From positions 1 to 57,425 of the forward strand of contig JAADCS010000008.1 of NCBI GenBank assembly GCA_013154295.1: DNA of 57,425 nucleotides, read 5' to 3'. Below, one piece after another: positions 1 to 57,425 of this stretch (positions within the stretch are counted from its first letter, which is position 1; every line of letters starts with the position of its first letter). Under the pieces are notes generated by a model that saw nothing but the letters and a program-made list of their open reading frames with translations, did not search any database and was not told where the DNA came from. This DNA is from Thermotogae bacterium (GTDB lineage: Bacteria > Hydrothermota > Hydrothermia > LBFQ01). A program made the position numbers and the translations under genes.

Positions 1-1
1 C

Positions 2-103
2 GATCCCGGAACCGGTGTGATGCGCCACGCCGATGCCGGATACGAGAAGGCCATAGAGTTCGCCAAGAGGATGGGGATAAAGATTCCGATGTTAAAACCC
101 TAA
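2..103 (+). CDS. hutU: Urocanate hydratase, C-terminal fragment (5' end outside window)
   Basis: Frame from base 2 reads [33 protein letters not shown], resembling the urocanase C-terminus. Confidence 0.75.
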
Positions 104-1089
104 ACCTGCGACAGGACGAGTTTAACTATCCGCCCGGCGGCATCGGGAACGAAGTAATGGTGGAGGCGTTTACGGTATAGAGCATCCTTAAAGAGGAGCA
201 GGCGCAGCTTATTTCTTACCTTTTCCAAGTCAGCTTCCTCTTGAAGGAGCATCTCGGCAGCCCCGAAGTTTACCACATCCAAAGCGTTGTGTATCTGGTG
301 CCCTCCAGCGTAGGGATAAGGTATAAAAAGAGGGGGAACCCCCATAAGGGCGATCTCCCCTATGCTACTCATTCCGGCCCTTGTTATCACGACATCTATA
401 GCAGAATAGAATGCCTCTATCTCCTCCAAAAAGTTAATAAACAGGTAGTTTTTACCTCGTCTGGCTTGCCCCCTCTTTCCAACCAAGGCGACCACAAAAT
501 ACTTCCCGGTCTCAGCTAACTCTTCGGCCAACGAGTTTAAAAAGAGTGATCCCTGACTACCTCCCATGATTCCTACGACTGGTAGTTCAGTGTGGATACC
601 TAAGCGTTCCATAGCCTCTTCTTTGGGTATGGGAATCAACGCCTTCCTTATAGGAATACCTACGAAAACTCCTTTCTTGTAAAAACGTACCGAATGTCTA
701 AAGGCGCACAGTACTCCCCGTGAGAAGGGTTCGAAGAAACGGTTAGCCTTTCCGGGCATGGCGTCCCCTTCAAAGAGATAGATATCCCTTCCAAGTAATA
801 CGGCGTTGAAGAGGGGGGGAAATATAGGGTATCCACCGAACGCTAAGAGGACGTCCGATCTCCACACCTCCGTAAAGGTTCTGAAGATACCGTCGGCTAT
901 AATAGGCAAGTTCTTTAACTTAAGCTCGGCAGCGTTGTATACGAACTTAGCCCTGTTTATGCCCATACGTACCTTCAACCCCCCCAGAATTAGATCCACA
1001 TCCGTATAGCTTTCCAGCGCTCTGTCCAATACTGCTAAAGCCGGGGATATATGCCCACCCGTACCCCCCGAAACAAGAAGGAGCCGCAA
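100..1089 (-). CDS. murG: UDP-N-acetylglucosamine--N-acetylmuramyl-(pentapeptide) pyrophosphoryl-undecaprenol N-acetylglucosamine transferase
   Basis: N-terminal [20 protein letters not shown] and [34 protein letters not shown] motifs; TTG start. Confidence 0.95.
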
Positions 1090-1100
1090 GACCCGGTAGT

Positions 1101-3359
1101 TTAAGGCAGCAGCACTTTCAAAACCTGCCTTCTACCATCCTCCCATCTTATCACAAAGAAGTATATTCCACCGGAGAGGTCCTTCAATGACACCTCGGAA
1201 TTAGCTTGGAGGTGTAGTTCCTTGATCCTACGGCCCGTAGGTGAGAATACGGCTACCTTGGCATCCGCTCCTTCGACCTGAAGTCTTCTACCGGTGATCT
1301 TTACCGACCCCTTCGCAATTCCTTCGGTCACGTTCAAAGAGGTATCCCTACCGACTATACATGTTCCCACACCACCGGAGACCACCAGCGCATAGGGTTG
1401 AGGTCCGTTGGGAACGTTATAACCTTTGACCTTTATAACGTACTCACCCCGACTGGAGTTCTTTATACGCACCAACTCCCACGTGTTAACTCTGTCGTGA
1501 GGTATGCTTCCATCGTTGGGGGTGAGGTTATCAGGGCCACTGGTTGGAGCGTTCCCTATGAACACTTCGGAAGAAGGTCCCTCCACCTTAAGATCTAGAT
1601 CGTTGACCAGGCAGGAGGAGGAGTTACAGTTCGTGCTAGCTGGATAATCGGTCCAGACGAGAACAATACGTGTCACCACGTGGGGGTTACATATTTCCAC
1701 CCGATAGATATGCTCCTCGCCTGTACTTATACCCGCCGTGTTATCCACGAACCATAGATGGGATTTACGAATATCTGAAGAGTCGGTCAAACTGGTCCAG
1801 TCGTCGTAGGGTGAAAGTTCCATAACGTTATCTAAAACAGGTATACCTGCCCCCTCGTTACCGTTGGGTACGGGGTTATCGGGACCGGGAGGAGAACCAT
1901 CGGTATCTCCATCACCGCTGGCAGGTACGGCGGAGGCCAGCATGGAAGCCTTTATCAAGGCAGCGGAAGGAGTATGGGGACCGCCAGGGGCATAACCGTC
2001 TTCGTAGTATTGACGAAGGAGCAGGGCCATTCCCGCTGCCGCAGGTGTGGCCATGGAGGTGCCGCTCATGACACTTATGCCACAGGAGGTGGTGTTGTCG
2101 GCCGAATAGGTGTAGTTTCCATGCACCAAGACATCAACGCTAAATCTTCCATCGGGATACTCCCCGTAGGCGCTCCAGGTCGTCTTCCAAGGTTGGGATC
2201 GATACATAGCAGCTACCGTTAGATCGTTTTTGGCTGAAGCAGGATCGGACGCAGCTCTTCTACATCCAGAGCTACAGCCCTGATCACCATGGTTACCGGC
2301 GGCAAAGACTACCAACATATCCGGGTTGTTCCACATGAAACGGTCTATGTCGCGGGAGACGGTATTGTAGTTGGAGGGAGAACACGTCCCGTAAGGTATA
2401 CAGATGTATCCCCAACTGTTAGTGTGGACACGCGCCCCCAAGGCATAAGCGTCGTTCAGAGTGGTGTAAAAGCTAGACGCACCGCCTAAGGGTTCTTGAG
2501 ATATGAGGCGGGCCTTGTATGCCATCCCCCTATATTGGAGGTTACTGGTTTGTTCATCGGTTCCACCTACGGCCGTTCCGGCTGTATGGGTACCATGCGC
2601 ACCGTTGGCAAATCCTCCCCCATCGTAGTCCATTAGCGCGATCACTTTAGATGATCCGTCTACAGTTCCGTTGAAAAAGCAGTGACTTGGATAGAGACCG
2701 TTATCGTTATGGCCTAAGATCTGACCTTCCCCGTGAATTCCAACCGACCAAATTATGGTGTCCGGGGAAGCAACTGCATCTACATCGGCGTATTGGTATA
2801 TCTGGTGCAAAAGAGCGTTCCGGTTGTTGAAAGCCATCTTGGGATACTGTGGCTCCACAACATACACAGCCGGATGACGTGCTATCTCTCGCATCTCCTC
2901 TGTGCTTAGATAGGTTTCGTGAAACGGTCCATCCTCACTCGTGGTCACTATCTCAATACCCATGTCTTTCAGTTTTTTCTCAACTTCGCCAAGGGCCTCC
3001 TTATCGTAGAGAAGGATCCTTACCTTATAACGACTTCCAGAACGTTCCGCACATGTTAAAACGGAGCTTAGATCGGGCGGAAGCTTATACTCCGGCAATA
3101 TGGGAGCGATACCCGAAACGAACTCACGATCGAGGATCTTAGGGAGCGCAGCCGAAGATGCCTTTACCACAAAGGCAAAGTGGGGTAGATAATCGTAGAA
3201 TCTTACACCTAATTTGGAGAGTTCCTCTTTCCATTGGGGAAGTATGGGACCGCGAAACTGCAATATGAAATATTCGCTCCTTTGAACCGCCTTCAAACTC
3301 TTACTTGCGGACAGAGGATGTCCGTTAAACCAGACGGTGGCAACGAAAACCTGCAGCAT
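1101..3359 (-). CDS. Secreted S8 (subtilisin-like) serine protease with T9SS-type-A-like C-terminal sorting domain
   Basis: NGAHGTHTAGTAVGG and MSGTSMATPAAAGMALL catalytic motifs; C-terminus VAVFSPTGRRIKEL...LSGGIYFFVIRWEDGRRQVLKVLLP. Confidence 0.9.
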   Translation of the reverse strand: MLQVFVATVWFNGHPLSASKSLKAVQRSEYFILQFRGPILPQWKEELSKLGVRFYDYLPHFAFVVKASSAALPKILDREFVSGIAPILPEYKLPPDLSSVLTCAERSGSRYKVRILLYDKEALGEVEKKLKDMGIEIVTTSEDGPFHETYLSTEEMREIARHPAVYVVEPQYPKMAFNNRNALLHQIYQYADVDAVASPDTIIWSVGIHGEGQILGHNDNGLYPSHCFFNGTVDGSSKVIALMDYDGGGFANGAHGTHTAGTAVGGTDEQTSNLQYRGMAYKARLISQEPLGGASSFYTTLNDAYALGARVHTNSWGYICIPYGTCSPSNYNTVSRDIDRFMWNNPDMLVVFAAGNHGDQGCSSGCRRAASDPASAKNDLTVAAMYRSQPWKTTWSAYGEYPDGRFSVDVLVHGNYTYSADNTTSCGISVMSGTSMATPAAAGMALLLRQYYEDGYAPGGPHTPSAALIKASMLASAVPASGDGDTDGSPPGPDNPVPNGNEGAGIPVLDNVMELSPYDDWTSLTDSSDIRKSHLWFVDNTAGISTGEEHIYRVEICNPHVVTRIVLVWTDYPASTNCNSSSCLVNDLDLKVEGPSSEVFIGNAPTSGPDNLTPNDGSIPHDRVNTWELVRIKNSSRGEYVIKVKGYNVPNGPQPYALVVSGGVGTCIVGRDTSLNVTEGIAKGSVKITGRRLQVEGADAKVAVFSPTGRRIKELHLQANSEVSLKDLSGGIYFFVIRWEDGRRQVLKVLLP

Positions 3360-3403
3360 CGTTAGTATTCTAAAGGTGTTTTATTCACACGGTGAATTGG
3401 ATT

Positions 3404-3841
3404 TCAGACAGCTTTAGCTCTTTCTCGTAGAAGATTTTCTTGGATTATGTGAGCTATCGTGATCTCTGAAAGAATTTCTTCAATGCGCGGCTGTAGACGA
3501 TTCCAAACGCTTCTAAGAACGCAGTCGGAGACCGAGAATGTACAACCCTTCTGTTCCCCCGGAATCAGGCATTTGGCGAGGCCATACTTACCTTCAATTG
3601 CCTCTATAACATTAAGTATGCTTATACTTTCGGGGGGAACGGCCAAAGTGTATCCACCTTTTTTGCCCCGTGTACTTTTTATCATACCCGCCCGCCTCAA
3701 CTTTATAAGGAGCTGTTCCAAAAAGTTCGGGGGTATCCTCTCCAATGAACTGATTTGGGGGACGCTTATAGGTTCCTCGTTCATGCCCACTCTCGCCAAC
3801 GCCTTGATGGCGTACTCAACCCTTAAAGTAAATCTCAACAA
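3404..3841 (-). CDS. Rrf2 family transcriptional regulator with three-Cys cluster
   Basis: RVEYAIKALARVG...IPPNFLEQLLIKLRRAGMIKSTRGKKGGYTLA winged helix; KCLIPGEQKGCTFSVSDC. Confidence 0.92.
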   Translation of the reverse strand: MLRFTLRVEYAIKALARVGMNEEPISVPQISSLERIPPNFLEQLLIKLRRAGMIKSTRGKKGGYTLAVPPESISILNVIEAIEGKYGLAKCLIPGEQKGCTFSVSDCVLRSVWNRLQPRIEEILSEITIAHIIQENLLRERAKAV

Positions 3842-3843
3842 GG

Positions 3844-3917
3844 AGGTGGCGCCGGGATTCGAACCCGGGAATAGCGGATTTGCAATCCGCCGCCTTAGTC
3901 CGCTTGGCTACGCCACC
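3844..3917 (-). tRNA. tRNA-Cys (GCA)
   Basis: Minus-strand cloverleaf GGTGGCG...GATTGCAAATC...GGGTTCGAATCCCGG CGCCACC, discriminator U; CCA not encoded. Confidence 0.95.
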
Positions 3918-3928
3918 CTGAAGATTTT

Positions 3929-3934
3929 ATTATA
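3929..3934 (-). promoter_or_regulatory. Putative -10 box TATAAT of tRNA-Cys/Rrf2 transcript
   Basis: TATAAT 11 nt upstream of the mature tRNA-Cys 5' end. Confidence 0.6.
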
Positions 3935-3988
3935 GAGTCGTCGGATACGCTGTTGCAAGTAAAAATTACGACCTTACAATAGGCGACC

Positions 3989-5254
3989 GTGTTTGAAGGT
4001 CTCCTATCACTGGTGGCTATCCTGTTTGGATTTGGGCTTCTCATAGTCTGGCACGAGTTGGGTCACCTTTTGGCAGCCCTATCCGTAGGCGTTAAAGTGG
4101 AGGTTTTCTCAATCGGTTTCGGTAGAAGGTTGTTTGGATTTCGTTGGAGGGGTATAGACGTCAGAATTTCGGCTATACCCTTCGGAGGATACGTCAGGTT
4201 CGCTGATGAGGGCAATGCGGGGATACCCCTTGAGTTTTTCTCACGTCCTCTCTGGCAGAGAATCTGGGTGGTGGTGGCTGGTCCTCTTTTCTCCTTTATT
4301 TTAGGTCCCATCCTCATCGCCTTGGCCTTGGGCATCTCCGGACGGTTGAGTGTCATGACCACACGTATATGGCGTTCCCATGTGGTGGAGTTTAAGGATA
4401 TGGATTCGGTCTTGACGCTAAACGGTGAGTTTCTAAGGAGTGGGGAGAGATTTTTGAACCTTATAGGTAGGGAGGGTAAGAAAGATGTAGAGCTTTTGCG
4501 CGGTAACCGTCGCTTAAGCTTCGTCATAACGAGAAGGATCCCCCCCGAAAGTTTGGAGATGAGAATACCGCCCGTCGTGGGAGAGGTTCGGAAGGGGTGG
4601 CCGGCGGAGAGTGCCGGTTTGAGGGTGGGTGATACGATACTTGCTGTAGATAGCCTGCGAATATTCACCTGGCAGCAGTTGGTAGAATACGTTAAGGATA
4701 AGAAAGACGGAAGTGAGGTCCTCTTGGTGGTTAAAAGAGGAAAAGACACCCTCCGGATTCAGGTTAAAGTCCGGAGGGAAGGGGACAGGGGGTTTATAGG
4801 CGTAACCGCTGCGTACCGTACTTACCCCATGTCACCTGTAGAGATTCTCAAGGAAACTGGTCGTTTGACGTTTAAATTTTCGGTTCTACTCTTTGATGCT
4901 CTAAAGAAGGTCGTGAAGAGGGAGGCTAAGGTTGAGGAGACCATAGGAGGACCTATCACTATAGGGGCAGCTATGGCGGTCAGCGCTCAACAAGGGCTTG
5001 ATCGTTACCTCCTACTTTTGGCCGTTATTACTCTACAGCTTGCCGTTATAAATCTGTTCCCTATACCAGGTCTTGACGGGGGACATATACTTCTATTTTT
5101 GGTGGATGAGATATACTACCGGATAAGGAAACGTCGCATTCCCATGCGGGCGTACTTCTGGATCATGATGGTAGGTTTCAGTCTACTCGTGACCTTGGCG
5201 ATCCTGGTTCTTGGTCTTGATGTTTTCAGACTTATGACAGGTAAGCTCAGATGA
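3989..5254 (+). CDS. rseP: RseP-like site-2 protease (M50) with PDZ domain
   Basis: HELGH near N-terminus, PDZ-like GWPAESAGLRVGDTILAVD, NLFPIPGLDGGH; GTG start. Confidence 0.92.
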   Translation: MFEGLLSLVAILFGFGLLIVWHELGHLLAALSVGVKVEVFSIGFGRRLFGFRWRGIDVRISAIPFGGYVRFADEGNAGIPLEFFSRPLWQRIWVVVAGPLFSFILGPILIALALGISGRLSVMTTRIWRSHVVEFKDMDSVLTLNGEFLRSGERFLNLIGREGKKDVELLRGNRRLSFVITRRIPPESLEMRIPPVVGEVRKGWPAESAGLRVGDTILAVDSLRIFTWQQLVEYVKDKKDGSEVLLVVKRGKDTLRIQVKVRREGDRGFIGVTAAYRTYPMSPVEILKETGRLTFKFSVLLFDALKKVVKREAKVEETIGGPITIGAAMAVSAQQGLDRYLLLLAVITLQLAVINLFPIPGLDGGHILLFLVDEIYYRIRKRRIPMRAYFWIMMVGFSLLVTLAILVLGLDVFRLMTGKLR

Positions 5255-5438
5255 TGGGGACCGTACAAGGCGTTCTAACGATGGAAAAATAAATTGGCGT
5301 GATACTGCCAAACCGAAGAAAAGGCCACAACGGAACAGCGATACTACAGTTCGTACTCATCTTGGATGTTTCCGCAAAGGAAAGCATACCGTTATCACGT
5401 TCAGATATTTAGTCTTTCAGGTCTATAATAACCTCCTC

Positions 5439-6842
5439 ATGGAGATGGCAAAGAGCCTTTTTCTCATTGGTCCAGAGCTTACGATAGCGGTAGGTATCCT
5501 GTTGGTCCTCCTGCTCGATGTGGTAATACGAAAGGAGAAATGGATATTAAGTCTGATCTCTCTGTTTTTTATAGGTGTTGCCGGGATTCTCACCTTTGCA
5601 ACCTTAAGGGTATCAGGTGAGGCATTCGGCATGCTGTTGGTTTCCCCTTTGGGCAGGACTTTTGACTTGATAATCCTTTTGGGGGCAGCACTTACAACCC
5701 TTTTGGCTTGGGATAAAAAGGGGGAACATAACTTCCTGTTACTCTCGGCCGTTCTCGGGGCGATGGTTCTTGTAAAGTCCATACACTTTATCTCGTTCAT
5801 TTTGGCCTTGGAACTTTTCTCCTTCGCTGTAATAGGTCAGATAGCCTTAGAAGGTGATCGTTTTGCAACCGAGGCGGCCTTAAAGTTCTTTATACTATCG
5901 GTTTTAGCGTCAACTTTCCTGGTCATGGGAGCGGCTTTCCTCTACATGATCTACGGTAGCTTTTACTTCCCCATAGCGTATCTTAGCGACGTGTTCGAGC
6001 TTAAATCTCTAAGCTCCTCACTTCTTTTCATCTTAGGTTTCGTTTTCATTCTCGTGGGTATGGGCTTCAAACTCTCCGCCGTGCCCTTCCATTTTTGGAC
6101 TCCGGAAGTCTTTAGAGGGGCGCACTCCTCGGTTGCCGGTTTTGTGGCCACTGTATCCAAAGCGTCGGCCTTCGGGTTTCTGATAAACCTGCTATGGATA
6201 ACCTTCGGTAGGCAGGTTGCTTTGTGGAGTGATCTTCTACTCTGGATAGGTGCTATAACTATGTTGGTGGGTAATCTGGCTGCGTTGGGAGAGAGAGATA
6301 TAAAGCGCATGCTGGGGTACTCCACCATAGCCCATGCCGGTTATATCCTCACAGCCATAGGGGTTGGTACCAATTTTGGCGTGGGTTCGGCTCTCTTTTA
6401 CCTTTTCATTTATACCTTGATGACCTTGGGTGCCTTTGCTGTGGTCAATTCTGTAGGTGAAAGGAGGAGCGACCTATCCTACTATAGAGGGCTTTTGCGC
6501 ACTAACCCCTTCCAAACCGTTCTGTTGGTGATCTTCTTCGTATCTTTGGCTGGCATACCTCCCACGGCAGGGTTTGTCGGCAAGTTCTATCTTTTCTCCT
6601 CCGTTCTACAGGCTGGAGAAGTTGGATTCGTGGTTTGGGCTTTGATAAATGGTGTTATCTCGGCTTACTACTATATGAGACCTGTGTTCTACGCTCTGGG
6701 ATTTGAACCTGAACATGTCTTTGAGGCTAAATTACGACCAGCCCTCTTCTTGGTTATGATCGTTGGTCTTGTGGGAGTATTTTACTTCGGTCTCGCTCCG
6801 AGTGGTCTTCTGGAGTTTGCCAGATCGGTCGTAGGGTATTGA
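5439..6842 (+). CDS. nuoN: NADH-quinone oxidoreductase subunit N
   Basis: Multi-TM proton-pumping subunit; KLSAVPFHFWTPEVFRGAHSSVAGFVATVSKASAF, KRMLGYSTIAHAGYIL. Confidence 0.93.
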   Translation: MEMAKSLFLIGPELTIAVGILLVLLLDVVIRKEKWILSLISLFFIGVAGILTFATLRVSGEAFGMLLVSPLGRTFDLIILLGAALTTLLAWDKKGEHNFLLLSAVLGAMVLVKSIHFISFILALELFSFAVIGQIALEGDRFATEAALKFFILSVLASTFLVMGAAFLYMIYGSFYFPIAYLSDVFELKSLSSSLLFILGFVFILVGMGFKLSAVPFHFWTPEVFRGAHSSVAGFVATVSKASAFGFLINLLWITFGRQVALWSDLLLWIGAITMLVGNLAALGERDIKRMLGYSTIAHAGYILTAIGVGTNFGVGSALFYLFIYTLMTLGAFAVVNSVGERRSDLSYYRGLLRTNPFQTVLLVIFFVSLAGIPPTAGFVGKFYLFSSVLQAGEVGFVVWALINGVISAYYYMRPVFYALGFEPEHVFEAKLRPALFLVMIVGLVGVFYFGLAPSGLLEFARSVVGY

Positions 6843-7525
6843 TGTGGCCTTTTGAGGGGAAGGGAGTTTGGCTCCTATACGACCCCGACCGCCTCTCACC
6901 GGAGGATTTTATGGAGAGGTTGGAGAGATTCCGTGAAACTTTACGACCTTCGGCCGTGCTGGTAGGTACCAGCTTCCTTGAGGGGAACATATGCGAGAGG
7001 GTGAGGATTCTTAAGGGCACGACCGACCTTCCGGTTATCTTATTTCCGGGTTCCCACTACCAGCTCTGTCCCTTTTACGATTACGTTCTCTTTCTGTCGT
7101 TGCTTTCAGGTAGAAACCCGGAGTATCTGATCGGTGAGCATGTTAAGGCAGCTCCGCAGATAAAGCGCTTGGGCCTTAAGGTGATACCGGTGGCATACCT
7201 ACTCATAGATGGTGGCACCTACACCGCCACAGAGTTTGTCAGTAACACCAAACCTATACCGAGAGATAAGCCGGAGTTAATTCTGGCCCACGTTTTAGCG
7301 GCCAGGTATTTGGGGTTTGCCGCCGTGTATCTTGAGGCTGGTTCCGGAGCCGTTTTGAGCGTTCCAACGGATACGGTGACCAAAGTAAAGGAGGAAGTAG
7401 GGCTACCTGTCATAGTGGGTGGTGGCATAAGGAGCCTCCAGGAGGTGGATGAGTATCATGGGGCCGGTGCAGACGTGGTGGTGATAGGTACGGCCGTAGA
7501 GGATGGCAATCTAAAGGGTACATGA
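6842..7525 (+). CDS. Geranylgeranylglyceryl phosphate synthase family protein (GGGPS/PcrB)
   Basis: VILFPGSHYQLCPFYDYVLFLSLLSGRNPEYLIGEH, YLEAGSGA, LPVIVGGGIRSLQEVDEYHGAGADVVVIGTAVE. Confidence 0.9.
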   Translation: MWPFEGKGVWLLYDPDRLSPEDFMERLERFRETLRPSAVLVGTSFLEGNICERVRILKGTTDLPVILFPGSHYQLCPFYDYVLFLSLLSGRNPEYLIGEHVKAAPQIKRLGLKVIPVAYLLIDGGTYTATEFVSNTKPIPRDKPELILAHVLAARYLGFAAVYLEAGSGAVLSVPTDTVTKVKEEVGLPVIVGGGIRSLQEVDEYHGAGADVVVIGTAVEDGNLKGT

Positions 7526-7547
7526 TACATCGGTATAATTGACGCTT

Positions 7548-8528
7548 ATGTTGGAGTTCAACCTTGAGGATATAGCCGGTACTTCCGAGGTGGAAAGTGA
7601 ATGGGATGTGGCGATAGTAGGAGGTGGGCCTGCGGGTTTAACGGCGGCTCTCTATTCTGGCAGATCCATGCGAAAGACTATCATCTTCGAAAAGTTAGCT
7701 GTAGGTGGCCAGATCTCCGTTACGGATGAGGTTGATAACTACCCTGGTATAGAGAGAATCAAGGGGCCAGAGTTGGCCAGGCTTATGGAAAAACACGCCA
7801 AGAGATTCGGTGCCAAGATCGTTTTCGCCGAGGTTCTAAAGATACGCAAGGAAGAAGGCGGAAAGTTTACACTTGAAACCACAGAAGGTGCATTCAAGGC
7901 CAAAGCGGTCATATGGGCTACGGGTGCCGAACCGAGGAAGTTGGGAGTCCCTGGTGAGAAGGAATTCACCGGTAGGGGTGTCTCTTACTGTGCCGTGTGT
8001 GACGGTCCCTTCTTCAAGGGCAAACCTGTCGCCGTGATAGGTGGTGGTGACTCCGCCTTCACCGAGGCTCTTTACCTCGCGGGTATAGCGGGCAAGGTTT
8101 ATCTCATACACCGCCGGGAACAGTTTAGAGCGCAGAGGATATACGTGGAGCAGCTGAAAAGCAAACCCAACGTTGAGTTCCTTTTGAATAAGGTGGTGGT
8201 TGAATTCGTTGGGGATAAGATGCTCAAGGGGCTACGTTTGGTGGACACTAAAACCGGGGAAGAGAGTTTCTTGGAGGTGAGCGCGGCTTTCGTGTATATC
8301 GGCCTCAGGCCCGTAAACGAGGTCATCCAAGATCTTGTAGATCTGGATGAGAGGGGGTTTGCTTTGGTGGGTGAGGATACTAAAACCAAGACACCGGGCC
8401 TGTTCGTGGCTGGGGATGGTCGTGTGAAGTTTCTAAGGCAGGTGGTCACAGCTGTGGCGGATGGGGCCGTGGCCGCCATGATGGCCGACGAGTATATAAG
8501 AGAAGTTGAAAGCGAAGGGCAACCTTAA
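7548..8528 (+). CDS. trxB: Thioredoxin-disulfide reductase
   Basis: GGGPAGLTAALYSGRS, CAVCDGPFFKGKPVAVIGGGDSA, ATP/GDG motif near C-terminus. Confidence 0.95.
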   Translation: MLEFNLEDIAGTSEVESEWDVAIVGGGPAGLTAALYSGRSMRKTIIFEKLAVGGQISVTDEVDNYPGIERIKGPELARLMEKHAKRFGAKIVFAEVLKIRKEEGGKFTLETTEGAFKAKAVIWATGAEPRKLGVPGEKEFTGRGVSYCAVCDGPFFKGKPVAVIGGGDSAFTEALYLAGIAGKVYLIHRREQFRAQRIYVEQLKSKPNVEFLLNKVVVEFVGDKMLKGLRLVDTKTGEESFLEVSAAFVYIGLRPVNEVIQDLVDLDERGFALVGEDTKTKTPGLFVAGDGRVKFLRQVVTAVADGAVAAMMADEYIREVESEGQP

Positions 8529-8540
8529 AATACCAAATCC

Positions 8541-9713
8541 ATGGCTAGGAAGACCATACTATCCGGAATGCGACCGACCGGTCGGATGCATGTGGGACAT
8601 CTGGCTGGAGTTTTGAGTAACTGGGTCAAATTACAGTATGAGTATGAATGCTTATACGAGATAGCCGATTGGCATGCTCTAACCGACGATCCCTACCGAT
8701 CCAAGGAGATAGATGAGAACGTTTTGGGTATGGTTAAGGATTGGTTAGCCGTGGGCATAGATCCTTCCAAGGCTACGATATTCCGCCAATCCTACGTACC
8801 AGAACATGCTGAACTCCATCTGATGTTTTCTATGTTGGTATCCGTTCCTCGACTCCTACGAAATCCTACTTTCAAGGAAAAGCTGGCTGAACTACGCAAG
8901 AAAAAGGGCTACACCCGATTGGCTTTCAAGATGGGTGAGCTTGATGTGGAGAAGGAGCTGGAGGGTGCGTTGAATTTCCTACGGAGTGAAAATCCAGCCA
9001 AGGCTCTTAGAATGCTTCAAAGTTTAATAAGCCGAACCAAAAGCGAAGTATTAGATAGGATAACGACGGAAACGGTCTTGGATGAAACGGCTATACCGCC
9101 GGAGATCTCCTACGGTTTTTTGGGCTACCCGGTACTTCAGGCTGCTGATATACTCCTATATAAGGGGGAAGTGGTACCCATAGGGGAGGATCAGCTTCCC
9201 CACCTTGAGCTTACGAGGGAGATAGCAAGGGATTTTAATCGTCACTACGCCCCCATATTTCCCGTCCCCGAACCCCTACTTACGGAGACACCTAGAATAT
9301 TAGGAACGGATGGCCGTAAAATGTCTAAATCTTACGATAACGCCATCTTTCTAAGTGATCCTCCCGAAGTTATAGAGAAGAAGGTAAAATCCAGTATAAC
9401 GGATCCGATGAAGGTGCGGCTCAAGGATCCTGGGAGACCTGAGATTTGCCCCATCTTTCAAATGCATAGGGTCTTCAACCGAGAGGAGGCTCCGGTGATA
9501 GAGGAAGCCTGTCGGGCTGGGGAGCTTGGATGTGTCGCCTGCAAAAAACGCCTGGCTGAAGTTTTGAAGGAGAAGCTTGCTCCCATAAGAGATAGGGCCG
9601 CCTCCTACAGCGATGATGAGGTTTCGGAGGTGATACGTGAGGGTTCAAGGAGGGCTAAGGAAAGGGCCATACGCACCATGGAGGAAGTAAGGGGGGCCGT
9701 TTTCGGTTCGTGA
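8541..9713 (+). CDS. trpS: Tryptophan--tRNA ligase
   Basis: SGMRPTGRMHVGHLAGVL and DGRKMSKSYDN signatures. Confidence 0.95.
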   Translation: MARKTILSGMRPTGRMHVGHLAGVLSNWVKLQYEYECLYEIADWHALTDDPYRSKEIDENVLGMVKDWLAVGIDPSKATIFRQSYVPEHAELHLMFSMLVSVPRLLRNPTFKEKLAELRKKKGYTRLAFKMGELDVEKELEGALNFLRSENPAKALRMLQSLISRTKSEVLDRITTETVLDETAIPPEISYGFLGYPVLQAADILLYKGEVVPIGEDQLPHLELTREIARDFNRHYAPIFPVPEPLLTETPRILGTDGRKMSKSYDNAIFLSDPPEVIEKKVKSSITDPMKVRLKDPGRPEICPIFQMHRVFNREEAPVIEEACRAGELGCVACKKRLAEVLKEKLAPIRDRAASYSDDEVSEVIREGSRRAKERAIRTMEEVRGAVFGS

Positions 9714-10612
9714 GGGTTTCGGTAGTCATCCCCACTCTGAACGCCGAGGATAAACTTCCACATCTTTTGGATAGTTTGAGGAAACAAACTGCGAATCCAG
9801 AGATCATTGTAGTGGATTCGTCCTCCTCCGATCGCACTCCGGATATAGGAAAAGGGGCTGACGTGTTCGTTCAGATTCCCCGATCCAAGTTCAACCATGG
9901 TCTTACCAGGAACTTCGGGCTTGAGTTAGCATCGGGGGAAGTGGTGGTCTTTATGTCACAGGACGCTTTACCCGAAAACGAGCTAACCTTGGAAACGCTG
10001 GTACAACCGATCTTTGAAGGAAAAGTGGTGTTAGCTTATGCCCGCCACATACCTCCGCCTGGCACCAAACCCCCGGAGGTGTTCTTCAGGTTGTTCAGTT
10101 ATCCTCCCAAGTCGGAGATACGGCACAGGGATATGCTTTCCCAGATGGGCCTTAGGGTTTTTTCTAACTCCAACGTGTGTGCCGCATACTTGAAGGAAAA
10201 GCTTTTGGAAGTGGGTGGATTTCCCAAGGTTATCCTGTCGGAGGATCTTCTAGTTGCCGCCAAGTTGATACTGGCGGGCTACCGTACGATGTACAATGCC
10301 GATGCGAAAGTCTACCATGCCCACAATTTTACTCCCCTTGCTCTCTTCAGGCGGTACTTCTCAATAGGCGTATTCTACGCAGAGAATAGCTGGCTTAGGA
10401 AATACGGAGGCAGGGGAGATACTCTTCGTTTCTTTTTCCAAGAACTGCTCTATCTGGCTGAAAACTACCCTCTCTGGATACCTTACGCTCTACTTGAAAA
10501 CTTTGCCCGTTTCTTGGGGTTGATCTTGGGATACAATTATCGGCTATTTCCCCGTTCTCTATTATCTACCCTTTCGGGTTATCCCAACTATTTCAATCAA
10601 GCCAACGTATAG
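9710..10612 (+). CDS. Glycosyltransferase family 2
   Basis: VSVVIPTLNAEDKLPHLLDSLRKQ...IIVVDSSSSDRT; overlaps trpS stop. Confidence 0.88.
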   Translation: MRVSVVIPTLNAEDKLPHLLDSLRKQTANPEIIVVDSSSSDRTPDIGKGADVFVQIPRSKFNHGLTRNFGLELASGEVVVFMSQDALPENELTLETLVQPIFEGKVVLAYARHIPPPGTKPPEVFFRLFSYPPKSEIRHRDMLSQMGLRVFSNSNVCAAYLKEKLLEVGGFPKVILSEDLLVAAKLILAGYRTMYNADAKVYHAHNFTPLALFRRYFSIGVFYAENSWLRKYGGRGDTLRFFFQELLYLAENYPLWIPYALLENFARFLGLILGYNYRLFPRSLLSTLSGYPNYFNQANV

Positions 10613-10949
10613 CGTCTTTTCCTAAAGCGTAGAGGTAAGCCACCAAAAGGACAGCGAGGAAAACCCCCCCTTCCACGGCGGCTATGACTTTCATGTCTGC
10701 CACTTTTACGGCCCAAGGTAGCAGAACTGCCACCTCAACGTCAAATACCAAAAAGATGAGAGCTACCAAAAAGTACTTTATAGCTACCTTTCCGTGGGCA
10801 TCTCCTTTTACCTGGATTCCTGATTCGTAGGGGTAGTCCTTAGTGGGTGTGGGGCGGCGGGGTCCAAGAAAGAGCGATACCAGAATCCCTCCGTACGCTA
10901 CTAAAAACCCCACGACTAACATTATTCCGAGCTTCCAAAGTTCAGACAT
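10593..10949 (-). CDS. nuoA: NADH-quinone oxidoreductase subunit A
   Basis: YESGIQVKGDAHGKVAIKYFLVALIFLVFDVEVAVLLPWAV; internal ATG chosen as start. Confidence 0.93.
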   Translation of the reverse strand: MSELWKLGIMLVVGFLVAYGGILVSLFLGPRRPTPTKDYPYESGIQVKGDAHGKVAIKYFLVALIFLVFDVEVAVLLPWAVKVADMKVIAAVEGGVFLAVLLVAYLYALGKDAIRWLD

Positions 10950-10993
10950 AGTAGCTATTCTACCCCCGACCAACGGTTCTCGTGGAGACGTTT

Positions 10994-11026
10994 GAAAAAA
11001 AGAGGGGGGATTTCCCCCCTCTTTTT
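10994..11026 (-). terminator. Rho-independent terminator of the rpoBC operon
   Basis: AAAAAGAGGGGGG-ATTT-CCCCCCTCTTTTT inverted repeat with T tract, overlapping the rpoC stop. Confidence 0.92.
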
Positions 11027-14000
11027 AGGATCCTTTGGCCTGCTTTTCCTCCTCCAGTTCTTCAACTTCCAAGAGTATCTTATCCATTCGCCACGCAGGG
11101 AATCCGGTTCCAGCTGGTATCAGATCACCGATTATGACTCGCTCTTTAAGGCCCTTGAGGTTATCCCTCTGCTTACGTACAGCAGCCTCCGCCAGGACTC
11201 TCGGAGCCTCTTCAAAGGATGCCGCCGCCAAGAAGCTGTCGGTGGTGGCGGCTACCTTACTTATACCCAAGAGGATAGGTTCGTATTTGGCGGGTTTCCC
11301 TCCACGTTCTATAACCTTGCGGTTTTCTTCAAGAACACGGTTGAGATCCACTATCTGCTCTGGTAGGAAGATGGTGTTTCCTCCATCCACTATCCTAACT
11401 CTACGGAGCATCTGGCGGATGATGATCTCTATGTGTTTGTCGTTTATCTTCACACCGGAGACACGGTAAACTTTTTGGATCTCCTCCAACAGGTACTCAG
11501 CAGCGGCCTCTTTACCCTTGATGCGGAGTATGTCTTTGGGAGAGATATCCCCGCCTATGAGTTTATCCATGGCTTTAACGCGGTCACCTTTGGAAACCAG
11601 GAGGTACTCACCGTACTTAACCTGGTAAGTCTGGGTGGTACCATCGTCATGTTCTACCACTATGCGGATCATTCCCTTGCGGTCATCTATGATGATATCC
11701 TTGACTATGCCGTCCTTTTCAACTATTACAGCGTTATTCTTGGGTACGCGGGCCTCAAACAGCTCCTCGACCTTGGGCAGTCCTCCAGTTATGTCCCTGG
11801 TCTTGTAGATCAGCCTGGGCACTCTCGCTATTATCTCGCCGGGGTTGACGTAGGGGTTACCGGTACCTTTGAAAATCTCATAGGCCTTCTTGCTCAAACG
11901 GGCATCGTTGGCCAGAGGTATGACCTCTAAGACCTCACCAGTGTTTGGATCCAGTACCTTAGCCTTCGGGTAGAGACGACGGTGCCTGACAACCTCTACC
12001 ACGTACTCTAAGGTGGTTCCTTGGAGATCCTCCTTGAGAGATACCCCTTCTATCAGCCCCTCGAACACCAACTTACCCGCCTTGGTTACCAGAATAGGCA
12101 TGGCGTAGAAGTCCCATTCGGCCAGCACATCTCCCTTCTCCACCCTCTCACCATCGCCTACGAAGATCTTGTAGCCATATTCCAGACCGTACTCTTTATG
12201 ACGTCCATCGCTACCTTCCAAAACGAGCGTTCCTTTGCGCGAAACGACTATCCAACCACCGTCGGCCTGTTCTATGGCCTTGAAATTCTTCCACCTTATC
12301 ACCCCAGGAAAGTGGGCTATATGTTTGGATTCTCCCACTATACGCTCGGCGGCTCCACCTGTGTGTTTAGTTCTTAGGGTGAGCTGGGTTCCAGGTTCAC
12401 CGATGGATTGGGCTGCCACTATACCAACCGCCTCTCCGGTATCCACCTTTTTGCCCGTGGCCAGATTGCGACCGTAACACTTAGCACATACACCGTGGGG
12501 AGCCTGACAGTATAGGACCGAACGGATATGCACCTCGTCTATACCGGCATCCTCTATCCTCTTAGCTTTCTCTTCGGTTATCTCCTCACCGGCTTCCACT
12601 ATCACCTCACCGGTAACGGGATGATAGACATCGTAGAGGGAGTACCTTCCCACTATGCGGTCGGAGAGAGGTTCTATAACCGTTTCCCCCTCCTTGAGAG
12701 CCCGAACGGCCCTTCCCTGTATGGCTCCACAGTCCTCCATCGTGACGACCACCTCTTGGGCGGCATCCACAAGCCTACGGGTTAGGTAGCCGGCATCGGC
12801 CGTCTTCATGGCCACGTCGGAAAGACCCTTACGGGCGCCGTGGGAGGAGATGAAGAACTCTATGGAGGAGAGTCCTTCCTTTAGAGAGGAGAGTACCGGG
12901 GTCGGTATCAACTCGCCGGCCTGTCCCTTCTTGGCTGGCCGTGTCATCAGGCCTCTCATGGCACCCAACTGCCGTGTTTGGTCTATGTTACCTCTGGCTC
13001 CGGACATCACCATCATGTAGAGAGGGTTGAAACCGTCCTTATCCTTCTTTAGGTACTCTAACATCTTGGAGGTGACCTCCTCGGTCACACGGGTCCAGAT
13101 GTCAAAGATTCTCTGCTGTTTTTCGGCGTGGGTTATCTTTCCTTGAGCATGGAGTCTCTCTATCTGCTCGATCTCTTTGAAGGCTTTCTTGATTATACGC
13201 TCCTTTTCAGGAGGTACTATCACATCGTCTATACCGAAGGTGACACCGGACCAGGCTGCCCATTTGAAGCCCAGCTCCTTCATATTATCAAGGAAGTGAG
13301 CGGTCTCCCATGTTCCAAGGTGTTTGTATATTCTTCCTACGAGCCTGGCTATATCCTTCTTGCCGTACTCTTTGTTTATGTCGGAGTAGGTTAGGCCAAC
13401 CTCCCACATCCTCTGGGGAACTATAGAAGCGAAAACGGCCCTTCCGGCTGTGGTGCGTACCAGTTCTCTTTCGGTTTGGGGATCGTATCCGAAGGGATTG
13501 CCACTCTTAGGTACGGAGACGTATATGGGGTCGTTGACATCGACGGCATCGTTCTCGAGGGCCAGGATGGCCTCGTATAGATCGGCAAACTTGGGCAACT
13601 TATCCTCACTCCTGTCGGTAGGTTTCTCCTTGGTTAGGAAGTTTATACCTATGACCATGTCCTGCGAGGCTGTAGCCAGAGGGCCACCATGGGCAGGTGA
13701 AAGGATGTTATGGGGGGCTAAGAGCAGAGCGTAAGTTTCGGCTATAGCCTCCGGATGGATGGGTACGAAGACGGCCATTTGGTCTCCATCAAAGTCGGCG
13801 TTATAGGCTGCGCATACCAGAGGATGAAGTTTTATAGCATAACCTTCAGTCAAAACTGGCTCGAAGGCCTGAATGGATACCCTGTGGAGCGTGGGTGCTC
13901 TGTTAAGCATGACCGGATAATGCCGGGTTATATCCGAAAGTAACTCCAGGGTCTGGTGGTTCTTTTCCTTTATAAACTCGTGTTTTTCGGATCTGGTGTA

Positions 14001-15278
14001 TGCCAAACCCGTCCTCTCTAACTTCTCCTCAAGCCAAGGTTTAAAGAGCTCAAGGGCCATATCTTTGGGTAACCCCATCTGATGAAGTTTGAGCTCAGGA
14101 CCGACCACTATAACGGCACGACCGGAGTAATCCACCCTTTTACCCAATAGGTTTCTACGCAACAACCCCTTCTTTCCACGTAAGTAATCAGTGAGGGACT
14201 TACGGCGCTGACCGCTCCTGTTGGTGGAGGGACGGCGCAAGCGGGAGTTATCAATTAGGGCCTCAACTGCGTGCTTTATTTGGCGTTTTTCGTTTATTAT
14301 CATTAGCTCGAAACCACCCTTCTCGTATATCTGCTTGAGACGATGGTTACGACGGATCACGTCCCTATAGAGATCCGTCAGGTCGGTGTTGGCGAACTTA
14401 CCACCCTCCAAGGGGAGTAGGGGTCGCAGATCCGGAGGCAAAACGGGTATAACCTCAAGCACCATCCAGGCCGGATTCTGACCCGACAGGATAAAAGCTT
14501 CTATTATCTTGAGACGGTTTATGAGACGGGTACGCTCAGTGGGATTGGTGGTGTTCATGAACTTCAAACGGGTATCCCTGTACAGGTATTCAAGGCGGGT
14601 CATCCTCTCGCGGGTCCTTTCATCCTCAACCACCTCGTTCAACTCCTCAAGGAGCTTCTTTATCGCCTCGGCTCCCCATCCGGCGATGAAGGAGTCGGGT
14701 CCAAGGACACTTATGAGCTTGCGATACTCTTCCACCGAAAGCACCTGCCCCTTCTTCATATGGATGGTGCGCGTGCTGCCATCATCCATTTCTATCTTGA
14801 CAGTGGCAGGCGATCTCTTAGGATCAAGGATCACATAGGCGTCATAGTTTATTATGAGCTCAAATTTGCTCTTGGGTATCCCCAAGAGGGTGGGTATGAT
14901 GTAGGGAGGCATCTTGTAAAACCAAGGATGTACTACGGGGGTATTGAGAACGATGTACCCCATCCTCTCGCGGCGTACGTCGGACCTCGTCACCTCCACT
15001 CCGCATCTATCACATATAACTCCCTCGTACCTTCTGCCTTTGAACTTACCACAGGCGCATTCGTAATCCTTGACGGGTCCGAATATCCTTTCACAGTAAA
15101 GACCCCCAGGTTCGGGTTTCAGCGTTTTGTAGTTTATCGTTTCGGCGCTTTTAACCTCACCTGCGCCATACTCCCCCCTTTCGCGTCCCTTTCTCTCGGC
15201 CTCCGACCAACGTTTTATGGCGTCGGGAGAGGCCAGAGAGGCTATAACCGCCTTTATAGTTTTCCAAGTGGTCGCCAT
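11025..15278 (-). CDS. rpoC: DNA-directed RNA polymerase subunit beta'
   Basis: NADFDGDQMAVFVP, zinc-ribbon CACGKF...CDRCGVEVT; start at MATTWKTIK preceded by AAAGGGGGAAAC. Confidence 0.98.
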   Translation of the reverse strand: MATTWKTIKAVIASLASPDAIKRWSEAERKGRERGEYGAGEVKSAETINYKTLKPEPGGLYCERIFGPVKDYECACGKFKGRRYEGVICDRCGVEVTRSDVRRERMGYIVLNTPVVHPWFYKMPPYIIPTLLGIPKSKFELIINYDAYVILDPKRSPATVKIEMDDGSTRTIHMKKGQVLSVEEYRKLISVLGPDSFIAGWGAEAIKKLLEELNEVVEDERTRERMTRLEYLYRDTRLKFMNTTNPTERTRLINRLKIIEAFILSGQNPAWMVLEVIPVLPPDLRPLLPLEGGKFANTDLTDLYRDVIRRNHRLKQIYEKGGFELMIINEKRQIKHAVEALIDNSRLRRPSTNRSGQRRKSLTDYLRGKKGLLRRNLLGKRVDYSGRAVIVVGPELKLHQMGLPKDMALELFKPWLEEKLERTGLAYTRSEKHEFIKEKNHQTLELLSDITRHYPVMLNRAPTLHRVSIQAFEPVLTEGYAIKLHPLVCAAYNADFDGDQMAVFVPIHPEAIAETYALLLAPHNILSPAHGGPLATASQDMVIGINFLTKEKPTDRSEDKLPKFADLYEAILALENDAVDVNDPIYVSVPKSGNPFGYDPQTERELVRTTAGRAVFASIVPQRMWEVGLTYSDINKEYGKKDIARLVGRIYKHLGTWETAHFLDNMKELGFKWAAWSGVTFGIDDVIVPPEKERIIKKAFKEIEQIERLHAQGKITHAEKQQRIFDIWTRVTEEVTSKMLEYLKKDKDGFNPLYMMVMSGARGNIDQTRQLGAMRGLMTRPAKKGQAGELIPTPVLSSLKEGLSSIEFFISSHGARKGLSDVAMKTADAGYLTRRLVDAAQEVVVTMEDCGAIQGRAVRALKEGETVIEPLSDRIVGRYSLYDVYHPVTGEVIVEAGEEITEEKAKRIEDAGIDEVHIRSVLYCQAPHGVCAKCYGRNLATGKKVDTGEAVGIVAAQSIGEPGTQLTLRTKHTGGAAERIVGESKHIAHFPGVIRWKNFKAIEQADGGWIVVSRKGTLVLEGSDGRHKEYGLEYGYKIFVGDGERVEKGDVLAEWDFYAMPILVTKAGKLVFEGLIEGVSLKEDLQGTTLEYVVEVVRHRRLYPKAKVLDPNTGEVLEVIPLANDARLSKKAYEIFKGTGNPYVNPGEIIARVPRLIYKTRDITGGLPKVEELFEARVPKNNAVIVEKDGIVKDIIIDDRKGMIRIVVEHDDGTTQTYQVKYGEYLLVSKGDRVKAMDKLIGGDISPKDILRIKGKEAAAEYLLEEIQKVYRVSGVKINDKHIEIIIRQMLRRVRIVDGGNTIFLPEQIVDLNRVLEENRKVIERGGKPAKYEPILLGISKVAATTDSFLAAASFEEAPRVLAEAAVRKQRDNLKGLKERVIIGDLIPAGTGFPAWRMDKILLEVEELEEEKQAKGS

Positions 15279-15288
15279 GTTTCCCCCT

Positions 15289-18200
15289 TTACTTTTCTTC
15301 TTCTCTTTCCATCTTAAGATCAACCGCGAGCGCCTTCAGGAACTTCGTAAGAACCTGGAAGGTTGCGGGAGTTGAAGGCAAGGGAGGTTCCGTCCCCTCA
15401 CGTATGGCCTTGTAGGTTTGAACCCTTCCTTTTATATCATCGCTCTTCACGGTTAACATCTCCCATAGGGCATAGGCGGCGCCGTGGGCTTCCAGTGCCC
15501 AAACCTCCATCTCTCCGAATCTCTGACCACCCATGTGGGCGCGGCCACCTACGGGTTGTTGGGTTATAAGCGAATAAGGACCTGTAGAGCGAGCGTGGAT
15601 CTTATCCTCGGCCATGTGTATGAGTTTCATTATATACATGGATCCGACGGTTACAGGATATTTGAGGTATTCACCGGTGCGTCCGTCCCTAAGGCGCATC
15701 TTACCGCCCTCGCTTAATCCCGCCAATTTGAGTTGCTCCTTTACCTCCTCCACGGTCAAACTTTGGAAGGCGGGAGCTGCGTACTTAACACCCTTACGAG
15801 CTATCTCCTCGGCAAACGCCTTAAGATCCTCTTTCTCCGCCTCTCTTATCCAGCGTTTTAGGTTTTCATCCCTGTGGGGCTCGTAGAGTTTCATAAGGAA
15901 GGTACGGAGCTCGGAGATGGGTGCTTTGCTCTCCAGGAGTTTACGTAGCTTCTCAGTGTTTCTTATAGCAGCGTAACCCAAAACCGTTTCCAATATCTGA
16001 CCGAAGTTCATACGTGATGGGACACCCAAGGGGTTGAGAACCACGTCAACGGGAGTTCCATCTTCCATAAAAGGCATATCGGCTCTCGGTGCCACTATGG
16101 ATATGACACCCTTGTTTCCATGGCGTCCGGCCAATTTGTCGCCAACGCGGATCTTGCGCTTTTGGGCTATGTAGACTTTTATAACCTGGCGTACTCCGGC
16201 GGGAAGATCGTCTCCCCTACGGATGGTGGCCAGGCCTTCATCATACTCCTCCATCAACCGTTCATAAGCTTCCTGTCCATCTTCCACCGTCTTAATAAAC
16301 TCATCCTCTATCTCTCTGTCCTCAAAGGTGCCGGGTTCCACTACCAGCTTGAGAGGATCAACACTCTGAAGGAATTCCAAAGTTACCTTATCGCCCGCTT
16401 TCAAGATCTCCACTAACTCGTCCCCTTTGCGGATCCATATAGGCTTCTTCACTTCGTGGCCTAAAGCTATAGAGAGCGATTCCCTTAGTGTAGCTCTAAG
16501 ATCGTTTATCCGTAGGTTTATCTCATCAAGAAGCTTTTTCTGACGGGGACCTATAGGTCTGTCGGGGGGTATGGGTCTATCGGGACGTACGCTATCGTCT
16601 ACGTACAGTTCTCCGGGTATGAAGTTACCTTCTTTATCGTTCATCCCGAAGGCCAGAGGATCGTCTGGTAACGATCTGGTGAGTATTTCAACTCCTATAA
16701 CGGTCCCATAGACGCTCGGAGGCACCCTCAAGGAGGTGTTCTTCCAGGGGCGCGACTTTTCGCCGAAGATAGACATAAGAAGTTTCTCCTCCGGTGAGAG
16801 TTCGCTGAACTTTTTCTCCTCCCGTGGAGTGTTTTTACCTACTAAAATATCCCTCGGCGACACCTTGGTCCCTATACGGGCTATGCCGTACTCGTCCAGA
16901 TGCTGAAGTCGAGAAGGTTTCTCCTTGTAAGGTTCGGGAGTTACTATCTCTGGGCCAAGGCGAGTGTCTAAGACGTCGGTGGTAAACTCCAAGATATGGA
17001 AGGAAGTTAGAAGGTCTTCCATGACTATACGATCGGATATGACTATGGCATCTTCGAAGTTGTAGCCGTACCATGGCATGAAAGCTACGGTCAGGTTTCT
17101 TCCTAACGAGATTTCACCACCTACCGAAGATAGATTCTCGGCCAAAATATCACCCTTCTTGACCTTTTGACCTTTCCTAACTTTGGGAATATAGTGTATT
17201 ATAGTATTCTGGCCCGAACGCTCAAAAACACGAAGATGATAGGTTTTTAGGTTAAACCTGGCGCCTTCTGGCCGAATCATTATCTTCTGGAAATCTACAT
17301 AGGCTACCTCACCGTTTTCCTCGGCCAGAATCACGGCTCCGCTGTCTTTAGCGATCTTCTCTTCCATACCGGTACCTACCAAGGGGGGTTCCGGATTGAG
17401 AAGGGGAACGGCCTGTCTCTGCATGTTGGATCCCATCAGAGCACGGTTGGCGTCGTCGTACTCCAAGAAGGGTATCAAGGAGGTTGAGGGGGATATTATC
17501 TGCCTCGGCGATAAGTCCATGTAATCTATATGCTCGCGATCCACGAAGATGTAGTTGCGCCGATGTCTGACTATGATGTTTTTGGCCTTCTTTATGAGTT
17601 TGGTTTTGGGATGAACCTCCAGATCAGCGGGTGCTATGCGGAGATTGTAATCCTCATGAGGTGCCACGTAGGAGATCCTGTTGGTGACCTTACCGTTCTC
17701 AACCTTGACTATGGGGGTCTCTAAGAAACCCAGGTCATTTATGCGGGCGTAGACCGTAGGTGAGAGTATCAAACCTATGTTTTGACCTTCCGGAGTTTCT
17801 ATAGGGCATATACGGCCGTAGTGGGAGGGATGGACGTCCCGTACCTCCAAAGTGGCCGTTTCGCGCGTTAATCCGCCTTTACCTAAAGCTGATATGCGGC
17901 GCTTGTTGGTCAGTTCGGAGAGAGGATTCGTCTGATCCAAAAGTTGGGAAAGGCTGTTTTGGGTAAAGAAGGCTACTACGGATCTGGAAACTATCTTCGG
18001 ATGTACGATCTTACGTAGGGAGCTTTCCTCATCTATAAGCTTTTCGCGAATACCTTTAGCCGTTCTTATAAATTCAGTACGCACGGCCTCATAGAGCTGC
18101 TCGCCAACGCGTTTTATCCTACGGTGAGCCAAATCGTCTATATCGTCCTCTTCACCCTCTCCTCTGTAGAGGTTTATAAGTTCTCTTAAGGCGACTATAA

Positions 18201-19722
18201 AGTCCTCCTTAGTGAACTTTTCAACATCTTCGGCCGGTATTCCGTACCCTTCGAGATCCCTTAGATGTTTTTCAAAGTCAAGGCGGGCGTTTATTTTGTA
18301 CCTACCTACCCTACCCAAATACGTCTTATCCGGTGAGAAAAAGTAGGCCCTTAGGAACTCTTCGGCCGTCTCCAAGGTGGAAGATGAGAACCTTATGGTC
18401 CTGTAGATAAAACGGATGGCTTCCTCCTTGGTTCGCATCTTATCATCCTTCAGAGCCTTGTATATGAGTGAAACGGCAGGATCCTTGGGATCGAAGACCT
18501 TCACCTTCGCCACGCGATGTTCCTTAAGGATCTCAAGTATGTTATCGTCTATGAGAATCGGTTCGACGTTTTTATCCTTTTTGGATTCTTTGAACATGGG
18601 GACGATTATCTCTCCATCCTCATTCACCACATCCTCCGCCAGATAGTATCCTTTCGCCTCGGACACCGATACCTCTTTAGCTATGTGGCCGATGGCCACT
18701 TTAACTATCTGGCGAGGCGTTTCAAGTCCCATGAACCTTAGGAATCGGGTAAGATAGAACTTTCTCTTGCGAAGGACGAAATAAATACCTTTCTCACCCT
18801 CTATACGGAGTTCCATCCAGGGTCCCCTGTAGGGTATGAGCAAGGCTTTGAAGATCTTATTCAAGCCCTCTTCGTCTACTACGAAGTATATCCCTGGAGA
18901 GCGGTGTATCTGGCTTATAACCACCCTCTCAACACCCTGAACGACGAAAGTCCCCCTTTCGGTCATGTAAGGGATGTCGGTAAAGTAAACTACATCTTCT
19001 CTTTCTTCCTCTAACATACCGTTTTCGTCAAACACCCTTTCTATCACCCGTATATGGATCGGAACCGAATAGGTGAGATCCTTCTTCTGGGCATCCTCTG
19101 GGGTGCGGGAAGGCCTCCCTACCTTGTAGTCCAAGTACTCTATTTCAACACGTCCGGATGTACTCTGGATGGGAAAGATCTCCCTTAAAATTTGGTGCAG
19201 GCTCGTTCTTGAACGTGGATCGGAATAATCGAAGAAGGAGTCTTCCACCTCGTAGCGCAGGGATCCGATCCGGGTGGCCACCTCATTCTTGAACTTCTCA
19301 ATTGACTCTTTAGATAGTCCAACGAAACCGATTCGGGTGTCGGGATGGGAGGCCGTGAGATCCAGGAGGCGTTTCATCTCCTCTCTGCTATAGGATCTCT
19401 TAGGCAAAACGATATAATGCTGTTGGGGTTTAGGTATATCCTCCCGCGTCACTTCTTCTCCGAACTCGTCCCTCAGTATGGTTTCAAATTCCTTGGCCAG
19501 TTCGTAACGCTCACTCGTTTTCCCTTTATAAACCTTTATGGCTAAAGCCCATCTTTCGGCCAGATCCCGCAAAAAGTTCAAGAGAGCATTCCCACGACTG
19601 GTAGGACTCCATAGGACGTTGAACCTCTCAGCCAGAAAATCATCATAAGATTTAAGCTGCAAAGCCAAAAGATAGGGTATATCCTTCTCCTCTATCTTTC
19701 CTACCCTCACAACCTGTTGCAT
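15289..19722 (-). CDS. rpoB: DNA-directed RNA polymerase subunit beta
   Basis: [47 protein letters not shown], C-terminal [19 protein letters not shown]. Confidence 0.98.
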   Translation of the reverse strand: [1477 protein letters not shown]

Positions 19723-19746
19723 GGGTTCCTCCTTTTAAACGCCAAA

Positions 19747-19774
19747 GAGGGGAAGCCCTTGGTGACTTCCCCTC
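19747..19774 (-). promoter_or_regulatory. rplL-rpoB intergenic hairpin (candidate attenuator/processing site)
   Basis: Perfect 9-bp stem GAGGGGAAG/CTTCCCCTC, no strong U tract. Confidence 0.65.
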
Positions 19775-19792
19775 GTATCTCGGTGCGCGGTT

Positions 19793-20179
19793 TTACTTGA
19801 GTTCAACCTTGGCCCCAGCCGCCTCAAATTTCTTCTTGATCTCCTCGGCCTCCTCTTTGGAGACTCCTTCCTTTATAACCTTGGGCAGACCCTCTATCAT
19901 GGCTTTGGCCTCTTTGAGGCCCACACCGGTGACCTCGCGGATCACTTTCAGGGCCTTTATCTTGTTGTCTATGGCCGTCAGGACCACGTCAAAGGAGGTC
20001 TTCTCCTCCTCCTGTGCCTCGGCACCGGCGGCGCCGGGGACAGCGGCTACGGCCACAGGGGCGGCGGCACTGACGCCGAACTTGTCCTCCAAAGCTTTGA
20101 CAAGCTCGGCGAGTTCCAAAACCGTCAGCTGCTCAATTGCGGCGACTATCTCCTCCACCGAGAGTTTTTTCTCTGTCAT
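19793..20179 (-). CDS. rplL: 50S ribosomal protein L7/L12
   Basis: [38 protein letters not shown]; acidic Ala-rich hinge. Confidence 0.98.
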
Positions 20180-20182
20180 CTT

Positions 20183-20707
20183 CTAACCCTCCTTTTCTTT
20201 CTTTTCCTTTATAGCGTTAATCGCATATACGAGGTTACGCATAACACCACTCAGAACCCCCACGATACCGTAAAGGGGACCAGCCACGGCTCCCACGACC
20301 TGGGCACGTAGTTCTTGAGTCGAGGGAAGTTTGGCCAACCTCTCTATCTCCTCCTTATCCAAAAACTGTCCATGCATTATACCGGCCTTCAGCTCTCCCT
20401 TTTCCACCTCTTTGGAGAAGTCGGCGAATATCTTGACCGGCTCCACCTCATCGGAAAATGATATGATTATGGCCGTAGGACCGACTAAGACGTCCGTTAT
20501 CTCCGGTATCTTATCGGCGAAGACCAACTTCATGAGATTGTTCTTTACGACCTTAACGTTGTAGCCCTTCTCCTTGAGCTGTTTTCGTAGATCGTTCATC
20601 TCCGCCACGGTTAGCCCCTTGAAATCGAAGAGAGCTATCATAGTGGCCTCCTCTCCCCACTGGCGGAGTTGTTCGAGCATCTTAGTTTTCCACTCTCTCG
20701 TCTTCAT
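20183..20707 (-). CDS. rplJ: 50S ribosomal protein L10
   Basis: DFKGLTVAEMNDLRKQLKEKGYNVKVVKNNLMKLV; gene context. Confidence 0.96.
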   Translation of the reverse strand: MKTREWKTKMLEQLRQWGEEATMIALFDFKGLTVAEMNDLRKQLKEKGYNVKVVKNNLMKLVFADKIPEITDVLVGPTAIIISFSDEVEPVKIFADFSKEVEKGELKAGIMHGQFLDKEEIERLAKLPSTQELRAQVVGAVAGPLYGIVGVLSGVMRNLVYAINAIKEKKEKEG

Positions 20708-21429
20708 ATCTTAACCCCCCTCTTACGTAATTCGTTTATAACGTCGTTGAGATCCACCTTCACCGAGGGTCCCATGGTGGTCGTCAGGTATACGGACTTG
20801 AAAAGACTCCCCTTAACTCCCTGGGGTTTGTTGCGAGCTATCTCCTCCAAAACCGTCATGGCATTCTCGTAGAGCTGTTCAGGGGTAAAGTCGGTCTTAC
20901 CGATGATAACGTGGATGTTACCCGTCTTATCGTTGCGAATTTCAACGCGACCCTTTTTAAGTTCCCTGACCACATCGCCGACGTTCTGGGTGACGGTACC
21001 GGTTTTGGGACTGGGCATCAGGCCTCTTGGCCCCAAAATGCGACCCAGCTTACCCACCTCTCTCATAGCTTCTGGTGTGGCCACCACCGCATCGAAATCC
21101 AACCATCCCTGTTTGATCTTCTCAATGTACTCCTTGAAACCTACGTAGTCAGCTCCAGCTTCCTTGGCCTCCTTCTCCTTTTCGGGGTTACTGGTTAGAA
21201 CTAACACCCGGACCTTCCTACCGGTGCCATGGGGAAGTACGACAGGTATACGGATGTTCTGTTCAGGTTTGCGAGGATCTATGTTCAGCCGAGCGTGAAG
21301 TTCAACCGATTCTGTGAAACGGGCACTTTGGAACTTACGTACCATCTCGACGGCCTCTTTGAGAGGATACGTTTTGCTTAGATCAAACATTTCTAAGAGT
21401 TTGCGGTATCTCTTTCCAACTTTGGCCAT
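20704..21429 (-). CDS. rplA: 50S ribosomal protein L1
   Basis: [30 protein letters not shown]. Confidence 0.98.
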
Positions 21430-21430
21430 C

Positions 21431-21871
21431 TCAACCCTCCACGATCTTTATACCCATGCTACGGGCGGTTCCTTCTATCATGCGGACGGCAGCTTCAAGA
21501 TCGGTGGTATTCAGATCGGGCATCTTCTGCTTGGCTATTTCCACGACCTGAGAGCGCTTTACGGTGCCTACCACCTGTTTTCCAGGTTCACTGGCGCCTT
21601 TCTCAACGCCTGCGGCCTTCTTGAGAAGTACGGAGGCCGGTGGCGTTTTGAACTCAAGGTCAAACGTCCTATCTTTGTATATGGTTATGACGACGGGAAT
21701 GATAAGACCCATCTTGTCCCGTGTGGCATCGTTAAACTGCTTTACAAATTGCATCAAGTTGATGCCATAGGGACTGAGTGTGGGTCCCACCGGAGGCGCA
21801 GGAGAAGCCTGACCGGCGGGGAGCTGGAGTTTTACCGTCGCCACGACCTCCTTCTTCCTTTTTCTGGCCAT
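21431..21871 (-). CDS. rplK: 50S ribosomal protein L11
   Basis: [34 protein letters not shown]. Confidence 0.98.
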
Positions 21872-21883
21872 CTTTCAACCTCC

Positions 21884-22810
21884 TTAGCTTATCCTTTCAA
21901 CCATGGGGAACCTAAAGTCCAGTTCCAAGTACTTCCCAAACTCCTTAACTTTAACCTTCACCAATCCCTTCTCCTCGTTTATATCAACCACCTCCCCCTT
22001 TCTGCCTCTGAACGCACCTTCTACTATCTTGACCTTATCGCCTACCTCAAACGGCGTCTTGCGCTTACTCTCCTCCTCTTGCTGGCGAATTAGTTCCTCT
22101 ATGCGACGTATCTCCTCTTCACTCATCTTCATGTATGCGGGTTCTCCGGTTTCGGGATCCCTCGCTCTGATAGGTCGGGTGCGGGAGATCATCTGAGTGA
22201 TCCTATCTATGACCTTTTGGTCTTCCTCCATCTTTATGAAGATGTAACCCCGATATATCGGTTTTTCTATTACTCGCGTTTCCTCTATGGTTTCGTATTG
22301 ACCTGGTCCAGGTTTTAGGACGCTCCTCTTAATAGAGTATGATATACCCCATTCCTTTAGTTTCTTCTCCAAATCCGGTAGCACCCTTTCGTTTATACCC
22401 ATAATGGTAGGTTTTAAACCTAAGGCCTTTAGCAGTTTGAAGAGATCCTCAAGGCGGTAACGATCCACCTTAACAAAGCGATACACGCCACGCTTTATCT
22501 CCTCCACAGGATAGGGAAGATCGGCTATAGAACTGAGTTTTCCTCTAAAACCTATGGGGTAAGACTGAACACTTTTAGTAAACTCGACCGGAATACCGTT
22601 CTTCCAATCTTCAACGATTATATCAACGAGGCGAGGTTTTCTTTTGCGTTTGATAAAACGGGTGGTACGTATGGTGGGGACGAATACGCTTTCAACTTTA
22701 TCCTCAAGCTTCAAATCTTTGATTAACTTCTCAATTCTCCTCTTGGTACGGAGTTCTTGACCCGATACGGTCCAAAATACTAGCCAGTTCTTTTCCTTCA
22801 CATCCTTCAT
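21884..22810 (-). CDS. nusG: Transcription antitermination factor NusG, with NGN-domain insertion
   Basis: NWLVFWTVSGQELRTKRRIEK N-terminus, GYIFIKMEED, KOW FEVGDKVKIVEGAFRGRKGEVV; 308 aa; next to secE/rplK. Confidence 0.95.
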   Translation of the reverse strand: MKDVKEKNWLVFWTVSGQELRTKRRIEKLIKDLKLEDKVESVFVPTIRTTRFIKRKRKPRLVDIIVEDWKNGIPVEFTKSVQSYPIGFRGKLSSIADLPYPVEEIKRGVYRFVKVDRYRLEDLFKLLKALGLKPTIMGINERVLPDLEKKLKEWGISYSIKRSVLKPGPGQYETIEETRVIEKPIYRGYIFIKMEEDQKVIDRITQMISRTRPIRARDPETGEPAYMKMSEEEIRRIEELIRQQEEESKRKTPFEVGDKVKIVEGAFRGRKGEVVDINEEKGLVKVKVKEFGKYLELDFRFPMVERIS

Positions 22811-22817
22811 AATACCT

Positions 22818-23054
22818 TTACCCTCCTAAAATCATCAGTACAACCCGCGAAATGAGGAAGTCGGAGATCCATATAAAAAGGGTGGTGAAGGCGGATATAG
22901 CTAAGACGCCAGCGGTCCCCACTACCAGGCTGTTCCAATCGGGCCATGTTAGGCGGCCCAACTCCTCCTTCATTTCCTCCATAAACTCTGGTAAGTTAAA
23001 GATCACCTCCCCTAACTTCCTAAGGGTTTCCTTTAGGGATTGCATTACGTTCAT
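22818..23054 (-). CDS. secE: Preprotein translocase subunit SecE
   Basis: Short single-TM protein, EEMKEELGRLTWPDWNSLVVGT; position before nusG. Confidence 0.95.
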   Translation of the reverse strand: MNVMQSLKETLRKLGEVIFNLPEFMEEMKEELGRLTWPDWNSLVVGTAGVLAISAFTTLFIWISDFLISRVVLMILGG

Positions 23055-23218
23055 ATGCGAGCCTCCTTGTGGAGCGTATGTTTACGGCACCACTTACAGT
23101 ATTTTCGTAGCTCCATCTTCTTCCTGTTGGAGCGCTGTTTACTTATGGCGTAATTAAATCTACCACACACACTACACTTCAAGCCTACAGTGTGTCTTCC
23201 TTGGGTCTTTTTGGCCAT
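23051..23218 (-). CDS. rpmG: 50S ribosomal protein L33
   Basis: MAKKTQGRHTVGLKCSVCGRFNYAISKQRSNRKKMELRKYCKWCRKHTLHKE; start revised to MAKK just after tRNA-Trp. Confidence 0.95.
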   Translation of the reverse strand: MAKKTQGRHTVGLKCSVCGRFNYAISKQRSNRKKMELRKYCKWCRKHTLHKEARI

Positions 23219-23221
23219 AAA

Positions 23222-23295
23222 CAGGGCCGGAGGGACTCGAACCCCCAACCTGCGGATTTGGAATCCGCCGCTCTACCAAATTGAGCTACGGCCCT
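23222..23295 (-). tRNA. tRNA-Trp (CCA)
   Basis: Minus-strand cloverleaf AGGGCCG...GATTCCAAATC...GGGTTCGAGTCCC...CGGCCCT, G73; 3' CCA not encoded. Confidence 0.95.
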
Positions 23296-23418
23296 ACAAA
23301 AAAACTTCCACCCTCCCTTGCGGAAGGTATTATACGGTCGTTTTACATCGTGTGTGAAACCAAAGATAAAGAAGAATACCGACCCAAAAGATAAGGTAAG
23401 CTGCTATTAGATAGACCA

Positions 23419-23763
23419 TCAGCGCAAAATCAAATGTGGTACCTCATCGGCGTTTGGAGAAAAGAGATGGAGGCTATCTACCAACTTACCACCCTCTTGG
23501 GAGTAAACGTAACCGACTAAAGCGTGGGAGCCGGGGTTACACCGTTGCAAACGATCCAAAGCCATAAGAACCCCAACGACACCGTATTCCTCTACGGCTT
23601 TACGACCGTATCGGGAGCAGCTTATGGGATGGGCGAAGTTGCATACATCAGGTTGTATATCGGATAGAAAAAATTGGTATATCCTTATAAAGGACCATGC
23701 CAACAGTTTCGGGGGATTGGAAACGACCTGCGGCGGTATAGCCGCCAAAACGAACGCCAACAT
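23419..23763 (-). CDS. yidD: YidD-like membrane protein insertion efficiency factor
   Basis: IRIYQFFLSDIQPDVCNFAHPISCSRYGRKAVEEYGVVGVLMALDRLQRCNPG. Confidence 0.75.
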   Translation of the reverse strand: MLAFVLAAIPPQVVSNPPKLLAWSFIRIYQFFLSDIQPDVCNFAHPISCSRYGRKAVEEYGVVGVLMALDRLQRCNPGSHALVGYVYSQEGGKLVDSLHLFSPNADEVPHLILR

Positions 23764-23820
23764 CAACAGGCTATTCTACAGCCGGAATGAAGTTCTTTAT
23801 CCGGCATATAATACTTCGTC

Positions 23821-24669
23821 ATGGGAGGTTTAGATCTGCTTTTCCTTCTTATCTTTTTGATGTCGCTTCAACCCGTTATACAGAGAAAGATGCTTCAGAA
23901 TGCCCGTTTAAACAAAATACGGGAGATAGAGCGGAAACGAGGAAGCCGTGTCATAACCCTTATACACAGGCAGGAAACGGTAGGATTCTTCGGTCTTCCG
24001 ATCTCACGGTTTATAGATATTGAAGATTCGGAGGCCATACTTAGGGCCATACACATGACAGACGATAACGTACCCATAGATCTGATAATTCACACTCCGG
24101 GAGGACTGGTTTTAGCGGCAGGGCAGATAGCGAGAGCTTTGAAACGGCATAAGGCTAAAACCACGGTTATAGTGCCTCATTATGCCATGAGCGGAGGAAC
24201 GCTGATAGCTCTGGCTGCCGACGAGATACTGATGAACCCTGATGCGGTTTTGGGTCCCGTGGACCCTCAGCTCGGTTTTGCCAACTCGGTGGTACCGGCA
24301 GCTTCCGTTCTAAAGGTCGTTGAGAGTAAACCTCCGGATAAGGTGGAGGACCGAACCCTCATACTCGCGGACGTGTCGCGTAAAGCTATAAAACAGATGG
24401 AAAGCTTCGTGTTATCTCTCCTTAAAGATAAGATGGAAGAGGAGAGAGCCAGAAAGGTGGCTAAGGATCTAACTTCTGGGAAATGGACTCACGATTATCC
24501 ATTGACAGTAGAGGATCTCACATCTATGGGTATAAAGGTTAGCCTGGACGTTCCCAAGGAGGTCTATGAACTCATGGAACTTTATAGAGCAGAGCAAGGT
24601 GCCTTGAGACGTCCTTCGGTGGAGTTCGTACCCACCTACCACGGTTTGCAGAAGGGAGAGAGTGGATAA
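23821..24669 (+). CDS. SDH-type (serine dehydrogenase proteinase) Clp-fold protease, membrane anchored
   Basis: LIIHTPGGLVLAAGQIARALKRH...VPHYAMSGGTLIALAADEILMNPDAVLGPVDPQLG. Confidence 0.88.
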   Translation: MGGLDLLFLLIFLMSLQPVIQRKMLQNARLNKIREIERKRGSRVITLIHRQETVGFFGLPISRFIDIEDSEAILRAIHMTDDNVPIDLIIHTPGGLVLAAGQIARALKRHKAKTTVIVPHYAMSGGTLIALAADEILMNPDAVLGPVDPQLGFANSVVPAASVLKVVESKPPDKVEDRTLILADVSRKAIKQMESFVLSLLKDKMEEERARKVAKDLTSGKWTHDYPLTVEDLTSMGIKVSLDVPKEVYELMELYRAEQGALRRPSVEFVPTYHGLQKGESG

Positions 24670-25020
24670 AAGGTTTGCACGATCCTCCGGTGGAAGTTTA
24701 GCAACTATTTACTTCACAGGGGTAAGTGGGAATGCCTTCGCTATAGAAACCGCGCCGGGGAACTGCGACCTCGCTGAAGACAGGGTGAATAAATTGAGGT
24801 GTGGCCATATAATATCTTTACCTCACAAAGGTTCCCTTAGAACGCATTCGCTGCCGTAGAAACCCTTTGACTTGGAGCGAGCGTTTGACCAGCATTGTTG
24901 GCCAAGGCGAATCATTTATGATTCAAAGAATCGGAGGGTTTCGAAAGTGTTCTAATCACCGTTCCTTTCACTTCCTACGATTGCAAGCCTTCATTGGAGA
25001 CTGGTAGTACGAACATCGCT

Positions 25021-25065
25021 TCGGTTTCACTCTGCGGCCAAACAGCCTCCAAGTGAAACCATCCC
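25021..25065 (+). repeat. Dispersed palindrome-bearing repeat, copy A
   Basis: TCGGTTTCACTCTGCGGCCAAACAGCCTCCAAGTGAAACCATCCC; matches reverse complement of 54642-54686 at 43/45 positions; 9-bp terminal inverted repeat GGTTTCACT/AGTGAAACC. Confidence 0.93.
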
Positions 25066-25157
25066 ATGATCTGTTAATATGAATTTAATAGGCCTTTTCC
25101 CACCTTCTTGAACAAAACCCGTACCCAGCGAATGGCGATTTATGGAGTATCATTATC

Positions 25158-25901
25158 TCACTTTATCAGCACTTGAAATAGCGTCATGGCTATCACGGAA
25201 AGCGTCACGGCGGTAGCTACCATTTGGGAGGAAGTATCCTTGAGGGCATCCGATAGAAGCTCCGAAAAGGCTATCCAGAGCATAGCGCCGGCCGCGAACC
25301 CCAAACCCACGGGCAAAAAGGGTTTAAATATCTCAACGAAAACGTAAGCTGGAACTGCCATCAAAGGCTGGGGTAGCGATGTAAAGATGGCCCAAAGACC
25401 TGCCCATATCCAGGAAACTCCACGTGGCACCATCACCAGTGCAACAGCCAAACCTTCGGGGATGTTATGGACGGCTATGGCGAGACTTATAAAGGTACCG
25501 AACTTCTCTCCACCACCGAAGGAGACCCCAACCCCTATCCCCTCTGCAAAGGAGTGGGCTACCATCACACCTATGATTATCAGGACCTTACGGGCATCGG
25601 CACCGCTAAGTATCCCAAGGTGTATATCCTCGTGACCATGGAGAAGTTCATGACTGAGAATGATGAATCCTAAACCTGCCAAAACCCCCACCAACGTTCG
25701 CACCAAGCTGTAGCTCACCCCTTCGTTTATCAGACTGAAACTGGCTGTTATCATCAGGCCAGCGGCTATAGCGTTGGCTAGCCCCAAATATCGTCTTTTA
25801 AAACGCTTTACCACGGCAAAAGGCAAAGCTCCAAGACCTGTAGCCAGAGCGGTTATAAACGCATAGATAAAAACTTTCAAAACATCCACGGAACCCGACA
25901 C
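25158..25901 (-). CDS. ZIP family metal transporter
   Basis: HSFAEGIGVGVSFGGG and HNIPEGLAVALVMV motifs; GTG start. Confidence 0.9.
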   Translation of the reverse strand: MSGSVDVLKVFIYAFITALATGLGALPFAVVKRFKRRYLGLANAIAAGLMITASFSLINEGVSYSLVRTLVGVLAGLGFIILSHELLHGHEDIHLGILSGADARKVLIIIGVMVAHSFAEGIGVGVSFGGGEKFGTFISLAIAVHNIPEGLAVALVMVPRGVSWIWAGLWAIFTSLPQPLMAVPAYVFVEIFKPFLPVGLGFAAGAMLWIAFSELLSDALKDTSSQMVATAVTLSVIAMTLFQVLIK

Positions 25902-25910
25902 GCAAGTATT

Positions 25911-26987
25911 CTATGGCCTGACCGTTACTCCCCAACGACTCTCTATTTCCTCCAAGAGAGCGCTTAACAGCTCCTCCTCCTTGACTCTCCTAACTGGCTT
26001 TCCCCTCACAAATATAAGTCCCGAACCTTTGCCGGCGGCTATGCCTATGTCGGCCTCACGCGCCTCGCCAGGACCATTCACCTCGCAGCCCATCACGGCC
26101 ACCTTGAGCGGTAGTTTAAGCCCTTCGAGAGCCTTCTCAACCTTTTCGGCCAAACCTATAAGATCTATCTTGGTGCGGCCACAGGTGGGACAGGCTATCA
26201 GCATGATACCGCGACTGCGTATCTGCAAAGATTTCAGAATCTCCCAAGCTACCCTAACCTCCTCAACCGGATCTGCTGTCAGGGAAACTCGAAACGTGTC
26301 CCCTATACCTTCAGCCAAAAGAGTGCCTATACCCACGGAAGATTTTATAATACCCGTTTTTGGGGTACCAGCCTCCGTTACACCAAGGTGCAGTGGATAG
26401 TCTATCACTTGGGCGAGCTTGCGATAGGCCTCTATCATCTGGGGGACATAAGCGGACTTAGCTGAAACTACTATATCTTCAAATCCTTCGTCCTCAAAGA
26501 AACGTATCCAACGAACCGCACTTTCCACTATACCGTCCGTCGTGACACCACCATATTTGTCTATCAAATCCATCTCCAACGAACCAGCATTGACACCTAT
26601 ACGTATAGGAATACGGTTCGCCTTAGCTGCAGCTATTACCTCCCTGACCTTATCTTTACCACCTATGTTTCCGGGATTTATCCTTATTTTATCGGCTCCG
26701 GCATCGGCAGCCATCACGGCGATTCTGTGGTCAAAGTGGACGTCCGCTACGATAGGCACACGCCCCTTAAAGTTTTCAACGATTTTACGAAAAGCAGGGA
26801 TAGTTTTACGGGATGGAACAGCCACCCTGACTATCTCGCAACCTGCCTCAACCAACCTTTCAATCTGTTCTATGGTCCCCTCCACGTCGTTGGTATCCGT
26901 ACTGGTCATAGATTGAACGGCTATGGGATTATCTCCTCCGATGGCCACGTTACCTATTCTTACGACCCGTGTCTTCCGTCGCTCCAT
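25911..26987 (-). CDS. ispG: 4-hydroxy-3-methylbut-2-en-1-yl diphosphate synthase
   Basis: VAIGGDNPIAVQSMTSTDTND, CPTCGRT, MGCEVNGPGEAREADIGIAAGKG; start revised to internal ATG. Confidence 0.96.
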   Translation of the reverse strand: MERRKTRVVRIGNVAIGGDNPIAVQSMTSTDTNDVEGTIEQIERLVEAGCEIVRVAVPSRKTIPAFRKIVENFKGRVPIVADVHFDHRIAVMAADAGADKIRINPGNIGGKDKVREVIAAAKANRIPIRIGVNAGSLEMDLIDKYGGVTTDGIVESAVRWIRFFEDEGFEDIVVSAKSAYVPQMIEAYRKLAQVIDYPLHLGVTEAGTPKTGIIKSSVGIGTLLAEGIGDTFRVSLTADPVEEVRVAWEILKSLQIRSRGIMLIACPTCGRTKIDLIGLAEKVEKALEGLKLPLKVAVMGCEVNGPGEAREADIGIAAGKGSGLIFVRGKPVRRVKEEELLSALLEEIESRWGVTVRP

Positions 26988-27000
26988 AACGATACCGATT

Positions 27001-28443
27001 CTAAGGCTGTAAGCCTTTAACGCGCTCATCTAGCGTTTTTAACCTACCTACCACCTTATCCTTACCCAGTACTTCCAAGAGTAGAAAGAGGCTCGGGCCC
27101 ACACCCACACCTGAAACTGCCACCCTGGTGGCGTGTATCAGAAGAGCGTGTTTTACCCCTAACTCATCGGCGTATCCTCGTAGCACTCTTTCGATCTCTT
27201 CTTCTTTCCAGCTCTCCAACCGTTCAAACCTGGTAGCTAACTCCCGCAAGTAGGTAAAGATGTTGGGATCCTTTAAGCGTTTTTTGACGGCTTTGCCATC
27301 CAAAGGATAGTTCTCCGAAAAAACGAAAACGCCGTACTCAAAGAAATCTCTAAGGGTTTTGGCCCTCTCTTTAAAAAGTTTCACGAGTTTTTCAAGATCT
27401 TCTCTCGAAACCGCATAACCGTGTCCCAGATCCGATAGATAATCGTTATACTCCCTTAAACGTTCCAGGAGTTCCCTATCACTTAAGGATCGGATGTATT
27501 CGGAATTCATCCAGTAAAGTTTGTTATGATCGAAGACCGACGCCGATTTGTTAACATCCTTTAGGTCGAACAGTTTTATGGCCTCTTCTTTGGAGATTAT
27601 CTCCCTGTTGTCACCGGGTGACCATCCCAGAAGAAGAAGATAGTTGAATAGAGCCTCCGGAAGGATCCCCTGAATCCTAAATTCCTCTAAGGACGTGGAA
27701 CCATGACGTTTGGAGAGTTTCTGTCTATCGGGACCCAATATCATAGGGAGGTGGGCAAACTGGGGTAGATCCCAACCCATGGCCTTGTATATAAGAATCT
27801 GCTTGGGGGTGTTGGGAATGTGATCATCTCCTCTAACGACGTGGGTTACGCCCATATCATGGTCATCCACCACAACCGCAAAGTTATACGTAGGGAAACC
27901 GTCGGATCTTACGATTATGAAATCCCCTCCCAAATCGTTGGTGTTGTAGGTTATGTCCCCGTGGACGATGTCATGGAAGGTTATCTCGGTATTATCGGGG
28001 ACGTAAAACCTCACCGAAAACCTGCGACCCTCCTCCTCATACCTCCAGCGTTCTTCGTCGCTAAGGTGGAGACACTTGCGTGAGTAGCGATAGGGAACAC
28101 CTTTACGGCGAGCCTCCTCTCTCTCCGCCTCCAACTCCTCCGGTGTGCAGTAGCACCTATAGGCTTTACCGCGATCTATGAGCTCATCGGCCACTTCACG
28201 GTACCTTTCCAGCCTCTCGCTCTGAAAGACCACATCCTCATCCCACTCGAGACCGAGCCATTTTAAACCATTTAAGATGGCATCGACCCACTCCGGCTTA
28301 TACCTCTGGCGGTCCGTATCCTCTATCCTTAAGAGAAACTTACCCCCTGTATGCCTGGAGTAGAGATAGTTAAAAATAGCCGTGCGTGCTCCACCCACAT
28401 GCAAGTAACCGGTGGGTGAGGGTGCGAATCTGGTCCTAACCAT
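27001..28443 (-). CDS. gltX: Glutamate--tRNA ligase
   Basis: RFAPSPTGYLHVGGARTAIFNYL and KLSKRHGSTSLEEF. Confidence 0.97.
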   Translation of the reverse strand: MVRTRFAPSPTGYLHVGGARTAIFNYLYSRHTGGKFLLRIEDTDRQRYKPEWVDAILNGLKWLGLEWDEDVVFQSERLERYREVADELIDRGKAYRCYCTPEELEAEREEARRKGVPYRYSRKCLHLSDEERWRYEEEGRRFSVRFYVPDNTEITFHDIVHGDITYNTNDLGGDFIIVRSDGFPTYNFAVVVDDHDMGVTHVVRGDDHIPNTPKQILIYKAMGWDLPQFAHLPMILGPDRQKLSKRHGSTSLEEFRIQGILPEALFNYLLLLGWSPGDNREIISKEEAIKLFDLKDVNKSASVFDHNKLYWMNSEYIRSLSDRELLERLREYNDYLSDLGHGYAVSREDLEKLVKLFKERAKTLRDFFEYGVFVFSENYPLDGKAVKKRLKDPNIFTYLRELATRFERLESWKEEEIERVLRGYADELGVKHALLIHATRVAVSGVGVGPSLFLLLEVLGKDKVVGRLKTLDERVKGLQP

Positions 28444-28514
28444 GGTGGCAATTGTACCGCCGATTCATCAACGAATACCGAGGATGACGTCTTCGGTTGT
28501 ATAATACCGGCCTG

Positions 28515-30344
28515 ATGGTAAAAAGGTACATAGCGACAGACTGTGGGAGTACCACGACCAAAGCCATAATGGTCCAAAAGAAAGAAGAAGGTTGGAGACT
28601 CATAGCAAGAGGTGAAGCCCCAACCACGGTTGAAAAACCCTTTGAGGACGTTACCATAGGTGTCAGGAATGCCATCAGAGAACTGGAAGAGATAACCGGT
28701 ATAAGACTGTTAGACGAGGAAGGAAACATCATCAAGATGGAGAAGCCTACCGAAAGGGAGGGGACCAACTTGTACGTCTCCACATCCTCCGCCGGTGGTG
28801 GTCTCCAGATGTTGGTGGTGGGTGTGGTTAAAAATATGACTGCCGAGTCGGCCGCCAGAGCGGCTTTGGGTGCGGGTGCTATTGTGATGGATGTAATCTC
28901 CATAGATGATGGCAGGAAACCTTACGAAAAGGTTAAACGAATAAGGGAGCTAAGGCCGGACATGATCCTTTTAGCCGGGGGTGTTGAGGGGGGAACCGTA
29001 AAACACGTGGTTGAATTGGCGGAACTGATAGCGGCTGCCGATCCCAAACCTCGATTCGGCTCCACCTACAAGATGCCCGTGATCTATGCTGGTAACTCGG
29101 CAGCTCGCGAGGAGATAAAGAAGATATTGGGCGACAAGGTGGCCCTGTACATAGTAGATAATATCCGTCCCACCTTGGACACCGAAAACCTACATCCGGC
29201 GCGAGAAAAGATACACGACCTATTCTTGGAACACGTGATGCAACAGGCTCCCGGTTATGCCAAGCTCATGCGCATGGTAGATGCCCCTATAGTACCCACA
29301 CCTGGAGCCGTGGGCATGCTCATAGAAAGGGTGGCTCGCAAGGAGCAGATTGAGGTGTTAGGAGTGGACATCGGGGGGGCCACCACAGACGTTTTTTCGG
29401 TCTTTCGCAACTCCGAAGGCGAACTGGTTTTCAATCGTACCGTCTCTGCTAACTTGGGTATGAGCTACTCTATATCTAACGTAATGGTAGAGGCGGGAGT
29501 AAAGAACGTTCTACGGTGGATTCCCTTCAAGATAAGTGAGTCCGACCTTAAAAATCGTGTGCGCAACAAGATGATAAGACCCACGACCATACCCATGACC
29601 ATAAAAAGCCTGATAATAGAACAGGCCATAGCCAGGGAGGCTCTACGCTTATCCTTGGAGCAGCATAAGATGTTCGCCACCGAGCTGAAAGGTGTTCAAA
29701 AGGGAGGAGATATAGCCAGAGCCATAGGAGGTGAAGAGGAACGTACGCTGGTCAACATGATGAACCTTGATCTCATAATCGGATCGGGGGGTGTCCTCTC
29801 ACATGCCCCAAGGCGTGTCCAGTCCGCTTTGATGATGTTGGATGCCTTCCAACCGGAAGGTATAACTCGTCTCGCCGTAGACAGTATATTCATGATGCCC
29901 CATCTGGGTGTCATATCTACTATAGACGAGGAGGCGGCTTGGGAGGTGTTTGATAGGGACTGTCTCATCCGATTGGGGACAGTCATAGCTCCTAAGGTCA
30001 TTGCCAAAGAGGGAAAGCTTATACTCCAGGCCACCCTGGAGTATCCAGACGGCCACACTACTCATATAGATCTACACTTTGGCCAGATAGTGCGTATAGA
30101 TCTACCTTTGGGCCAGAGAGTGAAGATTCACCTGGACCCCCGTAGAGGTGTCGACGTAGGAGAGGGGAAGGGCAAGAAGATTGTTACCGAGGTCGAAGGA
30201 GGAGTGGTGGGGCTCATTTTGGATGGTAGAGGTCGGCCGTTGGTTATACCGGAAAACGAACATAAGAGGGTTGAAAAACTCTTGGAGTGGTTTAAAGCTT
30301 TAGACGTCTACCCCATGTTGGATAGTTTGGAAAAAGCGGCCTAA
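28515..30344 (+). CDS. MutL/GlmL-family protein (glutamate mutase L-like ASKHA reactivase)
   Basis: CGSTTTKAIMVQ, STSSAGGGLQMLVVGVVKNMTAESAARAALGAGA, GVDIGGATTDVFSV. Confidence 0.88.
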   Translation: MVKRYIATDCGSTTTKAIMVQKKEEGWRLIARGEAPTTVEKPFEDVTIGVRNAIRELEEITGIRLLDEEGNIIKMEKPTEREGTNLYVSTSSAGGGLQMLVVGVVKNMTAESAARAALGAGAIVMDVISIDDGRKPYEKVKRIRELRPDMILLAGGVEGGTVKHVVELAELIAAADPKPRFGSTYKMPVIYAGNSAAREEIKKILGDKVALYIVDNIRPTLDTENLHPAREKIHDLFLEHVMQQAPGYAKLMRMVDAPIVPTPGAVGMLIERVARKEQIEVLGVDIGGATTDVFSVFRNSEGELVFNRTVSANLGMSYSISNVMVEAGVKNVLRWIPFKISESDLKNRVRNKMIRPTTIPMTIKSLIIEQAIAREALRLSLEQHKMFATELKGVQKGGDIARAIGGEEERTLVNMMNLDLIIGSGGVLSHAPRRVQSALMMLDAFQPEGITRLAVDSIFMMPHLGVISTIDEEAAWEVFDRDCLIRLGTVIAPKVIAKEGKLILQATLEYPDGHTTHIDLHFGQIVRIDLPLGQRVKIHLDPRRGVDVGEGKGKKIVTEVEGGVVGLILDGRGRPLVIPENEHKRVEKLLEWFKALDVYPMLDSLEKAA

Positions 30345-31021
30345 CTAATCTCCGAGCGAAGTAGAAGCAAAATGTTGTAAAGAGCTTCAGCTAAGCTGTA
30401 GTGATGGAAATCCTTCCAGTTCTCCTTCGTTTCCCAGAAAGGTTGTAGGGTCCTGTAACCGTGTCTTTCGTAACTCAAAGCCTGGAACAGTAGTTCCAGT
30501 TTATCGGCGGCTCTAACCACCAGGGCCTCCGGTGAACTGCGACTCTCAAACTCCCTATAAAGATCCCTTATGCTGTTACCCACATCACCTAAAACCGACA
30601 CCACCTCGTTATAGGCCATAGCTTCTGCTCTCTCCAGCTCCTCGGAAGGGATATAACGGCGTGCTTCCAAATGAACGTCCCCTATGCGACTCTCACCCAA
30701 CTCATGGAATAGAGCCATGGTGGCAGCCTTGTAGGGATCAACTTTCTCACCTAACTCTCTTAGGAAAGCTGCCATGACGAAGGAGAGCATAGCTACACCT
30801 GTCGTATGTTCGGCTACACTTTCGGGTTCTTTGACACCGTAGTACCACCAACCGGACCTTGGAATCAGCTTGAGGCGTTGGCTATCCTCCATAAACTCCC
30901 ACACAAGATAAGCCAAAACATCTAACGGGGAACAACCTACCCTCTCTATAACCCTCTCTACCTTATCCAGTGGCAGAGCGAGTCTTTCGGCTAAGGAGCG
31001 TGCCTTACAGTCCTCCATCAA
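30341..31021 (-). CDS. HD-domain phosphohydrolase (YfbR-like)
   Basis: EPESVAEHTTGVAMLSFVMA...ALFHELGESRIGDVH. Confidence 0.82.
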   Translation of the reverse strand: MMEDCKARSLAERLALPLDKVERVIERVGCSPLDVLAYLVWEFMEDSQRLKLIPRSGWWYYGVKEPESVAEHTTGVAMLSFVMAAFLRELGEKVDPYKAATMALFHELGESRIGDVHLEARRYIPSEELERAEAMAYNEVVSVLGDVGNSIRDLYREFESRSSPEALVVRAADKLELLFQALSYERHGYRTLQPFWETKENWKDFHHYSLAEALYNILLLLRSEIS

Positions 31022-32064
31022 CTGGGATCTATCTCAAAGAGGACCTTCATGGCTCTTCCCTGGAAGATAACGTTAAAAGCCTCTTCATACTCTTCCAAGG
31101 TCACCCTGTGGGTTATGAGGGGTGATAGATCGACCTTGCCGCTTTCAAGGAGAGCTGTGGTTATCGCCCAGGTTTCATACATTTTACGACCGACGATGCC
31201 ATAAAGCGTTAGGTTCTTCATGATTATGTCGTTCATAGGTACATCTATCCTGTTTTTGCCATAGAGACCCAACAGACCTACCCAACCACCGTTGGTTATC
31301 ATCTCAAAGCCCTGGTTCAAAGCGTTGGGGTTGCCCGACATCTCTATAACCACATCCACACCGTTCCCGGAGGTTTCATCCATGACAGCTGTACGCACGT
31401 CGTCTATCTCTGGATTGAGGACCAGATCCGCTCCCATCCTACTGGCTATCTTAAGGCGAAACTCGTTTATATCGGTGGCTATCACCTTGCGGGCACCGGA
31501 GGCTTTAGCCACGGCCACGGCCATGGCTCCTATGGGACCTGTTCCCACTACCAGGACGTTTTTCCCCGTTATATCGTCAGCCAGGACTGTATGTACCGCG
31601 TTTCCCATAGGCTCCATCAAGGGGACCCAATCTTTGGGTATGCTCTCTGGTATCTTCCAGGCATTCTCTGCCGGTATCACCATATACTCAGCAAAAGCCC
31701 CATCCCTATTGAATCCCAAAATTTCCACGTTCTTACATACGTGGGGTTTACCTATACGGCACTGGTAACACTTGCCACAGGCTATGTGGGTTTCAACTCC
31801 GATGTAATCTCCCACCTTGGGACTTTCAACGCCAGGTCCCACCTCTACTACCTCCCCAGCGGATTCGTGCCCCACTATACGTGGAAGTTGCCTCAAAGAG
31901 GTCTGGGCAAACTCGTCCCACTTGTAGATATGGACGTCGCTTCCGCAGATGGAAGCATACTTAACCTTTACCAAGATCTCACCAGGCCCGGGTTTTGGAA
32001 CATCGGTCTCTATCAACTGAAGACCCGGTCCCGGTTTGCTCTTTGCTACAGCTTTCATCTTCAT
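31018..32064 (-). CDS. tdh: L-threonine 3-dehydrogenase (zinc MDR family)
   Basis: ASICGSDVHIYKWDEFAQ, GHESAGEVVEVG, ETHIACGKCYQCRIGKPHVCKN, GTGPIGAMAVAVAK. Confidence 0.9.
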   Translation of the reverse strand: MKMKAVAKSKPGPGLQLIETDVPKPGPGEILVKVKYASICGSDVHIYKWDEFAQTSLRQLPRIVGHESAGEVVEVGPGVESPKVGDYIGVETHIACGKCYQCRIGKPHVCKNVEILGFNRDGAFAEYMVIPAENAWKIPESIPKDWVPLMEPMGNAVHTVLADDITGKNVLVVGTGPIGAMAVAVAKASGARKVIATDINEFRLKIASRMGADLVLNPEIDDVRTAVMDETSGNGVDVVIEMSGNPNALNQGFEMITNGGWVGLLGLYGKNRIDVPMNDIIMKNLTLYGIVGRKMYETWAITTALLESGKVDLSPLITHRVTLEEYEEAFNVIFQGRAMKVLFEIDPS

Positions 32065-32067
32065 AGC

Positions 32068-33132
32068 TTACCAGGGTTTAAAGGAATCCTTATACATCTC
32101 CGCTATCTTCCTTGCAAAGGCGGCTATTAGTTTGATGGCCCCTTCAACATCCCGGACATCCACCATCTCGGCCGGAGAATGCAAGTAGCGGCAGGGTACG
32201 GATATGAGAGCCGTCGGGATACCGCTACGGGTTATCTGGATGAAGTTAGCATCGGTAGGTGTTCCCCTTGGTATGGCCTCTATTTGAACATCTATTCCCT
32301 CCTCTCTGGCCACCTCCCTTAGCAGGTTAAAGACCACCTGGTTTATATTGGGGCCTACTGCTAAAACGGGACCTTTACCCAAGCTCACATCCCCTATCTG
32401 ACTCTTGGGAACACCGGGAAAATCCGTGGCCACCGTAACATCTACGGCTATGGCCACATCCGGATCGGTAGCGAAGGCCGAGGTTTTGGCTCCCCTAAGT
32501 CCTATCTCCTCCTGAACCGTAGCCACGGCTACGACACGCGTGGACGTGGGATTCTCAGCGTAGAGACGCAGAGCTTCAAGGATCACAAAAGCGCCTATCC
32601 GATCGTCCAGAGCACGAGAAACCACCTTCTCCTCGTTTAGGAACTCACCATCCCAATCCAAAACACCGTAGGAACCTACGTCTATCCTCTTCAGGAGTTC
32701 TTCCTTACTCAAGCCGAAATCCACGAAGATCTCCTCTACCTTAACGGCCTTTTCCCTCTCCTCGGGGCGGAGTATGTGGATGGGCTTACGACCCACCACT
32801 CCCTTAAGGATGCCACCATCCTTGGTTAAAAACCTCACTCTCTGACCTACCAGCACCTGTGGATCCCATCCACCTACGGGTGCCACGTATACGAACCCGT
32901 TCTCATCTACGTACCTGACCATCAGTCCGATCTCGTCAATGTGACCGGCCAGCATCAACGTAGGGGAGTCACCTCCAGCTTCAGCGTAGGCGTTCCCGTG
33001 GGTATCCGCATAGACCTTGGCAAAACTCTTCGCCTCATTTTGCCAGACTTTGGATGCTTCCCTTTCGTTCCCGGAAGGACCTATTTGAGAAAGAAGCTTG
33101 AGAAGAAAATCTCGGTTGAGGGAATATGCCAT
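32068..33132 (-). CDS. M42 family metallopeptidase
   Basis: AGHIDEIGLMVRYVDENG, ALDDRIGAFVILEAL, TVQEEIGLRGAKTSAFA, PCRYLHSPAEM. Confidence 0.92.
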   Translation of the reverse strand: MAYSLNRDFLLKLLSQIGPSGNEREASKVWQNEAKSFAKVYADTHGNAYAEAGGDSPTLMLAGHIDEIGLMVRYVDENGFVYVAPVGGWDPQVLVGQRVRFLTKDGGILKGVVGRKPIHILRPEEREKAVKVEEIFVDFGLSKEELLKRIDVGSYGVLDWDGEFLNEEKVVSRALDDRIGAFVILEALRLYAENPTSTRVVAVATVQEEIGLRGAKTSAFATDPDVAIAVDVTVATDFPGVPKSQIGDVSLGKGPVLAVGPNINQVVFNLLREVAREEGIDVQIEAIPRGTPTDANFIQITRSGIPTALISVPCRYLHSPAEMVDVRDVEGAIKLIAAFARKIAEMYKDSFKPW

Positions 33133-33141
33133 AGGTGGAGA

Positions 33142-34518
33142 TTATACAGAAGACTTACGTTTTACGGTTTCTCTCACGGCGAAGAGCGTAGCAACTACAA
33201 AAACGCTCTCAAACAGAAACTTGAATCTCATGTTCTCGCGTCTCTCGGCCAGGACGCTGACTGTTAAAAGGTAGAGAAGAAGAACGTATAGGGGAAAGTT
33301 CCTACCCCTTAAACTCCAAGGGAGGGTTGCCAGGAAGAGTAGAACGAGAATTACCGTGGTAATACCAAATTTACTCACTATTTTCCCATATAAAACATCG
33401 TATATGCTGAATATTGGATAAATTCTAAGGAACTTATCAAAATTTTCAAACAATAATTTGAATCTACCTGTAAACGGATGATCGTAAGGGGGAAGGGAAA
33501 AAATACGAAAAGCAGAAACGAAAGCCCTAAAGTATATCCAAGGATAGCGCAAAAAGAGACGCAAATTATCCTTCAGGAGCAGAGAGCTAACTTCGGGGAA
33601 TATGGCGTGATTGTAGTTGGGAGCATTCGTCGTAGGTTCTCTCCACGCGTCCAAAACCTCAACGCCATACTCTTTAACCTTCTTTCCTATGAGTTGGGCG
33701 TAAGTTTCAGGTGGTGAAAAAGGGTAAGTGGTCATAAGAGCCGACACTACTCCTTCTTTGTGTAGCTTTAGGAATCTCTCTCTACCCCAACCGGGCATAT
33801 TCCATACTAAACGTGTTATGTTCATACCGGTCCAACTGGTCGCCGAGAAATTACCGAATAGAAACCAATTCTTCAAGTACCAGAGGGCGACTGGCAGAAG
33901 GAACACCGAACCCACCGTTAATACGGAACGCCATATCCGCGGATGGCGGATGGCAAGAGTGGCGATCAATACGGGAAACAGGATCACATGATAGAGTGTC
34001 CTCAAAAGTGTTAATACCATTAGAAGAGACATAACTGCCACCAAGTCCCTTCTCCTACCCGCAAGGGAAAAACGGACCAAGAAGAAAGCCAGGGCCAGGG
34101 TTAGGAAAGCGGACGGGTAGGTGTAAAAATACCAGGTTTCGTATATCAGGGTGGAAGGGTTGAAGATCCAAAGGATCAAAATCAATAAGAAAGAAACTTT
34201 TGGAGAAAAACCCAAAAGATGAAGAAGCCGATATAGGAACAGTACGCTTAAAAGACCCATAGCGAGAAAGAGGACGGCCCATATTCTGAACCCAAAGGGT
34301 AACTTCAAACCTACATAGGTCATGGCGTTGAATATGGGGGGTTGCATGTGCAGATACCAAAGGGAGGTTATAGGTTTTTCGGTGAGCCAAAGAGGATCTA
34401 AGAGCTGCCAGGCCCATTGCAGGGAAGAAATATCAAATCTGATACCCAAAACGAACCACGCCATAATACGATGAAGAAGGAATAGAGTTAATGAGAGGTT
34501 CAACCATATATCCTTCAT
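33142..34518 (-). CDS. Multi-pass membrane glycosyltransferase-like protein (GT39/ArnT-like)
   Basis: About ten hydrophobic segments with an N-terminal luminal region. Confidence 0.5.
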   Translation of the reverse strand: MKDIWLNLSLTLFLLHRIMAWFVLGIRFDISSLQWAWQLLDPLWLTEKPITSLWYLHMQPPIFNAMTYVGLKLPFGFRIWAVLFLAMGLLSVLFLYRLLHLLGFSPKVSFLLILILWIFNPSTLIYETWYFYTYPSAFLTLALAFFLVRFSLAGRRRDLVAVMSLLMVLTLLRTLYHVILFPVLIATLAIRHPRIWRSVLTVGSVFLLPVALWYLKNWFLFGNFSATSWTGMNITRLVWNMPGWGRERFLKLHKEGVVSALMTTYPFSPPETYAQLIGKKVKEYGVEVLDAWREPTTNAPNYNHAIFPEVSSLLLKDNLRLFLRYPWIYFRAFVSAFRIFSLPPYDHPFTGRFKLLFENFDKFLRIYPIFSIYDVLYGKIVSKFGITTVILVLLFLATLPWSLRGRNFPLYVLLLYLLTVSVLAERRENMRFKFLFESVFVVATLFAVRETVKRKSSV

Positions 34519-35444
34519 GGCAGTACGAAGGTTCCTACTTCACCTCTCTCGGCCTCCCGAAGATACTCCGGCGAAGTTATTACCACCTTTTTGCCTCCAC
34601 CTCGTATGAAGTCTATGGCGGCTTCCACCTTGGGAAGCATGCTACCGGGAGCGAAATGTCCCTCCTCTTTCAACCTCTCCAGCTCATGGATTCCCACCTC
34701 TCTTAAAGGTTTCTGCTTAGGCGTGTTGTAATTAATATAGACGAAAGGAATCTGGGTCAGAATGTACAGAACGTCGGCCCTTACCTCCAAACCCAAAAGG
34801 GCACTGGCCCTATCCTTATCTATAACGGCCGGAACGCCAGAGAACTTTTCATCCACGGGTATCCCTCCACCACCAACAGCCACCACCACCACACCAGCCT
34901 CAATGAGGGAGTTTATGAGCGGGGCGTTTATCACTTCCAAAGGTCGTGGAGATCCTACGACTAACCTCCAACCCCTTCCCGCATCCTCCTTAACTGGCAG
35001 TCCCGTGAGTATGGAGAGTTCCAGAGCCTCACTTCTATCCATAAAGTCCCCTATAGGTTTGGAGGGAGAACGTAAGGCCGGGTCGTCTCGGGAGACCCGT
35101 ACCATAGTGAGCAAAGTTGCAACCTCTCTCTCTATACCCTTGTTCCTGAGGAGGGCCCTCAAGTGGGCTTCAAGGATGTAACCTATCCACCCTTGGGTTG
35201 AAGCCGTAAGGGCATGTAGAGGGTACATGGGAAATCGCTCCTTAGTTAGAAAGTGTCGCATAAACTCCATACCCACCTGGGGCCCGTTACCATGTGTGAT
35301 CACCAGTTTTTTGTTCGGTGAGAAGAACCCCCCTTCAAGCAGATTTTCCAACGTGCGTCGTGCGTTTTCATAATGCACCTCATAATCCATCCCCTCCCCC
35401 TTACGGCGGAGAGCGTTCCCTCCAAGGGCCACTACCACCTTCAT
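34515..35444 (-). CDS. arcC: Carbamate kinase
   Basis: VVALGGNALRRKGEG, ITHGNGPQVGMEF, VAVGGGGIPVDEKFSGVPAVIDKDRASALL. Confidence 0.93.
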   Translation of the reverse strand: MKVVVALGGNALRRKGEGMDYEVHYENARRTLENLLEGGFFSPNKKLVITHGNGPQVGMEFMRHFLTKERFPMYPLHALTASTQGWIGYILEAHLRALLRNKGIEREVATLLTMVRVSRDDPALRSPSKPIGDFMDRSEALELSILTGLPVKEDAGRGWRLVVGSPRPLEVINAPLINSLIEAGVVVVAVGGGGIPVDEKFSGVPAVIDKDRASALLGLEVRADVLYILTQIPFVYINYNTPKQKPLREVGIHELERLKEEGHFAPGSMLPKVEAAIDFIRGGGKKVVITSPEYLREAERGEVGTFVLP

Positions 35445-36229
35445 CGTAAGGTATATGCTACTGCCAGAATATGCCTATCTCCAAAAAGACCCAGCGGGTT
35501 ATAAACGTAAGAGAAAACTATACGCCGATAACGAAGGGTGAAGCCGAAGTGGGTACCAGCTAACCTATCTCGGCCGTATCCTCCGTATAGGTGGGCATAG
35601 TGGGAGTTGTAGCCTATCCCAAAGCGAAGCGTACCGTAGTCTAAGCCCAAACCTAAGACGTAAGCTTTACCTCCTACGTAGTAGTATCTACCTTGAACGT
35701 AAGCAAACAACCTCTGAAAGGATAGGTCGGCTCCTCCCATGGCTTTAAAGGAGGTAAGAGTACGTCTCAAACCCACGGGTAGAAGTTCATATCCCAAACC
35801 ATCTATGCTTCCCCTGAAGTTCCACCCTCCCCAATCGGTTTTAAAGGTCCTTTGAAAGTTTGCTACCACACCGAGGGCTACCCCTCGGCTTTGGGGTGAG
35901 AGGGAAACATAGCGCAGGGAGAGACCAGCTGCGATCCTCCATCCGTTAAAGTCTAAAGTATGCGCTCCATCCAACGAAACGAAGTTGGAAGAGAAAGACC
36001 CCACCACGTTGCCCTTTTCGTCGGTTTGGAGCATGCCGCCAGAGGTAAAGAACTTACTTCGTAAGCGATAGGAAGAATAAGAACCGCCGATGATCCCACC
36101 GTAAGAACCGGCAGCGTAATTGAAAACCGATGTATAGAACCTCATATTTGGGAAAACGTAACCCTCCAACTCCCACGGTGAAAAGTCACCGTTAAACACG
36201 TCGTACGCGTATGAGAAAAGTAGGAGCAT
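35441..36229 (-). CDS. Outer-membrane beta-barrel protein, PorQ/PorV-like
   Basis: Amphipathic strands, GGAHTLDF-like segment and C-terminal RHILAVAYTLR; profile search needed. Confidence 0.5.
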   Translation of the reverse strand: MLLLFSYAYDVFNGDFSPWELEGYVFPNMRFYTSVFNYAAGSYGGIIGGSYSSYRLRSKFFTSGGMLQTDEKGNVVGSFSSNFVSLDGAHTLDFNGWRIAAGLSLRYVSLSPQSRGVALGVVANFQRTFKTDWGGWNFRGSIDGLGYELLPVGLRRTLTSFKAMGGADLSFQRLFAYVQGRYYYVGGKAYVLGLGLDYGTLRFGIGYNSHYAHLYGGYGRDRLAGTHFGFTLRYRRIVFSYVYNPLGLFGDRHILAVAYTLR

Positions 36230-36238
36230 GGAAGTATT

Positions 36239-36697
36239 CTACTGCTGACTTTTGATTCTCCTAACCTCTTCTAACATAGAGAGAACCGCACTCGCCGCTT
36301 CCCAACCTTTGTTTCCGAACTTTCCTCCGGCTCTGTTAAAACCCTGCTCCAAGGATTCAACCGTAAGAACAGCCAAACCCACGGGTTTCTTGATCTTCGT
36401 AGCCACCTCCAACAGAGATGAGAGAACAGCCACAGAGAGATGTTCCCAATGGGGCGTTTCCCCTCTGAGTATGCAACCTACAACCACAAAACCCTTATAC
36501 CTGTCCTCATCTCCCAGTATGGCGAGCATTTGAGGGAGTTCAAAAGAGCCGGGGGCATTCACCACCTCGTAGGTGTAGCCCCCGGCTTTTAATCTACCAA
36601 TGGCCCCCTCTCTCAACCTTTCCGTTACGACCCCGTTAGAGAGGGAGACCAGAACACATATCTTGCTCTCTTCTTTACTTTTGCTTCCCGTCGCCAC
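36239..36697 (-). CDS. ribH: 6,7-dimethyl-8-ribityllumazine synthase
   Basis: NAPGSFELPQMLAIL, GCILRGETPHWEHLS, PVGLAVLTVESLEQGFNRAGGKFGNKG. Confidence 0.95.
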   Translation of the reverse strand: MATGSKSKEESKICVLVSLSNGVVTERLREGAIGRLKAGGYTYEVVNAPGSFELPQMLAILGDEDRYKGFVVVGCILRGETPHWEHLSVAVLSSLLEVATKIKKPVGLAVLTVESLEQGFNRAGGKFGNKGWEAASAVLSMLEEVRRIKSQQ

Positions 36698-38267
36698 CTA
36701 AGTCGCTCCCCTCCGGCAGGAGAACATAGACCTCCACGCGCCTGTCCTTGGCAAGACCTTTACCTGTAGGTTCGAAGATGGTGTAGTTGGCCACTTCCTC
36801 AAACCTATCCTCACTGAGGTCGAACTGCCTCACCAGATACTCTTTCACGGCTAACGCTCTCTTCTTGGAGAGGAGTTCATTGTAGAAAGCCCCTCCTCTA
36901 CGGTCGGCGTGACCACGTATGACTACCTTGGCGTAAGGTTCCTTGGACAGGATCTCGCCCACCTTATCCAACTCCTTCTGGTACTTGGGCTTTATGATGG
37001 TCTTGTCGGTGTCGAAATAAACCACGGCCACCAGTTTGGGCTTACGGGAGAGTTTCTTGTAGAGTTTGACTTTCAAAACAGCGTCGGTAGTTAGATTCAC
37101 ACCTACATCTATGGGATGATAGTTCTCGTCATCCTTGGAGATGGTCAGTAGATAGTTGGAAGCGGGTAGGCTATCGTTGCGGTAGGTGCCGCTCTCATCC
37201 GTGGTGCCTTCGGTGGTCACCTTACCTACGACCTTCACCTTGGCGCCGCTTATCGGCTCCCCGGAAAGTGAATCCACCACTATCACCATGAGGGTTCTGG
37301 GTCCAAGCTCCTCAACTGCCTGAACTACGGCCGGGCCTCCACCAACACCCATCATAGAAGGACCTACGGGACCGTATATACGCTCGGCTATACGGGCCGG
37401 CGAGACGTGAGCGCCTACGAAAAGCTCCCAGTTCCACTCCCACTTTTCGGGATCGTCGGGGGAGAGGTAATACCTGTTGACGTAGTAGTTCATGGAGATG
37501 TTGGTACCGGCCGAGAGTACGAGCCCACCGTTGAAGAACCTGTAGCGCAGCATCGGCGTAGCGAACAGATAGTCGCTATTAAAGGATATAGGACCGTAAT
37601 ACTTCAGCTCAAAACCGCTCTCCAGATCGTAGTAGGTAGTGAATATGCCAAAGCCCACATAGAGAGGATTATCCGCCAGACCGCCCTTTTTGGTATCTAC
37701 GTTGTATCCGAAGCCCAAAGCGAGGTTTGCCAGAAGACGGGTAGACCATTGCTCACTTATGAAATCATATCCACCGGAAACGCCGAGTCGTGCCCCCAAG
37801 AGACCCTCACGCACTTTGAAAGAATCAACGTAGGTACCAACACGTATAGGCCCCTTCTGGGTTTCTCCTACAGGTACTAACAAGCTCAAGAGAGCGGAAA
37901 TACCCCAGTTTCTTTTTCCTATGAACTGGTATTTGGCTCCAAGCTCAAAGTCCCTCATGCCACCGAACCAACGGTCGTCGCGGGTAGTGTCGTCCAACTG
38001 CCCTTTATTTAACCAGTTGATACCTTTAAGCGTGGCGTAGAGTTCCAAGTTACGGACGGGTACTGTGTTTATGGAGCCCCAACCTAAAAGAAAATCCTGT
38101 ATACCGTAAGGTTGGCTCCATATCTTCTCCGCGTATATGGTGGTTTCCAGATAGTTTATATAACCACCGCTTACAAGTTTTTCCGTGGAGGCTCTCCAAT
38201 CAAAAACGTCAAAATAACCGCTTGCCCCCGTATTGGATAGGTAGCTAACGAGCATCAGCATGGTCAT
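36675..38267 (-). CDS. OmpA-family outer membrane protein with N-terminal barrel and carboxypeptidase-regulatory-like domain
   Basis: C-terminal VVIRGHADRRGGAFYNELLSKKRALAVKEYLV...DRRVEVYVL; ISGAKVKVVGKVTTEGTTDESGTY. Confidence 0.9.
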   Translation of the reverse strand: MTMLMLVSYLSNTGASGYFDVFDWRASTEKLVSGGYINYLETTIYAEKIWSQPYGIQDFLLGWGSINTVPVRNLELYATLKGINWLNKGQLDDTTRDDRWFGGMRDFELGAKYQFIGKRNWGISALLSLLVPVGETQKGPIRVGTYVDSFKVREGLLGARLGVSGGYDFISEQWSTRLLANLALGFGYNVDTKKGGLADNPLYVGFGIFTTYYDLESGFELKYYGPISFNSDYLFATPMLRYRFFNGGLVLSAGTNISMNYYVNRYYLSPDDPEKWEWNWELFVGAHVSPARIAERIYGPVGPSMMGVGGGPAVVQAVEELGPRTLMVIVVDSLSGEPISGAKVKVVGKVTTEGTTDESGTYRNDSLPASNYLLTISKDDENYHPIDVGVNLTTDAVLKVKLYKKLSRKPKLVAVVYFDTDKTIIKPKYQKELDKVGEILSKEPYAKVVIRGHADRRGGAFYNELLSKKRALAVKEYLVRQFDLSEDRFEEVANYTIFEPTGKGLAKDRRVEVYVLLPEGSDLGGDGKQK

Positions 38268-38270
38268 AAG

Positions 38271-38343
38271 TGCCCCGCGAGGGACTCGAACCCCCGACCC
38301 GCGGATTAAGAATCCGCTGCTCTACCGTCTGAGCTAGCGGGGC
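38271..38343 (-). tRNA. tRNA-Lys (CTT)
   Basis: Minus-strand cloverleaf GCCCCGC...GATTCTTAATC...GGGTTCGAGTCCC...GCGGGGC, A73; CCA not encoded. Confidence 0.95.
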
Positions 38344-38356
38344 ACGTAGGTGGATA

Positions 38357-39355
38357 TTATAGGGTGGAAAGTTGTTTGGTGATGGCTTTATTGAAAGCGA
38401 AAACCATGTCGGAGATGTGGGCTATCCTACTACCACTTGAAAGTGCCGATTTTTTAAACATTTTCAAGCTTGAGAGAACTTTTTTCAGACCCGATGTCAG
38501 AGCTTCGGATGTAGGAGGAACCACTTCTACGCCGGGTAGATTCCAAACGGCAGCTCCATCCACATCGGTGGCCACTACCGGTGTACCGCAGGCCAAAGAC
38601 TCTAAAACCGGAAAGCCCAATCCCTCGGTGCGAGAGCTCAAAACGAAGACATCGGCGGAGGAATACAGACGGCGCAGTTCGGTATCGTTTCTTGGGAAGA
38701 ATCGTCGTGTTGATAATGGAAGTTGGGGTATCTCCACATCTCTTCCACCGACGAACCAGATCTCAAAACTTAGTGTTTTAGCCAAAAGTTCTATCACTTT
38801 TAGAAAAATATCAAAACCCTTTCGTCTTTCCTTACGGGGCATATACATCACTACCGGTAGATCTCGTTTAAGTGAAGGGTCAGGATCCGGAAAGAAGGTG
38901 TTCTTATCAACTCCTGCCGGTATAACATGCTGCGCATGGACTAATTTTGCCAAGGCCGGATTGTAGGTCACCTTTACGAGGGGGAAGGAATAGGTCAGAT
39001 GGGCAGCTACTTTGAAAATGGGGTTTGAGTAAAATCTACTCTCCACGTCCTGAACGAAGTAAATCATCCTTCGGGAGAAAGGAAACAAATAAGCTGTGGG
39101 CCAGAAGTTAGCCACGATCATATCGTACCCTTTAACGAGAGGAACGAACCTAAGTAGAGCCGACAGGCGGTTTCTTCCGGGGACCTCAACTCTTTTAACT
39201 TCGGGTCTTATATGGAAGGTAGTTTCGGATCGTTCCCTTGGATAAAGGATACTGATTTCATGCCCATAATCTACCAAACCGTTTGCTATCTCCAAAACTT
39301 TTCTTACTCCTCCGAAGTTACCTAAGCCTAGGAGGGGGAACGCTATTCTCGCCAC
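38357..39355 (-). CDS. Glycosyltransferase family 4
   Basis: YMPRKERRKGFDIFLKVIELL, SSRTEGLGFPVLESLACGTPVVATDVDG. Confidence 0.9.
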   Translation of the reverse strand: MARIAFPLLGLGNFGGVRKVLEIANGLVDYGHEISILYPRERSETTFHIRPEVKRVEVPGRNRLSALLRFVPLVKGYDMIVANFWPTAYLFPFSRRMIYFVQDVESRFYSNPIFKVAAHLTYSFPLVKVTYNPALAKLVHAQHVIPAGVDKNTFFPDPDPSLKRDLPVVMYMPRKERRKGFDIFLKVIELLAKTLSFEIWFVGGRDVEIPQLPLSTRRFFPRNDTELRRLYSSADVFVLSSRTEGLGFPVLESLACGTPVVATDVDGAAVWNLPGVEVVPPTSEALTSGLKKVLSSLKMFKKSALSSGSRIAHISDMVFAFNKAITKQLSTL

Positions 39356-39364
39356 GCCGCGGGA

Positions 39365-39805
39365 TCACTCCAGAACCTTGACTTCCGGTATCTTGCCATC
39401 GAATTTGATCCACCTTCCACCACCGGTTATCCTCCAACGCCATGAGACCTCGTAGGTTTTCTTGGTGGGTACGTTTATGGCCCTGGCATAGTATATTACG
39501 AAAACTGTATCTCCCTTGCGCTCGACTCTCCAACCGGAGGTATCCGGTTGGGCCACCTTGGGTAGATAAGCTATGTTTCCACTTGCAGCCGCCTTTATCA
39601 GCTTGCTTATGAACTGCGGATCCTTAGCCCTTTTTCCTTCGTATTGAGCTATCACCACTGCCACGCCTCTGCCACCCCGAACTATATCTTTTTGGGATTC
39701 GCTTAGGTTGGCTTTAACCTTCTTTATGGCTGCCTCATCGGAGAGAGAACCTCCGGAGCATCCGATCAAAACCCCTAACAGTAAGAAGGAGATCAATTTT
39801 CTCAT
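39365..39805 (-). CDS. Hypothetical lipoprotein
   Basis: Signal peptide and lipobox MRKLISFLLLGVLIGC. Confidence 0.7.
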   Translation of the reverse strand: MRKLISFLLLGVLIGCSGGSLSDEAAIKKVKANLSESQKDIVRGGRGVAVVIAQYEGKRAKDPQFISKLIKAAASGNIAYLPKVAQPDTSGWRVERKGDTVFVIYYARAINVPTKKTYEVSWRWRITGGGRWIKFDGKIPEVKVLE

Positions 39806-39832
39806 GGTACGTGGATTTTACGGTCGTAGGTT

Positions 39833-40747
39833 TCAGTAGGTTTCGTCGAAGCGGCGCACGCAGTCTTCGTTTATGTGAAGTTTGAGCTTTTTGGCCACCT
39901 CCAAGTTGAATCCGGAGATTCCCTTGGTTTTCCCTTTGACGAAGAAGATGTACCTTTTCAAGATAACGGAGCGCCAGTCTACGGAAGTGCTGTCCTCTTC
40001 ACCACCTTTAACTCTTTCGAGCAGGTCTTCTATCAAGGAAGCCAGGGCATCTCCTATCTCCTCCTCCTCAGGTTCCCATCCCATCAGGGCTCCCTGTCTG
40101 ACATCGCTAATCCTAACACCGGCTACAGCTATTTTTCTTTTGGCAGCACCTTTTAAAAGGTCTCTAAGGTACCTACCCAAACTCACACGGGAACCGGATG
40201 GCACCCAAATTACTCTTACGCCCACGCTTTTGAGGTCGTCTAAGACTTCGTTTATCTGCGAAGGTGAGGATACGAACTGTATGTGCATTTCGAAAACTCC
40301 TGGGTTGGTTTCGTAGAAAAGACGGTTGAGTGTCCCCCAATCTTCGGTGTGAAGTATTATACCTAAGATCTTGGCCTCCTTCACGCTGCACAGCAACCTC
40401 TCTAACTGATCCCTGTAGTCTATGGCCACATACACACCAGCAAAGTTCTGGGGTGGGTCTATCAGATGGGTGTAGTTTTCAACGTACAGGACCGGATGGT
40501 TTTTAACGTACTGGGAGGCAAACCGTAGAGATTTTGGTCCCAGGGCCACGATCAGGTTATACTTATCACCTTTCATCTTCCAAAACCTCTTCCAAAAGGT
40601 CGTTGGGGATTCATCTTTGGGAACCCTCTCCCAGGTCATAACTTGGACCAAACCCTGTAAATGATACTTCAGTCGGTTGGAGATGGCCTTTGAATAGAAG
40701 GCCATGCTATCCCTTAGGACCAGAACTTGACCCATCAGAAAGAGCAT
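39833..40747 (-). CDS. ABC-type substrate-binding-like protein (ABC_sub_bind family)
   Basis: Two Rossmann-like halves: NLIVALGPKSLRFA, FAGVYVAIDYRDQLERLL, KRKIAVAGVRISDVRQGALMGWE. Confidence 0.55.
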   Translation of the reverse strand: MLFLMGQVLVLRDSMAFYSKAISNRLKYHLQGLVQVMTWERVPKDESPTTFWKRFWKMKGDKYNLIVALGPKSLRFASQYVKNHPVLYVENYTHLIDPPQNFAGVYVAIDYRDQLERLLCSVKEAKILGIILHTEDWGTLNRLFYETNPGVFEMHIQFVSSPSQINEVLDDLKSVGVRVIWVPSGSRVSLGRYLRDLLKGAAKRKIAVAGVRISDVRQGALMGWEPEEEEIGDALASLIEDLLERVKGGEEDSTSVDWRSVILKRYIFFVKGKTKGISGFNLEVAKKLKLHINEDCVRRFDETY

Positions 40748-40759
40748 GGTTTTTATATT

Positions 40760-41659
40760 TTACGGGTGACTTAAACCCCGGGATACCAAAATCCCAAGAG
40801 CCACGGAGTTGAGTTTGTCCTCGTCACTTTCGTTTCGTGAGGGTATGAGTATGGGAACCTTGGCGCCGAATATAACGTGCCCGACCGGGACTTTGGCATA
40901 GTAGGTGTAAGCTTTACCTAAGATGTTGCCCGCCTCTATGTTTGGAACCACCAAAATATCGGCTTCACCGGCCACCTCGCTTTCCAAGTTTTTTCGTCGT
41001 GCGGCCATCTTTGAGACGGCCACGTCCAAGGCCAACGGCCCATCCACCACACAATCTGACGATCCCCCCTCTTCGTATATCCTTTTTATCTCAGCTGCCT
41101 CTACGGAAGAAGGAATCTTTTCTGTGGGATACTCAACCGCCGATAGGAGGGCGACGCGAGGCTTATCGAAACCTAACGTATGGAAAACCTCTACAGCGTT
41201 TTTAACGATCTCCAGTTTGGTTTTCAGATCGGGAGCAACATTCACGCCGCCGTCGGTCATTCCTACGAGGCGGGACTTATCGGTGGCGGGATCCTCGGCT
41301 ATCAAGACGTCCGAGAGTATCCTGTCGGTACGGAGTCCTCTCTCTTTCCTTAAGACCTCCTTAAGGAGGGTTCCCGTTTTCAGAAAACCCTTCATTATGA
41401 TGTGGGCCTCGCCCTTTAAAACGTCCTCTACAGCTCTGCGGGACGCCTCGTGGGGATCGGTGACCTTTTTGATCCTTATCCCATAGGGTAGGGATGGAAG
41501 CGTTTCCGATATGTAGAGTATAACACTATCCACCAGTCCCATCTGCACCGATTTAATAGCCGTTCTCAGGCTGTAATCGTCAACGCCCCAGGGTATGGCT
41601 AAAACCATACCGGTGACCTTTTTTGCCTCCTCCCTTATTTGGGCAAAACTCCTATACAT
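40760..41659 (-). CDS. Phosphate acetyl/butyryltransferase
   Basis: HIIMKGFLKTGTLLKEVL, GMTDGGVNVAPDLKTKLEIVKNA, VDGPLALDVAVS. Confidence 0.9.
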   Translation of the reverse strand: MYRSFAQIREEAKKVTGMVLAIPWGVDDYSLRTAIKSVQMGLVDSVILYISETLPSLPYGIRIKKVTDPHEASRRAVEDVLKGEAHIIMKGFLKTGTLLKEVLRKERGLRTDRILSDVLIAEDPATDKSRLVGMTDGGVNVAPDLKTKLEIVKNAVEVFHTLGFDKPRVALLSAVEYPTEKIPSSVEAAEIKRIYEEGGSSDCVVDGPLALDVAVSKMAARRKNLESEVAGEADILVVPNIEAGNILGKAYTYYAKVPVGHVIFGAKVPILIPSRNESDEDKLNSVALGILVSRGLSHP

Positions 41660-41671
41660 GAACCTAAGATT

Positions 41672-42382
41672 TTAACTTTGCACCATCTTTAGGAGGACCC
41701 GCCAGTCACCATATTCGACCCGATAACCTTTTGAAGCCAACAGCACTTTTAAAAGTAGGGATAAACCCTCCCCTTTGAGAGCCTTAGGGTTTAACAGATT
41801 CTCAACCACGTACAAGTATGTCTCATGAGGGTTGAGGGGGGTTATACGGGGTTCGGTCAGATGGGGGACGTAACGTACTAAAAACAGCGAGCTTAGGGGT
41901 ACGGGAGGAGAGATTCTATCCAGCGGCGTCGATATATCTACCGGCAACGTGGGATAAATCAGGCCATCGCGTGGATTCAAGGCCACCATATCATCCGATA
42001 GATAGCCGTAGGTTTCCTTTAAAAAGCCTTTAGCGACGGTACTCTTACCCCAGGCGTGCTGACCCAGAAACATGTAAGCTTCCCCTCGATGAGCTACGGC
42101 ACTGGCATGTAGGAGGAGAAAATTCTCTGCATTCCTTCCATAGAAATTACGCAGAGCCCTTCCCAGAAAAACGGCTACCCGTTTAGGTTCTATGTCACGT
42201 AGGTGTATAACACCTGAAGAAGGTAGAAACTCGTTGGAGCTATCCTCCAAAAGGCACATGTTACGCAGACACATACAGGGATAGAATTGGACTATCTCCC
42301 GGACCAAGAAGAGAGCCTCTTTTAGCTTTTCGGAATGCCTCAAAAGGATATGGGCGTCGTATATACCTAGGGCTGTGGTCAT
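41672..42382 (-). CDS. HPr-kinase-like P-loop protein
   Basis: LLHASAVAHRGEAYMFLGQHAWGKSTVAKGFLKETYGYLSDDMVAL. Confidence 0.65.
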   Translation of the reverse strand: MTTALGIYDAHILLRHSEKLKEALFLVREIVQFYPCMCLRNMCLLEDSSNEFLPSSGVIHLRDIEPKRVAVFLGRALRNFYGRNAENFLLLHASAVAHRGEAYMFLGQHAWGKSTVAKGFLKETYGYLSDDMVALNPRDGLIYPTLPVDISTPLDRISPPVPLSSLFLVRYVPHLTEPRITPLNPHETYLYVVENLLNPKALKGEGLSLLLKVLLASKGYRVEYGDWRVLLKMVQS

Positions 42383-43314
42383 ACCTTTCCTCCTATACGA
42401 TTCTTGAGGTTCATGTGTCCTTCAAGAACCAGTTCAACCTCGTCTCCAACCTCCAAGGAACGTCCAACCTCCACACCGCAAGAGAGAGGTACGGTTCCGC
42501 TTCCCAAAAGTTCCCCAGGAAAGAGTCTTTCACTCAGGCTGGCGTAAGACACCATCTGCTGGGGTGTATGTTGAGCGCCAGTCGTGGTAGAGGATGAGAC
42601 TTCCTCTCCGTTTATGATTACCCTAACCTTAAGATCGTTAAACCGAGGAAGAATCTCGGAAGCTGGTATGACTACGGATGAGATGGCTGTGGCGAAGTTT
42701 TTGGCTTTCACCACAGGACCGAAGGGATTTCCCTCGTACTCTTTGACCTGCACGTCCCGCGCCGAGAAGTCATTTATAAGGACAACCCCACCTATCAACC
42801 TCTCTGCCTCCTTCGGGGTAAGGTTTCTACCTTCTCCCACCAGGACGAAGCCTATCTCCAACTCGTAATCGAGGTAATCGGTATGGGAAGGATAAGGTAT
42901 GATGTCGCCATCGGTGTAGATCTGCAAGTGATTCCCCATATAATAAACTGGCACTTCGTAAAACAATCTGGGAGGTTTTAATAGAAAGCGGAAAATGGGT
43001 AGTCTCACGAGAGGATAGAGAAAGGGTTTGAACTTTTTTATGAGCCCTAATTTGGCTCGCACGTAATGTTTCTCCCAAAGCATGAAATCCCTGAACGACA
43101 GGGGTTTGAAAGGCAACAGGGGTTTTCCGGTTAGAGGAGAGGCTCCTTTCAACGATTCCTTGATCTTTCCCTTCACCTTCTCCCAATCTCTTAGAAGGAT
43201 GAGGAGATCATCCGAATACTCCTTCAAACCCAGAGCTTCAACGGGTATCCAACCATCTCCTTTGCCTACAGCCACACTTACTCTATCTCCAAATCGCACT
43301 CTGGCCAGCCTCAT
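42379..43314 (-). CDS. Fumarylacetoacetate hydrolase family protein
   Basis: DYELEIGFVLVGEGRNLTPKEAERLIGGVVLINDFSARDVQ, KAKNFATAIS. Confidence 0.9.
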   Translation of the reverse strand: MRLARVRFGDRVSVAVGKGDGWIPVEALGLKEYSDDLLILLRDWEKVKGKIKESLKGASPLTGKPLLPFKPLSFRDFMLWEKHYVRAKLGLIKKFKPFLYPLVRLPIFRFLLKPPRLFYEVPVYYMGNHLQIYTDGDIIPYPSHTDYLDYELEIGFVLVGEGRNLTPKEAERLIGGVVLINDFSARDVQVKEYEGNPFGPVVKAKNFATAISSVVIPASEILPRFNDLKVRVIINGEEVSSSTTTGAQHTPQQMVSYASLSERLFPGELLGSGTVPLSCGVEVGRSLEVGDEVELVLEGHMNLKNRIGGKV

Positions 43315-44153
43315 CGTAGGTCCCTTAAAAACTCACGGAGATGACGGTTGAATTCCCCAGGATTTTCCAGGGGGGAACTGTGACCTGCCTTCGGTATAAC
43401 TACCAGCCTACTACCTGGGATCGTTTCGTAAAGCTTTAGAGCTTCCTCATAAGGTCGTGCTTTATCCTCCTGCCCGACCACCACCAAAGTTGGCACCCTC
43501 ACTTTGGTTAGTTCTCCAGTGAAGGAGGGACGGTTAAAGATAGACCAGGCGGTTTTGACTAAAGCTTCCTTTTTCATCGGGTCTTTACTCCATGATCTCC
43601 ATTTCTCCTCATACTCCCGTACGAACGGTTTCCTTAAAGAACTTTCGGCAAATAGGATTCTCTTTAGAGAGTTGGCCAGAAGAGAAGGACCGAAGATGTA
43701 AAAGAACAGCGTCATCAAACTCCAGAGTATTTTCTTTGAAACTACTTCTGAATCCGCTCCGGTATCCGCCAAGACCAAACCTTTTAAAAGCTTCGGATTC
43801 CTCGCCCCTAACCTCATGCCTACGAAACCTCCCATAGATACCCCCACCCAAACGCAAGGATCCTTGTCGCATCCCCAAAAATGAAGGAGCTCCACCGCAT
43901 CTCTGTAGAGTTCCTTAATCTCGTAGCCACAATGGGCCACCTCACTCCTACCTTGCCCCCTCCAGTCAAAGGCTATTACTCTATGGGAGGTTCCAAACTC
44001 CTCCAGCTGGTAGCGAAACATATCGCTGTCCAATAGAAAACCATGAGCAAACACCAAGGTAGGCGATCCCTCTCCCATTTCAGTGTAGAAATAACGTGAG
44101 CTTCTTATATCTACATACGGCACTTCGCCCATTTTAAGGGTGAAATGTCGCAT
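43311..44153 (-). CDS. Alpha/beta hydrolase
   Basis: LVFAHGFLLDSDMF, VWVGVSMGGFVGMRLGARNP, GHSSPLENP. Confidence 0.92.
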   Translation of the reverse strand: MRHFTLKMGEVPYVDIRSSRYFYTEMGEGSPTLVFAHGFLLDSDMFRYQLEEFGTSHRVIAFDWRGQGRSEVAHCGYEIKELYRDAVELLHFWGCDKDPCVWVGVSMGGFVGMRLGARNPKLLKGLVLADTGADSEVVSKKILWSLMTLFFYIFGPSLLANSLKRILFAESSLRKPFVREYEEKWRSWSKDPMKKEALVKTAWSIFNRPSFTGELTKVRVPTLVVVGQEDKARPYEEALKLYETIPGSRLVVIPKAGHSSPLENPGEFNRHLREFLRDLR

Positions 44154-44826
44154 TGGCTCTCTTGAGGTCCTCAGGAGTGTCTATACCGAATCCCTCATAT
44201 GGTACTATAGCCACTTTTATTTTCCAACCGTGATAGAGGGGACGCAGCTGTTCTAACTTTTCACTCGTTTCCAAGGGTGAAGGTGGGAGATTTAAGAACT
44301 CCTTCAGGTCCCGCAGACGATAGGCATACATTCCGATATGTATCAGAAACTCCCTGGTACCATGGGGTATAGGCTGACGTGAAAAGTATAGGGCTTCATT
44401 TTTGCGATTTATAACTACCTTCACTCGGTTTGGATCCCTTCCATCGTTGGAAGGGTAGGCCAGGGTGTATATGTGGGCATCTTTCTCTTCGGCCATGCGA
44501 AACAAAGTGTCTATCAGTGAGGGTTTCACGAAGGGCTCATCCCCTTGGACGTTGGCCACTACGGTATCTTCGGGGAGGTCGCCAAGGGCATAGGCGAGAC
44601 GATCGCTCCCCGAAGGCAGATCGGAGGGTGTAAGGATCACCTCACATAGATCAGATACGGCTTGACCTATACGTTCATCATCCGTGGCCACCACCACCCT
44701 GTCGACCTGTGAGCGTAGGGCGGCCTCCACTACCCACCTTATCACAGGTTTTCCGCCCAAAGGGGCCAAGAGTTTACCCGGAAACCTACTGGAGAAGTAC
44801 CGGGCTGGAATTCCAACAACTCGCAT
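44134..44826 (-). CDS. kdsB: 3-deoxy-manno-octulosonate cytidylyltransferase
   Basis: GIPARYFSSRFPGKLLAPLGGKPVIRWV, VANVQGDEPFV, HIGMYAYR. Confidence 0.95.
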   Translation of the reverse strand: MRVVGIPARYFSSRFPGKLLAPLGGKPVIRWVVEAALRSQVDRVVVATDDERIGQAVSDLCEVILTPSDLPSGSDRLAYALGDLPEDTVVANVQGDEPFVKPSLIDTLFRMAEEKDAHIYTLAYPSNDGRDPNRVKVVINRKNEALYFSRQPIPHGTREFLIHIGMYAYRLRDLKEFLNLPPSPLETSEKLEQLRPLYHGWKIKVAIVPYEGFGIDTPEDLKRANATFHP

Positions 44827-44834
44827 GTGATATT

Positions 44835-45668
44835 CTACGAGCGAAGAAGTTTGCGAGCTGCCCCCCTGGCCGCATCGGTCCCCTCAACTATCACGAATGC
44901 GTACCTTTTAAAGAGCTTTTTAAATTCCGCTGTAAAGAAGGAGGACTTAAAGAGGCCGCCGTGAAGGGCTAAAGTTTTCAACCCACCTAACTCTTCACTG
45001 ACCCTAATACACATACCCAAAAGCTCCCTAAGGGCAGCGCGTACTACAAACAGGGCATCCGTATCTCCCACCTCTGCTGCTTCCAGCACCTTGGGTGAAA
45101 GGGAGGCTATACGACGTACGGCTTCCGGTAGGGAAAGACGATGTATCTCGGCCAACTGGTCTCTTATCGCTTCCAAGTTCTCACTTCCGAAGAGAGCTAA
45201 ACGTAAGAAACTCTCCTTCTTAAGAGCAATTTCAGTGGCTAAACGCCCGATCCAAAAGGCACTACCCCAATCATCTACCAAGGGGCCAAATCCCCCAAAT
45301 CTCACCTTTTTGCCATCGCGCTCACCGTAACATACGGATCCAGTACCAGCTACCACCACCATACCCTCATCGGAGAAGACGTCATAGAAGGCCCCTTCGA
45401 AGTCGGCCATGACGGTTGAGACTCCCAAAATCCTCCGTACCTTCTCTCTTTCATCTTTCCGCCAAACTCCCCTCATGGCCACGGCCACTTTCCCCACACC
45501 TAAGGTTTCAATTTCCGAACGTAGAGCTTCTAACTCATCTCCCCATTTCCAGGAGAGGTCTCCCTTCCCTATCACTGAACCGTCACCGGCCAGAAGGACG
45601 TAACGGCTACCACTCCCACCTACATCCACACCTAAGATCCTCTCACTCTCTGGACTCCGCCTCCTCAA
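44835..45668 (-). CDS. N-acetylglucosamine kinase-like BadF/BcrA ATPase family protein
   Basis: LGVDVGGSGSRYVLLAGDG, VVVAGTGSVCYG, GPLVDDWGSAFWIGR. Confidence 0.85.
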   Translation of the reverse strand: MRRRSPESERILGVDVGGSGSRYVLLAGDGSVIGKGDLSWKWGDELEALRSEIETLGVGKVAVAMRGVWRKDEREKVRRILGVSTVMADFEGAFYDVFSDEGMVVVAGTGSVCYGERDGKKVRFGGFGPLVDDWGSAFWIGRLATEIALKKESFLRLALFGSENLEAIRDQLAEIHRLSLPEAVRRIASLSPKVLEAAEVGDTDALFVVRAALRELLGMCIRVSEELGGLKTLALHGGLFKSSFFTAEFKKLFKRYAFVIVEGTDAARGAARKLLRS

Positions 45669-45672
45669 GGCT

Positions 45673-46197
45673 TCACTTTATGATGCCTATGATACCGCAA
45701 GCTACACGGGGCCCAGCATTGCCAGCCGGTTGGGACTTGTAGTCATCGGCTCCTGCATGAATTATCACAGACCTGCCCAAAACCGAGTAGGGAGAAGGTA
45801 CCACGGTGAAGGCTTTCGTTGTGAAGTTTAAAATGGCTTCGCCTTTGGCGTTGCTTTTCATGTTGGGTAGATCGCCGGAATGATGGGTGCCTATGGGATC
45901 GTTAGGATTACCATGTCTGCCGGTATGGTAAGGATCAAAATGGCCACCGGCAGCCTTGGGAGAAGAACAGTCACCGAACTGATGCACGTGTATGGCGAAG
46001 GTTTTGTTTTTAGGTAAACCGGTGATCTTGCCGAATACACGCACTCTCATATCGTCATACTGATAGAAAAGAACCTCCCCACGTACGTTTTTATCCTTGA
46101 AACCGAAGAGTTGAGCTTTGGCCTTCATGATAGGGGAGTCGTCTGTCGCCCCTATCAAAAAAACTGCTACTATTATCAACGTTAAGATCCTCCTCAT
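45673..46197 (-). CDS. sodC: Superoxide dismutase [Cu-Zn], secreted
   Basis: FAIHVHQFGDCSSPKAAGGHFDP, GDLPN, SVIIHAGADDYKSQPAGNAGPRVACGIIG. Confidence 0.95.
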   Translation of the reverse strand: MRRILTLIIVAVFLIGATDDSPIMKAKAQLFGFKDKNVRGEVLFYQYDDMRVRVFGKITGLPKNKTFAIHVHQFGDCSSPKAAGGHFDPYHTGRHGNPNDPIGTHHSGDLPNMKSNAKGEAILNFTTKAFTVVPSPYSVLGRSVIIHAGADDYKSQPAGNAGPRVACGIIGIIK

Positions 46198-46244
46198 AGA
46201 CGGGCATTCTACAGGTGTCGTGTTCCTCTTTACAATTACCCTCT

Positions 46245-47747
46245 ATGGCGTCCTCGGAGTATGAAGTCAGACTCAAAAAGTTAAATATGCTGCGGGATCT
46301 AGGCGTTTCCTATCCCTACAGGTACGATATAACCCACACCGTAGACGAACTCAAGGAGAATTTCCGGGAAGGTCTTGAAGTCAGGATAGCCGGCCGAGTT
46401 ATGACCAAGCGACCCTTTGGTAAGCTCATCTTCTCCCACATAAGAGGTGATTTTACTGACCTCCAGATAATGGTTCAAAGGGGTAGAACCCCGGAAGACT
46501 TCTTCGTGGGTTTAGAGCTTGCCAGGTACGAGGGCAGTAAAAACCCGGCTAAGATTTACGAAAAGCTCGTAGATATAGGGGATGTGGTAGGAATTGAGGG
46601 CCACACTTTAAGAACTAAAACAGGTGAGCCTACTGTCTTAGTCAAAAAACTTACACTGCTTGTAAAATCTCTACATCCTTTACCAGAGAAATGGCATGGT
46701 ATTCAAGATCCTGAACTGAAATACAGAAAACGCTATCTGTACTTAATAACGTCTCTGGAAGCTCGTCGCCATTTCTATAAGCGATTCCTATTCTTAAAAG
46801 AGACCCGACGATTCTTTGAGGATAGAGGTTTCGTTGAATTGGAAACCCCCATACTCCAACCTATCTACGGCGGAGCTACGGCGCGCCCTTTTAAAACCTA
46901 TTCCAATGCCCTGGAAACTGACCTTTATCTCCGTATAGCCACGGAGATCTCCTTGAAGAAGCTCCTGGTCGGAGGGTTCTCGCGCATATACGAGATAGGT
47001 AAGAACTTCCGCAACGAAGGTATAGATTCTACCCACTACCCCGAATTTACAGCCCTTGAGGCCTACGCTGCCTTTTGGGACTATGGTGATATAATGGATC
47101 TTACCGAGGAGTACTTCAATACGATGGTCAAGCTGCTAACCGGAGGCAATGAAACTTTCATCTACGGAGGACAGGAGATAAATGCTGCAAGGCCCTTTCA
47201 AAGGATCTCCTTCGTGGATGCGCTTAACGAAAGGTTAAGTTTCGATGTACTTTCTGCTCCTTACGAGAAACTCCTAAAGGTGGCTGAGAAGGAGGGTATA
47301 AAGATCAAAAAACCAACGAGGGCCAAGCTGTACGATAAACTCTTCGATCATTTCGTAGGTGATCGACTTAAAAATCCCACCTTTGTGATAGATCATCCCT
47401 TAGAACTCTCCCCCTTTGCCCGCAAACACCGCAGTAAGGAGGGCGTAGTGGAGAGGTTCGAGCTCTTCGTCGCCGGTATGGAGGTGGCCAACGCCTTCTC
47501 CGAGCTGAACGACCCCCACGAACAGAGGGATCGCCTCCTGAAGGAGGTCGAACTGCGCAAAGTGGCCAAAGATGAAGAGCTGCCGGAGGATGTAGATTGG
47601 GATTTCATAGAGGCCTTGGAATACGGTATGCCTCCTACCGGTGGTCTCGGATTGGGATTGGACCGCATCTTCATGCTCATAACCTCCTCCGATAACATAA
47701 GGGACGTGATACCTCTCCCTGTTCTAAGACCGAAAAGGGAAGAGTGA
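46245..47747 (+). CDS. lysS: Lysine--tRNA ligase (class II)
   Basis: GFVELETPILQPIYGGATARPFKT, FRNEGIDSTHYPEFTALEAY, GLGLDRIFML; start revised. Confidence 0.97.
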   Translation: MASSEYEVRLKKLNMLRDLGVSYPYRYDITHTVDELKENFREGLEVRIAGRVMTKRPFGKLIFSHIRGDFTDLQIMVQRGRTPEDFFVGLELARYEGSKNPAKIYEKLVDIGDVVGIEGHTLRTKTGEPTVLVKKLTLLVKSLHPLPEKWHGIQDPELKYRKRYLYLITSLEARRHFYKRFLFLKETRRFFEDRGFVELETPILQPIYGGATARPFKTYSNALETDLYLRIATEISLKKLLVGGFSRIYEIGKNFRNEGIDSTHYPEFTALEAYAAFWDYGDIMDLTEEYFNTMVKLLTGGNETFIYGGQEINAARPFQRISFVDALNERLSFDVLSAPYEKLLKVAEKEGIKIKKPTRAKLYDKLFDHFVGDRLKNPTFVIDHPLELSPFARKHRSKEGVVERFELFVAGMEVANAFSELNDPHEQRDRLLKEVELRKVAKDEELPEDVDWDFIEALEYGMPPTGGLGLGLDRIFMLITSSDNIRDVIPLPVLRPKREE

Positions 47748-47785
47748 AGCCGCATACCCTACTGCGGCGACCGTAGAATATCACA

Positions 47786-48289
47786 ATGAGGGTGTGGAGG
47801 GTGATAGTTAGCGTTGCGGTGGTAGGAGTCGGAGCTTTGGTAATTCTGTACTTTTTCATGGAAAGATTGGAGAGAAAGACGGTTCGTTTGGAGTTCAATG
47901 AGGAGCCTGCAGTCGTAGACACCTCGGATAACTGGCGTGTTGAGGATCTTCCAGAAAGATGGCCGGAGTTTTTTAACGATTCTCTCGCTGCCTTGGGGGA
48001 AGAACTCTTCGCCACACGCGGATGTAGAGTATGCCATACGGTAGGTGGGGGTGACTTGGTCGGTCCTGATCTAGCAAACCTGCGAAAGAGAGCCACCTAT
48101 AGATGGTCTCTGCTTATGCTTCTCAAACCGGACAGTATGCAACAGTACGACAGCACCGCCCGAAGGCTGCTGAAAGAATACGGTGTTCAAATGCCCAACC
48201 AAAAACTCACTCCTCAGGAGGCTGAAGCTATTCTACACTACGTCCTAAAAGGTGGCCGGAATCAGAACTCAAACAGCTCCGGTAGGTAG
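47786..48289 (+). CDS. Membrane-anchored monoheme c-type cytochrome
   Basis: N-terminal TM, GCRVCHTVGGGDLVGPDLANL (CXXCH), QMPNQKLTPQEAEAILHYV. Confidence 0.9.
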   Translation: MRVWRVIVSVAVVGVGALVILYFFMERLERKTVRLEFNEEPAVVDTSDNWRVEDLPERWPEFFNDSLAALGEELFATRGCRVCHTVGGGDLVGPDLANLRKRATYRWSLLMLLKPDSMQQYDSTARRLLKEYGVQMPNQKLTPQEAEAILHYVLKGGRNQNSNSSGR

Positions 48290-49092
48290 GTCTTGAGCAT
48301 CTCGTTTATCAGGATCTTCTCCTGCTGTACGGCCACGGAGTCGTCCGTGTATATGACCGTACGTACGTTGGGGCCCTGAAGGGGACCGAACTTGTCGGGA
48401 GGTACCTGAACGTTCTCCTTTACCTCAACTGCCTCAACGAAGATCTGCGCTCCACTCTCGGTGAGAACCTCCCACCCCAAGGGTATACCCTTGTATATGA
48501 AGAGCCTTATGTCCTTGCCTTTGACCTTGTAAACGTCGGCTTTCTTACCCGCTATCTTCTTAACGAACAGCTGGTTGGGTTTTTGGATCATACCCTTGTA
48601 GACTATCCCCAGCTGGAGTTCCTTGGCGAACTTTTCAATCAGGGGACCTATCTTGTTCTTTTGTTCCGGAGAAAGTTTGTCCCACCTACTCTTCAGAATC
48701 AGGAATAGGTTGTTGGGACGCGCCGAACCTATGATAGAATCAGGTATGAAAGTATCTCTAAGCTCCTCCTTGATGTATTTGCGTTTGAAACGTCGACCGT
48801 AGGAGTATATCCACTCCTTGGTACCTATATCCCAACCTTCCAAGGGTACCTTACCGAACTTTACGGATATGACGTTCCGATGCTTGTGGGTCTTGAGGCC
48901 GTATTCGTCCCACCAAAGCTCCTCGTAACCCTCTTCATCACCCGAAACCTTATACTTTATGTATCCGCTCTTCACATCGTAGGGACGGAATACGTCCTCA
49001 ATGCTTAACTTGGAATAATCCTTCTTCTTCCCGCAGGAGAAAGCTCCAAAAACTATAGCCCCGCCTACGAACAACAAAAGCAATCTCCTCAT
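48262..49092 (-). CDS. Hypothetical lipoprotein
   Basis: Signal and lipobox LFVGGAIVFGAFSCGKKKD. Confidence 0.75.
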   Translation of the reverse strand: MRRLLLLFVGGAIVFGAFSCGKKKDYSKLSIEDVFRPYDVKSGYIKYKVSGDEEGYEELWWDEYGLKTHKHRNVISVKFGKVPLEGWDIGTKEWIYSYGRRFKRKYIKEELRDTFIPDSIIGSARPNNLFLILKSRWDKLSPEQKNKIGPLIEKFAKELQLGIVYKGMIQKPNQLFVKKIAGKKADVYKVKGKDIRLFIYKGIPLGWEVLTESGAQIFVEAVEVKENVQVPPDKFGPLQGPNVRTVIYTDDSVAVQQEKILINEMLKTYLPELFEF

Positions 49093-49142
49093 AAGTGGGG
49101 AAGTCTATTTCAACCCCCCAGTGGCTTATTCTAAGGAGGAAA

Positions 49143-49634
49143 CTACCCGTTTTCGTAGAGGTCAGTCAAGTCTTCGTAGGTCTCTCGGTGGCCTTCGTCG
49201 TACCTGTCGGGGTTCTCAAGTAGGTCCTCAAGGAGTTGTGGCGTCATGTCTTTTAAAGGGGTGCCGTTCAGGAGACCGGCAGGGGCGTGGTCGCATAGGC
49301 CTATACATTCGGTCTCCTCTACGAACACCTTCTTGGGGTCGGCCTTTTCCTTAGCCAGCTTTAGTAGATCGTAGGCACCCTTCTGCATGCAGGCCAGGTT
49401 GGTGCATATGGATAGTTTGTGTTTCGGTGTGGGTTCGAGGTGGAAAAAATGATAGAAGGAAGCTACGCTTACGATTTGGGTTTCGCCATAACCTAAAACT
49501 TCGTTTATAAGTTTTATACCATCCGGATGTATCCAACCGTACTCATCTTGAACTTCGTGTAAGGCCGCTATGAGGGCACTGTCAGCTTTCGGAAATATGC
49601 GTTTGACGTTTTCCAACCTTTCTTTCAGAGTCAT
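49143..49634 (-). CDS. nuoE: NADH-quinone oxidoreductase subunit E-like (2Fe-2S thioredoxin fold)
   Basis: ALIAALHEVQDEYGWI, SICTNLACMQKGAYDLL, EETECIGLCDHAPAGLLNG. Confidence 0.92.
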   Translation of the reverse strand: MTLKERLENVKRIFPKADSALIAALHEVQDEYGWIHPDGIKLINEVLGYGETQIVSVASFYHFFHLEPTPKHKLSICTNLACMQKGAYDLLKLAKEKADPKKVFVEETECIGLCDHAPAGLLNGTPLKDMTPQLLEDLLENPDRYDEGHRETYEDLTDLYENG

Positions 49635-49690
49635 CTGGTTGGTATTCTAACAGAGAACGGTGACCCCGTTGCCCCTTTCAGGGCTACTTT

Positions 49691-51262
49691 CTATTTCCTA
49701 TCTAAAGCCGCCTTTAAAAGGCCTACGAAAAGGGGACCAGGATTCAAGGGGCGAGAGGTGTACTCCGGGTGAAACTGTACTCCTACATAGAAGGGATGCT
49801 CTGCCCACTCTATTACCTCAACCAACCCTCTCGTTTCCCCCACTATCTGTAGGCCACTCTTTTCAAAACTATCCCTGTAGGCGTTGTTGAACTCGTATCG
49901 GTGTCTATGTCTCTCCCTTATAATTTCCTTACCATATAGCTTGCGGGTCAGCCCCTCTCTAAGACTCACTTCCTGACCTCCGAGCCTCATCGTAGCTCCC
50001 AGGCGATCTATGTTCTTCTGGTCCGGAAGCAGATGTATCACAGGATGGGGAGTGTTGGGTTGAAACTCCTCACTGTGGGCATCTTTCAGCTTCAGTACGT
50101 TCCTGGCCCATTCCACTGTCATAAGTTGCATGCCTAAGCATATGCCCAATATAGGTACGGAATTTTTACGGGCAAAACTTATAGCGGATATTTTGCCCTC
50201 TATCCCTCTCTCGCCAAAACCTCCAGCTATGATGAGGGCATCGTAATCTTTCAGGTTTCGCGTTCCCTCCCTCTCAAGGCGTATAGCGTCTATAAGCTCC
50301 ACCTTGGGTTTAACTTTCAAATGGGCACCGGCATGAATAACGGCCTCTATAAGGCTTTTGTAAGCGTCCCGAACCTCTATGTACTTACCTACTATCCCTA
50401 CGCTCACCTCTCCCACGGAATTCTCCACCCTCTCCACGAAGTTCTCCCATGCTTCGAGGGAGCGGTCGGTATATATTCCAAGACCCAGTTTTTCAAATAT
50501 GAGATCGTCTAAATTCTGCTCTGCTAGGAGGAAGGGAACACGATATACGTTTTCTAAATCGTGAGCGCCTACGACGGCCCTTAGGGGGAGACTTGAGAAG
50601 AGGGCCAACTTTTTACGTGCTTCCGGAGTTAGGGGTTTTTCGCCTCTGGCGATTAAGGCGTCAGGCTGTATGCCTATTTCCCTTAGTTTCTGAACAGAAT
50701 GCTGGGTAGGTTTGGTCTTTATCTCCCCGATGGACTTGACGAAAGGCACGTAGGAAACGTGTAGGTAGAAAGAACTCTCTTCAAGCCCCATCTGACGGGC
50801 AGCTTCCAAAAAGGGAAGGCTCTCTATATCTCCCACGGTTCCACCTATCTCCACCACCGTTACATCGTACTCTCTGGCTACCTCCCTTATTCGCTCCTTT
50901 ATAAGATCTGTGAGGTGGGGTACAACCTGAACCGTGGCTCCCAGATACTTACCCTGGCGTTCTCTTTCGATCACCTCCAGGTATACCTGGCCGGCCGTTA
51001 GATTGTTCCTCTTAGATAGATCCTCGTTGAGAAAACGTTCATAATGCCCTATGTCCAAATCGGTCTCACCCCCGTCGTCCGTAACGAACACTTCTCCGTG
51101 TTGATATGGATTCATGGTACCAGCATCGTAATTGAGGTAGGGGTCTATCTTTATGATGCTGACTCTTAAACCACGACTCTTAAGAAGCAAACCTATTGAG
51201 GCTGAGGTTATTCCTTTACCCAACGAGGAGAGAACTCCACCTGTTACGAAAACCAACTTCAT
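49691..51262 (-). CDS. pyrG: CTP synthase
   Basis: VFVTGGVLSSLGKGITSASIG, DGGETDLDIGHYERF, GICLGMQLM, QFHPEYTSRPL. Confidence 0.98.
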   Translation of the reverse strand: MKLVFVTGGVLSSLGKGITSASIGLLLKSRGLRVSIIKIDPYLNYDAGTMNPYQHGEVFVTDDGGETDLDIGHYERFLNEDLSKRNNLTAGQVYLEVIERERQGKYLGATVQVVPHLTDLIKERIREVAREYDVTVVEIGGTVGDIESLPFLEAARQMGLEESSFYLHVSYVPFVKSIGEIKTKPTQHSVQKLREIGIQPDALIARGEKPLTPEARKKLALFSSLPLRAVVGAHDLENVYRVPFLLAEQNLDDLIFEKLGLGIYTDRSLEAWENFVERVENSVGEVSVGIVGKYIEVRDAYKSLIEAVIHAGAHLKVKPKVELIDAIRLEREGTRNLKDYDALIIAGGFGERGIEGKISAISFARKNSVPILGICLGMQLMTVEWARNVLKLKDAHSEEFQPNTPHPVIHLLPDQKNIDRLGATMRLGGQEVSLREGLTRKLYGKEIIRERHRHRYEFNNAYRDSFEKSGLQIVGETRGLVEVIEWAEHPFYVGVQFHPEYTSRPLNPGPLFVGLLKAALDRK

Positions 51263-51298
51263 AGGGCAAAGGATTTTAAGTCCGTAGCGGGGAATAGG

Positions 51299-52618
51299 CT
51301 AAGGGTAGTTAGAGGGATCCAACAGGTTGCTAAGGATCTCTTCCAATTTCATTGCCCTTGAGCCTTTAATGGCCACCACCTCCCCATCCCACCTTGGGAT
51401 GTACTCGACCACCTGGCCGTATTCCGAAGCCAACCATCCTTTCTTACCACAGCGTTTGGCTTCCTCGACCGTAATCCTAGCCCACCGACCGAAACCGATC
51501 ACCTCCGATATACCGTAACGGCATATTCTCTCCCCAGCCCATCTATGCCAGCGCTCGGATTCCTTGCCCAATTCCAACATATCCCCGAAAACCAGTAGGA
51601 TCCTTTTGCCCCTATAGAGGAGCGAGAGGGATCTCAACAGGCCCTCAACTGAAAGCGGGTTGGAGTTATAGGCGTCGTTTACTATGATCTTGTCTCTCCA
51701 ACGTATTCTTTCCATTCTCATCGGTTGACCTTTAAAATTCTTAAGGGCGTTTTGTACATCCTTGAGAGGAATTCCAAAAAGCAGTGAAAAGGAGGCTACG
51801 GCTAAAGCGTTCTCCCCGAAACCAACGTGGGGGTAGGGGACGAAGAAGTCAAATCCCCTAAACCGGAAGGAAACACCTTCCTTACTCAAAGTTAGGTCCT
51901 CCCCTTTAAAATGCGACTTCTCGGAAAAGCCGTACCTGTAGTGGGGAACTTCCGGGAATATGGGGGCGTCCTCCGGCACTAGGACGAAACCGTCGGTATA
52001 ACGAAGAGCCGAATACTCCTCCATCACGGCGTTGTACGTACTTCCCAGACCTTCAAGGTGTTCCGGCCCTAACTTCGTATAGACTACATGGTTCGGTCGC
52101 GCGAGCGAGGATAATTCCGAAATCTCGCCGAGCCTATTCGTTCCAAGTTCAAGGACCCATACATCCTCGTTCCCTTCGGTATTGAGAATGGTTAGGGCCA
52201 CACCTATCAGGTTGTTGTAGCTCTTGATTGGCCCCCTCACCCTATAGAACCCTCTTAGGACCTGGAGCATCATCTCCTTGGTGGTGGTCTTACCTACGGC
52301 TCCCAGAATCGCAATCACCTGACCTCCAAACTGGCTACGGGCGTAAGCCACCAACCTACGTAATGCATATCTGACGTCCTCCACCACCACACCCGCCGTC
52401 ATTCCTGGTACTACCCTACGAGCCAAGACACCTGCAGCCCCTTTTCTTACAGCATCTGCCACAAAAGTATGGCCATCGTGTCTATCACCTTTAAGAGCTA
52501 CAAAGAGTTGCCCCACCTTTACGGAGCGGCTATCGACAGTTACGCCGCGCACTTCCTTGTCTTCTCCTACCAGATAACCACCGGTTATGCGGGCGATTTC
52601 AGAAAGTTTAAAACGCAT
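51299..52618 (-). CDS. murF: UDP-N-acetylmuramoyl-tripeptide--D-alanyl-D-alanine ligase
   Basis: VTVDSRSVKVGQLFVALKGDRHDGHTFV, GAVGKTTTKEMM, NDAYNSNPLSVEGLL. Confidence 0.95.
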   Translation of the reverse strand: MRFKLSEIARITGGYLVGEDKEVRGVTVDSRSVKVGQLFVALKGDRHDGHTFVADAVRKGAAGVLARRVVPGMTAGVVVEDVRYALRRLVAYARSQFGGQVIAILGAVGKTTTKEMMLQVLRGFYRVRGPIKSYNNLIGVALTILNTEGNEDVWVLELGTNRLGEISELSSLARPNHVVYTKLGPEHLEGLGSTYNAVMEEYSALRYTDGFVLVPEDAPIFPEVPHYRYGFSEKSHFKGEDLTLSKEGVSFRFRGFDFFVPYPHVGFGENALAVASFSLLFGIPLKDVQNALKNFKGQPMRMERIRWRDKIIVNDAYNSNPLSVEGLLRSLSLLYRGKRILLVFGDMLELGKESERWHRWAGERICRYGISEVIGFGRWARITVEEAKRCGKKGWLASEYGQVVEYIPRWDGEVVAIKGSRAMKLEEILSNLLDPSNYP

Positions 52619-52738
52619 ACCCTAAATTCTAAGGTAAAAATGCTGTTACAACCTAACCTTGAACAACCTACGGGAGCAATGCAATGTATTGGCAAACTCC
52701 CAAAACCCCTTTCACATACGACCATAAAATCGGAATCT

Positions 52739-54445
52739 ATGAAAAAGGGTTTGGTTTTGCTTTGGATAATCCTGCCGATTTTTGCTTTCGCCGATACTCT
52801 GGCAATAATACACATAAACGATACCCATCACCATCTCTTTCCCCACGGAGAATGGAACGGTATATCGTCGGCAGCCCACAAGATAAGGGAGTTGAAGTCT
52901 TTCTATCCTAACAATCTGTTCTTTCATGCTGGCGATATTTTCGTGGGAGATTTTTCTTTTCCGTACGGTTTAGGACGGGCGGAGCTGCGCCTTTTGAGCC
53001 TCCTTTCACCGGACGCTATAACTTTGGGCAACCACGAGTTGGATATAACACCAGATAGTCTGTACTCGGTTTTAAACGATGTTGGAGGATTTACTACCTT
53101 CCTTTCGGCCAACTTGAGACCGGACACCATACCCCTAGCTTCTTTGGTTAGGCCCTATACCACCTTCAGCAGATCCGGTAGGTTGATATGCGTTTTAGGT
53201 TTGACTACAAACCAATTTAATTTGCTTAACCCAGCCCAAGATCCGGTACAGTTTGAAAACCCGGTCTACGTGGCTCAAATATACGAGGATACATTTGACC
53301 TTTTAGGGTGTGATCTACGGTTGATCCTATCCCATGCTGGTGTCCATATGGACAGTTCCATAGCTTCATCCACCCGTTCCTACGACCTTATCGTCTCTGG
53401 ACATACCCACGCCTGTTATGACGGGGCTGCCGCTATACCTAATGCCTCCGGCGATACCACCTATCTGGCAGAGGCCTGTGAACATTACAAGGCCGTGGGG
53501 CTGTGGTTGGTAGATATGGATAGCTTGAAGGTGATCGGTCACAGGCTCTTTAGGTTAAGTGATACGTCAGCTTTAGATCCGGAGTTCGTGGACTCGTTGA
53601 ACGTCCTTCAAGCTCGTATAGAGAGTCGTTATGGTCCAGTTTTCGACGACTCCGTGGCCTACGCGGTCCGTGAATTGACCAATGTACCTGACAGCTCCCA
53701 GTATCTGGATACACCCTTGGGTAACCTCATAACCGATGCTTTACGTTCCAAAGCCGCCAGTGATGTGGCCGTACTACCCTACTTCTATATTGCTGAACCT
53801 TTTACGGTAGGTCGAATCACCTCCAACGACGTTCTCATGGCTTTTCCTTATGGACTAAGTGAAACAGCTATCACAGGAACTAATATGTACCTTTTGAGAA
53901 TACATCTAACAGGAGCCGATTTTTACCGTCTCCTTTCAGTGGCCCAGGAGTTCGTGGGTAGCTCTCCCATCGTTCAGGTTTCGGGAATGGCATACCGATT
54001 TTCTCCCGATTCCAGCCCACCCCTTCTGCCGGAGGATATAACCATCGGCGGAGCTCCTCTGGATACTACGGCCGTTTACAGTGTTGCTGCCGATATGGGT
54101 ACTTTACATCTAGCCAGCCTTTTAGGAGTAACTCCCGTGATGGTTGAAACCACTTCTTACACTATGTTCGAAGCTATGCGAGAGTATTTCCGAGAGATGG
54201 GAGCTTTAAATCACACCTCCGAGGGACGCATAGCCTACAGAAATTCTTTGAACTTGGCCGAGCGAAGAGCGGTTGAGTCGGCGATTCGCGTTAGCGAACG
54301 CACCGTATCTTCCAACGAGCCTTTCAGTGTATATGATGCAACCGGAAGACTTCTGGCCCGTAACGTTTTCGTCTTTAGGACTCATAAGGTAGGGGTTTTC
54401 TTCGTCAAAAGGGGGAGGGAGGTTATCCGCATAATCTTGAGATGA
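52739..54445 (+). CDS. 5'-nucleotidase/metallophosphoesterase, secreted, with T9SS-like C-terminal sorting domain
   Basis: IIHINDTHHHLFP, HAGDIFVGD, TLGNHELD, SGHTHACYD; C-terminus VYDATGRLLARNVF...VGVFFVKRGREVIRIILR; start set at MKKGLVLLWIILPIFAFA. Confidence 0.92.
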   Translation: MKKGLVLLWIILPIFAFADTLAIIHINDTHHHLFPHGEWNGISSAAHKIRELKSFYPNNLFFHAGDIFVGDFSFPYGLGRAELRLLSLLSPDAITLGNHELDITPDSLYSVLNDVGGFTTFLSANLRPDTIPLASLVRPYTTFSRSGRLICVLGLTTNQFNLLNPAQDPVQFENPVYVAQIYEDTFDLLGCDLRLILSHAGVHMDSSIASSTRSYDLIVSGHTHACYDGAAAIPNASGDTTYLAEACEHYKAVGLWLVDMDSLKVIGHRLFRLSDTSALDPEFVDSLNVLQARIESRYGPVFDDSVAYAVRELTNVPDSSQYLDTPLGNLITDALRSKAASDVAVLPYFYIAEPFTVGRITSNDVLMAFPYGLSETAITGTNMYLLRIHLTGADFYRLLSVAQEFVGSSPIVQVSGMAYRFSPDSSPPLLPEDITIGGAPLDTTAVYSVAADMGTLHLASLLGVTPVMVETTSYTMFEAMREYFREMGALNHTSEGRIAYRNSLNLAERRAVESAIRVSERTVSSNEPFSVYDATGRLLARNVFVFRTHKVGVFFVKRGREVIRIILR

Positions 54446-54641
54446 GCGTTTTTCATCCATAGCGATGTGCTGGATCTTTTAATGCCAATTCTTTTGGTGA
54501 ATAAGATCGGGTGTGGTGTATTCGGCTATGCTGGGCGTGATAGGTCATACTCTCTTGCTCCATAAATATCCCTTTTGGGTAAGGCATTCCTTCCAAGAGG
54601 TATACACAAACGGGCCGAAGTTTTAAAGGCGGTAGGCGAAC

Positions 54642-54686
54642 GGGGTGGTTTCACTTGGAGGCTATTTGGCCGCAGAGTGAAACCGA
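54642..54686 (-). repeat. Dispersed palindrome-bearing repeat, copy B
   Basis: Reverse complement matches 25021-25065 at 43/45 positions. Confidence 0.93.
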
Positions 54687-54784
54687 TTCAGGTGCTACGA
54701 GCTGGTAGTAGTCGGAGAAGCCAACGAGAGAAAATAACGGCGACTCGAAAAGGAACGTCTCTAGTCGAACGAATTCAACTTAAC

Positions 54785-55708
54785 TTAAGCTTCACCTTCC
54801 TTTTTTAGTAAATCTCCCGCCAAACCCAACGAAGAGGCCAGCTTGGAGAGTTCAACTGGGAAGAAGATCTTGGTAGCCTGGCCATCAGCCAGTTTCTTCA
54901 AGGCCTCAAAGTATTGGATGGTTATCACCTCGTGTGTGGGTTGGGTTTCTTTTATAGCGTTGAAGATGTAAAGAATACGATCTCTTTCCGCTTCGGCCAC
55001 CAAACGTATGGCTTTGGCCTTACCTTCCGCTTCCAGGATCTGGGCTTGTCTTTTACCTTCCGCCTGAAGAATCTGGGCCTGCTTTTGACCTTCCGCTTTC
55101 TTTATCTGCGACTCCTTGTAACCTTCGGCCTCAAGGATCATAGCTCTCTTTTCTCTTTCAGCCTTCATCTGCTTGTGCATGGCCTCCATTACGTCGCGAG
55201 GAGGGTCTATGCGTTTTAGCTCTACGCGAGTGACCTTAACCCCCCAACTGTCCGTCGCCTCGTCCAGGGTTATTCGGAGTTTGGAGTTTATGACCTCACG
55301 GCTCGTGAGAGTTTCGTCCAAGGTCAGCTCACCTATGATGTTTCGCAGGTTTGTCTGGGCGAGATTTATAACGGCCAGTTTGAAGTTCTGGACCTTATAG
55401 ACCACGTCCTCTGGTTTAACGACCTTGTAGTATATCACCCCATCGACCGTAACGACCACGTTGTCCTTGGTTATAACTTCCTGGGGGGGTACATCCACCA
55501 CCTGCTCTCTCATATCCACCTTTATGACCCTCTCTACTATGGGGATGACCAGGTGGAGACCGGAGTACAGGGTCTTACGGTACTTTCCGAAGCGCTCAAC
55601 TATAGCGGCCTCGTAGGGCCTAACTATAACAACCGCCTTGTATATGAAGATTATGAAGACCCATATAAGGGCGACGATAGCCAGAATGCCAATAGGTCCT
55701 CCTATCAT
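54785..55708 (-). CDS. SPFH/band-7 (stomatin/QmcA-like) membrane protein
   Basis: [33 protein letters not shown]...[22 protein letters not shown]. Confidence 0.95.
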
Positions 55709-56154
55709 GACTCCCTCCTTTTTGTTTTCTTTACTTTCAGCTTAGCTCCTAAGATTTCCACAACCTCAACTTCATCGCCAACTTTTAAAGGGTCGTCGCT
55801 TTCGGCTCTCCATTCCTCACCCTCTACCCGCACCACATAACCATAGGGATCCGCTTCTACGACCTTACCCACCTTTCCGATCAAACCTTGGGGGGTGAAG
55901 GCGGTAGGTGGAGGTCCTTCATCATCGCTTGAAAGTTTATAAGCTACGGCGATAATAGAAGTTACCACTAGTATGAAGATCACCGCTTGGATCGGCCACG
56001 GGACGCCAAAGTACGTCATAAAGGAGACCAAAACAAAGCCCACTCCTACGGCGAAAAACTCAAAGTTGGTGGGAAGACCCAACTCTGAAACTATGAAAGA
56101 GACCCCTACTATCAAAAAAACTATACTCCAAACTTGCTGGCTCCAATGTGGCAC
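55705..56154 (-). CDS. NfeD-like membrane protein
   Basis: Four TM region then [51 protein letters not shown]; revised GTG start 5 nt after TAAAAT. Confidence 0.85.
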
Positions 56155-56216
56155 GTTATATTTTAAAGCGGTAATCTGATCATAGACCTCCTGCTTCCCC
56201 TGTATAATAATCGCCG

Positions 56217-56474
56217 ATGCGTAAGCTGGTGTCGATATTCCTTTTTGCAGTTTCATCGGTTGTGATCGCTGGATGTGTAACGAGTAAGGATGCTAAGGAG
56301 TTTGAGCGCCGCTTAAGCCGCCTTGAGCGGGAGGTAAATAGTTTGAGAAGGGAAGTTTCGGAGGCCAAGGGAGAGGTTTCGTCCGCTGTGGGTAAGGTTA
56401 AAGCTCTGGAGGAGAACTACAGGTTTCTACTTAACGAGTTGAAGCGGATAAAGGGAAAGCGCGGGAGGAAGTGA
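56217..56474 (+). CDS. Small coiled-coil lipoprotein
   Basis: MRKLVSIFLFAVSSVVIAGC lipobox followed by a heptad-rich region. Confidence 0.75.
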   Translation: MRKLVSIFLFAVSSVVIAGCVTSKDAKEFERRLSRLEREVNSLRREVSEAKGEVSSAVGKVKALEENYRFLLNELKRIKGKRGRK

Positions 56475-56475
56475 T

Positions 56476-57195
56476 ATGCTTGAGATTATAGGGGTATGGA
56501 TCGCGGCGTTTCTAACGCTGGCTATCCTCTCCCTCATCGTTAAGGAGAATCCACTCTATCGTTTTGCCGAACACATCTTCGTCGGAGTTTCCGCTGGCTA
56601 CGGTGTAATGAACACGTTCAACCAAGCTATATGGCCCCAAATAGCTCAAGGTATAAGGGATAGTAAGTTCATCGTTATAAAAATCGGCACGTTCAACTTC
56701 ATGGGTCAAAAGGTTCCGTTTTTGACCGTAGGGCAGTTGGTCATTCTTATAGGTGTAATCTTGGGTATCATGATCTTGGCTAAGTTGGAGATCTTTAAGT
56801 ACGTAGCTCCCAATCTACGTTGGATCTCCCTCTATCCGTTGGCCGTTACCATAGGTATAGGTACAGGTATAGGTCTAACGGCCGCTTTTCAGGGTTTCAT
56901 ATTTCCCCAGGTGAAAGCCACTTTCCTCCCCCTTTGGACGTCAAACTTTATGGAGCCCGCAAGTCTCATGATGATACTATCCAACTGGGTTTTCTTGATA
57001 GGTGTTGTAACTACAATTTTATACTTTTTCTTCTCGGCCGAACAAAAAGGTATAATGAAACCTATAGTTAGCGTAGGTATCGTGTTCATTATGGTAGCCT
57101 TTGGGGCCTCTTTCGGCTATACTGTAATGGGGAGGATCTCTTTATTGTTGGGTCGCATTTACTTCCTTCTCCATAACTGGTTACAGCTGATTTAG
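56476..57195 (+). CDS. Conserved-looking multi-pass membrane protein, unknown function
   Basis: About six hydrophobic segments; ENPLYRFAEHIFVGVSAGYGVMN. Confidence 0.65.
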   Translation: MLEIIGVWIAAFLTLAILSLIVKENPLYRFAEHIFVGVSAGYGVMNTFNQAIWPQIAQGIRDSKFIVIKIGTFNFMGQKVPFLTVGQLVILIGVILGIMILAKLEIFKYVAPNLRWISLYPLAVTIGIGTGIGLTAAFQGFIFPQVKATFLPLWTSNFMEPASLMMILSNWVFLIGVVTTILYFFFSAEQKGIMKPIVSVGIVFIMVAFGASFGYTVMGRISLLLGRIYFLLHNWLQLI

Positions 57196-57212
57196 AAATC
57201 GTATTGGTCAAT

Positions 57213-57425
57213 TTACAAGAGTACGGGAGAGATGGATTTTGATAAACAGGAGTTGTGGATAAAATTCAACGTTTCAATATTTTTCTTATCTGGCGTCCCT
57301 TCTTGATGAAGAAAATTGATGAAGAAAACGCCTTCACGTATCTCCGAAGCATTTACCCTTCTGCCTGCAGCATCGTATATAACGATCTCTCCATCATCGC
57401 CTCTACTTATAATTTCCTCATCAAC
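57213..57425 (-). pseudogene. 3' end of a secreted protein with T9SS-like C-terminal domain, frameshifted by a 13-bp tandem duplication (5' end outside window)
   Basis: Minus frame reads ...GEIVIYDAAGRRVNASEIREGVFFIN then non-CTD sequence; removing one 13-bp unit gives EGVFFIKKGRQIRKILKR*. Confidence 0.75.
57303..57328. repeat. Perfect 13-bp tandem direct repeat (TTGATGAAGAAAA)x2
   Basis: TTGATGAAGAAAATTGATGAAGAAAA read directly. Confidence 0.97.

Follow-up and report, generated by a model that had tools for sequence, protein, structure and literature searches.

Transfer RNA Genes That Run into Start Codons in Candidate Division WOR-3: A Probable Bacterial Analogue of Mitochondrial tRNA Punctuation

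In the uncultured bacteria of the WOR-3 group, roughly one-third to one-half of the tRNA genes run nearly straight into the start codon of a protein-coding gene. The comparative evidence presented below suggests that cleavage at the 3' end of these tRNAs probably makes leaderless mRNAs, which would constitute a bacterial analogue of the tRNA punctuation of mitochondria. No account of leaderless mRNAs arising from bacterial tRNA 3' processing was found in the open-access literature that was searched.

The tRNA-Cys/rrf2 Locus and the Other tRNA Genes of the Window

The window, i.e., the whole stretch of 57,425 nucleotides that was analysed, contains three tRNA genes, all of them on the minus strand. 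The first of these, for tRNA-Cys(GCA) (3844..3917; ARAGORN 3842-3917, Rfam RF00005 3844-3917), is preceded at a distance of 11 nt by a -10 element, TATAAT (3934-3929), and it reads from GGTGGCG at 3917 to CGCCACC and the discriminator U at 3844. A trailer of 2 nt, CC (3842..3843), within or beside which the putative cut site would lie, is then followed by two TTG triplets (3841-3839 and 3838-3836), and the coding sequence from 3841 opens TTG TTG AGA TTT. The open reading frame (3404..3841, minus strand) encodes a regulator of the Rrf2 family (Pfam PF02082, E=3.7e-36; TIGR00738 above cut-off), which scores below all of the equivalog cut-offs for the Fe-S sensors IscR, NsrR, and RirA, and which carries three Cys residues spaced CX8CX6C. 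Hence, the sequence-only reading of this locus, which had placed the discriminator at 3844 with the start of an Rrf2 gene 2 nt further on, the TATAAT 11 nt ahead of the tRNA, and no CCA in the tRNA gene (CC and then UUG follow the discriminator), was borne out by direct reading, ARAGORN and Pfam. The 5' end of the processed rrf2 mRNA is predicted to lie at 3843, or at 3841 if the cut falls after the CC. It was also observed that the 3' end of the tRNA-Cys together with its trailer (3840-3848, minus strand) reads CACCTCCTT, which is letter for letter the usual 3' tail of 16S rRNA; this match is probably due to chance. The next gene downstream of rrf2, for an S8 protease (1101-3359, minus strand), has a TAGAAT of its own 7 nt before its ATG (3360-3375), which suggests that it forms a leaderless unit by itself, outside any Rrf2 operon.

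The tRNA-Cys gene precedes an Rrf2 ortholog in all eight sampled genomes of the GTDB family (named relatives are metagenome-assembled genomes of candidate division WOR-3), and a TATAAT is found at a similar position before the tRNA in each of them. The first TTG is retained in all eight, 1-2 nt past the discriminator (in G005 the spacing is 1 nt by eye, the acceptor pairing made by the script being one base off), while the codon after it varies (TTG, TTA, TTC, GTA or CTA). No in-frame ATG, GTG or TTG is present upstream of it in any of the eight genomes, even though the reading frame continues across the tRNA without a stop. Because the first TTG is conserved while the next codon changes, and there is no in-frame start codon upstream, comparison of these sequences identifies 3841 as the start of the Rrf2 gene. 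The second TTG (3838) was ruled out, conservation being limited to the first, and a start within the tRNA was ruled out by the missing upstream start codons.

The claim that all three tRNAs of the window share this layout also held. The gene for tRNA-Trp(CCA) (23222..23296, minus strand; discriminator 23222) has the trailer TTT, and the ATG of rpmG, encoding ribosomal protein L33 (23051..23218, minus strand), follows after 3 nt without a Shine-Dalgarno (SD) sequence. This pair is also present in a congener (G004) and in a member of another family of the order (G009), whereas in a more distant genome of the same class (G018) the ATG follows the tRNA-Trp at 14 nt with a GGGGGAG stretch before it. 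The gene for tRNA-Lys(CTT) (38271..38343, minus strand; discriminator A at 38271; tRNA calls including Rfam) has the trailer CTT, and the ATG of a gene for an OmpA-family outer membrane protein (36675..38267, minus strand) follows after 3 nt by hand (2 nt by the script); this pair is shared with the congener.

Genome-Wide Excess of tRNA-Abutting Open Reading Frames

Distances from tRNA genes to the following open reading frame were determined with the same gene-calling script in the home genome (G000), in G004, G009 and G018, in a further genome of the phylum (G040), and in one Ruminococcus and one Sulfurovum genome as unrelated controls. Where automatic pairing can extend the acceptor stem, these distances may be wrong by about 1 nt, and TTG starts located in T-rich trailers are prone to over-calling unless they are conserved. 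A coding frame begins 0-9 nt after the discriminator for 13/42 tRNAs in the home genome, 17/47 in G004 and 20/42 in G009; outside the order, the same class contains 4/44 tRNAs in G018, 2/30 in G040, 1/32 in Ruminococcus and 0/29 in Sulfurovum. Two short ribosomal genes that are missed by the codon score, those for L28 (1 nt) and L33 (3 nt), lift the count for the home genome from 13 to 15. Upon comparing G000 and G009 with the two unrelated genomes, Fisher's test gives 1.5e-8. The genome-wide check of tRNA-to-start distances that had been proposed for this locus thus yields a clear excess at 0-9 nt, and it is confirmed that the layout is far above chance and above the control genomes.

In one family (f3), a wider scan of 41 genomes for a T-arm pattern followed by ATG was confounded by a T-arm-like motif located between genes. 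Among the matches listed, the ATGs peak at 8-15 nt in four other families of the class, and for this reason the very tight spacing seems to be special to the present order, although the layout could also extend beyond it, e.g., to leaderless-rich phyla such as Deinococcota. In G012, G017, G025, and G028, many ATGs have the T-arm-like motif GGGTTCAA(A/T)TCC some 20-45 nt ahead of them, in many cases with AAGGAGG after the motif, and there are 37-89 matches per genome as against roughly 4-16 elsewhere. Most of these matches do not resemble tRNAs, and the motif may represent a regulatory element or a repeat of intergenic regions.

The abutting starts are judged to be real, because the orthologs of G000 and G004 align from residue 1, including those that start with TTG, and because Pfam domains begin a few residues after the start in NDK, L31, L28, the HMGL-like protein, PRPP synthase and GcvP. 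Further genes found in this position encode NuoH, a MurA-type enzyme, MnmA, a glutamate-racemase-like protein, GatC, a PurB-like lyase, TsaE and OmpA-family protein. As separate observations, tRNA-Gln(ttg) stands directly before gatC, which encodes subunit C of the Glu-tRNA-Gln amidotransferase (L019:1242-1499), and on L024 a tRNA-Arg(cct) lies 7 nt past a tmRNA.

Start Signals and the Leaderless Setting

Judged from its start regions, this lineage is rich in leaderless genes. Among genes at the head of a unit, a -10 element ends 5-10 nt before the ATG in 44/77 cases in G000 and 56/85 in G009, compared with 0/77 and 13/85, respectively, when the anchor was moved by 40 nt as a control, and SD matches are concentrated in operon-internal genes. 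Elements of the -10 type are found before most of the tRNAs as well as before many coding sequences, and genome-wide the spacing from -10 to tRNA peaks at 9-12 nt. The spacing from -10 to ATG would put the 5' end of the mRNA at about the start codon, which is the same geometry that removal of an abutting tRNA would leave.

At the 50 abutting starts of G000, G004, and G009, no SD match of at least 5 nt and no -10 element of their own (TANANT at the right spacing) was detected, whereas one or the other is present in 128/272 operonic ATG genes. These counts agree with the earlier claim that the downstream gene has neither an SD nor a second promoter, and the -10 before the tRNA provides comparative evidence for the companion claim of a single promoter ahead of the tRNA, from which the two would be cotranscribed. 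Use of UUG is also enriched at the abutting starts (7/13 and 9/20, vs. 25/171 and 29/137 for starts led by a -10).

The best-surviving alternative, which we nevertheless regard as unlikely, is that these operons are simply compact, so that a tRNA and a coding sequence are cotranscribed and lie close by chance, with SD-independent initiation on RNA that is uncut or cut differently, and with no link to tRNA 3' cleavage. It is in keeping with this explanation that coding sequences, too, are frequently separated by only 0-9 nt (47/268 in G000) and that about half of the operonic ATG genes have neither an SD nor a -10. However, in G000 and G009 together, the ratio of gaps of 0-9 nt to gaps of 10-29 nt is 33:3 after tRNAs but 87:79 between same-strand coding sequences (p=4e-6), and only after tRNAs is there a depletion of the 10-29 nt class, the spacing that would accommodate an SD leader. 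In addition, the abutting genes have no upstream open reading frame for translational coupling, and a folded tRNA would occupy the upstream site of the ribosome. A promoter inside the tRNA gene, giving rise to a separate and ordinary leaderless mRNA, is very unlikely: a -10 immediately ahead of the ATG is a frequent feature of genes here, and some of the tRNA-to-gene gaps of at least 30 nt contain such an element (4/11 in G000), but none of the 50 abutting starts has one. The suggestion that tRNA 3' processing may be a second route to leaderless mRNA gains comparative support in a lineage in which leaderless genes are common.

Turnover of the Genes That Follow tRNAs

The genes downstream of tRNAs are mostly housekeeping genes, and they differ between families. 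By sequence comparison, only two pairs, viz. tRNA-Trp with L33 and tRNA-Leu(taa) with a small DUF4321-like protein, are common to both families, and the gene for PRPP synthase stands directly behind tRNA-Ser(cga) in one of the families but behind tRNA-Ala(tgc) in the other. Since the pairs change between families while the layout stays, selection seems to favour the presence of some tRNA at the 5' edge and not a particular tRNA-gene pair.

The least probable of the alternatives is that the Rrf2 protein senses cysteine or Fe-S status and controls the tRNA-Cys unit: the three Cys residues are conserved in the eight orthologs, the pair is kept through the family, and a few other pairs look thematic (tRNA-Gln with gatC, tRNA-Gly with mnmA), but in G009 the tRNA-Cys abuts an HMGL-like gene in place of rrf2, most other pairs are without a theme (e.g., NuoH, MurA-type, OmpA), and by eye the upstream regions of the eight units share only the -10, with no operator-like block. 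The cysteine/Fe-S link that had been proposed for the locus is unsupported by these observations and by the separate -10 of the gene beside rrf2, and it was set aside as the main explanation on the strength of the G009 partner and the upstream regions.

tRNA 3' Ends and the Processing Nuclease

The CCA end is encoded in only 1/48 tRNAs, and 43/48 and 46/47 trailers have a U as their first or second nucleotide (+1 or +2). A U within 2 nt stimulates the RNase Z of B. subtilis about 200-fold (PMC10100781), and the U-bearing trailers are thus as expected of RNase Z-type substrates. Some observations count against the reading that tRNA 3' cleavage makes leaderless mRNA. The tRNA-Cys of the home genome has CC, not U, at +1/+2, and the genus of this genome yields only weak metallo-beta-lactamase matches and no convincing RNase Z. 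The model for canonical RNase Z, TIGR02651, has no match in the home genome (which is 93% complete, so that the gene may simply be missing from the assembly) and none above cut-off in the 21 genomes searched, and a convincing canonical enzyme was found in none of G000, G009, and G018, though almost no tRNA encodes CCA. Thus, RNase Z, which had been named as the cutting enzyme, is a doubtful candidate. Matches to Pfam Lactamase_B_2 in the home genome consist of a UPF0173-like fragment, cut off by the end of its contig, and a beta-CASP-like protein of 441 aa (L362), which is the only complete metallo-beta-lactamase protein seen there. A 237-aa metallo-beta-lactamase protein was ruled out as the RNase Z, full-length matches to it being present in just 5/41 genomes. 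Cleavage of tRNA 3' ends without an obvious RNase Z has been published for Propionibacterium acnes (PMC3848588). As a further feature of these 3' ends, in about half of the tRNAs of G000 and G004 the acceptor stem is followed, no more than 10 nt away, by at least four T in a row, and the tRNA hairpin together with this U-tract may act as a terminator, which would be partial where a gene follows.

Proposed Mechanism

We infer that many tRNA genes in this WOR-3 order cap the 5' ends of operons in a removable manner. A single promoter, whose -10 lies some 11 nt ahead of the tRNA, would produce a tRNA-mRNA cotranscript, and tRNA 3'-end maturation would cut this at or just after the discriminator, after which the released tRNA would need addition of CCA. 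The downstream product would be a 5'-monophosphate mRNA with its start codon (AUG, GUG and often UUG) 0-9 nt from the 5' end, and it could be translated by the leaderless route that these cells already use widely. Before cleavage, the RNA should serve poorly as a message, since the tRNA fold would lie in the upstream ribosome site. With uncut RNA poor and cut RNA leaderless, maturation of the tRNA and activation of the mRNA would be a single event. More tentatively, it is quite possible that this bacterial order makes leaderless housekeeping mRNAs generally by tRNA excision, in one step with tRNA maturation, by means of a tRNA 3' nuclease other than canonical RNase Z.

Comparison with Known Systems

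The closest parallel is the tRNA punctuation model of animal mitochondria, which reportedly was put forward by Ojala, Montoya and Attardi in 1981. In both systems tRNAs abut open reading frames at 0 to a few nt, excision of the tRNA is taken to create the 5' end of the mRNA, and the mRNAs are leaderless in mitochondria and would be so here. However, in mitochondria tRNAs flank genes on both sides within long polycistronic transcripts that lack internal promoters, whereas here most tRNAs and many coding sequences have a -10 before them, the punctuation is on the 5' side only and involves only a third to a half of the tRNAs, and coding sequences also use their own -10 or SD. By analogy, the WOR-3 layout would work like mitochondrial punctuation but is not a member of it, because its tRNAs have their own promoters and stand only on the 5' side. 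Among bacterial tRNA-mRNA operons, that of E. coli (thrU-tyrU-glyT-thrT-tufB) resembles the present units in having tRNA and protein genes side by side on one strand and cotranscribed, as is predicted here, but in the E. coli region that was read tufB starts 114 nt after thrT, which leaves room for a leader, and there is none here.

Leaderless genes whose 5' ends derive from transcription start sites, with a -10 adjacent to the open reading frame, have been described for Deinococcus-Thermus (PMC12340547) and in a survey of bacteria (PMC3160421), neither of which mentions tRNA (0 occurrences). Leaderless translation with a TANNNT just upstream of the start is common in the present lineage too, but the abutting genes are without a -10 of their own, and their 5' ends would come from RNA cleavage. 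Lastly, MazF is cited in PMC3848588 as making leaderless mRNAs in E. coli by cleavage; as far as it is presented there, it is similar in that a leaderless mRNA arises from the cutting of a longer RNA, but it is a stress toxin that cuts in leaders, in contrast to the constitutive maturation of tRNA proposed here.

If the proposed mechanism is correct, tRNA punctuation would not be solely mitochondrial but would have emerged, by what seems to be convergence, in bacteria with leaderless translation, and these bacteria would possess a second, processing-based source of leaderless mRNAs. The mechanism predicts 5'-monophosphate messages and UUG starts that form part of the tRNA trailer, and it would point to a non-canonical tRNA 3' nuclease. 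It would further illustrate what governs gene order when SD leaders can be dispensed with, and the expression of genes such as those for L28, L33, L31, NDK, the MurA-type enzyme, and GatC would be tied to the maturation of tRNAs.
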